A stretch of 64,000 nt of DNA from Pseudozobellia sp. WGM2. GTDB lineage: Bacteria; Bacteroidota; Bacteroidia; Flavobacteriales; Flavobacteriaceae. Of this stretch, positions 1 to 64,000 are shown in pieces (the first letter of the stretch is position 1; every line of letters begins with the position of its first letter). The stretch is from contig NZ_JADNYK010000001.1 in the NCBI RefSeq assembly GCF_017810075.1, forward strand, positions 124,001 through 188,000. Reading direction: 5' to 3'. Below the pieces are notes generated by a model. The model was not told the DNA's origin, did no database searches, and saw nothing but the letters and a program-made list of their open reading frames with translations. Both the position numbers and the translations under genes were made by a program.

Positions 1-77
1 CGAAAAGAGCATGCTTATAATTCTTATTTTAGTCATGTCTATATTTTTGATAAGTTTTTATTAAATGATATGTGATA

Positions 78-1787
78 TTAATATCCTGGATTTTGATCCA
101 GAATGCCGCCGCTTTGATCAATAGCGTTGATTGGTATAGGAAACAAGTCATGCTTGTCTTCATACGTCTTGAATTTAGACCCGTAATCAGCTTGATTGAT
201 ATCCTCGGCTTCTCTAGGTATATAGGCACTAAGGGTTTCCTGTGCTACATCCCACCTTCTTAAATCGAACAAACGATGACCTTCCATTCCAAACTCAAGT
301 CTTCTTTCAAATCGTACGGCTTTTCTAGCAAAATCTTGATTAGGAAAGCTAACATAAGGTTCGATTTGATAGTTTGCTGCAGGTTCGTCTGCCTCACTTT
401 CTGTATCTTTTACGTACGTCATGTTTTTGGCTCGGTTTCTTACGCGGTTGACATATTCCATAGCAAGAGCTAAATCTGGACTCGATTTTTCTACGGCTGC
501 TTCTGCGGCCATCAATAGAACATCTGCAAAGCGCATAATGTTGTAATTGATTCCGGACCAATCCGATCCCCAACCACCAGTACCTCGCTGGGCGTCTACC
601 TCATCTGCTTGATATACATTTTTCTTAGGTAAATAGGGCCCTGAAATATCTTGGAAAGTTGCCCTGATCCATTCTTTTCCTGGGTTGGGTCCAAAACCAT
701 TGTAGTCAATACCCCTTCTAGATACGGTATAATCCAACCTTGGATCTAAAGGGCCTGTGTGAGGTACAAACTCTTCTGAACTGTTAATGCCGTAATCGCT
801 GGCTACATCAGATTGATAAAATGTGTCCAATAGCGGCAATCCTGAGCCATCTGTTTGAAAAGCGTTCACCAAATCTTGTGTAGGCTGATAAAAACCACAA
901 CAGGTTCCCAACGGACCACCTCCTGGAAAGTTTAGGGTGCCCGTACCATTACCGTTGTAGGATTGCCCGGAATCAGAGGCAAATTGAATTGCGAACATAG
1001 ATTCTGAAGCGTTTTCCCCTGCTAACCTAAAGTTGTCCAAATATTCTGCATTTAAGCTGTATGGACCATTTTCAATTACATCTTGGAAGAGAGGTAAGGC
1101 CTGATCCCATTTTTCTTGGTACAGATAGGCCTTTGCCAAAAAGGCTTTGGCCACCCACTTGTTTGACCTTCCTACTGAGGTTTCTTCACCTATGTTTTCA
1201 ATTGCGGCAAGAAAATCGGCTTCTATCTCTACCCAAATGGGGCCGGGATTAGGTTGGTTAAACTCTTGGTTCGAAAAATTCTCGACAGAAATAAAAGGTA
1301 TATTCCCGTAATGTTTTTGTAGATCAAAGTTGTAATATCCTCTTAAAAACTGAGCTTCACCAAGCTGTTGCGTAAAATCTCCTTCAGGAATTTGGTTAAT
1401 GAGCTCAATTACGGCATTACATCTGTTTATTCCAGCATACAAGGCACTCCACCGGCCAAGAAACCAAGAATTGCCCGTTTGCCAGTCAAAGGTCTCAATT
1501 TGAAATAATTCGGTATTGTCGCCATCCGTACTACCTCTATGGGCATCATCTGATACAACGTCTGTCCACCAGTTGTCACCACCACGTGAAACTGCTTCAC
1601 CTTGTGCGTTGATGCGTTCACCATCTAAAACGGAATAGGCTGCGGTCAACTTTAAATCAACCCCGGTGGCATTCTGTAATGCCTCATCGGAAAGGGCGCC
1701 CGTGGGGGTTATTTCCGTAAAATCGTCGCTACATGCAACTAGCAACATGCATGTAAGCGTAATTGAATATATTATTTTCCTTTTCAT
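78..1787 (-). CDS. SusD/RagB-family outer-membrane nutrient-binding lipoprotein
   Basis: A 569-residue lipoprotein that should form the surface lid over the SusC channel encoded just upstream and capture an oligosaccharide or other ligand for TonB-dependent uptake. Seen: a short signal peptide ending in the lipobox LVAC with Cys19, followed by SDDF, which resembles the SDDFE surface-export signal known in Flavobacterium; a SusD-like N-terminal TPR region (LGEAQFLRGYYNFDLQKHYG, about 140-160) and the RagB C-terminal signature around RFERRLEFGMEGHRLFDLRRW (about 490-512). The gene starts 4 bases after the SusC stop, so the two are translated from one message. Ligand cannot be predicted because no glycoside hydrolase or lyase partner lies inside the window; the next gene is off the left edge. 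Confidence 0.95.
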   Translation of the reverse strand: MKRKIIYSITLTCMLLVACSDDFTEITPTGALSDEALQNATGVDLKLTAAYSVLDGERINAQGEAVSRGGDNWWTDVVSDDAHRGSTDGDNTELFQIETFDWQTGNSWFLGRWSALYAGINRCNAVIELINQIPEGDFTQQLGEAQFLRGYYNFDLQKHYGNIPFISVENFSNQEFNQPNPGPIWVEIEADFLAAIENIGEETSVGRSNKWVAKAFLAKAYLYQEKWDQALPLFQDVIENGPYSLNAEYLDNFRLAGENASESMFAIQFASDSGQSYNGNGTGTLNFPGGGPLGTCCGFYQPTQDLVNAFQTDGSGLPLLDTFYQSDVASDYGINSSEEFVPHTGPLDPRLDYTVSRRGIDYNGFGPNPGKEWIRATFQDISGPYLPKKNVYQADEVDAQRGTGGWGSDWSGINYNIMRFADVLLMAAEAAVEKSSPDLALAMEYVNRVRNRAKNMTYVKDTESEADEPAANYQIEPYVSFPNQDFARKAVRFERRLEFGMEGHRLFDLRRWDVAQETLSAYIPREAEDINQADYGSKFKTYEDKHDLFPIPINAIDQSGGILDQNPGY

Positions 1788-1791
1788 TTTT

Positions 1792-4700
1792 TTAAAATTT
1801 TAGATTAACACCTAATGAGTAAATTGAGGCTAAAGGGTAGTTGTTGTCCGCAACACCAATGGTAAGGTTGTCAACGGCGCCGCTATCCAAAAATCTTGGT
1901 CTTAGTTCTGGGTCGATCCCATCATACCCTGTTATGGTGAACACATTGGTTCCTTGCAGGTAAAACCTAATACTGTCCATTCCCAATATACCTGAAACCT
2001 CCTCGTTGAAAGTATATCCTATTTGTATATTCTTTAACCTCATATAAGAGCCGTCTTCCACATAAAAGGAATTGGCGGTACCTTCATTGTTTGTAATGCT
2101 CTGGCTTAAGGCCGGTAATGAAGCGTCCAAATTCTCCGGGCTCCATGAATCCAATACTCTTGTGCTTCGGTTAGCATTGAAGAAGGTTGGCATATCGGTA
2201 TAAACCTTGTCGTTATTGAATATATCGTTTCCTTGAGATCCTTGAAAGAATGCTGACATATCAAAACCTTTATAACCCAATGTTAGATTGACACCATAAG
2301 TGAAATCAGGATGGGGAGAACCGATAAATGTTCTATCGGCATCGTCAATGACATTGTCGCCATTAAGATTTTTGTACTTAAACCTACCAACGCCGTCTGC
2401 CGGGTTTTCAAACCCTTGGTCAGGGTGTGCAGCCACTTCTTCGGGCGAACTGAAAATGCCTTCCACAATTCTGCCATAAAATGAAGAGATTGGTTGTCCC
2501 TCTTGGGTTCGTGTTACGGTTCCTGTGGTTCTAAAACCACCAAATCCGGTCTGGAAAGCACTGATTAGATCAGTAACTTCATTTTTATAACTGGAGAAGT
2601 TAATGTCGACACCATAGCGAAAATCGGATTTAGTAACGTCGGCAAAGCTTAAAGTTGCATCGATTCCTTTGTTTTCAATAGAACCCAGATTAACATAAGG
2701 TGGTGCCGCATCAATAGCAGTAGAACTGATCAGACTGGCATCTTGATTGATCAAATCTTTTGTTTTGACCGTAAAGTACTCTGCCGCCAGATTTAATTTT
2801 CCTTCTAAAAAGCTCAATTCTACACCAACATTGGTAGTTTCACTGGTTTCCCATTTAAGATCGGCATTTCCTACCGCATTTAAAATAGCTCCCTGTGTGG
2901 GCCCTCCACTTCCGGTAAATACATAATTGGCGTATTGATCACTTAAGACCGAGATATTTGAGGTGGGGTTGTTTACCGGTAATGTTTGGTTACCCAACTG
3001 CCCCCAGGATCCCTTAAACTTTAGTCTGTTCAAGAAAAAATCTTCTGGCCAGAAATTCTCGTTGCTAACTACCCAACCACCACTAAAAGAAGGAAAAACG
3101 TCGCTTTTATTGTCTCCAAGGAATCTTGAGGATTCGTCTTGGCGTACTGTGGCGGTCAAAAGGTATTTTCCTGAATAGTTATAATTGATTGTGCCAAAGA
3201 TAGAAAATAGAGACGATGCATTGTCATAGGCGTAAGACACGTTAGGTGTTCCCCCGCCATTACTTAGTAAGTAGTACTCCGGTGTTTCAAAGAAATAATT
3301 GGTTCTCTCTATTTCCTTTCCTTTACCTGTTACATTTAAGGCTTCGATACCTACCAAGGCATTAATGGAATGGTCACCAAAAGATTTGTTATAATTTAAA
3401 GTATTGTTCCAAACCCATTCATAGGCATCTTGATCAGCTTCTCGAAGGGTATTGGTTGCAATGGGTTCCGATGATTCAGGAATTAAAGCTCTAAACCTAC
3501 GATCATTGTAAGCTCTAATAGAACCTCCAATTGAAGTTTTGAACTGAAGACCATCTATTATGTCAAGAGTGGCATAAATATCTCCAAAAACCCTAAATGT
3601 TTTGTTGAAATCATTGCCTTGTCTACTAGCTTCCGCAACCGGGTTGTTCGGGTTGGAAAGACCAGTGTCATTACTGTAGTTACCCGCAAAATTACCCTCG
3701 GCATCATACACGGGAACCAATGGTGACATTCTCGTGGCAAAATTATACCATGATTGACCTCCAGCTCTTCGGTCAAAGGAAATATTGGCGTGTTCGCCAA
3801 CCCTAATTCGATTGCCAATTTTAAATTCTGAGTTTAATCTAACCGAACCTCTTTTAAAACCAGAGGCAATTTGAATACCTTGACGATTTAAATATCCAGC
3901 GGAAAATAGAACTTTAGATTTTTCATTACCATTTTCAAAAGTAATTGACGCATTTTGTGTAATAGCGGTCCTGTATAATTCGTCAAGCCAATCTGTACCA
4001 CCTCCAGGGGTAATAGGCGCATTAACGGGCGTTCTTTGTAATTGGTCTGGGGTAACAGGGTTAGGACCATCTCCGTATTGAGGATGGGATGGCTTTCCTC
4101 CATCATTTAAAATACTCTGCCAAATCATCTGACCGTGTTGCTCAGTATTCAAGAGCTCGGGTAAATTAGAGGCTCTTGAAAAGCCCGTGTACATATCAAG
4201 AGATATTTTAGAAGTATCCATATTATAACCACCTCCTTTAGTGGTGATAATTACAACCCCATTGGACGCTCTTGCTCCATATATTGCGGCGGCACCATCT
4301 TTAAGCACGTTCATTTGATCAATGTCTGCCGGGTTAATGGAGTTTAAAATACTGGCATCATCGGTCTGTACCCCATCAATAATGTACAGCGGATCGTTAC
4401 TGTTTCCCGTTCCATAACCTCTAATTCTTACGACGGGAGATGACCCCGGCTCACCATTATTGGTAATGGTTACCCCCGAAACCCTGCCCTGTAAAGCTTC
4501 CGCAGCGTTTACTATTGGAGCTTTTGTAGCTTCAGATACATCTACACTACCCACTGAACCCGTAAGATCTCCTCTGGTTTGTACAGAGTAACCAGTGACA
4601 ACGACTTCGTCAAGAGCAGCTGCGTCTTCTGTCATGGTAACATTCACTGCTGATTGACCATTAACAGCTACTTCTTGGTTACGAAAACCGACATAGCTAA

Positions 4701-5001
4701 AGACCAATGTTGCACCCTCGGCAACATTTAAGCTGAAATTTCCGTCAAAATCTGTTTGCGTCCCGTTTGTAGTACCTTTTTCAATAACATTGGCACCAGG
4801 TAGAGGCAGACCTGCCTCATCAATTACAGTACCTGTAATCGTTGTTTGGGGTTTAGTGTCGTTGAGATTTCTAGAGTTGACGTTTTTTTCTTTTGAATGG
4901 GAGCTTTGTGTTCCCAGACCAAAGAACATGAAGCACATTGAAAGTAGTAATGCACTCCGTCTTCCTGCAAAAGCAGGATAGCGTTTTTGATTCATAATCA
5001 T
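1792..5001 (-). CDS. SusC/RagA-family TonB-linked outer-membrane transporter
   Basis: A 1069-residue TonB-dependent beta-barrel that imports substrate delivered by its SusD partner. Seen in order: signal region (residues 1-35), a carboxypeptidase-regulatory-like beta-sandwich (about 54-125, ITGTVIDEAGLPLPGANV), a TonB-box-like stretch LDEVVVTGY (130-138), a plug with the family motif YIIDGVQ and DGAAAIYGARASNGVVIITTK-type plug end (about 205-255), then a 22-strand-type barrel ending in aromatic F. Length is normal for SusC. Two in-frame ATGs (5001 and 4995) are equally possible starts. It forms an operon with the SusD gene. No adjacent SARP, sigma/anti-sigma or hybrid two-component regulator is visible in the window. 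The substrate is unknown. Confidence 0.96.
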   Translation of the reverse strand: MIMNQKRYPAFAGRRSALLLSMCFMFFGLGTQSSHSKEKNVNSRNLNDTKPQTTITGTVIDEAGLPLPGANVIEKGTTNGTQTDFDGNFSLNVAEGATLVFSYVGFRNQEVAVNGQSAVNVTMTEDAAALDEVVVTGYSVQTRGDLTGSVGSVDVSEATKAPIVNAAEALQGRVSGVTITNNGEPGSSPVVRIRGYGTGNSNDPLYIIDGVQTDDASILNSINPADIDQMNVLKDGAAAIYGARASNGVVIITTKGGGYNMDTSKISLDMYTGFSRASNLPELLNTEQHGQMIWQSILNDGGKPSHPQYGDGPNPVTPDQLQRTPVNAPITPGGGTDWLDELYRTAITQNASITFENGNEKSKVLFSAGYLNRQGIQIASGFKRGSVRLNSEFKIGNRIRVGEHANISFDRRAGGQSWYNFATRMSPLVPVYDAEGNFAGNYSNDTGLSNPNNPVAEASRQGNDFNKTFRVFGDIYATLDIIDGLQFKTSIGGSIRAYNDRRFRALIPESSEPIATNTLREADQDAYEWVWNNTLNYNKSFGDHSINALVGIEALNVTGKGKEIERTNYFFETPEYYLLSNGGGTPNVSYAYDNASSLFSIFGTINYNYSGKYLLTATVRQDESSRFLGDNKSDVFPSFSGGWVVSNENFWPEDFFLNRLKFKGSWGQLGNQTLPVNNPTSNISVLSDQYANYVFTGSGGPTQGAILNAVGNADLKWETSETTNVGVELSFLEGKLNLAAEYFTVKTKDLINQDASLISSTAIDAAPPYVNLGSIENKGIDATLSFADVTKSDFRYGVDINFSSYKNEVTDLISAFQTGFGGFRTTGTVTRTQEGQPISSFYGRIVEGIFSSPEEVAAHPDQGFENPADGVGRFKYKNLNGDNVIDDADRTFIGSPHPDFTYGVNLTLGYKGFDMSAFFQGSQGNDIFNNDKVYTDMPTFFNANRSTRVLDSWSPENLDASLPALSQSITNNEGTANSFYVEDGSYMRLKNIQIGYTFNEEVSGILGMDSIRFYLQGTNVFTITGYDGIDPELRPRFLDSGAVDNLTIGVADNNYPLASIYSLGVNLKF

Positions 5002-5381
5002 TGTTGTTTGTTAGTTTAAAAATGATATTGAGTTGTTGTTTTGTTAATAAAGATTTGAAATCTTATATGTTAACAAAAACTATAATTAAACGATAATGAT
5101 AACAAAATTTTGTGAGAACAAACCTTACTCAAACGTTATATTTTAGCCTACTTTTTGGTGTAGGTAAAACACTTATTAATGGTATTTTGGTATTAAGAGC
5201 CTGTATATCTTACGGATGTCTCAATTTAGAAACCTTAAAATTGGAAATTATTATTTTTAGAAGATACTTTAAAAAAACCTATGATTGTAGGAATTGTCTT
5301 ATGTTTAAAAAAATATCATTTAAAGAGGTGATTAATAATTGATATAAATTTAGAACTAAATTTAATCGGAGGGTAGGGTAG
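5002..5381. other. 380-base intergenic region upstream of the SusC gene
   Basis: AT-rich leader between the convergent-side end of the methyltransferase gene and the SusC start; it must carry the SusCD promoter. A reading frame of 76 codons on the plus strand (5112-5342) has no family resemblance and is probably not a gene. A pure A/T inverted repeat, TAAATTTA at 5345-5352 and 5357-5364, lies near the left end but lacks a G+C stem or T tract. No exact TAnnTTTG box on the minus strand was found. Confidence 0.4.
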
Positions 5382-6575
5382 TCATTTTACCTCAGAAGTT
5401 ACCTTTTCGCAAACCATAATTGCCAATTCTTGATTAATTTCTTTACAAAAAAAAAGGTATAATTTTCCACCGTCGGCGATTCTAAGTTTTTTACGTATTT
5501 GTGCAACGGTCTCTGGAAAATTTCTAGTAGTGATATTAGCCTTCTTAATGTTGAGTGCTTTCAAAGACTTTTTGTTAAAAGGTATCTTTTCTATGATTTT
5601 AAAAACCCTGCCCGGAAACTCAATTGATTTATCAGAAGTATACAGGTGTGTGTGTTCGTGCAATTTTTCCAACCCTAATTGTTGACCTAGAAATTTAAAT
5701 GCCCCTGATTTTAGTAAGGCTGAGTTTGGTTCGTAGAGGTATGTTTTAGCTTTTGAGAATTCAGAGGTGGCATGGCTTTCTTCTTCAAGATGAAAATTGA
5801 ATTTTTGCGTATCACCTTTTGTAAAATTGATGGTTTTTATATTGACTTTTCCTTGATAACCATCTTCCATCAGCCATAGTAATTCTTTAACATCGTTTTC
5901 TACTGCCACTACATGTATCTCTCTAACATGTTTTAGTTCGCTAAGTCCTAATCTAATATCCAACAGGGGGGCGGTTTTTACTAAAACCCTTTCAGCTTTT
6001 GAAAAAAGAAGAGGTAGATGTTTCAAAATATTAGGGGTACAGTCAGAGAGCATAAAAACTTTTTGATTGCCCTCTTTTCTCCTTGCGGGATCTAAATAAA
6101 TACAGTCGAAATTCTTCTCTGTTTTCTCTAAATAATCAATACCGTTTTGAGCTTTTGCACGTATATTTTTTGCGCCTAGAATTTCAAAATTGTGTGATGC
6201 TATTTTAGACAAATCTTCGTCAATTTCAAGGTGTAGAATTTGTTCGAAATACTTACTGAAAAAGTAACTATCGACTCCGAATCCACCGGTTAAATCTACA
6301 AGCGAATTTCCACTGCATATAGACGCTTTGTAGTCAGCGGTTATTTCAGATGATGTCTGTTCAATATTTAACTTTTTCGGGTAATAAATTTTAGGAGTTT
6401 TGAACCAAGTAGGTAGCTTTTTTTCGCACTTTTTTCGAGACTCAATTTGCTGGGCGAGTTCTTTGTTGGAAATACCTTCAAAGATTGGCTTTTTAAGCAA
6501 TACTGTCACGATGTCAGTATTCTTATTTTCAGATATAAAATTTTGTGCACCAGTATTTAGTATGTTACTATTCAA
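5382..6575 (-). CDS. Class I SAM-dependent methyltransferase with C-terminal THUMP-like domain
   Basis: A 397-residue protein of a family conserved in Bacteroidota. The core is a Rossmann methyltransferase: the SAM-binding loop is LVDLTGGFGVDSYFF (about 92-106), followed by LHLEIDEDLSKIA and the catalytic-region motif DCIYLDPARR (about 156-165), which resembles the DPPR/DPAR loops of N-methylating RNA/DNA enzymes. The C-terminal part (from about 330) matches the THUMP-like domain seen in this family, suggesting an RNA substrate; the substrate itself is not established. The best start is TTG at 6575: no in-frame ATG is nearby and the N-terminus reads as a coherent protein. It is 7 bases downstream of the permease gene and likely shares its transcript. 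Confidence 0.85.
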   Translation of the reverse strand: MNSNILNTGAQNFISENKNTDIVTVLLKKPIFEGISNKELAQQIESRKKCEKKLPTWFKTPKIYYPKKLNIEQTSSEITADYKASICSGNSLVDLTGGFGVDSYFFSKYFEQILHLEIDEDLSKIASHNFEILGAKNIRAKAQNGIDYLEKTEKNFDCIYLDPARRKEGNQKVFMLSDCTPNILKHLPLLFSKAERVLVKTAPLLDIRLGLSELKHVREIHVVAVENDVKELLWLMEDGYQGKVNIKTINFTKGDTQKFNFHLEEESHATSEFSKAKTYLYEPNSALLKSGAFKFLGQQLGLEKLHEHTHLYTSDKSIEFPGRVFKIIEKIPFNKKSLKALNIKKANITTRNFPETVAQIRKKLRIADGGKLYLFFCKEINQELAIMVCEKVTSEVK

Positions 6576-6582
6576 AGTGAAA

Positions 6583-7683
6583 CTATAAGCTTTTGGTTAG
6601 TGACTTAACAATCTTGTTTTCGGCCAAAAACTCTTTTAAAATTACTTTTATGGCGGTATAACCTGGCACGGCGACAATCATTCCTACCACCCCGAAAAGC
6701 AAGCCTGCGATGATAATAATCAAGAATATTTCAAGGGGATGGGACTTGACACTATTTGAAAAAATAAACGGCTGTGAAAAGAAATTATCGACCAATTGGC
6801 CCACTAATAAACCAATGAGCACGTAGCCCGTTTTTGGCAAAATAACGGAGCTGAAATCCATGCCTAAATTGCTTGTCATGGTCAGTACGATCATAATGGC
6901 CCCACCGATAATCGGGCCCACATACGGAATGATGTTAAAGAGGGCACATAAGAAGGCGATAACAATAGCATTTTCGATGCCGACAATTAGCAATGTAATC
7001 GTATAAATTACGAAAAGAATAAAGATTTGAAGTAGTAGCCCAACAAAGTAACGCGACAATAAATTATTGATTTTATCAATAGAGTTTACCGTACCGCCCT
7101 CCTTGGTTTTTGGTACGAAAGCTAAAATTCCTCTTTGAAATAGTTTACTGTCTTTTAGAAAGAAAAAAGAAATAAACAGAACTGAAAACAGGCCTATGCT
7201 GGCGGTGCTTAAAACATTTAAAAACGAATTGAGAATATTGGGTATGAAGCCAATATCTAGCCTATCTACTATGTTTTTTTCAAAGTCACTTTCTTGAATA
7301 ATCTCATCCACTACTTCGGGTGTGGCCCCAAAAAAGGCCATTACCTCTTGATAAAGCGTATTTAGATTATCTTTTAACTGATCGATATCAAGAAGCGATA
7401 AGTTTTTGCCTTGCTCTGAAATCAATGGAACAAACAAAGCTATTACACCTGCAAAAATAGCTACCATAAATAGCATGGTCAAAATTACGGCCAAGGTGTT
7501 GGGTAATTTGAGCTTTCGACGTAAAAATAGCACTATGGGTCTGCCAATAAGCGCTATAACTGCGGCTATGGCCAAGTAGGCGATTACCGATTGAATTTGA
7601 TATAGAAAATATAAAAGTAGAGCGATGCCTAGAATAATGCCGACAGCTCTTAAAATGCCCTGTGAAATTGTCTTAGAGGTCAT
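6583..7683 (-). CDS. AI-2E family transporter (UPF0118 permease)
   Basis: A 366-residue inner-membrane protein of the AI-2 exporter/PerM superfamily. Seen: paired N-terminal membrane helices (about 10-65), a third helix, a soluble loop of about 100 residues (LSLLDIDQLKDNLNTLYQEV), then a cluster of C-terminal helices with the family signature NIIPYVGPIIGGA and a final glycine-rich helix (FGVVGMIVAVPGYTAIK). The frame is open to 7737, but the ATG at 7683 (MTSKTISQGIL) gives the usual N-terminus, so I chose it. It sits between the DUF4159 and methyltransferase genes on the same strand. Members of this family carry various substrates; involvement in autoinducer-2 export is not implied here because no Lux system is visible. 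Confidence 0.9.
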   Translation of the reverse strand: MTSKTISQGILRAVGIILGIALLLYFLYQIQSVIAYLAIAAVIALIGRPIVLFLRRKLKLPNTLAVILTMLFMVAIFAGVIALFVPLISEQGKNLSLLDIDQLKDNLNTLYQEVMAFFGATPEVVDEIIQESDFEKNIVDRLDIGFIPNILNSFLNVLSTASIGLFSVLFISFFFLKDSKLFQRGILAFVPKTKEGGTVNSIDKINNLLSRYFVGLLLQIFILFVIYTITLLIVGIENAIVIAFLCALFNIIPYVGPIIGGAIMIVLTMTSNLGMDFSSVILPKTGYVLIGLLVGQLVDNFFSQPFIFSNSVKSHPLEIFLIIIIAGLLFGVVGMIVAVPGYTAIKVILKEFLAENKIVKSLTKSL

Positions 7684-7737
7684 TACTATTAGTTTTTGGT
7701 TGATGTGGTTGCCACGATGGTTCGTCAATAAAAACAA

Positions 7738-8388
7738 TTAATTCTCAAAGGCATAAGTAACAATATTGGCACCCATTTGAAGTGCTTCTTTGCGAATATC
7801 CTCTGGGTCATTGTGAACACTAGGATCTTCCCAACCATCTCCAAGGTCGCTTTCAGTGGTGAAAAGTAATACCAGTCGATTTTCGTGCAATATGCCGAAG
7901 GCTTGAGGACGCTTACCATCATGTTCATGTATTTTTGGTAGCCCTTCGGGGAAGGCGAACAATTTGTTGAAAATCGGATGCTCACGATCTAATTCTAATA
8001 ATTTCTTATCAGGGAATACGCTTTCAAGAGCTTTTTTAAGATAAGGTGCCATACCATAGTTGTCATCAATATGTAAAAAACCTCCTGAAAAAAGATAATT
8101 TCTCAGATTTTCTGCTTCATTCTCAGAGAAAACTACGTTGCCATGCCCTGTCATATGAAGAAACGGGTATTGAAAAATAGCACTGCTGCCTACTTCGACC
8201 GTACCCGGTTTTTCATCAATTTTCGTACCCGCATTTTGATTACAAAATCGAATCAAATTGGGTAAGGCCGTGGGGTTGGCGTACCAATCACCTCCGCCTT
8301 TATACTTGAGTATGGCAACTTCTTGAGCATATGAACTTGAAAGTCCTATAAGTACAATAAATACGAGCCCTGAGGTAAGTTTCTTCAT
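7738..8388 (-). CDS. DUF4159 domain-containing exported protein
   Basis: A 216-residue protein with an N-terminal signal peptide (MKKLTSGLVFIVLIGLSSSYAQ) and a DUF4159 domain filling the rest. Typical family motifs are visible: YKGGGDWYANPTALPNLIRF, YPFLHMTGHGNVVF, GGFLHIDDNYG and the C-terminal QMGANIVTYA. The fold resembles a class I glutamine-amidotransferase-like Rossmann domain, but no enzymatic role is proven. An in-frame GTG at 8409 would add seven residues before the signal peptide; ATG at 8388 is preferred since it begins with a canonical signal. It heads a three-gene minus-strand unit with the permease and the methyltransferase and is divergent from the DUF1223 gene, 42 bases away. 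Confidence 0.88.
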   Translation of the reverse strand: MKKLTSGLVFIVLIGLSSSYAQEVAILKYKGGGDWYANPTALPNLIRFCNQNAGTKIDEKPGTVEVGSSAIFQYPFLHMTGHGNVVFSENEAENLRNYLFSGGFLHIDDNYGMAPYLKKALESVFPDKKLLELDREHPIFNKLFAFPEGLPKIHEHDGKRPQAFGILHENRLVLLFTTESDLGDGWEDPSVHNDPEDIRKEALQMGANIVTYAFEN

Positions 8389-8430
8389 AAGTAAACGACC
8401 TATTGTCACAATACTTCAAATGTAAGAAAT

Positions 8431-9231
8431 ATGACCTTTAGTAAAGCAAAGTATATCAATATAGTATTCTTGATGATAGTGATTTTTGCGGCAATTAGTT
8501 TCTTTTCCTTTTCATCCGTGATAGACAAAAATAGTATTGACAATACTCCGGATGAGCCCTATGCGCCAATTGTTGTGTTAGAATTGTTTACTTCTCAAGG
8601 ATGCTCCAGTTGCCCACCGGCCGATAAATTATTGGATAAGGTGAAAGCCCGGAATGAAGAGAATCTTTTTACTTTATCTTACCATGTCGATTATTGGGAT
8701 TATATAGGTTGGGAAGACCCCTTTGCCAATCCTGCTTTCACCGAAAAACAAAAATATTATAACAGGAAATTTTCTTCGAAGAGAATTTACACCCCTCAAT
8801 TGGTGGTAAATGGTGATTCCCATTTTGTTGGGTCTAACGTTAGTGATATGAACAATGCCATTATCAAATATGGTGCGTCAAAAGTGGAAAACTCGGTGGT
8901 GCTGAAGAATGTTGAAGCAAGCTCAAATATGATTTCGTTTGATTATTTGGTTCATGGTGCTTTGACCGGTAAACAATTGAAAGCTGTTTTGGTTTTGGAT
9001 GAGCGTGTGACAAATGTGAAGAGAGGCGAAAATAGAAACCGAAAACTGGTAAATAGTAATATCGTAGTGACTGAAAAATACAAAGAAAATTTGGGCTCCA
9101 CGGGAAGGTTGAGTATTTCTATTCCATCATTGGTAAAAAGAGGTGAAAAGTTGCAGTTAATCGTGTTGGTAGAGAATGAGGAATATAAGATTACCGGTGC
9201 TGCACAGAGTGGTTTGATCGATAAATCTTAA
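8431..9231 (+). CDS. DUF1223 (thioredoxin-like) domain protein, membrane-anchored or secreted
   Basis: A 266-residue protein with a hydrophobic N-terminal segment (about 9-30) that exports or anchors it, followed by a DUF1223 domain. The domain start VVLELFTSQGCSSCPPADKL carries the thioredoxin-like CxxC pair Cys58-Ser-Ser-Cys61; further family motifs are LSYHVDYWDYIGWEDPF and RKFSSKRIYTPQLVVNG. The family is widespread and has a thioredoxin fold but no agreed function; a thiol-disulfide role in the periplasm is an inference from the CxxC and export signal. Its TAA stop overlaps the stop of the convergent rsmE gene. Confidence 0.85.
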   Translation: MTFSKAKYINIVFLMIVIFAAISFFSFSSVIDKNSIDNTPDEPYAPIVVLELFTSQGCSSCPPADKLLDKVKARNEENLFTLSYHVDYWDYIGWEDPFANPAFTEKQKYYNRKFSSKRIYTPQLVVNGDSHFVGSNVSDMNNAIIKYGASKVENSVVLKNVEASSNMISFDYLVHGALTGKQLKAVLVLDERVTNVKRGENRNRKLVNSNIVVTEKYKENLGSTGRLSISIPSLVKRGEKLQLIVLVENEEYKITGAAQSGLIDKS

Positions 9232-19209: not shown

Positions 19210-21963
19210 TTAATTTTGACTTCTATTTTCCCATTTGAGGTCGCTCAAGATAGAGCTCTTGATTCCGATAAAAAAGTACCAACGGCTATAGGTGCCAAAG
19301 GGGGTCCAGTTAAAATTCATTCTAAAACTTTTCAGGTCCCGTTCAAAACGCAATTGTGTGAGAGTGAAGCCTTTGTTCTTAAAATCGTATCCGGATGAGC
19401 CACCCACTTTCCATCGAGGGGAAAGTTCAATATCGCCGGAGAACATTAACGAATGGCTACTGAATTCATTTTGGCGTGCCGAATTAAGGTAAGAGGCAGA
19501 ATAGGCCAATCTAAAATTCCATGGTATTTTGGTTGCATAGGGTGGGTTTTCGATATCCTCATCCTCATCGCGGTCGCCATATTCATCCTCTATAAGGCGA
19601 TTGTTGTAATTATCCGATCGCCCAAAAAGGTCATCGTCTCGACCACCACTTTGTGCTACGTAGTCATAGGCACCTGGTTCGTCTTCATCCTCCTCTTCTT
19701 CCTCTTTTTTCTTTTTTCCGAAGGTTTCGCTATCAATAGAATAGCCGACATTAATATTGGCCTGGGTTAAGCGAAAGAGACTTCCACCATTATCTATATT
19801 GAACTTTTCGATACGTCTTCCGTTATTGTCTATCGCATAGGGGTCAAGGCCTGCGGAGAAGTTTATCGACATTTTATTATTGATAATGTTCGTACCTCCA
19901 TTCACTCTTAAGGGGCTTAATCTCAACGAATCAGATTCAAAATTGTATCCCGTAGAAATATTGAAGTTATTGAGAATGGAAACCTTTTTAGCCTCTAAGG
20001 CAGTCGAGTCTTTGTCGGTTACCTTGGCCTCTAAGGTGTTTGCTAAAGAGAAGCTCAAACTATTCGATTTTCCTAAACTGGGTGCGCCGTTCAAAGTGCC
20101 TTCAAAACGACTATATTGAACAACTTCTCCGGTATCGTTGTTCAAGTATTCATCGTAAAATTGGTCAAAAGAAGGTGCATAGCCGTAGCTCAAAGAAGGT
20201 CTCATGACGTGTCTTATCGCTTGAATCTTTTTGTCTTCACCGAAATTGAAAGTACCGTAGACAGTTGTACCGACACTGGCACTTAAGTTATACTTATTGT
20301 ATCGGTCAAAACCGGGAATAGTGTCACGTACTACAGCTCCCCTGTCGTCTTCTTCGCCCAGCTCGTAGCGTTGTCGGTAGGTTTCAAGTGCCCAAACATC
20401 TTCATAACTTCCGCCCATACTAACACTAAAAAATTTGGCGACCTTAAAGTTGGTGCTAATGGGTATTCGATGTCGGGCCCCCACTTTGGCGTCATCGAAC
20501 ATGGCAGCTTTTAAAAAATCTTCATCATTGGTGGTCAGTTGGTTACGTGCGTTTACATCGTATTGAAAATTAATGTTCTGTAAAGCTCCTTTTTTGATGC
20601 CATCTCTTTTTGCGAAGGGAAATATTCGCTCCATACTTGCCTGAAAGGTAGGTAGGGTCATTTGAATATTATCTTGGTCAGGGTTCGCCCTCGCCGATGC
20701 ACTTGTATTTTGTGAATGCGTTGCCGTCAAACTCATATTCACCGAAGGATAATTCGGGAAGGTCTTAGAATACGAAATCGATGATGATAAATTGTTATTT
20801 TGTGTAAGGGGCAGGTTTACTTGGTTCAGCGAGTTTTGATAATACGAACTACTACCCAAATTCACACTGGCTGAAAATCGAGAGTTGGGACTCGCTTTTG
20901 TGTCTTGCGAATGCGATACTTGAATATTCCAAACTTTGGAATTGGCGTAATCGTCAAACCCTCTCTGACTGGTGACCAAATTTTCATACCGAAAATTAAT
21001 ATTGCCCCGGTATCTATATCTTTTGGTATAAACGGTGGCAGTTCTGAACCCATAGCTTCCATTCGTGTAAAAATCACCGGTTAGGGTTAAATCTGCATAT
21101 TCGCTAAAAGGCAAGTAGTAACCACCATTCTGTAAAAAATATCCGCGGTTGGGGTCATTACCGAATGTTGGCATCATTAGACCAGCCGTTCGGCCAACGG
21201 TCAATGGAAAATAAGCAAATGGCAATGCGACAGGTGTAGGCACATCGGCAATGTAAAGATTACTGAAACCAGCGATGACTTTCTTCTTCGGTACAAATTT
21301 GGCTTTGCGAATGCGTATGTAATAATCGGGATTCACCGTATCTTTTGAAGTCGTTATTTTGGCTTCGTTCATAAAGTATACCGAGTCATTTTCTTTTTTC
21401 GTAATCTCGGCATACACTTTCATGGCGTCGCTACCCAATTGGCCCAGACCTGCTTGTTGCTCTGTTCTTGAATTAAAGATAAGTGCCTTCTCCGTATCAA
21501 AATTGAAGCGAATACTGTCAGGTCTAACTTCGTTATCCCCTTGTTTGAAGTAGGGCAGTTGCGTGTAATTGCCCAATGAATCTTTCATACGGCCCGCGTA
21601 GACTTCATTCTTCACATAATCCATTATAATAATACCTGCCTTCAGTTCGGTATCTTGATAATAGATCTCAGCTTCATTATAGAGGTATATTTTCTGGTCT
21701 TTCTGACTAAGTTTTACATAATCTTTAGCCTTGTATTTGATTTTATCAAGAAGTAGGCCCGGCTGTCTTTTTAGCGTGTCTTTAGCGGTCGAGTCTTTTT
21801 GTGTCGAATTGCTTTTTATAGGGCCAGGAAAGAGGGGAGCCACAAGTGTATCGCTCTCAGCCTTAATCGGTAAGGGAATGATACCATCTTCTTGGGCAGT
21901 GACCGAAAGAGTGCCGACCAATAGCAATGCCAGTAAAAGAAAAAGCTGTTTGTTTGATTGCAA
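19210..21963 (-). CDS. lptD: LptD-type outer-membrane LPS-assembly protein
   Basis: A 917-residue outer-membrane beta-barrel that should insert lipopolysaccharide into the outer leaflet. Seen: N-terminal signal (LFLLLALLLVGTLSVTAQ), an LptA/OstA-like jellyroll (about 75-230, with KIYLYNEAEIYYQDTELKAG), the LptD barrel core (about 235-905) with the conserved PLTVGRTAGLMMPTFG and aromatic-rich beta strands to the end. Most likely start is TTG at 21963, as no in-frame ATG gives the signal peptide. Odd: residues about 747-805 form two strongly acidic low-complexity patches, probably an exposed loop. The partner LptE is not visible nearby. It is divergent from the amidase gene. Confidence 0.9.
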   Translation of the reverse strand: MQSNKQLFLLLALLLVGTLSVTAQEDGIIPLPIKAESDTLVAPLFPGPIKSNSTQKDSTAKDTLKRQPGLLLDKIKYKAKDYVKLSQKDQKIYLYNEAEIYYQDTELKAGIIIMDYVKNEVYAGRMKDSLGNYTQLPYFKQGDNEVRPDSIRFNFDTEKALIFNSRTEQQAGLGQLGSDAMKVYAEITKKENDSVYFMNEAKITTSKDTVNPDYYIRIRKAKFVPKKKVIAGFSNLYIADVPTPVALPFAYFPLTVGRTAGLMMPTFGNDPNRGYFLQNGGYYLPFSEYADLTLTGDFYTNGSYGFRTATVYTKRYRYRGNINFRYENLVTSQRGFDDYANSKVWNIQVSHSQDTKASPNSRFSASVNLGSSSYYQNSLNQVNLPLTQNNNLSSSISYSKTFPNYPSVNMSLTATHSQNTSASARANPDQDNIQMTLPTFQASMERIFPFAKRDGIKKGALQNINFQYDVNARNQLTTNDEDFLKAAMFDDAKVGARHRIPISTNFKVAKFFSVSMGGSYEDVWALETYRQRYELGEEDDRGAVVRDTIPGFDRYNKYNLSASVGTTVYGTFNFGEDKKIQAIRHVMRPSLSYGYAPSFDQFYDEYLNNDTGEVVQYSRFEGTLNGAPSLGKSNSLSFSLANTLEAKVTDKDSTALEAKKVSILNNFNISTGYNFESDSLRLSPLRVNGGTNIINNKMSINFSAGLDPYAIDNNGRRIEKFNIDNGGSLFRLTQANINVGYSIDSETFGKKKKEEEEEDEDEPGAYDYVAQSGGRDDDLFGRSDNYNNRLIEDEYGDRDEDEDIENPPYATKIPWNFRLAYSASYLNSARQNEFSSHSLMFSGDIELSPRWKVGGSSGYDFKNKGFTLTQLRFERDLKSFRMNFNWTPFGTYSRWYFFIGIKSSILSDLKWENRSQN

Positions 21964-21983
21964 GGCTATATATCCTATTTTTG
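21953..21983 (+). promoter_or_regulatory. Bacteroidota-type promoter for the amidase gene
   Basis: TTTG at 21953-21956, a 19-base spacer, then TATTTTTG at 21976-21983, an exact match to the TTTG(-33)/TAnnTTTG(-7) consensus. It would start transcription near 21990, leaving a leader of about 80 bases before the ATG at 22068. The -33 element overlaps the first codons of lptD on the other strand. Confidence 0.65.
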
Positions 21984-22067
21984 TAAGCGTTTGGCTTGGC
22001 TTTCGGAGGTCAAACTTACATATATTTTTTCTTCCCCTGATAGGGTGTTACCATAAATTTAACCATA

Positions 22068-23447
22068 ATGAAAGCTTTGAAATACAGTGTGAGCGTGCAT
22101 GCAATAGAGTTTTGTTTACTTCTTGCCATAACATTTAGCTCGCCACTTATATCTTTTGGCAAAAGTACTGATACATTACAAAACGACGAGAAATTCGTCG
22201 TTGTTTTAGATGCTGGTCATGGGGGGCACGATCCTGGTAATTTAGGAAATGGATATTTAGAGAAGAATATTGCATTGAATATCGTACTCAAGGCCGGTGA
22301 AATTTTAGAGAAAGACCCCAATATTAAAGTTATCTATACGCGTAAGGATGATACTTTCGTCGACCTATATGTTAGAGGTGAAATTGCGAACAAGGCCAAT
22401 GCCGATGTTTTTGTGTCGGTACATTGTGATTCGCACACTTCAAATGCTCATGGTGCAGGCACCTTTGTTTTAGGGCTGCACGCCAATAAGCAGAACTTTG
22501 AAGTTGCTAAAAAAGAGAACTCGGTAATTTATTTAGAAGACAATTATCAAAAGCGATATGCCGATTATGATATTAACTCACCAGAGTCGGTTATCGGCTT
22601 GACCATAATGCAAGAAGAGTTTTTAGATAATAGCATTGGGCTGGCAAAAGTGATCCAAGATAATTTTTCGAACAAACTAAAACGTACCGACCGCAAAGTG
22701 AAGCAAGCCGGTTTTATTGTGTTACATCAAACTTTTATGCCAAGTGTTCTGGTAGAGACCGGTTTTTTGACCAATAAGCAAGAAGGGGCTTATCTTAATT
22801 CGAAAAAAGGCCAATCTGAAATGGGTACCTCTATTGCAGAAGCAATTGTTGATTACAAAAACACTGCCCAAGCGAATAGGGCAGATATGGGTTCTAGTGT
22901 TGTGGAGGTTCCTGCACCTCTAAAAGAGGTTAAAAAACCGGTAAAGAAAGAGGTTGAGAAAAAGAAAAGTGATATAGCCCAAAAATCTGAATCTAGAAAA
23001 GAAAAAGATTTGATAGCTTCAAACGAACTTATCGAGAAACCTAATAATTCTAAGGCTGAAAAGGAGGCTGCACAAATCATTGAAGAGGCTGCAAATAAGA
23101 AAAAGTCAGAGGTGGTTTCTCTAGACACAAAGCCAGTTGCCGCAGAGGAAAATGATAAAATTGCCATTGCCGAAAAAGAAAAGTCGGATAAGTCTACCAT
23201 TATTTATAAAATTCAGATTATGGCAAGTGCGAAGAACTTACCTTTAAGACCTGAATCTTTCAATGGTCTGAATCGCGTGGCAAAAGAACCTTTTAAAAAT
23301 TTGTATAGGTATGTGTATGGAAGTACGCAGTCTTTAGAGGAGGCCAAGATGATGAAGCGTAATGCCGATCAAAAGGGGTATACGACTTCCTATATAGTGG
23401 CCTATAAAAATGGAGAGCGGATTCCCTTTAAAGACAGTTTAAAATAG
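22068..23447 (+). CDS. N-acetylmuramoyl-L-alanine amidase (Amidase_3) with C-terminal SPOR-like region
   Basis: A zinc amidase that cuts the bond between N-acetylmuramic acid and L-alanine in peptidoglycan, acting in the periplasm during cell separation. Seen: signal peptide (about 1-35), the catalytic Amidase_3 domain (about 42-260) with VVLDAGHGGHDPGN (zinc His), LEKNIALNIVLKAG (zinc Glu), VSVHCDSHTS (zinc His) and VLVETGFLTN (catalytic Glu); a Lys/Glu-rich linker (about 270-370); and a C-terminal SPOR-like part (about 375-455, IYKIQIMASAKNLPL, YRYVYGSTQSLEEAKMMK) that should bind denuded septal glycan. 459 residues. The MCE gene follows after 100 bases, an arrangement common in this family of bacteria. 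Confidence 0.93.
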   Translation: MKALKYSVSVHAIEFCLLLAITFSSPLISFGKSTDTLQNDEKFVVVLDAGHGGHDPGNLGNGYLEKNIALNIVLKAGEILEKDPNIKVIYTRKDDTFVDLYVRGEIANKANADVFVSVHCDSHTSNAHGAGTFVLGLHANKQNFEVAKKENSVIYLEDNYQKRYADYDINSPESVIGLTIMQEEFLDNSIGLAKVIQDNFSNKLKRTDRKVKQAGFIVLHQTFMPSVLVETGFLTNKQEGAYLNSKKGQSEMGTSIAEAIVDYKNTAQANRADMGSSVVEVPAPLKEVKKPVKKEVEKKKSDIAQKSESRKEKDLIASNELIEKPNNSKAEKEAAQIIEEAANKKKSEVVSLDTKPVAAEENDKIAIAEKEKSDKSTIIYKIQIMASAKNLPLRPESFNGLNRVAKEPFKNLYRYVYGSTQSLEEAKMMKRNADQKGYTTSYIVAYKNGERIPFKDSLK

Positions 23448-23547
23448 CTTTAGAGAAGATAAATAATAACCTTCCATATTTTATTTCTAATTTTGTTAAG
23501 AACCCTTAGATTTTAAATAGTCGCTATTAACCCCAAAATCTATTCTT

Positions 23548-24522
23548 TTGAAACTATCCAGGGAAATTAAAACAGGCATTGTCGTAATTGGCGGTATACT
23601 CTTGTTCATTTTAGGCTTTAGCTATTTGAAATCATCACCTTTGTTTGAGAACGGCAAGACGATATATGCCGTCTATAAAGATGTAGGTGGTCTTCAGGTT
23701 GGTACTCCGGTTACCGTCAACGGTTTTACGGTGGGCAATGTAACGGATATAAGTTTTAAAGACCGAGGAGGCAGTCTAGCGGTTACTCTTTTTGTGAAAA
23801 GCGATTTTGAGTTTTCAAAGCAAAGTTTAGCAGAATTGTATGATACCGGTATTATCGGTGGAAAGGGTATACAGATCAAACCCGTATTCGATGGTTCGCC
23901 TATAGCCAAGACAGGCGATACGCTACCAAGTCAAACGCAACCGGGACTTACTCAATTGGTTCAAAAACAATTGACGCCATTACAGAAAAAGGTGGAGGGG
24001 GCGATGACCAATGCCGATACGCTGCTTAGAAACGTAAATGACGTTCTAGACGATAAAGCAAGAAGAGATTTACGTGAAACATTGAGCGGACTCAATTCTA
24101 CAGTAGCAAGCTTTCAAAGAAGTGCAGAGGTCTTGAACAGGATCTTGAGCACTAATGAGGGTAAGCTTGAAGGTTCTTTAAAGAATTTTGAAGCGCTTAC
24201 CGCAAATTTTTCGAAGTTGTCAGATTCACTGAATAATGCTGGTTTAGGTAGAACCTTAGCAAATTTAGAATCAAGTATGGCAAACCTGAATACATTGATG
24301 GCGCGAATTGAGAGTGGTCAGGGTACCTTAGGTAAACTCACTAAGGACGAAGAACTTTATGAGAATTTAAATAACGCCTCACGTGAGTTAGACCTGTTAT
24401 TGCAAGATTTTCGTTTGAACCCCAAACGCTATGTTAACGTTTCGGTATTTGGTAAAAAGCAAAAGGAATATGAGCTACCGGAAGAAGATCCTGCGGCAAA
24501 GCCTAATGTAGAGAATCAATGA
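23548..24522 (+). CDS. MlaD/MCE-family lipid-transport protein
   Basis: A 324-residue membrane-anchored substrate-binding protein of an MCE (Mla-type) phospholipid transporter. Seen: one N-terminal membrane helix (GIVVIGGILLFILGFSYL, 10-27), the MCE beta-barrel domain (about 38-118; TIYAVYKDVGGLQVGTPVTV and GIIGGKGIQIKP) and a long helical C-terminal part (about 135-290) with RSAEVLNRIL-type coiled-coil heptads, which can form a tunnel. The start is TTG at 23548. It overlaps the next gene by the ATGA-type junction at 24519-24522, so translation is coupled. The partner permease and ATPase genes are not in the window. A TAATTTTG -7 box lies at 23488-23495. Confidence 0.9.
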   Translation: MKLSREIKTGIVVIGGILLFILGFSYLKSSPLFENGKTIYAVYKDVGGLQVGTPVTVNGFTVGNVTDISFKDRGGSLAVTLFVKSDFEFSKQSLAELYDTGIIGGKGIQIKPVFDGSPIAKTGDTLPSQTQPGLTQLVQKQLTPLQKKVEGAMTNADTLLRNVNDVLDDKARRDLRETLSGLNSTVASFQRSAEVLNRILSTNEGKLEGSLKNFEALTANFSKLSDSLNNAGLGRTLANLESSMANLNTLMARIESGQGTLGKLTKDEELYENLNNASRELDLLLQDFRLNPKRYVNVSVFGKKQKEYELPEEDPAAKPNVENQ

Positions 24523-25847
24523 TGGAATATCTTCCTAATATTATATTTGCCTTTGTACTGGTTGCGGGTATCGGTTATTTCACTAGAAATGTGAACCGAC
24601 TCAGAAGAAACATCAAATTGGGTAAAGATGTCGATGTCTCTGATAATACTGGCCAGCGTTGGAGAAATATGGCTAAAATTGCCCTTGGCCAGACTAAAAT
24701 GGTAGTACGACCAATAGCTGGTATATTACATGTAATTGTCTACGTAGGCTTTATCGTCATTAATATTGAGGTTCTTGAAATAATAATTGATGGGCTTTTG
24801 GGTACACATCGTATTTTCGGTTCTTTAGGGGTGTTATATGATGTGCTCATCGCTTCATTTGAGGTGTTGGCATTATTGGTGATTATTTCGGTTTCTGCAT
24901 TTTGGGTGAGAAGAAATATTATTCGGCTTAAAAGATTTATCAAACCAGAAATGAAAGGTTGGCCCAAGCAAGATGGCAATATGATTCTATATATAGAATT
25001 GGTATTGATGATTTTGTTTCTGACCATGAATGCAGCTGATTATCAATTACAGCAATTAGACGCTGCTCATTATACAAAAGCAGGCGCTTTTCCTATAAGC
25101 CAAATTATTGCCCCGCTTTTCGAAGGGTTGTCCATCTCTTCTTTGATAGTTGTAGAGCGAATAGCTTGGTGGTTGCATATTGTGGGCATTCTGTTCTTTT
25201 TGAACTATCTCTATTATTCAAAGCACTTACATATTTTATTGGCTTTCCCAAATACCTATTATGGTAAAGTTAAACCGAAAGGTCAGTTTAAAAACTTGGA
25301 TGCGGTCACCGAAGAAGTGAAGTTAATGTTAGACCCATCGGCAGACCCTTTTGCCGCACCTGCGGAAGATGCTGCCGAACCTGAAAAATTTGGCGCTTCT
25401 GATGTTACGGATTTAAACTGGGTTCAACTACTTAATGCCTATACCTGTACTGAATGCGGTAGGTGCACCGATGAGTGCCCGGCAAACCAGACCGGAAAGA
25501 AACTTTCTCCGAGAAAGATAATGATGGATACTCGAGACCGATTAGAGGAAGTAGGTAAGAATTTAGAAGCCAACAAAGGTAAATTTGTAGAAGATAACAA
25601 TCAATTGCTCGATAATTATATTACCCGAGAGGAGCTTTGGGCGTGCACCACATGCAATGCCTGTGTGCAGGCATGTCCGGTAAGTATCGACCCTTTATCC
25701 ATAATTATGGATATGCGTCAATATTTGGTTATGGAGCAATCAGCGGCACCGACTGATTTAAATAATATGATGGGTAACGTAGAGAATAATGGAGCCCCAT
25801 GGCCGTTCAATCAGATGGATCGATTGAATTGGGCCAATGAAGACTAG
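24519..25847 (+). CDS. Membrane-bound (Fe-S)-binding protein, heterodisulfide-reductase C/GlpC-like
   Basis: A 442-residue redox protein with several membrane helices in the first 240 residues (for example about 4-20, 70-90, 105-128, 150-168 and 220-240), followed by a cytoplasmic ferredoxin-like domain with two [4Fe-4S] sites: CTECGRCTDECP beginning at Cys310 and CTTCNACVQACP beginning at Cys376. This architecture resembles NarI/HdrE-type membrane subunits fused to an HdrC-like ferredoxin and predicts electron transfer between the quinone pool and a soluble partner. The next gene encodes an HdrB-like protein with CCG domains, the expected partner. It overlaps the MCE gene by four bases. The physiological substrate is unknown. 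Confidence 0.85.
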   Translation: MMEYLPNIIFAFVLVAGIGYFTRNVNRLRRNIKLGKDVDVSDNTGQRWRNMAKIALGQTKMVVRPIAGILHVIVYVGFIVINIEVLEIIIDGLLGTHRIFGSLGVLYDVLIASFEVLALLVIISVSAFWVRRNIIRLKRFIKPEMKGWPKQDGNMILYIELVLMILFLTMNAADYQLQQLDAAHYTKAGAFPISQIIAPLFEGLSISSLIVVERIAWWLHIVGILFFLNYLYYSKHLHILLAFPNTYYGKVKPKGQFKNLDAVTEEVKLMLDPSADPFAAPAEDAAEPEKFGASDVTDLNWVQLLNAYTCTECGRCTDECPANQTGKKLSPRKIMMDTRDRLEEVGKNLEANKGKFVEDNNQLLDNYITREELWACTTCNACVQACPVSIDPLSIIMDMRQYLVMEQSAAPTDLNNMMGNVENNGAPWPFNQMDRLNWANED

Positions 25848-25904
25848 AGATTACATATCTCTTTACTCCGAATAATGATTATTAAGTGAAATAGAATTTG
25901 AATA

Positions 25905-26696
25905 ATGGCAGAAGAACTGAAAGTTCCAACGATGGCCGAATTATTTGCGGCAGGCAAGAGTCCCGAAGTATTGTTTTGGGTGGGTTGTGCAGGTAGTTTT
26001 GATGATAGGGCAAAGAAAATAACAAAAGCTTTCGTTCAATTATTAACAAAGGCCAATGTATCTTTTGCCGTGTTGGGTACCGAAGAAAGTTGTACCGGCG
26101 ACCCTGCCAAACGAGCCGGTAATGAATTTTTGTTTCAGATGCAGGCAATGACCAATATAGAGGTAATGAACGCCTATGAAATCAAGAAAATTGTTACTGC
26201 CTGTCCCCATTGCTTTAACACCATTAAAAATGAGTACCCTGGTTTAGGTGGTAAATATGAAGTCGTTCACCATACGCAATTTTTGAAACAACTGTTTGAA
26301 GAAGGACGCATATCTTTAGAAGGTGGCAAATTCAAAGGTAAAAGAATTACGTACCATGATCCCTGTTACTTGGGTAGGGCAAATAATATATTTGAGGCCC
26401 CGAGAGAGTTGATAAGAAAACTTGATGCCGAACTGGTAGAGATGAAAAGCTGTAAGCAACGAGGTCTTTGTTGTGGTGCCGGTGGGGCACAGATGTTTAA
26501 AGAGCCCGAAGAAGGTGATAAAGATGTAAATATTGAACGTACGGAACAGGCTATGGAGGTTGAACCTGAAATTATTGCGGCGGCTTGTCCGTTCTGTAAT
26601 ACGATGATGACAGATGGTGTAAAGAATAAGGAAAAAGAAGATTCCGTTGCGGTTATGGATATTGCAGAGCTTATCGCTTCGGCAGAAAATTTATAG
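25905..26696 (+). CDS. (Fe-S)-binding protein with paired CCG domains, HdrB/LutA-like
   Basis: A 263-residue cytoplasmic protein with two cysteine-rich CCG domains like those of HdrB, GlpC and LutA. Cysteines are seen in WVGCAGSFDD, ESCTGDPAKRAG and ACPHCFNTIK for the first domain, and in HDPCYLGRANN, MKSCKQRGLCCGAGGAQMF and ACPFCNTMM for the second. Such domains hold an unusual non-cubane or standard [4Fe-4S] cluster that handles thiol/disulfide or 2-hydroxy-acid chemistry. It follows the membrane ferredoxin gene after 57 bases, so the pair should form one two-component oxidoreductase. No flavin or lactate dehydrogenase subunit is nearby to indicate the substrate. Confidence 0.88.
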   Translation: MAEELKVPTMAELFAAGKSPEVLFWVGCAGSFDDRAKKITKAFVQLLTKANVSFAVLGTEESCTGDPAKRAGNEFLFQMQAMTNIEVMNAYEIKKIVTACPHCFNTIKNEYPGLGGKYEVVHHTQFLKQLFEEGRISLEGGKFKGKRITYHDPCYLGRANNIFEAPRELIRKLDAELVEMKSCKQRGLCCGAGGAQMFKEPEEGDKDVNIERTEQAMEVEPEIIAAACPFCNTMMTDGVKNKEKEDSVAVMDIAELIASAENL

Positions 26697-26754
26697 TCTC
26701 GATTGGTATTGTTTTTGAATAGGATGGAGTGAAACCCTCAAATTAAATGAGAAC

Positions 26755-27237
26755 ATGTTAGTAGAATTTGAAAAATTGCCTGAAACTTCTCGCGTTTGGA
26801 TCTACCAGGCCAATCGGTCATTTACCGATAGTGAATTGACAGAAATTCAAAGTGAGTTAAACGAGTTTATCAAAGAGTGGACAGCCCACGGAAGTTCGTT
26901 GAGTGCGGGGTATGAAATCAGGTATAAGCGATTTATTATTATCGGTCTTGATCAGTCACAAACCTCGGCTTCAGGTTGTTCTATTGACACGTCGGTCCGT
27001 TTTATTCAACATTTAGAAAAAAAATATGATGTTGAACTGTTAGATAAAATGAACGTCTCTTATAAGCAAGGAGAATATATTGCCTACAAGCCTCTAATAG
27101 ACTTTAAAAAAATGGCAAAACAAAAAGCGGTTTCAAAAAATACTATTGTTTTTAATAACCTTGTGAACAATAAACAAGAGTATGAAGATCATTGGGAGGT
27201 GCCTGCGGCCGAAAGTTGGCATTCACGCTTCATGTAA
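26755..27237 (+). CDS. Conserved small Bacteroidota protein of unknown function
   Basis: A 160-residue soluble protein with no signal peptide or membrane segment. I recognise it as a conserved flavobacterial family that is often labelled ABC transporter ATPase in databases, but no Walker A or signature motif is visible, so that label is not supported. Notable conserved-looking stretches are VWIYQANRSFTDSEL (about 14-28), TAHGSSLSAGYEIRYKRFIIIGLDQ (split across about 43-66), and SGCSIDTSVRFI with one Cys (about 71-84). It lies 58 bases after the HdrB-like gene on the same strand, so a role with the iron-sulfur pair is possible but unproven. Confidence 0.75.
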   Translation: MLVEFEKLPETSRVWIYQANRSFTDSELTEIQSELNEFIKEWTAHGSSLSAGYEIRYKRFIIIGLDQSQTSASGCSIDTSVRFIQHLEKKYDVELLDKMNVSYKQGEYIAYKPLIDFKKMAKQKAVSKNTIVFNNLVNNKQEYEDHWEVPAAESWHSRFM

Positions 27238-27342
27238 CTATTCGTACTACAACCATTTCGAAGTATTGATTTCATTATAAGTATCCGATGAAATGCAATA
27301 TTTTTTTTAGTTTTCAGTTATTGCCATAGACCTGTTCTTACT

Positions 27343-30255
27343 ATGCGATTTTTATTACTTTTCCCTTTATTCTTCTTAGTGTTTTTAGGTGCTTCTGCAC
27401 AGAAAAATCCATTGTTGGTCAAAGATAGTTTGGCGCAGCAAAAATGGGTAGATTCAAAATATAATAACATGACCTTAGATGAAAAACTAGGTCAGCTCTT
27501 TATGGTCATGGTAGCCTCAGACCAAAGTAAAGTAGCAACTGACGGAGTAAAGAATCTAATTGAGAATCAGAAAATAGGCGGTGTGATATTTTCAACCGGG
27601 GGCCCTGTTCGACAAGCAAAACTGACCAATGAATTTCAGGCGGCTTCAGAAACTCCGTTACTAATCGGTATGGATGCGGAGTGGGGTCTGGCCATGCGGC
27701 TTGATTCTACCTACGCTTTTCCTTGGAATATGACGTTGGGCGCCATTACTGATAATACCATAGTGGCCAAAGTTGGCGAGCGTATTGGCGAACATGCCAA
27801 GCGTTTGGGGGTGCATATTAATTTTGCACCTGATTTAGATATTAATATAAACCCCAAAAACCCTATCATCGGTAATCGCTCATTTGGCGAGGACAGAGAG
27901 AATGTGGCGGAAAAAGGTATTGCCTTTATGAAGGGTATGGAGAGAGCGGGTGTACTTTCTAGCGGAAAACATTTTCCCGGTCATGGCGATACGGCTACAG
28001 ATTCACATCACGCTTTGCCCGTAATCAATTTTACTGAGGCTAGACTTGACAGTGTTGAACTATATCCATTTCGAAGATTGATTGAAGAGGGCTTAAGTAG
28101 TGTTATGGTCGCACATCTAGAAGTGCCCGCCCTTGAACTTAAAAAAGAACTACCATCCTCATTATCGGAACAAATAATCACGGGACTACTCAAAGAAAGA
28201 ATGTGTTTCGAGGGTCTGGTATTTACCGATGCATTAAATATGAAAGGTGTTACCGATCATGGTAAAAACGGCGATGCCGAGTTGGCTGCCTTCATGGCCG
28301 GTAACGATATTTTACTTATGCCTACGGATGTGGAAAAAGCTAAAGAAAAGTTGACGAAGGCATATAAAAAAGGGAAAATTACAGATGAGCGATTAGCCCA
28401 CTCGGTAAAGAAGATACTTTTGGCAAAATATAAGGTAGGTCTCAATGATTACCAGCCGATCGAAGAGCAAAACTTATTTGAAGATTTGAACTCCCGTTCA
28501 GATGATATGCTGTATGAAGAGGCTATTGAGAATGCGATTACCGTAGTTAAGAATAATTTTTTCTTAATGGGTATTAAACGTTTAGAAAATAAAAAGATAG
28601 CATTTGTTAAGTTGGGCGATGCTGAAAGCGATCCGTTTTTGGAAACCCTGAACAAATATGCAAAGGTTACTCAAGTAAATGCCAAAGATATTGCCACCCT
28701 TAAAGGTAAATTAAAGAACTATAATTTAGTGATTGTCGGGCACCATAAAAGCAACGAAAGCCCTTGGAAACCTTATAAACTTACCCAAAAGGAACAGCTT
28801 TGGCTTCAGGAGATTGCTGAGATGAGAAGCTCCAACCTTATTTTGTCTGTTTTCGCTAAACCTTATGCCTTGCTTGACATTACAAGTTTTAAAAGCATAG
28901 ACGGGGTAGTAGTGGCCTATCAGAACAGTGAATTGGCTCAAAAAAAAGCTGCGGAACTTATTTTTGGAGCAATACCTGCAAAAGGAAAGCTTCCGGTATC
29001 GTCACATAGAGAATTTCCAGTCAATACCCAGATCGAGTTGAAATCGCTTCTAAGATTAGGTTATAGTTATCCTGAGAGGGTCGGTTTTAATCTTGAAAAA
29101 TTGGCAGAGGTCGATACTTTGGTGAAGCATGGTTTAGATTCGTTAATGTTTCCGGGAGCACAGGTGATGATTGCCCGTAAGGGTAAGGTTGTTTATAACA
29201 AGGGGTTTGGTAAGCCAACTTATGACTCAAAAGATAGTATTACAACTGACCATATTTACGATTTGGCATCCATCACAAAAATACTGGGAACACTGCCCAT
29301 GGTTATGAAAATGGAAGAGGATGGAGATATTGCCTTAAACGATACTTTTCAAGATTTAATTCCTGAATACGCTGAATCTGAATTGAAAGATGTTACTGTC
29401 CTAAAAGCCTTATCCCATTACGGAAGGTTGCCCGCATGGATTGCATTTTATGTAGATACTTTAGATAAGAACCGAAAACCTTCGAAAGAGTTCTATCGAG
29501 AAGCTCCTATGGACGGCTACTCCATAAAGGTTACCGATAAACTGTACTTAACCGATGCCTATAAAGATTCAATCTATAACCGTATTGGTCGTCAAGATTT
29601 AAAATCGAATCGATATAGATATAGTGATGTAGCTTACTATGTCATGAAAAAGTATATAGAGGACAAAAAAGGAAAACCGCTTGATAAGTTAGTGGAAGAT
29701 TTTCTTTATACACCGATTGGTGCCTCCAATACAGGTTATAATCCATTAAATAGAATACCGAAAGACAGAATAGTACCTTCAGAAGAAGATAAGTATTATC
29801 GATACGGGACCGTTCAAGGGTATGTTCATGATATGGGTGCTGCAATGCAGGGCGGAGTAGGGGGGCATGCCGGACTTTTTAGCAATGCCGAAGATGTAGG
29901 AAAAATTATGCAAATGTACCTTCAAGGCGGTACCTACGGTGGTACCCGATTTTTAGATTCGAGAACGGTGAAAAAATTCAACACCTGTTATTTCTGTGAT
30001 AAAAAGGTGAGACGGGGTGTAGGGTTCGATAAGCCTCAATTAGAAGACAAAGGCCCTACCTGTGGTTGTGTATCAAGAAAAAGTTTCGGGCATAGTGGCT
30101 TTACAGGTACCTACACATGGGCTGACCCGGAGGAAGAATTGGTATACGTTTTTCTATCCAATAGAACATACCCCTCAGCATCAAACACACTTTTGGTGAA
30201 ATCTGGTCTTCGTACCCGAATTCAAAAGGCTATCTATGACGCTATAGAAAACTAG
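27343..30255 (+). CDS. GH3 beta-N-acetylhexosaminidase-like domain fused to a serine hydrolase (beta-lactamase-like) domain
   Basis: A 970-residue exported enzyme with two catalytic parts. After a signal peptide (about 1-20), a GH3 domain (about 35-370) carries SSGKHFPGHGDTATDSHHALP and the nucleophile Asp296 in GLVFTDALNMKG; the KHFPGHGDT...H loop is the hallmark of NagZ-type N-acetyl-beta-glucosaminidases that use a His as part of the acid/base. A GH3 C-terminal domain follows (about 385-560). The last 380 residues form a class C beta-lactamase/PBP-like domain with SITK (Ser643-Lys646), YSD (Tyr760-Asp762) and HSGFTG. The combination suggests periplasmic peptidoglycan fragment processing. 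Fusions of this type are common in Bacteroidota. Confidence 0.92.
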   Translation: MRFLLLFPLFFLVFLGASAQKNPLLVKDSLAQQKWVDSKYNNMTLDEKLGQLFMVMVASDQSKVATDGVKNLIENQKIGGVIFSTGGPVRQAKLTNEFQAASETPLLIGMDAEWGLAMRLDSTYAFPWNMTLGAITDNTIVAKVGERIGEHAKRLGVHINFAPDLDININPKNPIIGNRSFGEDRENVAEKGIAFMKGMERAGVLSSGKHFPGHGDTATDSHHALPVINFTEARLDSVELYPFRRLIEEGLSSVMVAHLEVPALELKKELPSSLSEQIITGLLKERMCFEGLVFTDALNMKGVTDHGKNGDAELAAFMAGNDILLMPTDVEKAKEKLTKAYKKGKITDERLAHSVKKILLAKYKVGLNDYQPIEEQNLFEDLNSRSDDMLYEEAIENAITVVKNNFFLMGIKRLENKKIAFVKLGDAESDPFLETLNKYAKVTQVNAKDIATLKGKLKNYNLVIVGHHKSNESPWKPYKLTQKEQLWLQEIAEMRSSNLILSVFAKPYALLDITSFKSIDGVVVAYQNSELAQKKAAELIFGAIPAKGKLPVSSHREFPVNTQIELKSLLRLGYSYPERVGFNLEKLAEVDTLVKHGLDSLMFPGAQVMIARKGKVVYNKGFGKPTYDSKDSITTDHIYDLASITKILGTLPMVMKMEEDGDIALNDTFQDLIPEYAESELKDVTVLKALSHYGRLPAWIAFYVDTLDKNRKPSKEFYREAPMDGYSIKVTDKLYLTDAYKDSIYNRIGRQDLKSNRYRYSDVAYYVMKKYIEDKKGKPLDKLVEDFLYTPIGASNTGYNPLNRIPKDRIVPSEEDKYYRYGTVQGYVHDMGAAMQGGVGGHAGLFSNAEDVGKIMQMYLQGGTYGGTRFLDSRTVKKFNTCYFCDKKVRRGVGFDKPQLEDKGPTCGCVSRKSFGHSGFTGTYTWADPEEELVYVFLSNRTYPSASNTLLVKSGLRTRIQKAIYDAIEN

Positions 30256-30346
30256 GTGGTTATCTTAACTAAACCTTAACTAATTCGTTTTGAAATTACG
30301 GAGTACCATTACCGACATAGATTGTAGTTTTGGTTAAATTTGAACG

Positions 30347-31492
30347 ATGAAAATAGCTATTGTTTGTTACCCTACCTTTGGAGGTAGTGGAGTGGTTGCT
30401 ACCGAATTAGGTATAGCCCTTGCCGATAGGGGGCACGAGGTACATTTTGTTACCTACCGCCAGCCGGTGCGTTTAAGTTTGTTGAGTACCAACATTCATT
30501 TTCATGAAGTTCACGTACCTGAATACCCCCTTTTTCATTATCAACCTTATGAACTGGCACTTTCCAGTAAACTGGTCGATACAATTAAGCTTCACCATAT
30601 AGATTTGCTTCACGTACATTATGCTATACCCCATGCGTACGCTGGTTATATGGCCAAGAAGATGTTGGAAGAAGAAGGTATTTATGTACCTATGATTACA
30701 ACGCTTCATGGTACCGACATTACTTTAGTGGGTAAACATCCATTTTATAAACCTGCGGTTACCTTCAGTATTAACCAGTCTGATGTAGTTACTTCGGTTT
30801 CTGAAAATCTCAAACAAAGAACCTTGGAGTTTTTTGATATCAGAAAGGAGATTAAAGTGGTGCCGAACTTTATAGATAAAAAGAAGTATAGCACTACGTT
30901 TACCGATTGCCAGCGTTCACTTATGGCAGAAGAGCATGAAAAAATCATTACGCATATCAGCAATTTCAGAAAAGTAAAGCGAATACCTGATGTTGTGGAA
31001 GTGTTTTATCGTGTTCAGAAAGAAATACCCGCCAAATTGCTAATGGTAGGCGAGGGGCCTCAAAAGGAGGTTGCAGAACGGTTGTGCGATACCTTGGGAA
31101 TTTCGGATAAAGTAATCTTTTTGGGTAATAGTAACGAAATAGATCGAATACTATGTTTCTCAGATTTGTTTTTGCTACCTTCAGAATCAGAAAGTTTCGG
31201 TCTTGCCGCTCTAGAAGCCATGATAAATAAGGTGCCGGTCATTTCAAGTAACGCCGGAGGAATTCCTGAGGTGAATATTGAAGGGGTCACCGGGTTTTTG
31301 AGTGATGTGGGAGACGTGGAGGAAATGGCCAAAAATGCTCTTAAAATTTTAGGTGATGACGAGGTCCTTGAAAAGTTTAAACAGAATGCAGGAGAATCGG
31401 CTCAAAGATTTGACATTCTTAAAGTTCTACCGTTGTACGAAAGTCTTTATGAAGAAGCATATAAAAGTAGGTTCGACAAAACTTACGGTTAA
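30347..31492 (+). CDS. bshA: N-acetyl-alpha-D-glucosaminyl L-malate synthase BshA
   Basis: A GT4 glycosyltransferase making the first intermediate of bacillithiol from UDP-GlcNAc and L-malate. 381 residues with the BshA N-terminal [20 protein letters not shown] (3-22), [27 protein letters not shown] and the GT4 donor motif [16 protein letters not shown] (E-x7-E). Bacillithiol is the main low-molecular thiol in many Bacteroidota, which fits. BshB and BshC genes are not in the window. A TAAATTTG box lies at 30335-30342 and TAGTTTTG at 30325-30332, either of which may be part of its promoter. Confidence 0.95.
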
Positions 31493-31946
31493 AATATCAT
31501 GGCTATTAATTTTATTGGTTTTCGTTGCCTTATCCTGTAAAGGGCAAAAAAACAAACCAAATCAAATTTTAGGCAAAAGTGACTTAGCGAAATCCACCTT
31601 GACACTGCTTTCGAGGGATTATATTGATAGTACTAGTGTGGAACGTGTATTGGTCATTAGAGACTTTAAAAGTCTTCAGAAGTTGTACTCAAAGATCAAT
31701 AGTACCAGAAAACCTGGGCTTCCGCTTCTCAAGGTAGATTTTTCAACGAATATGTTACTATTTTATAGGCATCGGAATTTTAATGCCAACACCACTTCCC
31801 AGTTGGTTCTCAGCAAATCAACTCAAGATTCACTTATACTAATTGAAAGGGAGAATGACTTCATCAGAGAGTCTAGCTCTACAATGCTGGTGCCCTTTTC
31901 AATATACCTATTGAACAAAATGGATAAAAAGGTGGTAATCAAATAA
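31449..31946 (+). CDS. Small putative lipoprotein of unknown function
   Basis: A 165-residue protein whose first 44 bases overlap the end of bshA in another frame. The frame is open upstream, but the ATG at 31449 (MKKHIKVG) gives a charged n-region, a hydrophobic core (WLLILLVFVALSC) and a lipobox with Cys30, followed by KGQK. The mature part has motifs RVLVIRDFKSLQKLYSKIN and MLLFYRHRNFN typical of small secreted beta-rich proteins, but I do not recognise a family. Lys after the cysteine without acidic residues does not match the surface-export signal, so an inner-leaflet periplasmic location is more likely. Translation may be coupled to bshA. Confidence 0.7.
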   Translation: MKKHIKVGSTKLTVKISWLLILLVFVALSCKGQKNKPNQILGKSDLAKSTLTLLSRDYIDSTSVERVLVIRDFKSLQKLYSKINSTRKPGLPLLKVDFSTNMLLFYRHRNFNANTTSQLVLSKSTQDSLILIERENDFIRESSSTMLVPFSIYLLNKMDKKVVIK

Positions 31947-32075
31947 GACTTAGATTAGTGGTTCACATGCCGTTAGGTGCATTCCGACGAGAATCAATGT
32001 AATTCACATGCTTTTTTTAAATACTTGATGAGTACCGGGTATTTTTGTATAGAGAACGCCCAAATCTTATCGGTT

Positions 32076-33254
32076 ATGAATCATTTTATAAAAGTCACTC
32101 TGGCTTTACTTTGCCTTATATCTCAATCTTCTTACTCGCAAGATAAAGAATATGAGATTCACTTAACTTCAAAAGATAGTGTGATTGCCCGTTCTTGGCA
32201 TATTGGTATCGGATATAATATAATTGATGATTCGGGGGATGTATTTGATGAGCTTTTCTCTGTCAGTGACCAATGGAACGCCCTCCCTTATCCATCGCGA
32301 ATAAATATTGGCAGATATTTTAAAAGTGGGCTCGGTGTGGAAGCTATCGGATCTTATAATAAATATAAAGTAGGTAAATTGATTGACGGTGAGATTAATC
32401 AAGAGGAAATGGACTATTATGCTATAGACTCTAGAATAACTTATGATTTAATGAAGTTGTTCGGTAGAGATTCTTGGTTTGACCCATATATAGGTGTGGG
32501 GCTGGGCTATACATCAGCTAGGGAGGAGCCGAGAGGTACTTATAACGCGGTAGTGGGATTAAGGACTTGGATAACCGAAAAAATAGCTTTGGACTTAAAT
32601 TCTTCTGGTAAATGGAGAATGGGTAATATTGGTACCAATCACTTACAGCACGCTGCTAGTGTAGTCTATAGATTTGGAATTGAAAAAGAACTATCTCAGA
32701 AAGGGGAAGAAAGACTTGCTCAAATCGAAGCTCTAGAAGAAGCGAGACAAAGAAAACAAGATTCCTTAGAAGCTATTAACCGTTCAGAAGAAGCTTTAGC
32801 TCAAGAATTGGCCAGAAAAAAAATGTTAGCTGAACAAAAAGCTATCGAAGAAGCTAAACTTGCAGCTGAAAACGCCAGAAAAAAGCGTATTGTGAATGAA
32901 ATTAAAGCCCTAGGGCATGTTTACTTCGCTCTAAACTCATCGTATCTTTCTGAAGACTCTAAAGAAGTTTTGAAAGGACTTTCAAATGTTATGAAGAAAT
33001 ATCCTCAGCTAAAACTTGAAATTTCTTCACATACAGATTCAAGGGGAACTAATGAATACAATAACTGGTTATCGGAAAGAAGGGTTGAAAGAACCTTGAA
33101 ATACCTATTAACATTAGGGGTTTCAAAAGAAAGACTGCAGGCACAGGCGAAAGGAGAAGAAGAACTGCTAAACGAATGTGATGATACTATTTATTGTGAT
33201 GAAGAGAAACATAAGGTTAATCGAAGATCTGATTTTGTCATCACTAAATTCTAG
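32076..33254 (+). CDS. OmpA family outer-membrane protein
   Basis: A 392-residue protein with a signal peptide (MNHFIKVTLALLCLISQSSYS), an N-terminal eight-strand-type beta-barrel-like region (about 25-205, WHIGIGYNIIDDSGDVFDEL, DPYIGVGLGY), a charged alpha-helical linker (about 205-275, rich in Glu, Ala, Lys and Arg) and a C-terminal OmpA peptidoglycan-binding domain (about 280-392, HVYFALNSSYLSEDS, LEISSHTDSRGTNEYN, LSERRVERTLKYL, NRRSDFVI). It should tether the outer membrane to peptidoglycan. The open frame extends to 31977, but the ATG at 32076 gives the only plausible signal peptide. It ends 13 bases from the convergent polysaccharide-locus gene and so marks the left border of that locus. 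Confidence 0.9.
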   Translation: MNHFIKVTLALLCLISQSSYSQDKEYEIHLTSKDSVIARSWHIGIGYNIIDDSGDVFDELFSVSDQWNALPYPSRINIGRYFKSGLGVEAIGSYNKYKVGKLIDGEINQEEMDYYAIDSRITYDLMKLFGRDSWFDPYIGVGLGYTSAREEPRGTYNAVVGLRTWITEKIALDLNSSGKWRMGNIGTNHLQHAASVVYRFGIEKELSQKGEERLAQIEALEEARQRKQDSLEAINRSEEALAQELARKKMLAEQKAIEEAKLAAENARKKRIVNEIKALGHVYFALNSSYLSEDSKEVLKGLSNVMKKYPQLKLEISSHTDSRGTNEYNNWLSERRVERTLKYLLTLGVSKERLQAQAKGEEELLNECDDTIYCDEEKHKVNRRSDFVITKF

Positions 33255-33267
33255 GAAAGGATCGCAC

Positions 33268-35313
33268 TTAAGAAATGAGTCCTTTATTGAACCATTTCTT
33301 TTTTGCCCAACTATTAAATTTAATATAGTAATATGTTAAATCAATTGGTTTTGAAGCCCAGTAGAGACCTTTACTGTATAAAAAAGGCTTTAGCTTAACT
33401 AAATATCTAAATACTTTTTCCGGAGATATAATAAATCTTTTCAGTAAGGTCAGCTTACTTGTTTTCAGTTGGTTTGGATTGTAAGCAATACCGACTTTAT
33501 TGGCACCCACATTTTGGTAAAAGCCTTTTGAAAGTTGATTTATGAACTTAATTTTTTCTTTAGTAGAAAAGATACCAGTACGTAAAGCCATGTCGGTCAT
33601 ATAGTCTTGAACCATTTCTTGAGTATAATCAACGCTTCTTAGCTCTTTAAAAAGTTCTTTAAACCTTTCGAACATAAAATCTTGAATGGGTGCAATTAAA
33701 TGACCGTAATTATATTTTTCATTTTCCTCATGAAACTCCATGGTTGGTTTGCTGGAATCTAAATTATAATACAACGTACTGCCATGGGGAGCCGCTAGAA
33801 GTTGTTCATACAGTTGCCCATTAGCCATTAGAATATCATCTGAAAATGTACTGTTTGGATAAATAGAGAAGTTCAGTCCAAAACGTTTGGTATCATTCTC
33901 AATATTATAAATTTCCTTGAGTCCTAAATAATAACCGGTAACGGGGATTTTTTTGTTAAAGAACTTATATAGCGCTTCTTGCATTGTACCCCCCCAACCT
34001 ACATCAACCAAGGTAAGACCTTCGGATTGGTAATTGGCTCCAAAAGAATTCAAGTAACTTATGAAAGCCTTTTTTTGAAGCTGTCTATTATCGGCATAAG
34101 CATTTTGAAAAGTGCTATTCGCTCTGAGCAGAAGCATTGCTTCAGAAGTAGGAAATTGAGTGTGCAACTTGTCGGAGGGATAATTTAATTCGTCAATGAT
34201 TTGTTGCTTAACGTCTGTATCGAAAGGAAACCAATCTAAAAAATGACTCAGCGACATTTCGCCGAATTTCTTTGTTAATTTCTTAAAGTTTTCTTCTTCT
34301 AAAGGTTTTAAGGCTAATTGGGTGGCCGACTGTCTGGATGCCTTTAAATAATGTGTTTTTATTCTATTATCTTCTGGTATCTGGTTTAAATCTTGATAAC
34401 AATCAAATAGTTTTTTTAAATAGTGACCTTCACGGGCTAAAAAATATAAATTTTTAATACCGTTTTTTTTAGCATTTATATAAAGTCTTTCTGTAAAAAA
34501 ATAGAAGTGTGTAACATACTCACTAAAGGGGTGTTCGCTTCTCAAACACTTTTTTTCAATTGACTTACAAACCCTATAAAAATCTTTTTTATCGGTACCA
34601 AAAAGATTTTTTTTGTTTCTAAACTTGTGCGACCTATGCTTCAAATGAATGGCCGTAACACCATGACGTTTTGCGTTTAAGATATCACTATTCTTATTAT
34701 CGCCAATCATTACTACTTCTGAGGGGTCGATATTCAGTTGATTAAGCACGTGCTGATAAAGCGATCCGTTTTCTTTACAAGCACCTTCATTACTTGAAAT
34801 AAAAACGTCTCTAAATAAATTCGAAAAACCATGATGTTCAATAATTTTCAAAATGATTTCTTTGGAAAGGTAGAAGTCGGACAAGAGATAGATGTTGTAT
34901 CCCTTTTCCTTCAGTTTGAATAAATCTTGAATGAGGTTATCGTTTTTAAACTGAACCGAAGTTTCTGCAATAGTGTCAGCCTGTTTAAAAAGTGATTCAA
35001 AGACATTGAGGCTTACACCTTGCAAGAGATTGTTGTGTTGCAATCTCAGAAACACTTCGTGTATCAACAAAGTATAGTCAATTTCTAACGAGTTTTTGTT
35101 TTCCCTAGTAGATAAAAATGTGTGGGTATTAGCTCTTATACTGAAAAGTTGTTCAGATGTAATTTCAACTCCGAGTTCGCGAATAATAAATTTTGCCCAT
35201 AAGCGCAATGTATAGTTCGGGTGTACCGAACGGTGCACAAGGGTATCAAAAAAGTCTGTAAAAATAACTTTTTTTCCATCAAGACTTTTAAATCTTTTTT
35301 CTAATCTTGTCAA
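33268..35313 (-). CDS. Large HAD-superfamily protein with unrecognised C-terminal domain (COG5610-like)
   Basis: A 681-residue cytoplasmic protein. The first 240 residues are a HAD hydrolase: motif I VIFTDFFDTLVHR with Asp19 and Asp22, motif II LLSDFYLSKEII and motif IV MIGDNKNSDILNAKRHG. The remaining 440 residues (from about 245, KNLYFLAREGHYLKKLFDCY and VDVGWGGTMQEALYKFF) match no domain I can name; GWGG and LAREG stretches look like nucleotide or phosphate-handling loops. Such fused HAD proteins occur in surface-polysaccharide loci, where a role in sugar-phosphate transfer or hydrolysis is presumed. The start is TTG at 35313. It is separated from the next locus gene by 360 bases. Confidence 0.75.
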   Translation of the reverse strand: MTRLEKRFKSLDGKKVIFTDFFDTLVHRSVHPNYTLRLWAKFIIRELGVEITSEQLFSIRANTHTFLSTRENKNSLEIDYTLLIHEVFLRLQHNNLLQGVSLNVFESLFKQADTIAETSVQFKNDNLIQDLFKLKEKGYNIYLLSDFYLSKEIILKIIEHHGFSNLFRDVFISSNEGACKENGSLYQHVLNQLNIDPSEVVMIGDNKNSDILNAKRHGVTAIHLKHRSHKFRNKKNLFGTDKKDFYRVCKSIEKKCLRSEHPFSEYVTHFYFFTERLYINAKKNGIKNLYFLAREGHYLKKLFDCYQDLNQIPEDNRIKTHYLKASRQSATQLALKPLEEENFKKLTKKFGEMSLSHFLDWFPFDTDVKQQIIDELNYPSDKLHTQFPTSEAMLLLRANSTFQNAYADNRQLQKKAFISYLNSFGANYQSEGLTLVDVGWGGTMQEALYKFFNKKIPVTGYYLGLKEIYNIENDTKRFGLNFSIYPNSTFSDDILMANGQLYEQLLAAPHGSTLYYNLDSSKPTMEFHEENEKYNYGHLIAPIQDFMFERFKELFKELRSVDYTQEMVQDYMTDMALRTGIFSTKEKIKFINQLSKGFYQNVGANKVGIAYNPNQLKTSKLTLLKRFIISPEKVFRYLVKLKPFLYSKGLYWASKPIDLTYYYIKFNSWAKKKWFNKGLIS

Positions 35314-35673
35314 TTGTAAGAGCTAAAAATTTGATTATAGCCCCTTATCTAATGAAAAGTAAGAAGAATACCGGATATCTATGATAAATAGATAATATGA
35401 TTTCCTCTCTCAATGTCGCTAGCCATTGATGAGAATTAGATTTTCGTGGGGCATTTGTTTTTAAAGACACTTAATCTTGTTTTTGGGGTTTAAGTGTAAA
35501 TATTTACGATGAAATACAACTCTTAGATGTATTTTATGAAATAATTAAGAATATTCAGTTAAATAGTTTTCTTTAGTATTTAAAACGCGTGCTATTGAAT
35601 TTAATTGCTTTAGTTTAGTAATTGGTGTACATTAAAGTTTCTACCTATACCTTCAGTACATGTATGTAGATGA
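35314..35673. other. 360-base AT-rich gap inside the polysaccharide locus
   Basis: No open frame of useful length and no clear hairpin with a T tract. It must hold the promoter for the large HAD gene on the minus strand and the end of the transcript of the upstream HAD/ATP-grasp operon. Confidence 0.4.
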
Positions 35674-36333
35674 TTAGATGATATTTATATCACCAATTCT
35701 ATAAACATATTTTTTGGGAAGATGTTTTTTAGTCATGTATAGGTGAGCATCATTATGAATGTTTAGGCCATTATCTAAAACACCTATGGTTTCCCAGCCA
35801 AGTTGATTTGGCGCTATAAAGTCTTTTTTTACATTATCCGCTACGTAATAAAAGTCAGTATACTCAGGCAATTGGTTTTCAATGGCCAAATAATTCTCTT
35901 CCGATGGTTTTTCAGAACCAAACTCTTCTGAAATGACGATACAATCAAATGAATTTTCTATACCCAAAGCTTTTAACTTTGCCCGTTGCGTGCCCGTTCT
36001 ACCATCTGTGATAAGGCCTAGACCTGCTTTTTTCTCTCTTAATTTTTGAAATAGTTCTGCAACCCCTTCGGCCAGTGCAATTTTTGGTTTGTGGTTTCGA
36101 TAGAGGGTAATTAATTCACTTTTATCAAGATTATGATTCTTAGCCAGAAAATCAAAGACATTCTCGTTGCATCTGTACAATGAGAACATTTGTAAATAAA
36201 GTTTGTGCCAACTTTTAGGATCCGTTTTGAAGGCTATTTCTCGGTAGGCCGATTGTAGGTAGTTGAGTTCATTGTAAAGTGTATCATCAAGGTCGAATAC
36301 TACCACTGTTTGTGAATTAACCTTTATATCCAT
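35674..36333 (-). CDS. HAD-IA family hydrolase in the polysaccharide locus
   Basis: A 219-residue HAD phosphatase-like protein: motif I VVVFDLDDTLYNEL with Asp14 and Asp16 (about 10-23), motif II LGLITDGRTGTQRAKLKALG, motif III Lys in EEFGSEKPSEENY and motif IV YYVADNVKKDFIAPNQLGW. Substrate is unknown, probably a phosphorylated sugar or a sugar-nucleotide-derived phosphate. Its start overlaps the end of the ATP-grasp gene by 17 bases, so the two are translationally coupled and likely act in sequence. Confidence 0.85.
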   Translation of the reverse strand: MDIKVNSQTVVVFDLDDTLYNELNYLQSAYREIAFKTDPKSWHKLYLQMFSLYRCNENVFDFLAKNHNLDKSELITLYRNHKPKIALAEGVAELFQKLREKKAGLGLITDGRTGTQRAKLKALGIENSFDCIVISEEFGSEKPSEENYLAIENQLPEYTDFYYVADNVKKDFIAPNQLGWETIGVLDNGLNIHNDAHLYMTKKHLPKKYVYRIGDINII

Positions 36334-37285
36334 GTACTAAAATTTCATCGTCGTAACGAATCATTAGCAAGTCTTTTTCCCAACAGTCAAATGCTTTATC
36401 AATTTTGCTTCCTTTACCGTATTCCTCTATAATCCATTTGGGATAGTTGGCCCCAGCTAGATAAGACAATGGAAATCCTCCACCAAATCTCGGGTTAATT
36501 TCTATAGCATAGATATCATGGGTCGACTGGTGAAGAAAAAATTGGGCAGTTAAACAACCTACAGCCCCTTGAACGTTAATCAGTTTTTCCTGCAAATAGG
36601 GGACAAGTTTGTTATATACGGTAAGCGCCTTATACACTTCACCGTCTCGAACCTCTAACCTTTTTCGCGGAACAATACACTTTAGTTCATTATCCTTCCC
36701 ATAGTAAAGATCACAGGTAAATTCATCGTACTTGTCATGGTCTAAATACTCTAAGAACATTAATTTTTCATTTTCAAAATGATAATCGGTCAATTCGCTC
36801 TCCTCTTTGATTAAGTACGTATCGACACTTCGACTACCATCAATTGGTTTAATGAATAGCGGTAGTTTAAAGTTGTTTTTACCATATTCTTTGGCAACGG
36901 AAACCTGATGAGATTCAAAAAACTTATGAATTTCTCTTTTGTCTCGACACTTGCCAACAAAATTTTCTGAAGCAACCAAGGGTACTATGCCCTTACTTTC
37001 TAAAAGTGATCTGTTTTGCGCAAGTGGGAGGAGTTCGGTATCAATCGTTGGAATGATTAAGTCGATATTCCGTTCCGTGCACTCCTTTATCAATATATCA
37101 AAATACTCAGGTTCTGATAAATAAGGTACTTTAAAGTAGCCATCTGCAATTTGACAAGCACCTGATAAAATCGGGTCAGCATCTGAAGCATAAACCTTGC
37201 CTTCTGGAAAGATTTTTTTAAGTTCTTTCTGAAATGCCCTTATAAGAGATACGCGCCTTCCGGCAGAGGATATGAGAATATTCAT
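36317..37285 (-). CDS. ATP-grasp domain ligase
   Basis: A 322-residue ligase that uses ATP to form an acyl-phosphate and then an amide or ester bond. Seen: N-terminal pre-ATP-grasp Rossmann-like domain ([18 protein letters not shown], 2-19; PTIDTELLPLA), then the ATP-grasp fold with FIKPIDGSRSVDTYLI (Lys for ATP, about 146-161), MFLEYLDHDKYDEFTCDLYY and the metal-binding IYAIEINPRFGGGFPLSYLAGAN (Glu and Asn). It resembles the PylC/CarB-like proteins of capsule loci. It overlaps GT2 by an ATGA at its start and HAD at its end. A likely job is attaching an amino acid to a uronic-acid sugar, but this is inference. Confidence 0.85.
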   Translation of the reverse strand: MNILISSAGRRVSLIRAFQKELKKIFPEGKVYASDADPILSGACQIADGYFKVPYLSEPEYFDILIKECTERNIDLIIPTIDTELLPLAQNRSLLESKGIVPLVASENFVGKCRDKREIHKFFESHQVSVAKEYGKNNFKLPLFIKPIDGSRSVDTYLIKEESELTDYHFENEKLMFLEYLDHDKYDEFTCDLYYGKDNELKCIVPRKRLEVRDGEVYKALTVYNKLVPYLQEKLINVQGAVGCLTAQFFLHQSTHDIYAIEINPRFGGGFPLSYLAGANYPKWIIEEYGKGSKIDKAFDCWEKDLLMIRYDDEILVHGYKG

Positions 37286-38307
37286 TTAATGAGGTTATAA
37301 AATGACCTGAATAATTTTATAAAAGGATTTATTAATGGTTTTCGGTTGAATATAAATACCAAAAAAGAATAACTGAACCCGTGATAGTCAGGACCCAAGA
37401 ACTTCTTTAAAGGGTACGCGTCGATTTTTTTAAAGCCATCAAGCATTTTAGGAATCTCTGAAACAGATATATCAGATTTCATCAACCTGACCAGCAAGAA
37501 AAACACAAAAGATTGTTGCCTTGTTTTTAAACGGCTAAGACAGGCTTCTGTATTTTCATGGGTTTTAGGTAGCCGTTGCATCAGGTTATGATATACGTGA
37601 GCAGCATTGGCATTGTCATAAATAACTTTGTTGTAATGTTCACGACTTTTATTTCGCATGGCAGAAGTCGGTAAAATGCGATATCTATGAGCATCTAGCG
37701 ATACATGGGTCATTTTTTTGGCCTCGCAAAACAGCTCTGCCGTAAGTATGGCATCTTCCATCCATTTACCCTCAATAAACCGAATACCAGTAGATTGCAT
37801 GAACTCTCTATTTATGATAAACCACCAAATTTCGTTATGATATTTTTTATTCGCGATATACGTTAAACCATCAGAAATTTTTAATTCATTGAATTTACCA
37901 TCGAGATTATCTGATATCGGGTATTTTTTTTCAAAAACCGATTTGCTGTCAAAACTTAATATGTCAAGATTAAATTCTTCAAGCTTTGATAATAATAGGG
38001 GTAATGTGTCTTTCGCTAAGTAATCATCTGGATCTAAGAAATAAATATATTTACCTTTTGCAATATCGTAGCCGGAGTTTCGTGCTGCGCCTACACCGCC
38101 ATTTTTTTTATCTAGAACCTTGATATGATTATGAGTGCTTGCGTATGTATGGGCAATCTGTAAAGTTGAATCTTTAGATTCATCATTAACAATGATAATC
38201 TCATAATCAGAAGATGACAAGTTTTGGTTCAATATACTATCTACACATTCTTGTAGATAGAGTTCCATATTGTAACAGGGTATTATTATACTAAGCTTCA
38301 TACTCAT
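37282..38307 (-). CDS. Glycosyltransferase family 2
   Basis: A 341-residue GT-A transferase. Seen: [20 protein letters not shown] at the N-terminus, [29 protein letters not shown] and the nucleotide-sugar/metal site [12 protein letters not shown]. The C-terminal 120 residues are hydrophobic-poor and probably contact acceptor or membrane. It should add one sugar to the lipid-linked repeat unit. It overlaps both neighbours by four bases (ATGA junctions at 38304-38307 and 37282-37285), so the four genes sugar transferase, GT2, ATP-grasp and HAD form a tight operon. Confidence 0.92.
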
Positions 38308-38909
38308 TGATTACCAGTAAAAACTTCCATAGTGGCACTTGTATCTGAACTGATACCATCACTTTTCAAAACCTTTTTTATGGTTAACAGAATTATTTTT
38401 AAATCTAACGAAAATGATTGATTATCAACATACCAAACATCATACTCAAATTTTTTACTCCACGAAATTGCATTTCGACCATTTACTTGTGCCCAGCCAG
38501 TAATGCCTGGGCGAACTTCATGCCTTCTCTTTTGTTGTTGGTTATATAGGGGAAGATACGAAACCAATAAGGGTCTAGGTCCGACCAAACTCATATCTCC
38601 ATTGAGTACGTTAATAAGTTGGGGGAGCTCATCAAGAGATGTTTTTCTAACAAATTTACCGGCAGCAGTTAACCGAATTTCATCAGGAAGCAGGTTGCCC
38701 TCTGCGTCTTTTTGGTCGTTCATGGTCTTAAACTTCCAAATGGTAAATATCTGTCCATTTTTGCCAGGACGATTTTGGATAAAAAAAACTTTTCCTTTGT
38801 TGGCGAAGCCTAGAAATATAAAAACTATTAATAATATTGGTGACGCTATAATTAAAACTGACAAGGCAATGAGAAAATCTAAAAGCCTTTTGAAAAAACG
38901 TTTATACAT
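38304..38909 (-). CDS. Initiating sugar-1-phosphate transferase (PglC-type)
   Basis: A 201-residue monotopic phosphoglycosyl transferase that starts the repeat unit by moving a sugar-1-phosphate onto undecaprenyl phosphate. Seen: re-entrant hydrophobic helix (about 11-33), then [22 protein letters not shown], the catalytic-pair region [26 protein letters not shown] (Asp-Glu of the LDELPQ motif; split over about 92-117) and [18 protein letters not shown]. The short length without the N-terminal CoA-binding domain is typical of PglC, which often uses UDP-N,N'-diacetylbacillosamine or another N-acetylated sugar. The DegT aminotransferase at the right edge would fit making such a sugar. Confidence 0.93.
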
Positions 38910-39104
38910 ATCAATATTTGGTGATAGTTATGACAAATTAAAAACATATATTTCTATTATGACTTATCAATAGACAAAGAACCTATAATAAGGATAAAAC
39001 TTATTTAACCCAATGTATATGCTAATTGTTTATAAGAGAATTTGAAAAATGCTTTACTAATCGAATGCTTACAACAAATACCCAGGTAACAAAGTCTCTT
39101 TAAA

Positions 39105-40301
39105 TTACATTTCTAGAGAATCTATCAATTTCGCGAATTTCTCACAGAGAATTGATTTATCATATGTATTTTCTGCAAGTAACCGGGCATTATGTCCCAT
39201 TTGTTCACAAATTTTAGGATTTTCCTTCAAATAAGAAATAGCTTTTGCCAAATCACCAGGTTCTTCAGGATTAACATAAAGACCACATTTATGCTCTTCT
39301 ACCAAATTTTTAGTCCATCCGGCAGAATTAACTATAATAGCCTTACCCGCCGATAACGAATCAAATAATTTATTGGGAGAGTTAGTTGCAAGTATTGGAA
39401 TGTTTTGAAAGGTGATTAAAGAAACATCGCAGAGATTGACAATTTCGGATAGTTCTTCCATTGGGAAACTTCCCAAAAATTTTGCGTTTACAAGGTTGTT
39501 TTTCTTACAACGTTCTTCCAGTTCCGATTTGGTGGCACCCCCACCCAAGAAAATAAATTCTATATCAGCCTCATCTTTTAAAAGTTCAAGGGCATCAACT
39601 ATGTAATGCATACCATTGGCAATATTCATAGCGCCAAAATAGGTCACTTTAAAAGAATGAGGTTTTAACCCTAATTTCTTAACCAGGTCTAAGTTTTTTT
39701 CACGAGACCAAAATTCATCTATTTTCGACATATTCGGAATCATTGAAACTTTATCATGAGAAATGTTCCTGGCTATAACACCATCATACATTCCGGGTGA
39801 AAGGGCGACTATCTGTTTAGCATTATTATATATAACTTTTTCAAGAAAGAGAGCAGCCTTAATCATGAAAACATTTTTGAGACCTCCCATTTGAATAGGT
39901 ACCTCAGGCCAAAGGTCTCTTACTTCAAAAACAAATGGTTTTTTCTTAAACCATTTTAAGGCCAAGGCAGGCAAACCGATTGTAAGTGGAGTGGAGGTCG
40001 CTATTACCAAATCAATATCTTTTTCTTTCATAGCAACTGGTATCGACTTAAAAACGAAGCTCAAAAATGCTTTAAGTCTTTGAGCAATATTCATGGTTCC
40101 GCTATCGTATTGAACGTCAAGGTATATTACATTGATTCCATCAATTTGAATTCTCTCAATATTAGATTCAATTTTTTTGTTCATTGTCAACATGGTCACT
40201 TTGTGCCCGTTCTTAATAAGTTCTTGAGCAATCCAATAAGATCTAGTACTTCCTGGTTGATATGGAGTATGGAAATACTGATGTAGATATAAAATGTTCA
40301 T
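39105..40301 (-). CDS. WbuB-type glycosyltransferase family 4
   Basis: A 398-residue GT-B transferase. Seen: ILYLHQYFHTPYQPGSTRSYW near the N-terminus, FVFEVRDLWPEVPIQMGGL (a WbuB-like stretch, about 134-152), and the donor-site region with E-x7-E replaced by LATNSPNKLFDSLSAGKAIIV. An upstream TTG at 40319 would add six residues; the ATG at 40301 gives the usual N-terminus. WbuB proteins typically transfer N-acetyl-L-fucosamine, but the sugar is not proven here. The gene is separated by about 195 bases from the sugar transferase and is divergent from the polymerase gene. Confidence 0.88.
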   Translation of the reverse strand: MNILYLHQYFHTPYQPGSTRSYWIAQELIKNGHKVTMLTMNKKIESNIERIQIDGINVIYLDVQYDSGTMNIAQRLKAFLSFVFKSIPVAMKEKDIDLVIATSTPLTIGLPALALKWFKKKPFVFEVRDLWPEVPIQMGGLKNVFMIKAALFLEKVIYNNAKQIVALSPGMYDGVIARNISHDKVSMIPNMSKIDEFWSREKNLDLVKKLGLKPHSFKVTYFGAMNIANGMHYIVDALELLKDEADIEFIFLGGGATKSELEERCKKNNLVNAKFLGSFPMEELSEIVNLCDVSLITFQNIPILATNSPNKLFDSLSAGKAIIVNSAGWTKNLVEEHKCGLYVNPEEPGDLAKAISYLKENPKICEQMGHNARLLAENTYDKSILCEKFAKLIDSLEM

Positions 40302-40723
40302 TCTTGTTTCTTTTGACAACCTCGTTAGACACCTCTGACTAGAATTTTTATTTTAGTCTTTATATTTTCTGCAATTAATTTCAGCAAATATATCACCAAT
40401 CCTAGTTCTACCCTAATCGTATGATTATAGTGATAATATTGACCCAATCGAACAATATATAAAAGAGCAGTATTTTGCTTAACTTTTTATAAAGTTTTGC
40501 GTGATTGGTTTAACAGAGATTTCATTCCGTTAATCAAGTTATTTTTCGTTTACCAATTCTTTTAGAGTAATTTTGCAGGTTAAATGCCAAGCGACTAATA
40601 TACTTTTGCCCTTCTTTGCTAGGTAAATGTAGGGTAAGAACTTTTTTGTTTGAGACTTAATGTAAACCTGAAATACGTTTTCAAATAAGATTTGAATTTA
40701 TATAGTATTTTTAAAAATTATTT
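40302..40723. other. 422-base divergent promoter region between GT4 and the polymerase
   Basis: AT-rich gap with promoters for both directions. An exact -7 box TAATTTTG lies at 40568-40575 on the plus strand, but no TTG is found at the usual 17-23 bases upstream. No open frame or G+C-rich hairpin was seen. No JUMPstart-type element was recognised. Confidence 0.4.
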
Positions 40724-41905
40724 ATGCAATTCCTACAAAAAATAAACAAATACTGTTTTTTTTTACTGGTATTTTCAGTCACATTCGAAAATTGGGACCC
40801 TTTTAATCTCTCTGGTATTGTATCGGTGACTTATATGGCAAGTATTTTATATATTTTATCTTGGCTTCCGCTACTTAAATCTCAATTCCGTCTTTCTTCA
40901 TTTAAACAATACCTGATTCCTTTAACCTTATTTACAATAATAGGAATTTTCTCTACCGCTCTTAATAGTGGGTATGCAGAATCTTATCAAGATTCTTACG
41001 ATTTAAGAGTAATCACATTAATAATATTAATGTTCTTGATTGTTAATCATTTTTATAATGATAAGTCTTTGGTCTATGAGGCTTTAAATATTTATGTCAT
41101 TAGTATAATTCTATTATATATTTTGGCATTATCGGGTGTGGGAACAGAGTTTAAAAATGGACGTTTGTTATTATTTGGAGAAAATCCCAATTCGATAGGT
41201 GTTAAAGCTGTAGTGGCCTTCTTAGTTGTGGTATCTAGACTGATTAATGATAAGCTAAGTTTAAAGAAGATATTACTTAATGGTTTATATATATTTTCTA
41301 CTTTGAATTTGATTATACTCACGGGTTCTAGAGGGGCTTTACTATCTGTTTTTTTAGGGTTGGCGATTTTAATTTTGTTCATGAAAATTACTATCTGGAA
41401 AAAAATTCTTCTGACGATTGGTGGTATAGGTTTTTCAATCCTTTTTCTAGGTATAGTGATGAAGACTAATCCTGCTTTTGAACGAAGAATTATGAATACG
41501 ATTGAAACTGGTGATACAGGTCGTAACGATTTGTGGGAATCCTCTTTGATTATAATTGAAGACAATCTTTTTCTTGGAGTAGGGTTAGCTGGGGCCTTAC
41601 CTGAGATGATGAAATACACAGGCCGCCTTATTGACCCCCATAACGTTTTTTTATATGTTTTAATGACAACCGGCCTATTCGGTTTTCTGTTCTATCTAAT
41701 TTTTATTTTAAAACTCTGGAAAAATTTGCATCAAAGTTTTAAAAGAAATGGACGTGTTGTTTTTTTGGTTATGTTGGCCGTGGTACTATTCAATATGGGA
41801 AAAACAGGCGGTGCAATAGGTAAAATCTTCTTTTGGTTTTTCTTTGCGATTTTGATTGGTTCTACTTTTGATAAAAATGAGGTTAAAAATTCAATGAAAA
41901 ATTGA
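40724..41905 (+). CDS. O-antigen ligase/polymerase family membrane protein (Wzy-type)
   Basis: A 393-residue protein with about ten to eleven membrane helices and a periplasmic loop (about 245-310) carrying ERRIMNTIETGDTGRNDLW and GVGLAGALPEMMKYTGRLIDPHNVFLYV (split). The GxGxAG...DPHN(V/F) pattern with the His is the O-antigen ligase (Wzy_C) signature. It should polymerise the lipid-linked repeats or ligate them to an acceptor. Only one such gene is in the window, so a Wzy function is the simplest reading. The ATG at 40724 starts directly at the first helix. It is 200 bases from the next gene. Confidence 0.88.
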   Translation: MQFLQKINKYCFFLLVFSVTFENWDPFNLSGIVSVTYMASILYILSWLPLLKSQFRLSSFKQYLIPLTLFTIIGIFSTALNSGYAESYQDSYDLRVITLIILMFLIVNHFYNDKSLVYEALNIYVISIILLYILALSGVGTEFKNGRLLLFGENPNSIGVKAVVAFLVVVSRLINDKLSLKKILLNGLYIFSTLNLIILTGSRGALLSVFLGLAILILFMKITIWKKILLTIGGIGFSILFLGIVMKTNPAFERRIMNTIETGDTGRNDLWESSLIIIEDNLFLGVGLAGALPEMMKYTGRLIDPHNVFLYVLMTTGLFGFLFYLIFILKLWKNLHQSFKRNGRVVFLVMLAVVLFNMGKTGGAIGKIFFWFFFAILIGSTFDKNEVKNSMKN

Positions 41906-42104
41906 TTCAAATTAATTTATCCTATATAGAAAATGAAGTTATTTAAAAAGATGGAATTCTCTTATACCATACCCTTAGGTCAAACGTTAAAGTATTGGAG
42001 GTAGGGCGGCATATGTGTTAGGTAGTAGAAAACGCTTGATCTCGAAAATCTACGCAGGAGAAAAGAGTTAGTTTATAAGTATTAAAGTATATCGATATAA
42101 AACA

Positions 42105-43238
42105 ATGAGGATATTAATAATTTCTAATAATTACCCTTCTGAAGAAGCGCCGACTTATGGGGTGTTCGTGTATAATCTTGTACAGCAATTTGTAAAATTG
42201 GGTCATGAGATAACAGTAATCGCTCCAAGGACCATTTGGAAGAAGCCATTGATTGGCCAAAGGGCAAAACAAAATTATGGTGAAGAATTAGCAACTATTT
42301 ATAGACCTTACGTTGTTTCTGCATCCAATAAGCAGATATTTAACTTTAATACCCACTTAATTGGTGAAAAGTTCATGGTTAAGGCCGTACGAGAGACTGT
42401 TAAAAAGGAAAATCTTCAATTCGATGTAGTATATGGTCATTTTTTGGTTAATGGAATTATTGCGGTCAAAGCACTATCTTATTTAGGTAAACCCATTTTT
42501 GTAGCGGAAGGCGAATTGAAAAATATAAATCTCAGAAAAACATATTATAAAGACAGCGATTATCAGAAGCTGATATCAAAAATAGAAGGTTTTATTGCAG
42601 TATCTCCCCAGATTAAAGATAATCTCATTGAAGTTGGAGTTAATAGTGATAAGATTACAATTAGCCCCAATGCGGTTGATTTTAATCAATTCTTCAAAAG
42701 AGATAAGGTTGAGATGCGAATGAAGCATAAATTACCCTTAGATAAGAAATTGGTTATTTTTGTTGGGCGTTTCGTGCACGATAAAGGCCCCTCAAGAGTT
42801 CTCAAAGCAGTAGAAAATATTGATAATACAGAAATAATATTTATAGGTGGCGGCAGTGATGAACTTATTAGCGATAAGATAGTTTTTAAGGATAAAGTGC
42901 CTACAAATGAAGTTCATGAGTACTTATCGGCTGCTGATATTTTCGTATTGCCCACTTTACATGAGGGTTCGTGTAATGCTATCGTAGAGGCAATGGCTTG
43001 TGGTTTGCCTATAATTTCATCAGATATACCTGAAATAAGGTTTCAGTGTGAACCAGAATTTTCAATTCTTGTAAACCCGTTGAGTGTTGAAGCAATTAAT
43101 GAGGCTTTAAGCAATACGCTTTTTAATGATGAAAAATTAATGGAGATGGGTGTAAATGCAATGAAATACTCTAAAAAATTCGATATTACTCAACGAGCAA
43201 AGAATATTATAAACTTTATGCTACCTAGTGTAAAATAG
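42105..43238 (+). CDS. Glycosyltransferase family 4
   Basis: A 377-residue GT-B transferase. Seen: ILIISNNYPSEEAPTYGVFVYN (split, 3-25), FVGRFVHDKGPSRVLKAV and the donor-site E-x7-E in LPTLHEGSCNAIVEAMACGLPII (split over about 283-305, Glu of HEGSCNAIVEAM). Start ATG at 42105 is well placed. It should add one residue to the lipid-linked repeat; sugar and linkage cannot be read from sequence. Confidence 0.92.
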   Translation: MRILIISNNYPSEEAPTYGVFVYNLVQQFVKLGHEITVIAPRTIWKKPLIGQRAKQNYGEELATIYRPYVVSASNKQIFNFNTHLIGEKFMVKAVRETVKKENLQFDVVYGHFLVNGIIAVKALSYLGKPIFVAEGELKNINLRKTYYKDSDYQKLISKIEGFIAVSPQIKDNLIEVGVNSDKITISPNAVDFNQFFKRDKVEMRMKHKLPLDKKLVIFVGRFVHDKGPSRVLKAVENIDNTEIIFIGGGSDELISDKIVFKDKVPTNEVHEYLSAADIFVLPTLHEGSCNAIVEAMACGLPIISSDIPEIRFQCEPEFSILVNPLSVEAINEALSNTLFNDEKLMEMGVNAMKYSKKFDITQRAKNIINFMLPSVK

Positions 43239-43308
43239 GGTAATATCGAAATTTTTGTGGCTTGAATTAAACCACTACAATTACTTACCCATTTAAACTT
43301 AACCCATA

Positions 43309-44466
43309 ATGACTAAAGTTAATAATCGAAAACCTAGAAAAGAAAGGTTAAGTATTTTTTATGTTAATCCTATGAGTTATAATAATCTTTCCATTTATGA
43401 TTATTCGCTTTTATCTAATTTGGATAACTGTCATGTAGAATATTTCTGTAGCAAGAAATATGATTATAAAATGTTTAATGCTAATTTCAATAAAATATAT
43501 ACATACTCGAGCAAGACAGGGGTATCAAAACTTTTAAGTTATTTATGGTCTCAAATAAGACTTCTAAAGAAAATCAGAAACCACAAGGTAGATACCGTAC
43601 ACTTTCAATGGTTCAAAGTGCCTTATATTGATTACTTAATATTAAAATTAATATCAAATAAGGTTAATATTGTATTCACGGCCCATAACCTACTACCTCA
43701 CGATTCAGGTGAAAATTACAAGAAAATATTTAGAAAAATTTATGGCACGGTAGATTCAATTATTGTTCACTCAGAGAAAACTAAGATTGAACTAATCAGT
43801 AAATTTGAAGTTAGTGAGAGCAAAGTTAATGTGATTCCGCATGGTATACTTAATCTTAGTGGAGAAGTAGACCACCAAAAAATAGACCAAAGCTATTTGA
43901 AATTTAAATCTGATTTTAAACTACAGGATAAGGTGATATTTTCAGTTTTGGGTAGTATAAGTGATTATAAGGGCATCGATTTAATAATTGGTGCTTGGAA
44001 GAGGCAAAACTTAAGGAGAAATCAAACAGTGAAATTACTTATTGCAGGAAAAGGCGATGCTACTGATTTGAAGGAGTTGGAAAAAATTGATAATTGCGTT
44101 ATAATGAACAGATTTCTTTCTCAGGAAGAATTTTTAGCCTGCCTCAAACTATCAGATTTTGTTCTTCTTCCCTATAAAAAAATTTCTCAGAGTGGTGTTC
44201 TTTTAACTGCCATTAGTGAAAAAAAGAGAGTTATAGTATCTGATGTAGGAGGGTTATCTGAGCCTTTTAAAATAGGAAATATTGGATATGTTCTTGAAAA
44301 GTTAACCGTTGAAGAACTGAATCGTGTTATTGTTAAAGCAAGTTTAGAGAAACATAAACTTCCCGATGATAAAATATGGAATGAGATTTACCAATACTAT
44401 GACTGGTCTAATATTGCTAGACTTACTGAAAAAAACTATTTGAAGAAAACTGGGCAAAAGACCTAA
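43309..44466 (+). CDS. Glycosyltransferase family 4
   Basis: A 385-residue GT-B transferase. Seen: N-terminal LSIFYVNPMSYNNLSIYDYS (14-33), VDTVHFQWFKVPYIDYLIL, IVFTAHNLLPHDSGE (about 120-134), then LGSISDYKGIDLIIGAW and LPYKKISQSGVLLTAISEKKRVIV with GGLSEPFK. The Ser/Gly-rich donor loop deviates from the classic E-x7-E motif (only AISEKKR is present), seen in some exopolysaccharide GT4s. It is the third gene of the plus-strand block; about 120 bases follow before the MurA-family gene. Confidence 0.9.
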   Translation: MTKVNNRKPRKERLSIFYVNPMSYNNLSIYDYSLLSNLDNCHVEYFCSKKYDYKMFNANFNKIYTYSSKTGVSKLLSYLWSQIRLLKKIRNHKVDTVHFQWFKVPYIDYLILKLISNKVNIVFTAHNLLPHDSGENYKKIFRKIYGTVDSIIVHSEKTKIELISKFEVSESKVNVIPHGILNLSGEVDHQKIDQSYLKFKSDFKLQDKVIFSVLGSISDYKGIDLIIGAWKRQNLRRNQTVKLLIAGKGDATDLKELEKIDNCVIMNRFLSQEEFLACLKLSDFVLLPYKKISQSGVLLTAISEKKRVIVSDVGGLSEPFKIGNIGYVLEKLTVEELNRVIVKASLEKHKLPDDKIWNEIYQYYDWSNIARLTEKNYLKKTGQKT

Positions 44467-44584
44467 TTCTAAGTCTTAATATTAAGAGTAAACACTTTTT
44501 CTGAAGGTTTATAAATAATATTATAGAATAAAATTGAGGTAGGAAAAACGTGAATAAATATTTATCCAGAAAAGATATAAAATT

Positions 44585-45829
44585 ATGGAACAAGATAAAA
44601 CTTTAAGAATAAAGAAAGGCACCCTTGCAGGTAGTGTGAAAGTGAGCGGAGCTAAGAACAGCTCACTACGGTTACTTGCTGCATCCTTACTTACCAAAGG
44701 ATCTATTGAACTTAAAAATTTTCCAAATGGACTTTTAGATGTTCAAGTTCATTTAAATATGCTTGAGGTGCTTGGTAAAAAATGTAAGGCTATAGAGGAT
44801 GAAATTACCATTGAGGAAAAAAACTCAACTATAACTACTTTAGAATGGAGTGGTCGCTCAATACGCAATACACTTTTGATATTAGGTGCGCTTACTGCTC
44901 GTCATGGCTATGGTAGAGTGCCTCTTCCAGGTGGATGTAAGCTAGGGGAAAGAAAATATGATTTGCATGTCATGTTGCTTGAGAATTTGGGAGCAAGAGT
45001 ATGGGAAGAAGGAGATTATCTTTGTGCTGAGGCTAAAATGGGCTTAGTGGCCAAAGATATACATCTACCGATGCGATCTACCGGAGCTACTGAGAATTCG
45101 ATAATATGTGCAAGTTTAGCGAAGGGGACCACTACAATATGGAATCCACATATTAGACCTGAAATCATAGACTTAATTGATATGTTGACAAAGATGGGAG
45201 CCAAGATAGAGGTGTTCGGTCAAAAATGTATAGTGGTCGAAGGGGTTTCTGAGCTATCAGGCGTGAAGCATACTGTTATCCCAGATAATATAGAAGCTTT
45301 AACTTGGGCAATTGGCGCGGTAATAACGCAGGGGGAGGTCGAAATTGAAAACTTTCCTTTTGAACATTTAGAGGTTCCACTTGTATATTTGCGAGAGAGC
45401 GGAATGAAATTTTATAGAGGTGGTACAAGTTTGATAGTGAAAGGTGGAGAAGCATACCCAATTGAGATTAGTACCGGTCCATACCCCGGTATAAATTCTG
45501 ATATGCAACCATTATTTGCAATTTATGGAGCTATGTCCAATGGAGTTTCGAAAATTGTCGATTTGAGATTTCCAGGTAGATACGGATATGCAGAAGAATT
45601 AGCGAAAATGGGTATGGAATATAAAGTTGATGGAGATATGCTGGTCATTAAAGGTGGTAATCGATTAAATGGTGCAAGAGTGAAAGCATTGGATTTGAGG
45701 GCAGGCATAGCCCTACTTTTGGCAGGTTTAACGGCAGAAGGAGAAACTATTATAGAAAGTTCTTGGCAAATTGGTAGAGGGTATGAAAATTTAGAAGAAA
45801 AATTGAGTGGGTTGGGAATTACTATTTAA
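44585..45829 (+). CDS. murA-like: MurA-family UDP-N-acetylglucosamine 1-carboxyvinyltransferase, paralogue in a polysaccharide locus
   Basis: A 414-residue EPSP-synthase-fold enzyme that should move enolpyruvate from phosphoenolpyruvate to O3 of UDP-GlcNAc or a relative. The residues known to matter in E. coli MurA are all recognisable: Lys24-Asn25 in SGAKNSS, Cys118 in LPGGCKLGERKYDLH (the fosfomycin-binding Cys), Arg123, Asp306 in GINSDMQPLF, Arg372 in DLRAGIAL and Arg398 in IGRGYENLEEK. The position after Arg123 is Lys rather than the usual Pro. It sits between glycosyltransferase genes and is not next to murB, murC or other wall genes, so it is more likely a locus-specific paralogue than the housekeeping enzyme. 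Confidence 0.88.
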   Translation: MEQDKTLRIKKGTLAGSVKVSGAKNSSLRLLAASLLTKGSIELKNFPNGLLDVQVHLNMLEVLGKKCKAIEDEITIEEKNSTITTLEWSGRSIRNTLLILGALTARHGYGRVPLPGGCKLGERKYDLHVMLLENLGARVWEEGDYLCAEAKMGLVAKDIHLPMRSTGATENSIICASLAKGTTTIWNPHIRPEIIDLIDMLTKMGAKIEVFGQKCIVVEGVSELSGVKHTVIPDNIEALTWAIGAVITQGEVEIENFPFEHLEVPLVYLRESGMKFYRGGTSLIVKGGEAYPIEISTGPYPGINSDMQPLFAIYGAMSNGVSKIVDLRFPGRYGYAEELAKMGMEYKVDGDMLVIKGGNRLNGARVKALDLRAGIALLLAGLTAEGETIIESSWQIGRGYENLEEKLSGLGITI

Positions 45830-45838
45830 GGAAGTGGA

Positions 45839-46378
45839 ATGAATTCTCTTAGAAAAACATTTTTCGATATTAAGAATGATTTAAGGTCGAATAGGGTTAC
45901 GTTAAAAGTTTTTGTCATAAACTATGTTTATAATTCGCAATTCAGGGTCTTGCTAAATCACCGTATTGGTAAGTATTTTTCAAATAGTAGCTTTTTCTTA
46001 TTTAAGCATCTAGGGGCATATTATAAAAAAGAATTAATAGTAAAGAGGAGTTGTGATATTTCCTATAACGCAGTAATCGGTAAGAAATTAACTTTGCCTC
46101 ATCCAATAGGAATAGTCATAGGTGATAAAGTTCTTGTAGAGGATAATGTTACTATATTTCAACAAGTAACCCTTGGTAGTCATGGTAAAAAAAGCAGAGA
46201 GAAACAATATCCTATAATCAGAAGTGGAGCTAAAATTTATACCGGTGCTAAAATTATAGGAGGTGTTACCATTGGTGAAAATGCAGTTATTGCAGCTAAT
46301 TGTGTTGTTAATATTGATGTGCCACCTAACACTGTTGCTGTTGGTATTCCCTGCAGAATTTTAAATAAAAAAGAATGA
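45839..46378 (+). CDS. Serine O-acetyltransferase-like (left-handed beta-helix) acetyltransferase
   Basis: A 179-residue hexapeptide-repeat protein. The left-handed beta-helix coil starts near residue 65 (YNAVIGKKLTLPHPIGIVIG, VLVEDNVTIFQQVTLGSHGKK, IYTGAKIIGGVTIGENAVIAANCVV, each a part of the coils) and the C-terminal IPCRIL is typical of CysE-like proteins. In this setting it more likely O-acetylates a sugar of the repeat unit than makes cysteine; the N-terminal 60 residues resemble the short helical part of locus-type SATs. It starts 9 bases after the MurA-family stop and overlaps the flippase gene by four bases (ATGA at 46375), so it is co-translated. Confidence 0.9.
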   Translation: MNSLRKTFFDIKNDLRSNRVTLKVFVINYVYNSQFRVLLNHRIGKYFSNSSFFLFKHLGAYYKKELIVKRSCDISYNAVIGKKLTLPHPIGIVIGDKVLVEDNVTIFQQVTLGSHGKKSREKQYPIIRSGAKIYTGAKIIGGVTIGENAVIAANCVVNIDVPPNTVAVGIPCRILNKKE

Positions 46379-47667
46379 AATCTTTCGTTTCAGATTTGTT
46401 CAGTGTAGGCATATCAAAGGTTCTGATGATTCTTTTTGGTCTTACTACTTCTATCATAGTTGCACGAACTTTGGGACCTGAAAAAAATGGAATTATTGCG
46501 GCTTTAATGGTATACCCTTCGTTATTTATGAGTATAGGCTCGTTGGGAATTAGACAATCAACGGCGTATTATTTAGGAAAAAAAATCTTTAATGAACGAG
46601 ATATAAAAACTGCAATCACCCAAATTTGGTTTATGACCGCCTTTTTGAGTGTAGTAGTTTGTTTTTTATTAATGAGATACCTAAGTAAGTCAGGTGACAA
46701 TCTTGATTTTGTGCTTTTGGCCCTTATCCCTATTCCTTTTTCATTGTTTGCTACCTATAATACCGGTATTTTTCTTGGTAAAAATCAAATCAGTTCATTT
46801 AATAAGATTAATTGGATACCTACACTCATTTTACTCCTGTTAACAGGTTTACTTGTTTGGTGGTTGTCTTATGGTATTGCAGGTTATCTGATAGCAATGA
46901 TTGGCGGACCGCTTTTTATATCCGTTGCTTTGCTTTATAGAAATAAGTTTGCTAGTGCGTTTAGCCTAAGATTTCGCTGGGGTATTATTAAAAAGATGTT
47001 AGGCTTAGGTCTTATTTATGCCTTTTCTTTGTTGGTAATTAATTTGAACTATAAGTTAGACGTAATTCTTTTAGATTATCTGAGTGTCCCTTTAGAGACG
47101 GGCATCTATTCAAAGGGATCAGCTATTACGCAATATTTGTGGCAAATTCCTATGCTCTTAAGTACTATCGTATTTGCAAGAAGTGCAGTTTCTAAAGATG
47201 ATAAGGCTTTTTCATACAAAATAACTCAACTTCTCCGATTATCTTTAGTTGCTATAGGTATAGGTTCTTTAGTACTTTTTTGTTTTTCGGAATTCATTAT
47301 TATTGGCATGTTTGGAGAGTCTTTCGAAGGAAGTGTAAGTGTACTAAATATTTTACTACCTGGTGTTCTGTTGCTAACCTTCTTCAAAGTAATGAATATG
47401 GATTTGGCAGGTAAAGGTAAACCATGGGTTGCTTTAAAGGCTATGGTGCCAGCTCTAATAGTTAATATAATTTTAAATTTTGTATTAATACCAGATTACG
47501 GAGCTGATGGAGCGTCCATTGCTTCTACCATTAGCTATAGTTTAGCAGCTATTTTGTTTCTATTTTTTTATAGCAAAGAGGTTGGTATACCTGTAAAATC
47601 TATTCTTTATTACAAAAAGAGTGATTTTATACCGGTATTTAAACTGATTAAAAAATTACGAGTTTAA
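46375..47667 (+). CDS. Wzx-type oligosaccharide flippase
   Basis: A 430-residue membrane protein of the polysaccharide biosynthesis (MATE-like MVF) family with about 12 to 14 helices. Family signature: the N-terminal SVGISKVLMILFGLTTSIIVA and ARTLGPEKNGIIAALMVYPS, the GSLGIRQSTAYYLG helix, and the C-terminal IPDYGADGASIASTISYS. It should flip the undecaprenyl-pyrophosphate-linked repeat across the inner membrane before polymerisation by the Wzy-type protein. It overlaps the preceding acetyltransferase gene by ATGA. With the initiating transferase and the polymerase it makes a complete Wzx/Wzy core. Confidence 0.92.
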   Translation: MKSFVSDLFSVGISKVLMILFGLTTSIIVARTLGPEKNGIIAALMVYPSLFMSIGSLGIRQSTAYYLGKKIFNERDIKTAITQIWFMTAFLSVVVCFLLMRYLSKSGDNLDFVLLALIPIPFSLFATYNTGIFLGKNQISSFNKINWIPTLILLLLTGLLVWWLSYGIAGYLIAMIGGPLFISVALLYRNKFASAFSLRFRWGIIKKMLGLGLIYAFSLLVINLNYKLDVILLDYLSVPLETGIYSKGSAITQYLWQIPMLLSTIVFARSAVSKDDKAFSYKITQLLRLSLVAIGIGSLVLFCFSEFIIIGMFGESFEGSVSVLNILLPGVLLLTFFKVMNMDLAGKGKPWVALKAMVPALIVNIILNFVLIPDYGADGASIASTISYSLAAILFLFFYSKEVGIPVKSILYYKKSDFIPVFKLIKKLRV

Positions 47668-47741
47668 ATGTGCACTTAAAATTCTTTAATCAACGAAATG
47701 AAAACCTAACGGCATTTGTATTCTCCATAAAGAGCGTTCTT

Positions 47742-48884
47742 ATGAAAGTATTATTTATAATTTCAGTATTAAAACAGGGTCGAGGTGGTCACTATCATTC
47801 CCTTAACCACATATCAAGAGAAGTTGGAAGTCGAGAGAGTGTGGGCATTTTATCTCTGGGTACATCAAAAAGCGATATTCTAATAAATAACCCATATTTC
47901 AAAGGACACATACATTTTAATGGATTAAATATTTGGTATTTAAAGAAAGAGTTGTCCTCCGTACTTTTAGAGCTCAAACCAGATATTATTCATTTTTTTG
48001 ATTCTAACGCTTATAATATCTGCAAACTATTTGTTAAAAAAAAGTTCAAATTAGTAACTAATCTATGTGGTGGACCAAACCCAGCTGACCATCCTAAAGT
48101 TGAGAACTTAGTTCTGTTCAGCAAAGAAAATTTAATGTGGTTTGAATCGAGAGAAAAATATAAAAACACCTTAAAGATGTTAATACCAAATCGCTCTTCA
48201 AAAATAACCGTTCATTCCGAAGCTGATATTAGTAAAGATGCTTCTAAATTTTGTTTGGTAAGAATAGCCCGAATAAGTCATTTTCATTTTAATAGTATTA
48301 AACAAACTGTAAATCTTGTTAAACTACTTAATAAGCAAGAATTTAAAATACGGCTTTATTTAATTGGTACCATTCAAGATCAAGATGCATTAGTGAAGTT
48401 GTTTGAGCTTATAGAAGGTAGGACGGATATAACTTTACTTACTGATGATAGATATACCAAAGAAGCTTCTAAAATGCTTTATTTGGCAGACGCTGTAATT
48501 GCGACCGGAAGAGGTATAATGGAAGGTGCTTCTCTAGGCTTACCCGTATTAACCCCAGCAAAAAACTCAGAAATCCCTATTTTAATAAATGATGAAAATT
48601 TCGAAAATTTTTTCAGCACTAATTTTTCAGAAAGAAATGTAGCTAGTGCTAAAGACTTGAGGGATAACCTGTATAATATAAAGCGTCTTACTGAAGACCA
48701 TGCTTATTACGATGATATGTATAATTTCTCATTGCAATTATTTAAAAATAATTTTGACGTTAAAGAGGCTTTGTTAAAATACACGGAGATGTATAAATTG
48801 AGTTTAGAGAATACATATAGTGTATCTATTTTCTCGGATGTTTACTTAAAAATTAGATCATTGTATCATTTTTACTTAAGTTGA
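47742..48884 (+). CDS. Glycosyltransferase (GT4-like)
   Basis: A 380-residue GT-B protein. Seen: KVLFIISVLKQGRGGHYHSL at the N-terminus, KPDIIHFFDSNAYNICKLF, FCLVRIARISHFHFNSIKQ, and a donor-site segment DAVIATGRGIMEGASLGLPVLTP (split, Glu of IMEGAS). The open frame begins at the GTG 47670, adding 24 residues that look unlike the family; ATG at 47742 restores a canonical beta-strand start. It belongs to the plus-strand block after the flippase, 2-3 bases after its stop if counted from the GTG. Confidence 0.82.
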   Translation: MKVLFIISVLKQGRGGHYHSLNHISREVGSRESVGILSLGTSKSDILINNPYFKGHIHFNGLNIWYLKKELSSVLLELKPDIIHFFDSNAYNICKLFVKKKFKLVTNLCGGPNPADHPKVENLVLFSKENLMWFESREKYKNTLKMLIPNRSSKITVHSEADISKDASKFCLVRIARISHFHFNSIKQTVNLVKLLNKQEFKIRLYLIGTIQDQDALVKLFELIEGRTDITLLTDDRYTKEASKMLYLADAVIATGRGIMEGASLGLPVLTPAKNSEIPILINDENFENFFSTNFSERNVASAKDLRDNLYNIKRLTEDHAYYDDMYNFSLQLFKNNFDVKEALLKYTEMYKLSLENTYSVSIFSDVYLKIRSLYHFYLS

Positions 48885-49177
48885 AAATAGAAATTCTCCA
48901 TATCAAACATTGTAATAAGTTCGAATTAAATTTAGTATAACCCCTAAATTATCTTATCTACGGATTGAGTGCAATGGGAATTCACTCGATAAAGAATTCT
49001 ATATTAGCTTAGGCAGCATAAATTGTTTGAATTTTCATTTTTAGTATTTACACAAAATAATCGGTCAACCTTTGAAATAATTATTAGGTGTGATTGATTT
49101 CGTGTTAGTTGTACAGTTTTATTTACCATTTATAAAAATTTTCTAAACTCAAGACGATATTTTCATACTTTAATGCT

Positions 49178-50410
49178 GTGCTGGGCAAATATGTATTCGA
49201 AAATAATAAGGGAGTTTTTATAGTAGCCCAATCTTGGCCCTGTATGCCCTATGGCGGTTCAATTGCGATTACGGCCTCTTTACGTCAATATTGTAAGTTT
49301 TTTGATGATGTTGTATTCATATGTCTTGGGAAGGATGAAATATCACAAAATGCTGCTGAAACCTTTCCCACTGTCCATTTTCATTTTATCCACGTTCACA
49401 AAAAAAGTCTGACAAATCGTTTTCTTAGATCAATATTTTTTAATAGACCTGCCATTACTTTGAGCATGGGCGCAAATTCAGTTTTTTATAGTATTGTAGG
49501 AATTTTAAGCACTTATTTAACTAAAGGAAATTTATATAAATATGTTGGAATTGTTGAAGATAATGTTCCAGGTATTCATTTAATAAAATTAAAAGAAAGA
49601 TACCCTAATATGTTATGGGCCTTTAAGAGCCATGATGTTTTGCATAAGGCTTTTTCAATGTTTAAATCTACCGGAAATCCATTTTTTCGTTTAGCATGGT
49701 GGCATGAAATTGGTAAGATTTATCAATTTGAGTATGCTTTGATAAAAACAGCAGATGTAAAATGGGCAATAACTAAAGATGATTTGATTTTGAGTGAAAA
49801 ATGCTATGAAACCAATTTTGATGGTGTCTTTGATTCAGATATAGATTTAAGCAGGTATGAAAACATTCGAACAGGTAAATTAAATAATATAATTTATTTG
49901 GGTTCCGCTGATAGTAGAAAGGGTCATGGAATAAAAATGTTTATAAAAAATGTATGGCCTCAACTTTTGGACCGGTATTCAAATCGAATTGAATTAACAT
50001 TAGGAGGTAGGCAAACAGAAATATTTCATAACCAAAAAATAAGGGTTTCTGGTGTTGGTTTTATTAATGATGAAATTACTTTTTTAGGCAAAGGTGCTAT
50101 ATTCATAAATCCTCAAGTTGCTGGTTCAGGGCTAAAATTGAAGAGTATAATTGCAATGGCTGCCGGTAAAGTATTAGTTACAACTGAAAACGGTGCCCTT
50201 GGACTGGACGGTATTCCAGGTAAACATTATTGTGTTGCAAAATCGGATGAGCACATGATTCAAATAATTTCCCATTTAATTGATAATCCTACTTACGTCA
50301 AAAAAATAGCACTTGATGGACAAGAATTTGCTAAAGAAAGGTTTTCAAGACAGGCGTTTTCAGAAAGGGTACAACCATTATTAATTGATTATTGGAAAAA
50401 AGCTTTCTAA
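49178..50410 (+). CDS. Glycosyltransferase (GT4-like)
   Basis: A 410-residue GT-B-like protein. Seen: GVFIVAQSWPCMPYGGSIAI near residue 12, MLWAFKSHDVLHKAFSMF, NIIYLGSADSRKGHGIKMF and a donor-site-like INPQVAGSGLKLKSIIAMAAGKVLVTT (split) with GLDGIPGKHY. SGLKLKS...A(M)AAGKVLV is the usual C-terminal donor loop of exopolysaccharide GT4 enzymes such as those acting late in the unit. The start is GTG at 49178; no better in-frame ATG precedes the first motif. It follows a 293-base gap and ends 4 bases before the propeller gene. Confidence 0.82.
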   Translation: MLGKYVFENNKGVFIVAQSWPCMPYGGSIAITASLRQYCKFFDDVVFICLGKDEISQNAAETFPTVHFHFIHVHKKSLTNRFLRSIFFNRPAITLSMGANSVFYSIVGILSTYLTKGNLYKYVGIVEDNVPGIHLIKLKERYPNMLWAFKSHDVLHKAFSMFKSTGNPFFRLAWWHEIGKIYQFEYALIKTADVKWAITKDDLILSEKCYETNFDGVFDSDIDLSRYENIRTGKLNNIIYLGSADSRKGHGIKMFIKNVWPQLLDRYSNRIELTLGGRQTEIFHNQKIRVSGVGFINDEITFLGKGAIFINPQVAGSGLKLKSIIAMAAGKVLVTTENGALGLDGIPGKHYCVAKSDEHMIQIISHLIDNPTYVKKIALDGQEFAKERFSRQAFSERVQPLLIDYWKKAF

Positions 50411-50414
50411 AAAG

Positions 50415-51698
50415 ATGAATAGAGTAGAGAAAATTGTATATGATTTAGTGAAAAAAAAACCAAGAATTAAATTCTTTTTGCGCAATACATATCAGACCCT
50501 ATGTGATTTCATTCCCGTTAAAAATGAAATTTCACGTTTTCCGATAGAAGTCAGGGAAGGTTTCTTTTTTGGTTTTCATGATAAATGCCCGTTCTCAGCA
50601 GATGATACAATGCTTCTTGGTTGTATGTTTAGCATACCTTTGAGAATGCCGCGTTCAGATGATAAGCTTACTATAGGGTATTTCAGTGGTGATAATTATT
50701 CTAGCTTCAACAAGTTTTATGAAACGCGTTCATGGAACTGGCATCAAGGTTGTCAGTTGCAATGGAGGGGTTCTTCAAACGAGTTAGTATTTAATGATTT
50801 TAATGGTAAAATAAATCATGGCAAAGTTTATAACATAAATACATCTGAGGTTAGAGATTTATCTCGAGCAATTTCTACAGTGAGTTCTGACGGTTCATGG
50901 GCAGCTGGGTATAGTTTTGAAAGAATACATAGGTATATGCCAGGATATGGATACCCCCATGGCCATAGAAATGATATTGATAATGTGGCTCCGGAGACGG
51001 ACGGACTCTATTCTGTAGATATGGAAACAGGGAAGTCTTCTTTGATAGTAAGCATATCTCAAGTTGCGAGTTTTGAACCGAATATAGAAATGATGAAGGG
51101 TGGTAAACACTTCATTTCTCATGCCATAATATCTCCAAATAGTAAACGCGTCATGTTTTTGCATAGATGGGTGAAAAACGATTTGAGACATCGTTGGTCA
51201 CGAATGTTTACTTGTGATAAAGATGGTGGCAATCTATATCTCTTTCCCACTCATGAAATGGTTTCGCATATGGCTTGGAAAAACGATGGAAAACTCTTGG
51301 CTTATTGCCGCTTAAAGAATGAAATGGAGGGGTATGTATTGTTTGAAGACCAAAATATTACTAATTATGAATTTATAGGAAAAGACCATTTTACTTCAGA
51401 TGGTCACCCTTCGTTTGACAAATCGGACAAGTGGATGATAACCGACACCTATCCAGATAGATTTAGGAGGCAAAAACTACTTTTATTTAATACAAAAAGC
51501 AATCAGGTTGAAGAACTAGCTCTTCTCAAGCACTATAAAAGATATAGTCAATCCACAGAATTAAATGCTCGACTTTCTTGTGATCTTCACCCTCGATGGA
51601 ATCGTGAAGGGTCAATCGTTTGTTTCGATTCCGTACACACTGGCAAACGATCCTTGTGTACAATGAATATCAAACAAATAACGCATGGCGATAATTAG
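50415..51698 (+). CDS. Cytoplasmic beta-propeller (TolB/oligogalacturonate-lyase-like) protein
   Basis: A 427-residue protein without signal peptide or membrane helix. Repeated blade-like sequences are visible: RGSSNELVFNDFNGK, SDGSWAAGYSFERIHR, SPNSKRVMFLHRWVK, NDGKLLAYCRLK, FDKSDKWMITDTYPDR and DLHPRWNREGSIVCFDSVHTGK. The FDS/ITDT blade ends and the conserved His of HDKCPF, HQG, SHMAW, DGHPSF and DLHPRW recall PL22 oligogalacturonate lyase, a six- or seven-bladed propeller with a His-bound metal. An intracellular enzyme acting on uronic-acid polymer precursors is possible; a mere scaffold is also possible. An open frame starts at 50385, but ATG 50415 follows the preceding stop by four bases and is preferred. 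Confidence 0.7.
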   Translation: MNRVEKIVYDLVKKKPRIKFFLRNTYQTLCDFIPVKNEISRFPIEVREGFFFGFHDKCPFSADDTMLLGCMFSIPLRMPRSDDKLTIGYFSGDNYSSFNKFYETRSWNWHQGCQLQWRGSSNELVFNDFNGKINHGKVYNINTSEVRDLSRAISTVSSDGSWAAGYSFERIHRYMPGYGYPHGHRNDIDNVAPETDGLYSVDMETGKSSLIVSISQVASFEPNIEMMKGGKHFISHAIISPNSKRVMFLHRWVKNDLRHRWSRMFTCDKDGGNLYLFPTHEMVSHMAWKNDGKLLAYCRLKNEMEGYVLFEDQNITNYEFIGKDHFTSDGHPSFDKSDKWMITDTYPDRFRRQKLLLFNTKSNQVEELALLKHYKRYSQSTELNARLSCDLHPRWNREGSIVCFDSVHTGKRSLCTMNIKQITHGDN

Positions 51699-51727
51699 AG
51701 CAATGAATAAAGCAATAATTTCTGATT

Positions 51728-54547
51728 TTACGGATAAACAGCGCGACCATCGGCTAAAATTTTTGCGTTTAATGCCGCAATACCTATAGCTTGAGGGCCG
51801 AAGAAATTCAAGTGAGACTTATCATAATGAGCTTTAATCTTATTTTGAAGTTTTTGACTATAACGTGCTAAATTTAGCCATTCATGAATTTTACCTTGAG
51901 AACCATTACCTCCCGTACCGTCAATATTTCTTTTGATATGGTCAGTATTCGAATCTGACCATATAATATCTACTGTTTTAATTAGCGCGTTCATATCGCT
52001 TTTATTCCAATACATGCCATTTTCATATGCTAGCAACCAAAAGCTAACAATTGCACCGCCATGAGAAGTATCCTGTATATCAGAACCATGGCGCCCCCAT
52101 GTTTTATCCCAAGCGTAAGCCGAGGAGTTTTTAGGGTTTGGATAGATTTGATTTCGGAAATTTGATGGCTCACCAGGCATAGTGCCAAAAGACATATTCT
52201 CAAATACCTGCTTATACTTGTTCTTTTTGGTAATTAGATACAATTCCATACCTATTCGGGCCCAATGAGAAGACATATGAGTGTTGGATCTATAAATCTT
52301 AGACGAATGCTGGACATCATATCTTTCCCAGATGTGCTTTTCAGAAAAAGCCAATAAATCATTAAACTGATTTTTATATTTGGAACTTGATTTAATATTT
52401 GAAGATTGATGCATTATCCTTAAAAGAGTAGCTACAACTCTCCAGTAGTGGGTATCCCACAAGGCATATTCGTCCCCATCATGAGCAGGCCATCCCAAGT
52501 AACCACCTCCTACAGATGTCGTTTTGTCAACTGTTATGCCGACAATATCCAAGGCTGTATCTAAATATGAATTATCACCAGTTGCTTGCCACATAGAGGA
52601 TAGTCCATCAATATAAAGTCCCAAATAATAGTACTCTTGATTTTTACCTCTACTATTGGCCATGGAATAAGCTTTAGATCTCTCCGAAGACCATTTCGAA
52701 TCAAACAGGTTCTGCCAATATCTAACATCGGAACTCGTTGAAGGGGTTTCAGGGATTGGTTTTGGTTCAGCAGTAATAGTTATTGAATTGGTATGTTTTA
52801 ATCCCTCTTCATCTTTAACGGTTAGATTAACCTTATAGGTTCCGGGCTCTTCGAATGTTAGCTCCGGGTTTTCTTGATTGGATGTACCATAAACTCCAAA
52901 ATTCCAAGAATATGAAACTATGGCCTTATCATCGGAAGAATTTCTTCCTGAAAACTTAACTTCTAAGGGAACTTCGCCCTTACTGACATTAGCCTTGGCT
53001 ACAGCAATTGGAGATTGGTTAGCGGGCTCTGAAACAACAATTGTCAATGTTGTGTTATCCTCTAAACCTTCTTCATCTTTTACGGTAAGCTCAACTTCAA
53101 AAGTTCCGGATTTCTTATATGTGTGTTTCGGATTCTTTGTGGACGAAGATGTTCCATCCTTGAAATTCCATTTATAACTTTTAATTGATTTATCATCAGT
53201 TGAGCTACTAGCTTTGAATGAGATTTCTAACGGTAATTCACCAGCTGTAACATTAGCCGAAGCTTTTGCAATTGGCGCTTCATTTTTAGGCTCTTCCACC
53301 GTAATAGATATACTTGCAGTATCCTTAAGACCTTCTTCGTCCTGTACCGTCAATGTAACTTTGTAAACTCCGGCTTTATCAAATGTATGTGTAGGATGTT
53401 TTGAACTAGAAGTTGAATCATCGTCAAAATTCCACGTATGACGGACTATATTTTTGTCATCGCTAGCGTTGTTTGAATCAAATTTAATTTCTAAAGGGGC
53501 TTCTCCCTCTGTTTTATTAGCTTCAATTCTGGCAACGGGCTTTTCATTTACAGGTTCTATTATGGTCTCCTCTTCCTGTGTGGTCTCTTCCTGTGTGGTC
53601 TCTTCCTGTGTGGTCTCTTCCTGTGTGGTCTCTTCCTGTGTGGTCTCTTCCTGTGTGGTCTCTTCCTGTGTGGTCTCTTCCAGTGTGGTCTCCTCTTCCA
53701 GTGTGGTCTCCTCTTCCTGTGTGGTCTCCTCTTCTTCCACACTGAGATTTTCTTCTGTAGTAGAAGGAGTGTGTTCAACTATTGAAGATGAATCTAAAAC
53801 ATACTGGTCAATTTTACCTGCATCAACTGGTGCCTCATATGTGACTATTAATAATGGAGGCTCTACAGACGGATGTTCTTTAGAGGCGATGGCTAAATCA
53901 TCTCCTTGAGCATGTACTAAAATTAAGGTGGTACTTCTAGGTGATATTTCCTTAGGATTCAAAACTACTGTTTCCGTTTGCCCAACCTTATAATCTTTGT
54001 CGACTGTTCCGACTATATTTAAGGGTTCTGGTGCAATATCAGCATTGATATGTTCCTCTGTCCAAGAATCAGAATCACCTGTATGTACTTCAATCAAGCC
54101 ATCACCTGAATCTTTCTGAACGGTAAATTGAAAATGAGCCTCTACTATTTTTCCCTTTATACTATCTACGGCACTGAGGTCATATAATAAATAGCTCGTT
54201 CTTTTATTTTCTTGTAACCGTATTATTTCATGGTTAAAACCGCTTCCGTTCTCTATGTATGCATCTTCTAAAGGTGAAAAAGCAGCCGTACGGCTCTCAA
54301 TAGAAACACTATCTTCTTTTGCCTCTTCATCGTTCACGACTACTTCATCAGAATCAAATTTCTCATCTTCTGAAGCTTCTTCAGAGTCATCATTTTCTAT
54401 GATAGACTCCTCAGAAATTAAAACAGGAGAGTTTTTAATAGCATCATAAAATGAATCTTCGTCTTTATTACAGGAAAGACACAAAAAAATAAATAAGAAA
54501 TACGAGCAAAGAAAATTCTTTGCATTGGTTGTGGGGTTTAATTTCAT
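51728..54547 (-). CDS. Surface lipoprotein: DNRLRE-like domain, ETTQE repeats, three PKD domains, unrecognised C-terminal domain
   Basis: A 939-residue outer-membrane lipoprotein with Cys26 in the lipobox LCLSC and acidic residues after it (NKDED), resembling surface-export signals. Order: Asp/Glu-rich linker (30-80); a DNRLRE-like beta-sandwich (about 85-235, DAYIENGSGFNHEIIRLQ, TSYLLYDLS); a Thr/Glu linker with seven perfect ETTQE units (about 273-328); three PKD domains (about 333-418, 420-507, 508-595, for example HTWNFDDDSTSSSKHPTHTF and VKDEEGLE); and a C-terminal domain (about 608-939) with QEYYYLGLYI, MWQATGDNSYLD, LGWPAHDGDEYALWDTHYWR and HGGAIVSFW. That domain repeats in the next gene. 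It looks like an alpha/alpha-barrel fold but I cannot name it. Confidence 0.85.
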   Translation of the reverse strand: MKLNPTTNAKNFLCSYFLFIFLCLSCNKDEDSFYDAIKNSPVLISEESIIENDDSEEASEDEKFDSDEVVVNDEEAKEDSVSIESRTAAFSPLEDAYIENGSGFNHEIIRLQENKRTSYLLYDLSAVDSIKGKIVEAHFQFTVQKDSGDGLIEVHTGDSDSWTEEHINADIAPEPLNIVGTVDKDYKVGQTETVVLNPKEISPRSTTLILVHAQGDDLAIASKEHPSVEPPLLIVTYEAPVDAGKIDQYVLDSSSIVEHTPSTTEENLSVEEEETTQEEETTLEEETTLEETTQEETTQEETTQEETTQEETTQEETTQEETTQEEETIIEPVNEKPVARIEANKTEGEAPLEIKFDSNNASDDKNIVRHTWNFDDDSTSSSKHPTHTFDKAGVYKVTLTVQDEEGLKDTASISITVEEPKNEAPIAKASANVTAGELPLEISFKASSSTDDKSIKSYKWNFKDGTSSSTKNPKHTYKKSGTFEVELTVKDEEGLEDNTTLTIVVSEPANQSPIAVAKANVSKGEVPLEVKFSGRNSSDDKAIVSYSWNFGVYGTSNQENPELTFEEPGTYKVNLTVKDEEGLKHTNSITITAEPKPIPETPSTSSDVRYWQNLFDSKWSSERSKAYSMANSRGKNQEYYYLGLYIDGLSSMWQATGDNSYLDTALDIVGITVDKTTSVGGGYLGWPAHDGDEYALWDTHYWRVVATLLRIMHQSSNIKSSSKYKNQFNDLLAFSEKHIWERYDVQHSSKIYRSNTHMSSHWARIGMELYLITKKNKYKQVFENMSFGTMPGEPSNFRNQIYPNPKNSSAYAWDKTWGRHGSDIQDTSHGGAIVSFWLLAYENGMYWNKSDMNALIKTVDIIWSDSNTDHIKRNIDGTGGNGSQGKIHEWLNLARYSQKLQNKIKAHYDKSHLNFFGPQAIGIAALNAKILADGRAVYP
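53571..53726. repeat. 15-base tandem repeat encoding ETTQE units
   Basis: Seven perfect head-to-tail copies of a 15-base unit (TCTTCCTGTGTGGTC on the plus strand) fill 53571-53675, then one copy with a single change (53676-53690), then two 18-base versions with an added TCC (53691-53726). The unit length is a multiple of three, so copy-number change would lengthen or shorten the linker without breaking the reading frame of the minus-strand lipoprotein. Confidence 0.95.
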
Positions 54548-54908
54548 TTTATAGTAGACCTTTTTGCAAATTGTGGGGTTTAGATAAAGGTATCACAATG
54601 AAAAATCGTTCAAAAGCGATATTCATCGACTAAATACGAGGCAAAAATAGACTTTGGTCTTCTATAAACTAAAAATTAACTTTTTTTTAAGATATCTTGG
54701 TCCAGTTGTAGAAAATAACTTTTAATATAGATATGTGTAATCGGTTGTTGCTATAAGTATTTACTTAAAAAAACGTTCGGGTAATAAATTAAATACTATT
54801 GAAAAGTCTGGCATATTAAACTATCTAGCTATTTTAATAAAATTTCTAAATAATGGAAAAGCCACTCTTTACTAAGAGTGACCTTTACATGCTATCAAGT
54901 ATATTGGG
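54548..54908. other. 361-base gap between the two lipoprotein genes
   Basis: AT-rich, with the promoter of the 939-residue lipoprotein on the minus strand and a likely terminator of the next lipoprotein at 54857-54886. No open frame. The left 100 bases contain only short T-rich runs. Confidence 0.45.
54857..54886 (-). terminator. Intrinsic terminator after the 518-residue lipoprotein gene
   Basis: On the minus strand a stem of about 13 pairs (two of them G-T), AAAGGTCACTCTT and AAGAGTGGCTTTT with a loop of about three bases, ends in a T run. It begins about 20 bases downstream of the gene end at 54909. Confidence 0.6.
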
Positions 54909-56465
54909 TTAATTTTCGGGATATACAGGTCTTCCATCTGTAAGTATTTTAGCATTTAGTGCCCCAATACCTAAAACCTGAGATCCGAAAAAGTTAAGAT
55001 GTTTACCGTTATACGTTTCTCTAAGTCTTTTTTGAAGTTTAGCGTCATATCGGGCCAAATAAAACCACTCATGCAATCTACCTGGATTTGTGTATCCACC
55101 AGAGCCATCGACATTATTTTTAATTCTTGAAGGATCAGATTCGGTCCAAAAGATATCCATGGATTTTCTAAGTGCATCCATATCAGCTCTATTCCAGTAC
55201 ATGCCATTTTCCTCGGCCAGAACCCAGAAGTGAACTATTGCTCCTGCATGAGAGATGTCTTGCATATCTGAACCTTTTGAAACTCCCCAAGACTTATCGA
55301 AAGCGTAAGCTGCAGCGTTTTTTGGATTCGGAAATAGTTGATCTCTTAGGTTGGAAGGATAACCCTCCATTTTTCCGTGAGATATATTATCAAAAACTTC
55401 TTTATATTTCTTTTTTCCCGTTACAATATACAATTCCATTCCTAGCCTTGCCCAATGGGAAGCCATATGCGTTCTGGATCGATAAAGGTTACTTCTTCCA
55501 TAAGATTCATATCTATCCCATATGTGTTTTTCTGAAAAAGCTAATAGTTCTTCATACTTAGATTGATATCCTGAGGCTCGTAAATTTGGAGATTCGTGCA
55601 TGATTCGCACTAAAGTGGCTACGTGTCTCCAATAAAAGGTATCCCAAAGATTGTATTCGGTGCCATCATCTGTGGGCCAGCCGAGAAACCCATTTCCTAC
55701 TGAAACGGCATCTTCTATAGTGTTATCTATAAGCTCTATGGTAGTGTCGAGATATTCGTTATCTCCTGTCGCCTGCCACATTGCAATTTGACCGTTAATT
55801 AAATGTGCTAAAAAATAATATTCTTGTCTTTTATTCCGACTTTTTGATCTGGCTTCGGCATTTGAGGCATCGTCCTCTTTCCATTTCAAATCAAATAGTT
55901 TTTTCCAATGTAGAACATCATCGTTCATTTGAGTAATAACTACTGTGGCTTCCTGTTTTGTAGTTGAACCATCTTCTGCTTCAGTTTCAGTTGTGTAGGT
56001 GAAAGAGTCTTCTGACCCGTTTACTTCATTATCTTGTACTTCAGGAGTATCTTGATTTTGAGTAACCTCTTCATTGACCTCTTCACTGATTTCTTCTTGC
56101 ACGACTTCTTCGCTATTGGAATCGTTATTATTATCAGCGTTAGTTTCTTTAGTTGTTGGTATATAAGTTAAGGTGTCATCTTCATTAATTACTACTATTC
56201 CGTTTTTCGGGTCGGTAATTTCAATAATTTTGACATCATCGGGGTTGGCAATTATGTCATTAGACAATACATCAAGAATTAATTCGTCCGAATTATTCGA
56301 AGAGTAGTAGTCGTCTTTCAATATGGTAATCTGCATTTGATTTTCTAGACTGTCAGATACAACCAAATCAGTTAATAAGTCTGTATCCTTACTACAAGAG
56401 ATACTTAAAATAAGGGTAAACAAAGGTACCATCAACTTGATGACATTTAAATTAGAACTTTTCAT
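54909..56465 (-). CDS. Surface lipoprotein with Asp/Glu-rich linker and the same unrecognised C-terminal domain
   Basis: A 518-residue lipoprotein with lipobox Cys24 followed by SKDTD, suggesting surface export. Residues 45-165 contain a cadherin/VCBS-like segment (LILDVLSNDIIANPDDV, GIVVINEDDTLTYIPT, EDSFTYTTETEAEDGS) interrupted by an acidic Asn/Glu-rich linker. Residues about 181-518 are strongly similar over their whole length to residues 608-939 of the neighbouring lipoprotein: QEYYFLAHLI, MWQATGDNEYLD, LGWPTDDGTEYNLWDTFYWR, THMASHWARLGMELY, PNPKNAAAYAFDKSWG, HAGAIVHFW and LNFFGSQVLGIGALNAKIL. A lyase, hydrolase or binding protein for the locus polysaccharide is the natural guess, unproven. 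Confidence 0.82.
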   Translation of the reverse strand: MKSSNLNVIKLMVPLFTLILSISCSKDTDLLTDLVVSDSLENQMQITILKDDYYSSNNSDELILDVLSNDIIANPDDVKIIEITDPKNGIVVINEDDTLTYIPTTKETNADNNNDSNSEEVVQEEISEEVNEEVTQNQDTPEVQDNEVNGSEDSFTYTTETEAEDGSTTKQEATVVITQMNDDVLHWKKLFDLKWKEDDASNAEARSKSRNKRQEYYFLAHLINGQIAMWQATGDNEYLDTTIELIDNTIEDAVSVGNGFLGWPTDDGTEYNLWDTFYWRHVATLVRIMHESPNLRASGYQSKYEELLAFSEKHIWDRYESYGRSNLYRSRTHMASHWARLGMELYIVTGKKKYKEVFDNISHGKMEGYPSNLRDQLFPNPKNAAAYAFDKSWGVSKGSDMQDISHAGAIVHFWVLAEENGMYWNRADMDALRKSMDIFWTESDPSRIKNNVDGSGGYTNPGRLHEWFYLARYDAKLQKRLRETYNGKHLNFFGSQVLGIGALNAKILTDGRPVYPEN

Positions 56466-57437
56466 AAGTAGGTTAAATTTTTGAGCTTTAGCTTTGGGAC
56501 GCCGTAATTAAAGTCGTTAGAGCCTTTGGGAAAACACTATGGACTATTGTTAGTTTAAGTATTATATTACTGAAAAACACTATCAAGTTTATAACTTGAA
56601 ATAGCTTAGAGTACCATGATAATAATCTAAGAGGTCGATTCTACAATTTTATAACTGATAGTAGTACGAAATGTTGTTTAACGGTAGATTTTATAGATGA
56701 AATGCATGCCAATTGATAAAATAATCGATGAAATACTAAATACTTACAATTATTGTAAGATTTATTTTATTAAATAAAATATTTTTTTGATTAGTATTTT
56801 GATGTTGTAATATATTTTGACTGAAGCTTTTAAGCATTTTTTGTCTACGGAATATATTATAAAGCTAATGCATGTAGGTTAGAGTGGAGAAGAATTTTCA
56901 ATAAGGCTTCGAAACTTACTCGGAGTTTAAAATTTCAAAGCTTAAGGGACGATAATGCTAGAAATCTAAAAGGTCTACACTATCACATTCTTTACAGGAA
57001 GTAAAGTCTTTATTTATTGCTTTTTATATTTAATAGTGGCATCACTTAGTTAATATTTGAGTATAGAAAACATTGTAAGGGTTATGAAATTAATGTTGGA
57101 AGGGTGGAATTAATAATCAGCGTATCAACCATTACGATAGGTGCTTACTATATGGTTTGAAAATCTATAAAAAAATTAGACGGAATAGTCGATAGTCATA
57201 CACTTACTATAATAATGGACTACATATTAGTATGATTTAATTTTATAAACACAGGAAATAATTCAATTATCTAATTATTGATTCGATAGAAACAATGACG
57301 AAAGGAAGAATTTTATAGTGATAAATTATAAACATCCAATTTGGTAAAAAAAAACCTACGGAGCTAGCTCCGTAGGTGTAATGTTATGTTTTAAGATTTC
57401 AACTTTGTTTTATTAAAATTAATCTCGATTAGTATAC
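56466..57437. other. 972-base intergenic region without a recognisable gene
   Basis: The longest gene-free stretch of the window, very AT-rich, between the lipoprotein gene and the nucleotide-sugar operon. No frame of 60 codons or more, no tRNA-like cloverleaf and no transposase remnant is visible. The right end (57346-57378) holds the terminator of the nucleotide-sugar operon; the left end should hold the promoter of the lipoprotein gene. The middle is unexplained. Confidence 0.5.
57346..57378 (-). terminator. Intrinsic terminator of the nucleotide-sugar operon
   Basis: A perfect 24-base palindrome, ACCTACGGAGCT and AGCTCCGTAGGT (57354-57377), preceded on the plus strand by nine A (57346-57354), that is a T run after the stem on the minus strand. 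It lies about 60 bases downstream of the gene that ends at 57438. Confidence 0.9.
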
Positions 57438-58718
57438 TTATAGTCTCCCATCAACAGGAATTTTAAGTATACTCTTAACATCATATAATACTCCATTTTC
57501 ATTCAGACAAGATTTAATATCCATCTCCAAAAATTCTTTATGGGCTACAGTTAAAACTACCGCATCATAAGTCTCATTTGGTAAATTTTTGGTAGTCTCT
57601 ATTTGATACTCCCTCATAACTTCAGAACTTGAAGCCCAAGGGTCTAGAATCGTGATTTCCGTTCCATATGACTTCAAATTATTTATGACATCTACCGCTT
57701 TGGTATTTCGAACATCAGGACAGTTCTCTTTGAAAGTAATTCCTAAAATAAGAATTTTAGCCTTCTTAATTTTAATATCTCTTTGAACCATCAACTTTAT
57801 AACTTCAGAAGCAACGTATTTTCCCATTCCGTCATTCATTCGTCTTCCGGCTAAGATAATTTCCGGGTGGTAACCATATTCTTGAGCTTTCTGTGCTAAA
57901 TAATATGGGTCTACACCTATACAGTGTCCACCAACTAGTCCTGGCTTGAAGGGTAAAAAATTCCATTTCGTACCTGCAGCTTTTAGAACTTCGTCTGTGT
58001 CGACCCCCATGAGATTAAAAATTTTAGCCAGCTCATTTACGAAGGCGATATTAATATCTCTTTGGGAATTTTCTATAACTTTAGCGGCTTCCGCAACTTT
58101 AATACTTGGGGCTAAATATGTTCCTGCTGTAATAACGGAAGCATATAGCTGGTCTATTTTTTTTCCTATAATTGGGGTTGATCCAGAAGTGACCTTTAAA
58201 ATCTTTTCTACCGTGTGCTCTTTATCTCCAGGATTAATTCGCTCTGGAGAATAACCAACAAAAAAATCTTGATTGAATTTTAGATTGCTAACATTTTCAA
58301 GAACGGGTACACATTCGTCTTCCGTGGCCCCTGGGTAAACTGTAGATTCATAAACTACAACGTCCCCCTTTTTTAATACAGCACCTACAGTTTGACTGGC
58401 TTTGTAGAGAGGCGCTAAGATAGGTCGATTAGTACTGTCAACAGGAGTTGGTACAGTAATGATATAATAAGTACAGTCCTCGAGATTTTTTGATTGACTT
58501 GTACAAAATAGTCCCTTTTTATCTGTGGGGCTGTCGACTAAAACTTTATGAAGTATTTCATCACTTACTTCTAATGTGGTGTCGGTTCCAGATTGTAGTT
58601 CGTTTATTCTACTTTGATTAATGTCAAAGCCAACTACGGAATATTTTGTGGCAAAAAGCCTAGCGAGTGGCAAACCTACATATCCTAAGCCAATTATTGC
58701 TATTTTAGGTGAATTCAT
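57438..58718 (-). CDS. TviB/WbpA-type UDP-N-acetylhexosamine 6-dehydrogenase
   Basis: A 426-residue NAD-dependent enzyme oxidising C6 of UDP-GlcNAc or UDP-GalNAc to the uronic acid. Seen: Rossmann [18 protein letters not shown] (6-23), [27 protein letters not shown] (split), [14 protein letters not shown] (the long loop of the WbpA/TviB/VipA clade), the catalytic-Cys region [19 protein letters not shown] and [22 protein letters not shown]. The SPERINPGD stretch separates it from UDP-glucose dehydrogenases. It is 6 bases downstream of the TviC/WbpP-type epimerase gene, the same pairing as in the Vi-antigen route to UDP-GalNAcA. Confidence 0.93.
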
Positions 58719-58724
58719 ACTTAC

Positions 58725-59723
58725 TTAATTTAAATTATGCCAATACCAGTCCATTGCTGACTTTAAGCCAGTCTTGATGTCGTATTGGGGATTATATGCT
58801 AATTTTTCACGGGCTTTCTCTATTGATGCCAGTGAATGTGGAACATCTCCTTTCCGTTCTGGACCATACACAGCATCTACCTCCATTATTTTGGAATCAT
58901 AAGCCCTCAAATATTCCTTTAATAAGGTCACCAGCTCCTTTAGATTGGTGCGTTCTCCATATGCCACATTGTAAACGGTGTTAATGGCTTCCTTATTGTC
59001 TGTCATTAGTGCTCTTAAATTCATTTCAATGACATTATCAATATATGTGAAATCTCTAGAAAAACTCCCATCTCCATTGATGATTGGAGATTCATGATTC
59101 ATTAATTGAATGGTGAATTTCGGGATTACTGCTGCGTATGCACCGTTCGGGTCTTGTCTTCTGCCAAAGACATTAAAATAACGGAGGCCAACGGTTTCCA
59201 AACCATACGTTTTGGAGAAGACTTCGGCATATAGTTCGTTAACATATTTGGTTATAGCATAGGGGGATAAGGGTTTTCCGATTATTTCCTCTTTCTTGGG
59301 CATAGATATAGAATCTCCGTAGGTGGAAGAGCTGGCGGCATAGACAAAACGTCTGACGTGAGCATCTCTAGCAGCTACCAACATATTTAGAAATCCTGAA
59401 ACATTTACTTCATTACTGGTAATTGGGTCGTTTATTGAACGAGGAACTGATCCTAGAGCAGCCTGGTGGAGGATATAATCTACATTTTCACATGCTTTTA
59501 TACACGTTTCCAAGTTTCGAATGTCTCCCTCAATAAGAGTGTAATTTTCGTTTTCCAGAAATGGTTGTATATTTTCTCTTTTTCCGGTAGCAAAATTATC
59601 TAAACAGGTAACTTTATTACCATTTTTAAGTAAAAATTCGCTAATGTTGGAGCCGATAAAGCCCGCACCTCCAGTTACTAAAATTTTATAATTTGAAGGG
59701 AAGTTGATGTTAGCAAGTGCCAT
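58725..59723 (-). CDS. TviC/WbpP-type UDP-N-acetylhexosamine(uronate) 4-epimerase
   Basis: A 332-residue extended SDR epimerase interconverting UDP-GlcNAc/GlcNAcA and UDP-GalNAc/GalNAcA. Seen: ILVTGGAGFIGSNISEFLL (14-32), GSVPRSINDPITSNEVNVSG (about 95-114, diagnostic of WbpP/TviC), AASSSTYGDS, the catalytic YAITKYVNE (Tyr-x3-Lys) and DFTYIDNVIEMN. Start ATG at 59723. It lies upstream of the dehydrogenase in a minus-strand operon with the two genes that follow. Confidence 0.94.
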   Translation of the reverse strand: MALANINFPSNYKILVTGGAGFIGSNISEFLLKNGNKVTCLDNFATGKRENIQPFLENENYTLIEGDIRNLETCIKACENVDYILHQAALGSVPRSINDPITSNEVNVSGFLNMLVAARDAHVRRFVYAASSSTYGDSISMPKKEEIIGKPLSPYAITKYVNELYAEVFSKTYGLETVGLRYFNVFGRRQDPNGAYAAVIPKFTIQLMNHESPIINGDGSFSRDFTYIDNVIEMNLRALMTDNKEAINTVYNVAYGERTNLKELVTLLKEYLRAYDSKIMEVDAVYGPERKGDVPHSLASIEKAREKLAYNPQYDIKTGLKSAMDWYWHNLN

Positions 59724-59792
59724 TTGTAATTAGATTTGATTTATAAACCTTTATATTTAAGGCCTTCAGTTCTTGAAAATAGTTTATGTTTA

Positions 59793-60809
59793 TTACTTGG
59801 TGTAATAGGAATTGTACCAATCCACAAACTTTTGAACACCTTTGTTGACTTGGGTATTCGGTCTATAATTATAATCTTTGATTAAATCTGTAACATCCGC
59901 CCAGGTTCTTTCCACATCTCCGGGCTGCATGGGCATCATATTTTTCTCGGCTCTTTTTCCCATACTGTTTTCAATGGCTTCAATAAAGTCCATCAATTTA
60001 ACCGAATTGTTGTTACCGATATTATAGACTTTATATTTATCTCTTTTATCTGGGGAACTTGTAATGATTCTATAAACACCCTCTACTATGTCATCAATAT
60101 AGGTGAAATCTCTTTCCATTTTACCGTGATTAAACACCTTGATGGGTTTGCCGTTCGCTATGGCGTCGGTAAAAAGAAATAAGGCCATGTCGGGTCTTCC
60201 CCATGGCCCATAAACCGTGAAAAAACGTAATCCGGTAGTGGTGATATTAAAAAGATGGCTATAGGTGTGCGCCATTAGCTCATTACTCTTTTTACTTGCG
60301 GCGTAAAGACTAATAGGATGGTCAACACTATCATGGGTCGAAAATGGTATTTTTTCGTTCAGCCCATAAACACTAGAACTCGAGGCATATACCAAATGCT
60401 CGACCTTATTATGCCTACAACATTCCAGAAGGTTCAAATACCCTACAATATTACTGTCGATATAGGTTTCAGGATTTTCTATACTGTAACGGACCCCTGC
60501 TTGAGCAGCAAGATTGCAAACTTTAGAAATTTTTTCTTTTTTAAACAGTTGGGGTAGGGCATCTCTATCTTCTAAATTCATACGAACAAACGAAAATTTT
60601 TGTTTATGAATTGAGCTGTGAAATGTTTCTTTGAAAATTTCAGCGTTTTCTCGCGAGATTCCCAATTGTTCTAGTCGGCTGAATTTAAGATTAACATCGT
60701 AGTAATCATTAATATTATCCAAGCCAACCACCTCATGGCCTTCTTTGACCAATTTTTCACAAAGATGGTAGCCGATAAATCCAGCAGCCCCAGTGACTAA
60801 AATTTTCAT
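59793..60809 (-). CDS. UDP-glucuronate 4-epimerase-type SDR
   Basis: A 338-residue extended SDR. Seen: [20 protein letters not shown] (3-22), [51 protein letters not shown], catalytic [13 protein letters not shown] (Tyr-x3-Lys), [15 protein letters not shown] and the [16 protein letters not shown] stretch. The NDYYD and RPDMA motifs are typical of UDP-glucuronate epimerases (CapI, LspL) that make UDP-galacturonate. It overlaps the upstream UDP-glucose dehydrogenase gene by four bases (ATGA at 60806), so UDP-Glc to UDP-GlcA to UDP-GalA are encoded in succession. Confidence 0.92.
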
Positions 60810-62203
60810 GATTGACCTATTTTATAATATTGGAAACCTATCTTTTCCATATCTTCTTTTTGTAATAAACGTCTTCCGTCAAATACAAAGGCCGGCTTCA
60901 ACATTTTGTTGAAAATCTCTTTCCAAGAATAGCCCTTGAATTCATCCCACTCTGTAAGAATAGCTATGGCGTGAGCATCAACTGCTGCATCCATGGGGTC
61001 GTTTACCACTTTGAGAAGAGTTCTGTTTTCTTCGGGAGAGCGTGTGCCTAAATTATCTAGGTCGGCATAAATTTGTTTCTCAGAGACTTTAGGATCATAT
61101 ACGACAATCTCTGCCTTTTCTTCTAATAGAGCATCGGCGATGTTAATGGCTGCCGATTCTCTAGTGTCATTGGTGTCTTTTTTAAAGGCCCATCCGTAGA
61201 AAACTATTTTTTTTCCTGAAACGGTATTGTAAAGCGTAGAAATTATATTTTCGGCAAACCTTCTCTTTTGATAATCGTTCATGATGATTACTTGCTCCCA
61301 ATAGTCGGCTACTTCTGTTAAACCAAAACTTCGAGATATATATACCAAGTTTAAAATATCTTTTTGAAAACAAGAACCACCGAAACCTACCGAGGCATTT
61401 AAGAATTTAGCGCCGATTCGACTATCGGTACCAATAGCCCTTGAAACCTCGGCCACATTCGCATCAGTTCTTTCACAAAGTGCGGAAATTGCATTTATAG
61501 AAGACACTCTTTGTGCTAAAAAAGCATTGGCTACGAGCTTCGAAAGTTCTGAAGACCATACGTTTGTTTGAAGAATACGCTCTTTGGGCAACCAGTGTTC
61601 ATAAATTGAACTCAGCGTGTCTTTTGCTTCTTGACCTGAGGCTGTTTCATCACCACCTATTAAAACTCGGTCAGCTTTTAAAAGATCTTCTATTGCTGTG
61701 CCTTCTGCCAAAAATTCTGGGTTGGATAGAATTTCAAAATTCACACCATTCCCCGTATTTTCCAAGATACTTTTAATCGCACTGGCAGTTCTAACTGGTA
61801 GTGTAGATTTTTCAACAACGATTTTATCCGTTTTGGCGACTTTCGCAATGTTTCTAGCGCAGAGCTCTACAAATTTGAGGTCAGCAGCTTGACCCTTACC
61901 TTTTCCATAAGTTTTTGTAGGGGTGTTAACTGAAATGAAAATTATCTCGGCCTCATCGATAGCTTTATCAACTTCGGTAGTGAAAAAAAGATTTTTTCCT
62001 CTGGTCTTTTCTACAATTTCACTAAGACCTGGCTCATATACAGGAAGGTTATCTAGGTTGCTATCGTTCCATTGGTCGATCCTATTTTGATTGATGTCTA
62101 CGACGGTAACGGTGATTTCAGGACATTGACTAGCAATGACCGACATGGTTGGTCCACCCACGTATCCCGCACCTATACAGCAAATTTTATTAACTTTTTT
62201 CAT
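60806..62203 (-). CDS. ugd: UDP-glucose 6-dehydrogenase
   Basis: A 465-residue NAD-dependent dehydrogenase that makes UDP-glucuronate. Seen: [18 protein letters not shown] (6-23), [36 protein letters not shown], the catalytic Cys278 in [14 protein letters not shown] and [19 protein letters not shown]. The NPEFLAEG and GSCFQKD motifs place it in the eukaryote-like UGDH clade rather than the WbpA clade encoded at the other end of the operon. Upstream TTG at 62230 would add nine residues; ATG 62203 gives the usual start. It is the first gene of the minus-strand nucleotide-sugar operon. Confidence 0.95.
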
Positions 62204-62567
62204 GATAAAAGGCATTTCGTTTGGCTGCAAAGATTACCAATTAACTCAAAAAAAACCTACTTTTTTTCGATTAAAAAGAATTAATTCGGATTAAGCGAAA
62301 ATTGAAGACTTAATAACCTTGACTACTTTGGCTACTTTTATAGAGGTGCTTTTTCGTATTGTAAGTACATAACATCTATTAAGTGTTAATTACGACTGAT
62401 CAACTTTTCGCCATTTATCTAATATTCTGTGTGCTTGGTAGTATTTTTGGTATGAGTGTGACATCAGATTAAACGATAGTAATTATCTTCGCCTTTATAG
62501 TAGGTTTTCAGTATATGAAGATTCAAGTAAATTATCAATATAATAATAACCCAATTTTAATTACCAG
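62204..62567. other. 364-base divergent region between ugd and the UDP-glucuronate decarboxylase gene
   Basis: AT-rich, contains promoters in both directions. Short poly-A and poly-T runs flank a CCTAC core near 62250-62270, but no stem was drawn with confidence. No open frame of note. Confidence 0.4.
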
Positions 62568-63554
62568 ATGAAGAAAATACTTATTACAGGTGCTGCGGGC
62601 TTTTTGGGCTCTCATTTGTGCGATCGCTTTATCAGGGAGAATTTTCATGTTATCGGGATGGACAATCTGATAACGGGAGATCTTAAGAATATAGAGCATT
62701 TGTTCAAGCTTGAAAATTTTGAGTTTTACAATCACGATGTCACAAAATTCGTAAGCGTGCCAAAAGAACTGGATTATATTCTTCATTTTGCATCACCTGC
62801 AAGCCCAATCGATTATTTGAAAATACCTATTCAAACATTGAAGGTGGGTGCTCTAGGAACGCACAATTTGTTAGGGTTGGCAAAAGTAAAAAAAGCGCGA
62901 ATACTAATAGCTTCTACATCTGAGATTTATGGGGATCCTTTGGTGCATCCTCAGACTGAGGAATACTATGGTAATGTAAATACTATTGGGCCTCGTGGAG
63001 TGTATGATGAAGCTAAAAGGTTCATGGAGTCTATTACTATGGCATATAATAGATTTCATGGACTGGAAACCCGAATTGTGAGAATTTTTAATACCTATGG
63101 CCCTCGAATGCGCTTGAATGATGGTCGTGTTATACCAGCTTTTATTGGTCAAGCGCTTCGAGGCGAAGATTTAACTGTATTTGGCGATGGTAGTCAAACG
63201 CGGTCTTTTTGCTATGTGGATGATGAAGTAGAAGGCATTTATCGACTTTTACTTAGTGATTATGATATGCCTGTTAATATAGGTAACCCTCATGAAATTA
63301 CTATTAAAGACTTTGCTGAGGAAATTGTGAAACTAACAGGCACGGATCAAAAGATTATTTATAAACCACTTCCCAAAGATGATCCAATGCAAAGACAACC
63401 GGATATTTCCAAGGCAAAAGAAATTTTAGGGTGGGAACCTAAGGTGTCAAGAGAAGAGGGAATGAGAAAAACTTACGAATACTTTAAATCTCTACCGGAA
63501 GAGGAGCTTTATAAAAAAGAGCATAAAGATTTTACCGAATACAATAGAGTGTAG
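62568..63554 (+). CDS. UDP-glucuronate decarboxylase (UXS)-type SDR
   Basis: A 328-residue extended SDR that oxidatively decarboxylates UDP-glucuronate to UDP-xylose or its keto intermediate. Seen: [20 protein letters not shown] (3-22), [20 protein letters not shown] (about 73-92, the UXS signature), [16 protein letters not shown], the catalytic [10 protein letters not shown] (Tyr-x3-Lys), [20 protein letters not shown] and [18 protein letters not shown]. Start ATG at 62568. It uses the product of the divergent ugd gene. Confidence 0.94.
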
Positions 63555-63881
63555 AGAGTTTATTAAATGTTAAATTTCTTTATTTCGGAAATTTTAATTT
63601 TGTGGTAAGATGTTGATTAGGAATTGAGATGGGAGTCTTGTTATATTTTGGAGATGTTAAATTAAAATGTTTGTTACATCTTAATGGTTTTGTAGAACGT
63701 ACTTATAGTGTCACATATGATAAATTATTCAAATGCGGTTGACCGATTTTTCACGTGATTTAGCTAAATATGTAGTTTTGAGAATGTTTTAAACTTAGTT
63801 TTACAAACTCAATGTATTAGAATAAGGTAAAATTGTATTTGAGCATTGAATCCCCAAAAAAATGACTAAAACCGAAAAAAG
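63555..63881. other. 327-base gap ahead of the aminotransferase gene
   Basis: AT-rich. An exact TAGTTTTG -7 box lies at 63773-63780, about 100 bases before the gene start, but with no TTG at the standard distance. A short frame from the ATG at 63862 ends in TGA within eight codons and overlaps the real start. Confidence 0.4.
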
Positions 63882-64000
63882 GTGAAGAGTATTACATCGA
63901 GCAAAATTTGGTTATCCTCTCCTCATATGGGTGGTACTGAAGAAAAATATGTTCAAGAGGCATTTGATACCAATTGGGTAGCTCCTCTTGGCCCCAATGT
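63882..64000 (+). CDS. DegT/DnrJ/EryC1-family sugar aminotransferase, 5' part only
   Basis: The first 39 codons of a gene cut by the window edge. After GTG at 63882 the translation reads KSITSSKIWLSSPHMGGTEE, then YVQEAFDTNWVAPLGPN. The SSPHMGG...EAFDTNWVAPLGPN opening is characteristic of PglE/WlbE-like PLP aminotransferases that add an amino group to a 4-keto sugar nucleotide. With the PglC-type initiating transferase and a DegT enzyme, a diacetylbacillosamine-like starter sugar is likely. The start codon is GTG because the only nearby ATG is in another frame and soon stops. Confidence 0.8.
   Translation, partial: MKSITSSKIWLSSPHMGGTEEKYVQEAFDTNWVAPLGPN

Follow-up and report, generated by a model that had tools for sequence, protein, structure and literature searches.

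Two lipoproteins encoded in a polysaccharide locus of Pseudozobellia sp. WGM2 share a C-terminal domain that is also carried by phages, beside tail-fibre genes; the phage occurrence is new here. We think it probable that the domain represents a new family of six-hairpin enzymes, which cut the polysaccharide that the bacterium itself makes and serve phages as depolymerases too. In the mechanism that we infer (as regards catalysis and substrate, surface location and attachment to virions alike), lipoproteins would display two domain copies on the cell exterior, the 939-aa copy adding a carbohydrate-binding module and PKD spacers. Both would cut the polymer that the locus produces, a capsule or exopolysaccharide that probably contains uronic acid, and cutting would set its length or release it. 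In phages of related bacteria, the domain beside the tail fibres would open the host coat. A family outside Pfam and NCBIfam, and listed as unknown in PHROGs, gains a predicted fold, candidate residues for its active site and a role that can be tested; it ranges over Bacteroidota, Myxococcota and Actinomycetota. If the reading is correct, new tools for the cleavage of acidic exopolysaccharides would become available, and the host range of marine flavobacterial phages would be tied to a gene within the host's own coat locus.

The window is the whole stretch of DNA analysed, 64,000 nt of contig NZ_JADNYK010000001.1 (positions 124,001-188,000, forward strand). Its relevant features are:

46375..47667, + strand: polysaccharide flippase, Wzx type (Polysacc_synt; PF13440, E 7e-10)
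51728..54547, - strand: ORF of the 939-aa lipoprotein, consisting of signal/lipobox (C26), CBM96-like module, TTQEE linker, three PKD repeats and C-terminal predicted toroid domain (copy P0001)
51731..52735, - strand: predicted toroid domain P0001 (335 residues, 58% identity to P0002)
52757..53548, - strand: PKD repeat region, three PKD_4 stretches, outer limits approximate
53570..53728, - strand: 15-bp tandem repeat, 10.2 copies, encoding the (TTQEE)n linker (repeat and translation)
53828..54298, - strand: CBM96 (DNRLRE-type) module, residues 84-240, slightly under the PF24517 cut-off
54857..54886, - strand: terminator-like hairpin 3' of the 518-aa gene (pattern match only)
54909..56465, - strand: gene of the 518-aa lipoprotein, consisting of lipobox (C24), acidic start, Ig/cadherin-like stretch and C-terminal predicted toroid domain (copy P0002)
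54912..55928, - strand: predicted toroid domain P0002 (AlphaFold2 model)
56136..56321, - strand: Ig/cadherin-like stretch, sub-cut-off
57354..57377, - strand: terminator-like hairpin separating the dehydrogenase gene from the 518-aa gene (pattern match only)
57438..58718, - strand: TviB-like nucleotide-sugar dehydrogenase (TIGR03026, 392.7 bits, cut-off 189.8; TviB model 538.7 bits, under its cut-off of 592)
58725..59723, - strand: TviC-like nucleotide-sugar 4-epimerase (top NCBIfam model NF011728, E 1.2e-114, under cut-off)
60806..62230, - strand: second nucleotide-sugar dehydrogenase, UDP-glucose type (TIGR03026, 336.8 bits, cut-off 189.8)

A preliminary description made from the sequence had reported two lipoproteins with a common C-terminal domain, and both minus-strand ORFs are as it gave them. 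The two domains are identical at 194 of 335 positions (E 4e-151, which rules out chance similarity), and all six sequence blocks that it quoted are present. It had named no known family; likewise, neither Pfam nor NCBIfam holds a model that matches the shared domain above cut-off, and no title or abstract describing it was found among open-licence papers. Its lipoboxes, read off the sequence, are also there: C26 is followed by N-K-D-E-D in the 939-aa protein and C24 by S-K-D-T-D in the 518-aa protein. Extracts of a study of Capnocytophaga canimorsus give C-X-K-(D/E)2-X as the optimal surface-export signal of that species (PMC5080379), a form that the 939-aa protein matches and the 518-aa protein approaches without matching exactly.

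The N-terminal modules fared less evenly. Of the DNRLRE module and three PKD domains proposed for the 939-aa protein, the PKD region is clear (PF18911, E 1.6e-59). DNRLRE, which we take to be one domain type with CBM96, is supported below cut-off: residues 84-240 scanned alone span model positions 4-163 of 164 in PF24517 with E 2.2e-5 and 24.8 bits (cut-off 26), and the entire 939-aa protein gives no PF24517 match at E<=1. The module is also conserved in two of the genome loci described below (L021 and L022), and its best match among PDB sequences is no better than E 0.9. The cadherin/VCBS-like region proposed for the 518-aa protein has sub-cut-off matches only, to Cadherin_4 (22.6 of 25.1 bits) and Big_9 (21.8 of 23.6 bits). 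Hairpin 57354..57377 suggests that the lipoprotein genes are transcribed separately; the pattern finds 8 such hairpins in the region against 3.5 expected. There is no Rfam match at gathering score within 50000-58000.

The lipoprotein genes lie, as had been noted, between assembly genes and uronic-acid sugar-nucleotide genes, with the flippase on one side and nucleotide-sugar dehydrogenases (above NCBIfam subfamily cut-off) on the other. We surveyed genomes for the domain with the peptide patterns [RN]THM[AS]SHW and [NRF]QEYY[FY]L[AG][YHL]. This gave 45 loci, chiefly from Flavobacteriaceae, Myxococcota and relatives of Actinoplanes; many are from closely related Corallococcus species, and three (L033, L044, L054) are short contigs. 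The domain often occurs in two copies per genome. Of eleven polysaccharide-synthesis marker clusters (single-linkage BLAST clusters, whose members may differ in role), at least two lie nearby in 32 of the 45 loci. The control, 19 stretches from the window's own contig and hence one genome, none GC-rich, has no stretch with at least two markers. All 15 Flavobacteriaceae loci are linked to polysaccharide genes, each with at least four assembly-type markers. The proposed link to polysaccharide loci is thereby upheld; the preliminary description would have been refuted by homologues lying mostly outside such loci, and the survey did not find this, with nine of the 45 loci having no marker neighbours. 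Marker neighbours are also absent from the second copies in Maribacter halichondriae and in genome G222, where the contig stops just past the gene and one side is visible.

A neighbouring TviB-like dehydrogenase was considered as a diagnostic and rejected. The gene is present (E<=1e-150) in all nine Flavobacteriaceae genomes with the domain, yet also in 220 of 299 genomes overall, so co-occurrence at genome level is uninformative. Its adjacency to the domain within ~5 kb in seven of the nine genomes is only suggestive.

The alpha/alpha toroid guessed at in the preliminary description agrees with the AlphaFold2 model of P0002 (pLDDT 96.6, pTM 0.94), whose twelve main helices predict a six-hairpin (alpha/alpha)6 toroid. 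Among solved structures, those of GH105, GH88, GH76, cellobiose 2-epimerase and GH48 are close to it by VIA (Z 18-21), at 5-14% identity. GH105 is the best (Z 21.2, 3.2 A over 277 of 339 residues), followed by GH88 (19.8), GH76 (19.2) and cellobiose 2-epimerase (18.6); Foldseek TM-scores are just 0.39-0.51. The PHROGs, Foldseek and VIA results bear on fold and context rather than on function, and a six-hairpin fold as predicted here does not separate a lyase from a hydrolase. Profile searches of PDB sequences give partial matches, mostly to one hairpin, and a viral structure library gives no match to the domain at E<=0.001.

GH105 and GH88 are unsaturated uronyl hydrolases that usually act on oligosaccharide ends. 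They resemble the shared domain in predicted toroid and uronic-acid context, but identity is 8-13% in the rows listed, and neither whole window protein nor P0002 matches the Pfam GH88 model at E<=1; two of 44 family members match it weakly (best E 0.013). The GH76 alpha-1,6-mannanases and GH127 arabinofuranosidases have the fold predicted for the domain and are the most recurrent weak sequence matches, covering one hairpin where the stretch is displayed, but P0002 scores below the Pfam cut-off (GH127, PF07944: 16.3 bits against 24.9, one 36-residue stretch). The Asp-Asp pair of GH76 (D136/D137 in 6shm) has no obvious conserved counterpart in domain alignments A4 and A5, judged from the alignments alone.

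Cultured Cellulophaga and Maribacter phages encode the domain in proteins annotated hypothetical. This occurrence does not figure in the preliminary description. We found 15 phage records, and six distinct phage loci when IMG/VR is included. In four of the six (Ingeline, phi19:3, phi12:1 and L067) the domain gene directly follows a tail-fibre gene; the gene before it is hypothetical or has no match in Panino and L069. Nearby genes of the same operons in Ingeline and phi19:3 are annotated pectate lyase, indicating that enzymes occur in such modules. Three phage copies share a C-terminal tail, QKLIYWR(Y), similar to that of phi19:3 gp090, whose annotation is virion structural protein; the tail of the Ingeline copy is matched by a PHROG of virion-structural type (E 8.8e-4), and a 30-residue search with the tail retrieved only its source phage. 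PHROG 33201, listed as of unknown function and here tied to a predicted fold and to bacterial polysaccharide loci, takes in both phage copies scanned (L067, E 6.8e-29; Ingeline, E 3.4e-35).

Known phage tail depolymerases are mostly beta-helix trimers. The phage copies resemble them in lying beside tail-fibre genes, in their putative cleavage of the host coat and in the halo of Panino, and differ in their predicted toroid. On M. halichondriae, Panino produces halos that enlarge with time; the authors who describe them take them as a sign of depolymerase activity and speak of two depolymerases (PMC11590407). The Panino domain copy is gp92, annotated hypothetical, and the halo has other candidate genes besides it. 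A polysaccharide locus of M. halichondriae itself encodes the domain; the Panino copy is just 29% identical to the locus copy of this host species.

Conservation and predicted secondary structure together nominate pocket candidates (P0002 numbering) E/D96, R101, R150, H154, H158, D224, H227 and D274; several of these fall on or close to the N-termini of alternate (inner) helices. In a mixed alignment of 20 rows, among them phage copies and sequences retrieved independently of the search motif, D224 and H227 are conserved in 20 of 20 rows and E/D96, R150 and D274 in 18 each. No candidate for a second carboxylate is fully conserved, E96 becoming Q in phi19:3 and phi12:1 and D274 becoming N in Panino and L067. 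In alignment A4 (44 of 52 domain sequences, comprising two window, 45 genome and five viral, with eight near-duplicates omitted) the invariance of T153-W159 is partly selection, because the genome scan pattern covered those residues; H154 and H158 vary in alignments A2 and A5, which hold rows found without the pattern.

These residues bear on whether the domain cuts at all. It might instead be a non-catalytic, sugar-binding anchor for the polymer that phages use as a receptor-binding protein. The lipoprotein anchor and the CBM96-like and PKD modules suit anchoring, the phage copies come after tail-fibre genes, and H154 (14 of 20 rows) and H158 (15 of 20) are both lost in paralogues L011, L017 and L019. 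We nevertheless regard an anchor as unlikely: the full conservation of D224 and H227 is beyond what a lectin would seem to need, the pectate lyase annotations lie nearby, and occurrence in phage tail modules favours cutting over mere anchoring.

Modification in place of cutting, for example by a post-export uronyl epimerase with an active site as in N-acylglucosamine and cellobiose 2-epimerases, seems to us improbable. Epimerases of this toroid fold use histidine bases, and the domain has conserved His where helices 153-170 and 225-240 begin; cellobiose 2-epimerase is a close fold with weak profile matches. But in those enzymes the last inner helix carries the second base, a catalytic His, and the tabulated columns of the last helix here (308-331) contain no conserved His, judging by alignment; an epimerase would also bring phages little obvious benefit. 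Digestion of foreign polysaccharide for nutrition is very improbable. Polysaccharide utilisation loci often encode six-hairpin folds, as well as lipoproteins that bear carbohydrate-binding modules on the cell surface, but the adjoining window genes scanned include glycosyltransferases, the flippase and sugar-nucleotide enzymes, and assembly-type markers attend every Flavobacteriaceae locus; SusC/SusD genes may still lie at 1-33 or 35-40 kb of the window, outside the scan.

Cleavage of the producer's own polymer would have parallels in AlgL, BcsZ and PslG, glycan-cleaving enzymes inside polysaccharide assembly loci. There too the (here putative) cutter is encoded with the glycan-making machinery, but those enzymes belong to other families, whereas the shared domain occurs in lipoproteins, often two per genome, and is also found in phages. 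Taken whole, the interpretation in the preliminary description is partly supported: the lack of a known family, the predicted fold and the link to polysaccharide loci hold, and the proteins may, as it proposed, trim, anchor or release the polymer.

More tentatively, the depolymerase at the bacterial surface may be encoded by the polysaccharide locus itself, and its family may have passed several times into tailed phages, to serve as a weapon on the tail (or from phages into bacteria), so that the cutter in a host's locus would predict which coat the phages of that host are able to open. A tree built with 30 of the 45 genome loci intersperses phage copies with bacterial ones and requires the domain to have changed owner, from phage to bacterium or the reverse, at least four times; the branches of Ingeline, L069 and L020 are long. 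There is some clustering by phage label, a value as low being reached in 12 of 500 shuffles. The phi19:3 and phi12:1 copies are sister to a copy from a Robiginitalea polysaccharide locus (100/98), to which they are 42-45% identical.

The C-terminal toroid domain of the two lipoproteins in the window is most likely a self-polymer depolymerase that occurs both in the coat loci of bacteria and in the tail modules of phages. The genes that carry it are:

51728-54547, minus strand, ORF for the 939-aa lipoprotein
54909-56465, minus strand, ORF for the 518-aa lipoprotein

The C-terminal 335 residues of the two proteins are 58% identical, and a search of their own genome with the 518-aa protein returned both genes and no additional copy. 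The larger protein starts with a lipobox cysteine followed by N-K-D-E-D, then has a CBM96-like module (PF24517, full length, 24.8 bits, below the cut-off of 26), a TTQEE linker encoded by a ten-fold 15-bp repeat, three PKD repeats and the toroid domain. In the smaller protein S-K-D-T-D comes after the lipobox cysteine, and the toroid domain is preceded by a stretch with weak Ig/cadherin-like similarity. By a crude motif scan, at least 27 of 40 bacterial domain proteins have a lipobox-like site, a floor since the scan missed some that are visible by eye (L022, L028, L056). Copies of the domain are present in Euzebyella marina CY01 (L021, 86% identical) and another genome of the same genus (98%); the window genome (Flavobacteriaceae) is near Euzebyella. 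The pair is also adjacent in E. marina, Aurantibacter (L022) and Kriegella (L023), and in all three its larger member has PKD repeats.

The domain is a real, unnamed enzyme-like family whose fold is already known. It had no Pfam or NCBIfam match above cut-off; the commonest weak Pfam match among 44 members was GH127 (13/44), which spans 36 residues in the domain of the 518-aa protein. An AlphaFold2 model from the 44-row alignment (mean pLDDT 96.6, pTM 0.94) has twelve main helices. VIA-align matched it to GH105 (4xuv, Z 21.2, 3.2 A over 277 residues; 3k11, Z 20.3), GH88 (4q88, 19.8), GH48 (4fus, 19.5), GH76 (4v1r, 19.2) and cellobiose 2-epimerase (9l8i, 18.6), with 5-14% identity among the matches listed. 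Foldseek gave overlapping groups, with a best E of 4e-4 and query-normalised TM-scores of 0.39-0.51 among the matches listed. The phage Ingeline copy, modelled by itself with less certainty (pLDDT 75.0), matched the same folds (GH76, Z 19.8).

In a mixed 20-row alignment, which includes phage copies and rows found without the search motif, D224 and H227 (numbered as in the domain of the 518-aa protein) are invariant. E/D96, R150 and D274 are each kept in 18/20 rows, with Q for E/D96 in phi19:3 and phi12:1 and N for D274 in Panino and L067; R101 is kept in 17/20, H158 in 15/20 and H154 in 14/20. Several conserved candidate residues are at or near the starts of alternate helices in the AlphaFold2 prediction, and this arrangement suits a general acid/base site, of a hydrolase or a lyase alike; with low confidence we slightly favour a hydrolase.

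The domain was found in 9/299 Flavobacteriaceae genomes (two copies in seven of the nine, the window's own counted), in 2/395 genomes drawn from the phylum, the window's own being one, and in 13/59 genomes of the family of the Myxococcus genome (two copies in 11; a twelfth has one gene in two pieces). A pattern-based scan limited to a single genome of each species found 45 loci. Their neighbouring ORFs were clustered, and eleven polysaccharide-synthesis marker clusters were named, eight by Pfam scan of representatives and three by NCBIfam scan of window members. At least two markers were present at 32/45 loci (Flavobacteriaceae 15/15, Myxococcota 12/18, Actinoplanes group 4/8, others 1/4), against 0/19 when 20-kb pieces of the window's own contig were put through the same test. 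Four loci had one marker and nine none (L025, L033, L035, L036, L040, L047, L050, L063, L064). The Myxococcus sp. locus (L045) has among its neighbours an acetyltransferase-type protein, a glycosyltransferase, Wzc, Wzy and a flippase, and a distant copy in another Bacteroidota family (L104) adjoins a dehydrogenase 77% identical to that of Robiginitalea locus L056, itself beside a 4-epimerase-type gene. Presence of the TviB-like dehydrogenase per genome is uninformative, since it was found in 220/299 genomes.

Second copies in genome G222 (L099) and Maribacter halichondriae Hal144 (L100) had no polysaccharide markers nearby. By comparison of N-termini these loci have several neighbour genes in common, some like a two-component pair, possibly a second conserved context. 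Sandaracinus amylolyticus carries a further copy (L075:10784-12055) on a 210-kb plasmid that is non-mobilizable; the neighbours listed in its incomplete gene table include no polysaccharide gene. Within the window's polysaccharide locus is a MurA-like UDP-GlcNAc carboxyvinyltransferase (44585-45829, plus strand; NF006873, 400.8 bits, cut-off 297; TIGR01072, 384.1, cut-off 392.7), and the E. marina locus has an ORF of equal length (L021 18332-19576). A 437-aa protein adjoining the lipoprotein genes (50385-51698, plus strand) has weak WD40- and Dpp5-like matches and no family above cut-off.

By tblastn, 15 phage records carry the domain: Maribacter phage Panino, Cellulophaga phages Ingeline_1 to _8 with one RefSeq copy, phi19:3 (two), phi12:1 (two) and phi12:3. 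IMG/VR gave five loci, three of them distinct. The phage gene is labelled hypothetical in all four records examined. It is directly 3′ of a tail-fibre gene in phi19:3 (gp094-gp095), phi12:1 (gp50-gp51), Ingeline (gp33-gp34) and IMG/VR locus L067; Ingeline gp33, labelled 'structural protein' (MT732435) or 'tail fiber protein' (NC_062749), matches a tail-fibre PHROG (phage protein family) at E 1.2e-90, and the tail-fibre gene of L067 matches one at E 6.2e-21. The preceding gene is hypothetical in Panino and had no PHROG match in IMG/VR locus L069. The last residues are QKLIYWR(Y) in Ingeline gp34, phi19:3 gp095 and phi12:1 gp51, QNLIYWRY in the annotated virion structural protein phi19:3 gp090, and FINC in Panino gp92 and gp93; virion-structural PHROG 22767 matches Ingeline gp34 residues 419-434 (E 8.8e-4). 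These common ends may be virion-docking tails. A database search with the phage C-terminal tail alone returned nothing further.

The six phage rows require four owner changes in the 44-row tree, and four is also the minimum that its starred branches allow; 12/500 shuffles were as low, so there is some clustering of the phage rows as well. The sister of phi19:3 and phi12:1 is Robiginitalea L056 (100/98), which has seven markers at its locus and is 42-45% identical to them; Panino pairs with the second copy of G222 (100/100). Positions of Ingeline and L069 are unsure because their branches are long. M. halichondriae is the host species of Panino, and of the two copies in strain Hal144 one belongs to a polysaccharide locus with six markers (L028), while the other, an open frame of 660 aa, is elsewhere (L100); each is 29% identical to Panino gp92. 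The Panino authors take turbid halos that widen during incubation as a sign of a depolymerase and mention two depolymerases (PMC11590407). Panino and M. halichondriae form a natural test pair.

Export signals are unusual on virion proteins. Strongly hydrophobic, signal-peptide-like N-termini, judged by a crude hydrophobicity measure without a signal-peptide predictor, were seen on tail-fibre, pectate-lyase, structural and toroid genes of Ingeline (L072:3723-10131, n=4), phi19:3 (L073:638-8825, n=5) and L069 (2765-6020, n=2). By the same measure, phi12:1 and L067 lack such N-termini on both their tail-fibre and their toroid genes, as does Panino on its toroid gene. Bartlau et al. mention that lyase proteins of Ingeline and Nekkels have signal peptides (PMC8776804). 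The start of phi19:3 gp095 (L073:8821-9990) may be misplaced, since the frame is open for 45 bases 5′ of it; these encode a hydrophobic stretch, contain no ATG and are reached by the alignment with the Ingeline copy. The annotated start of Panino gp92 overlaps gp93 (L071:8842-8908), and a later ATG (MARTFSQ...) may suit better.
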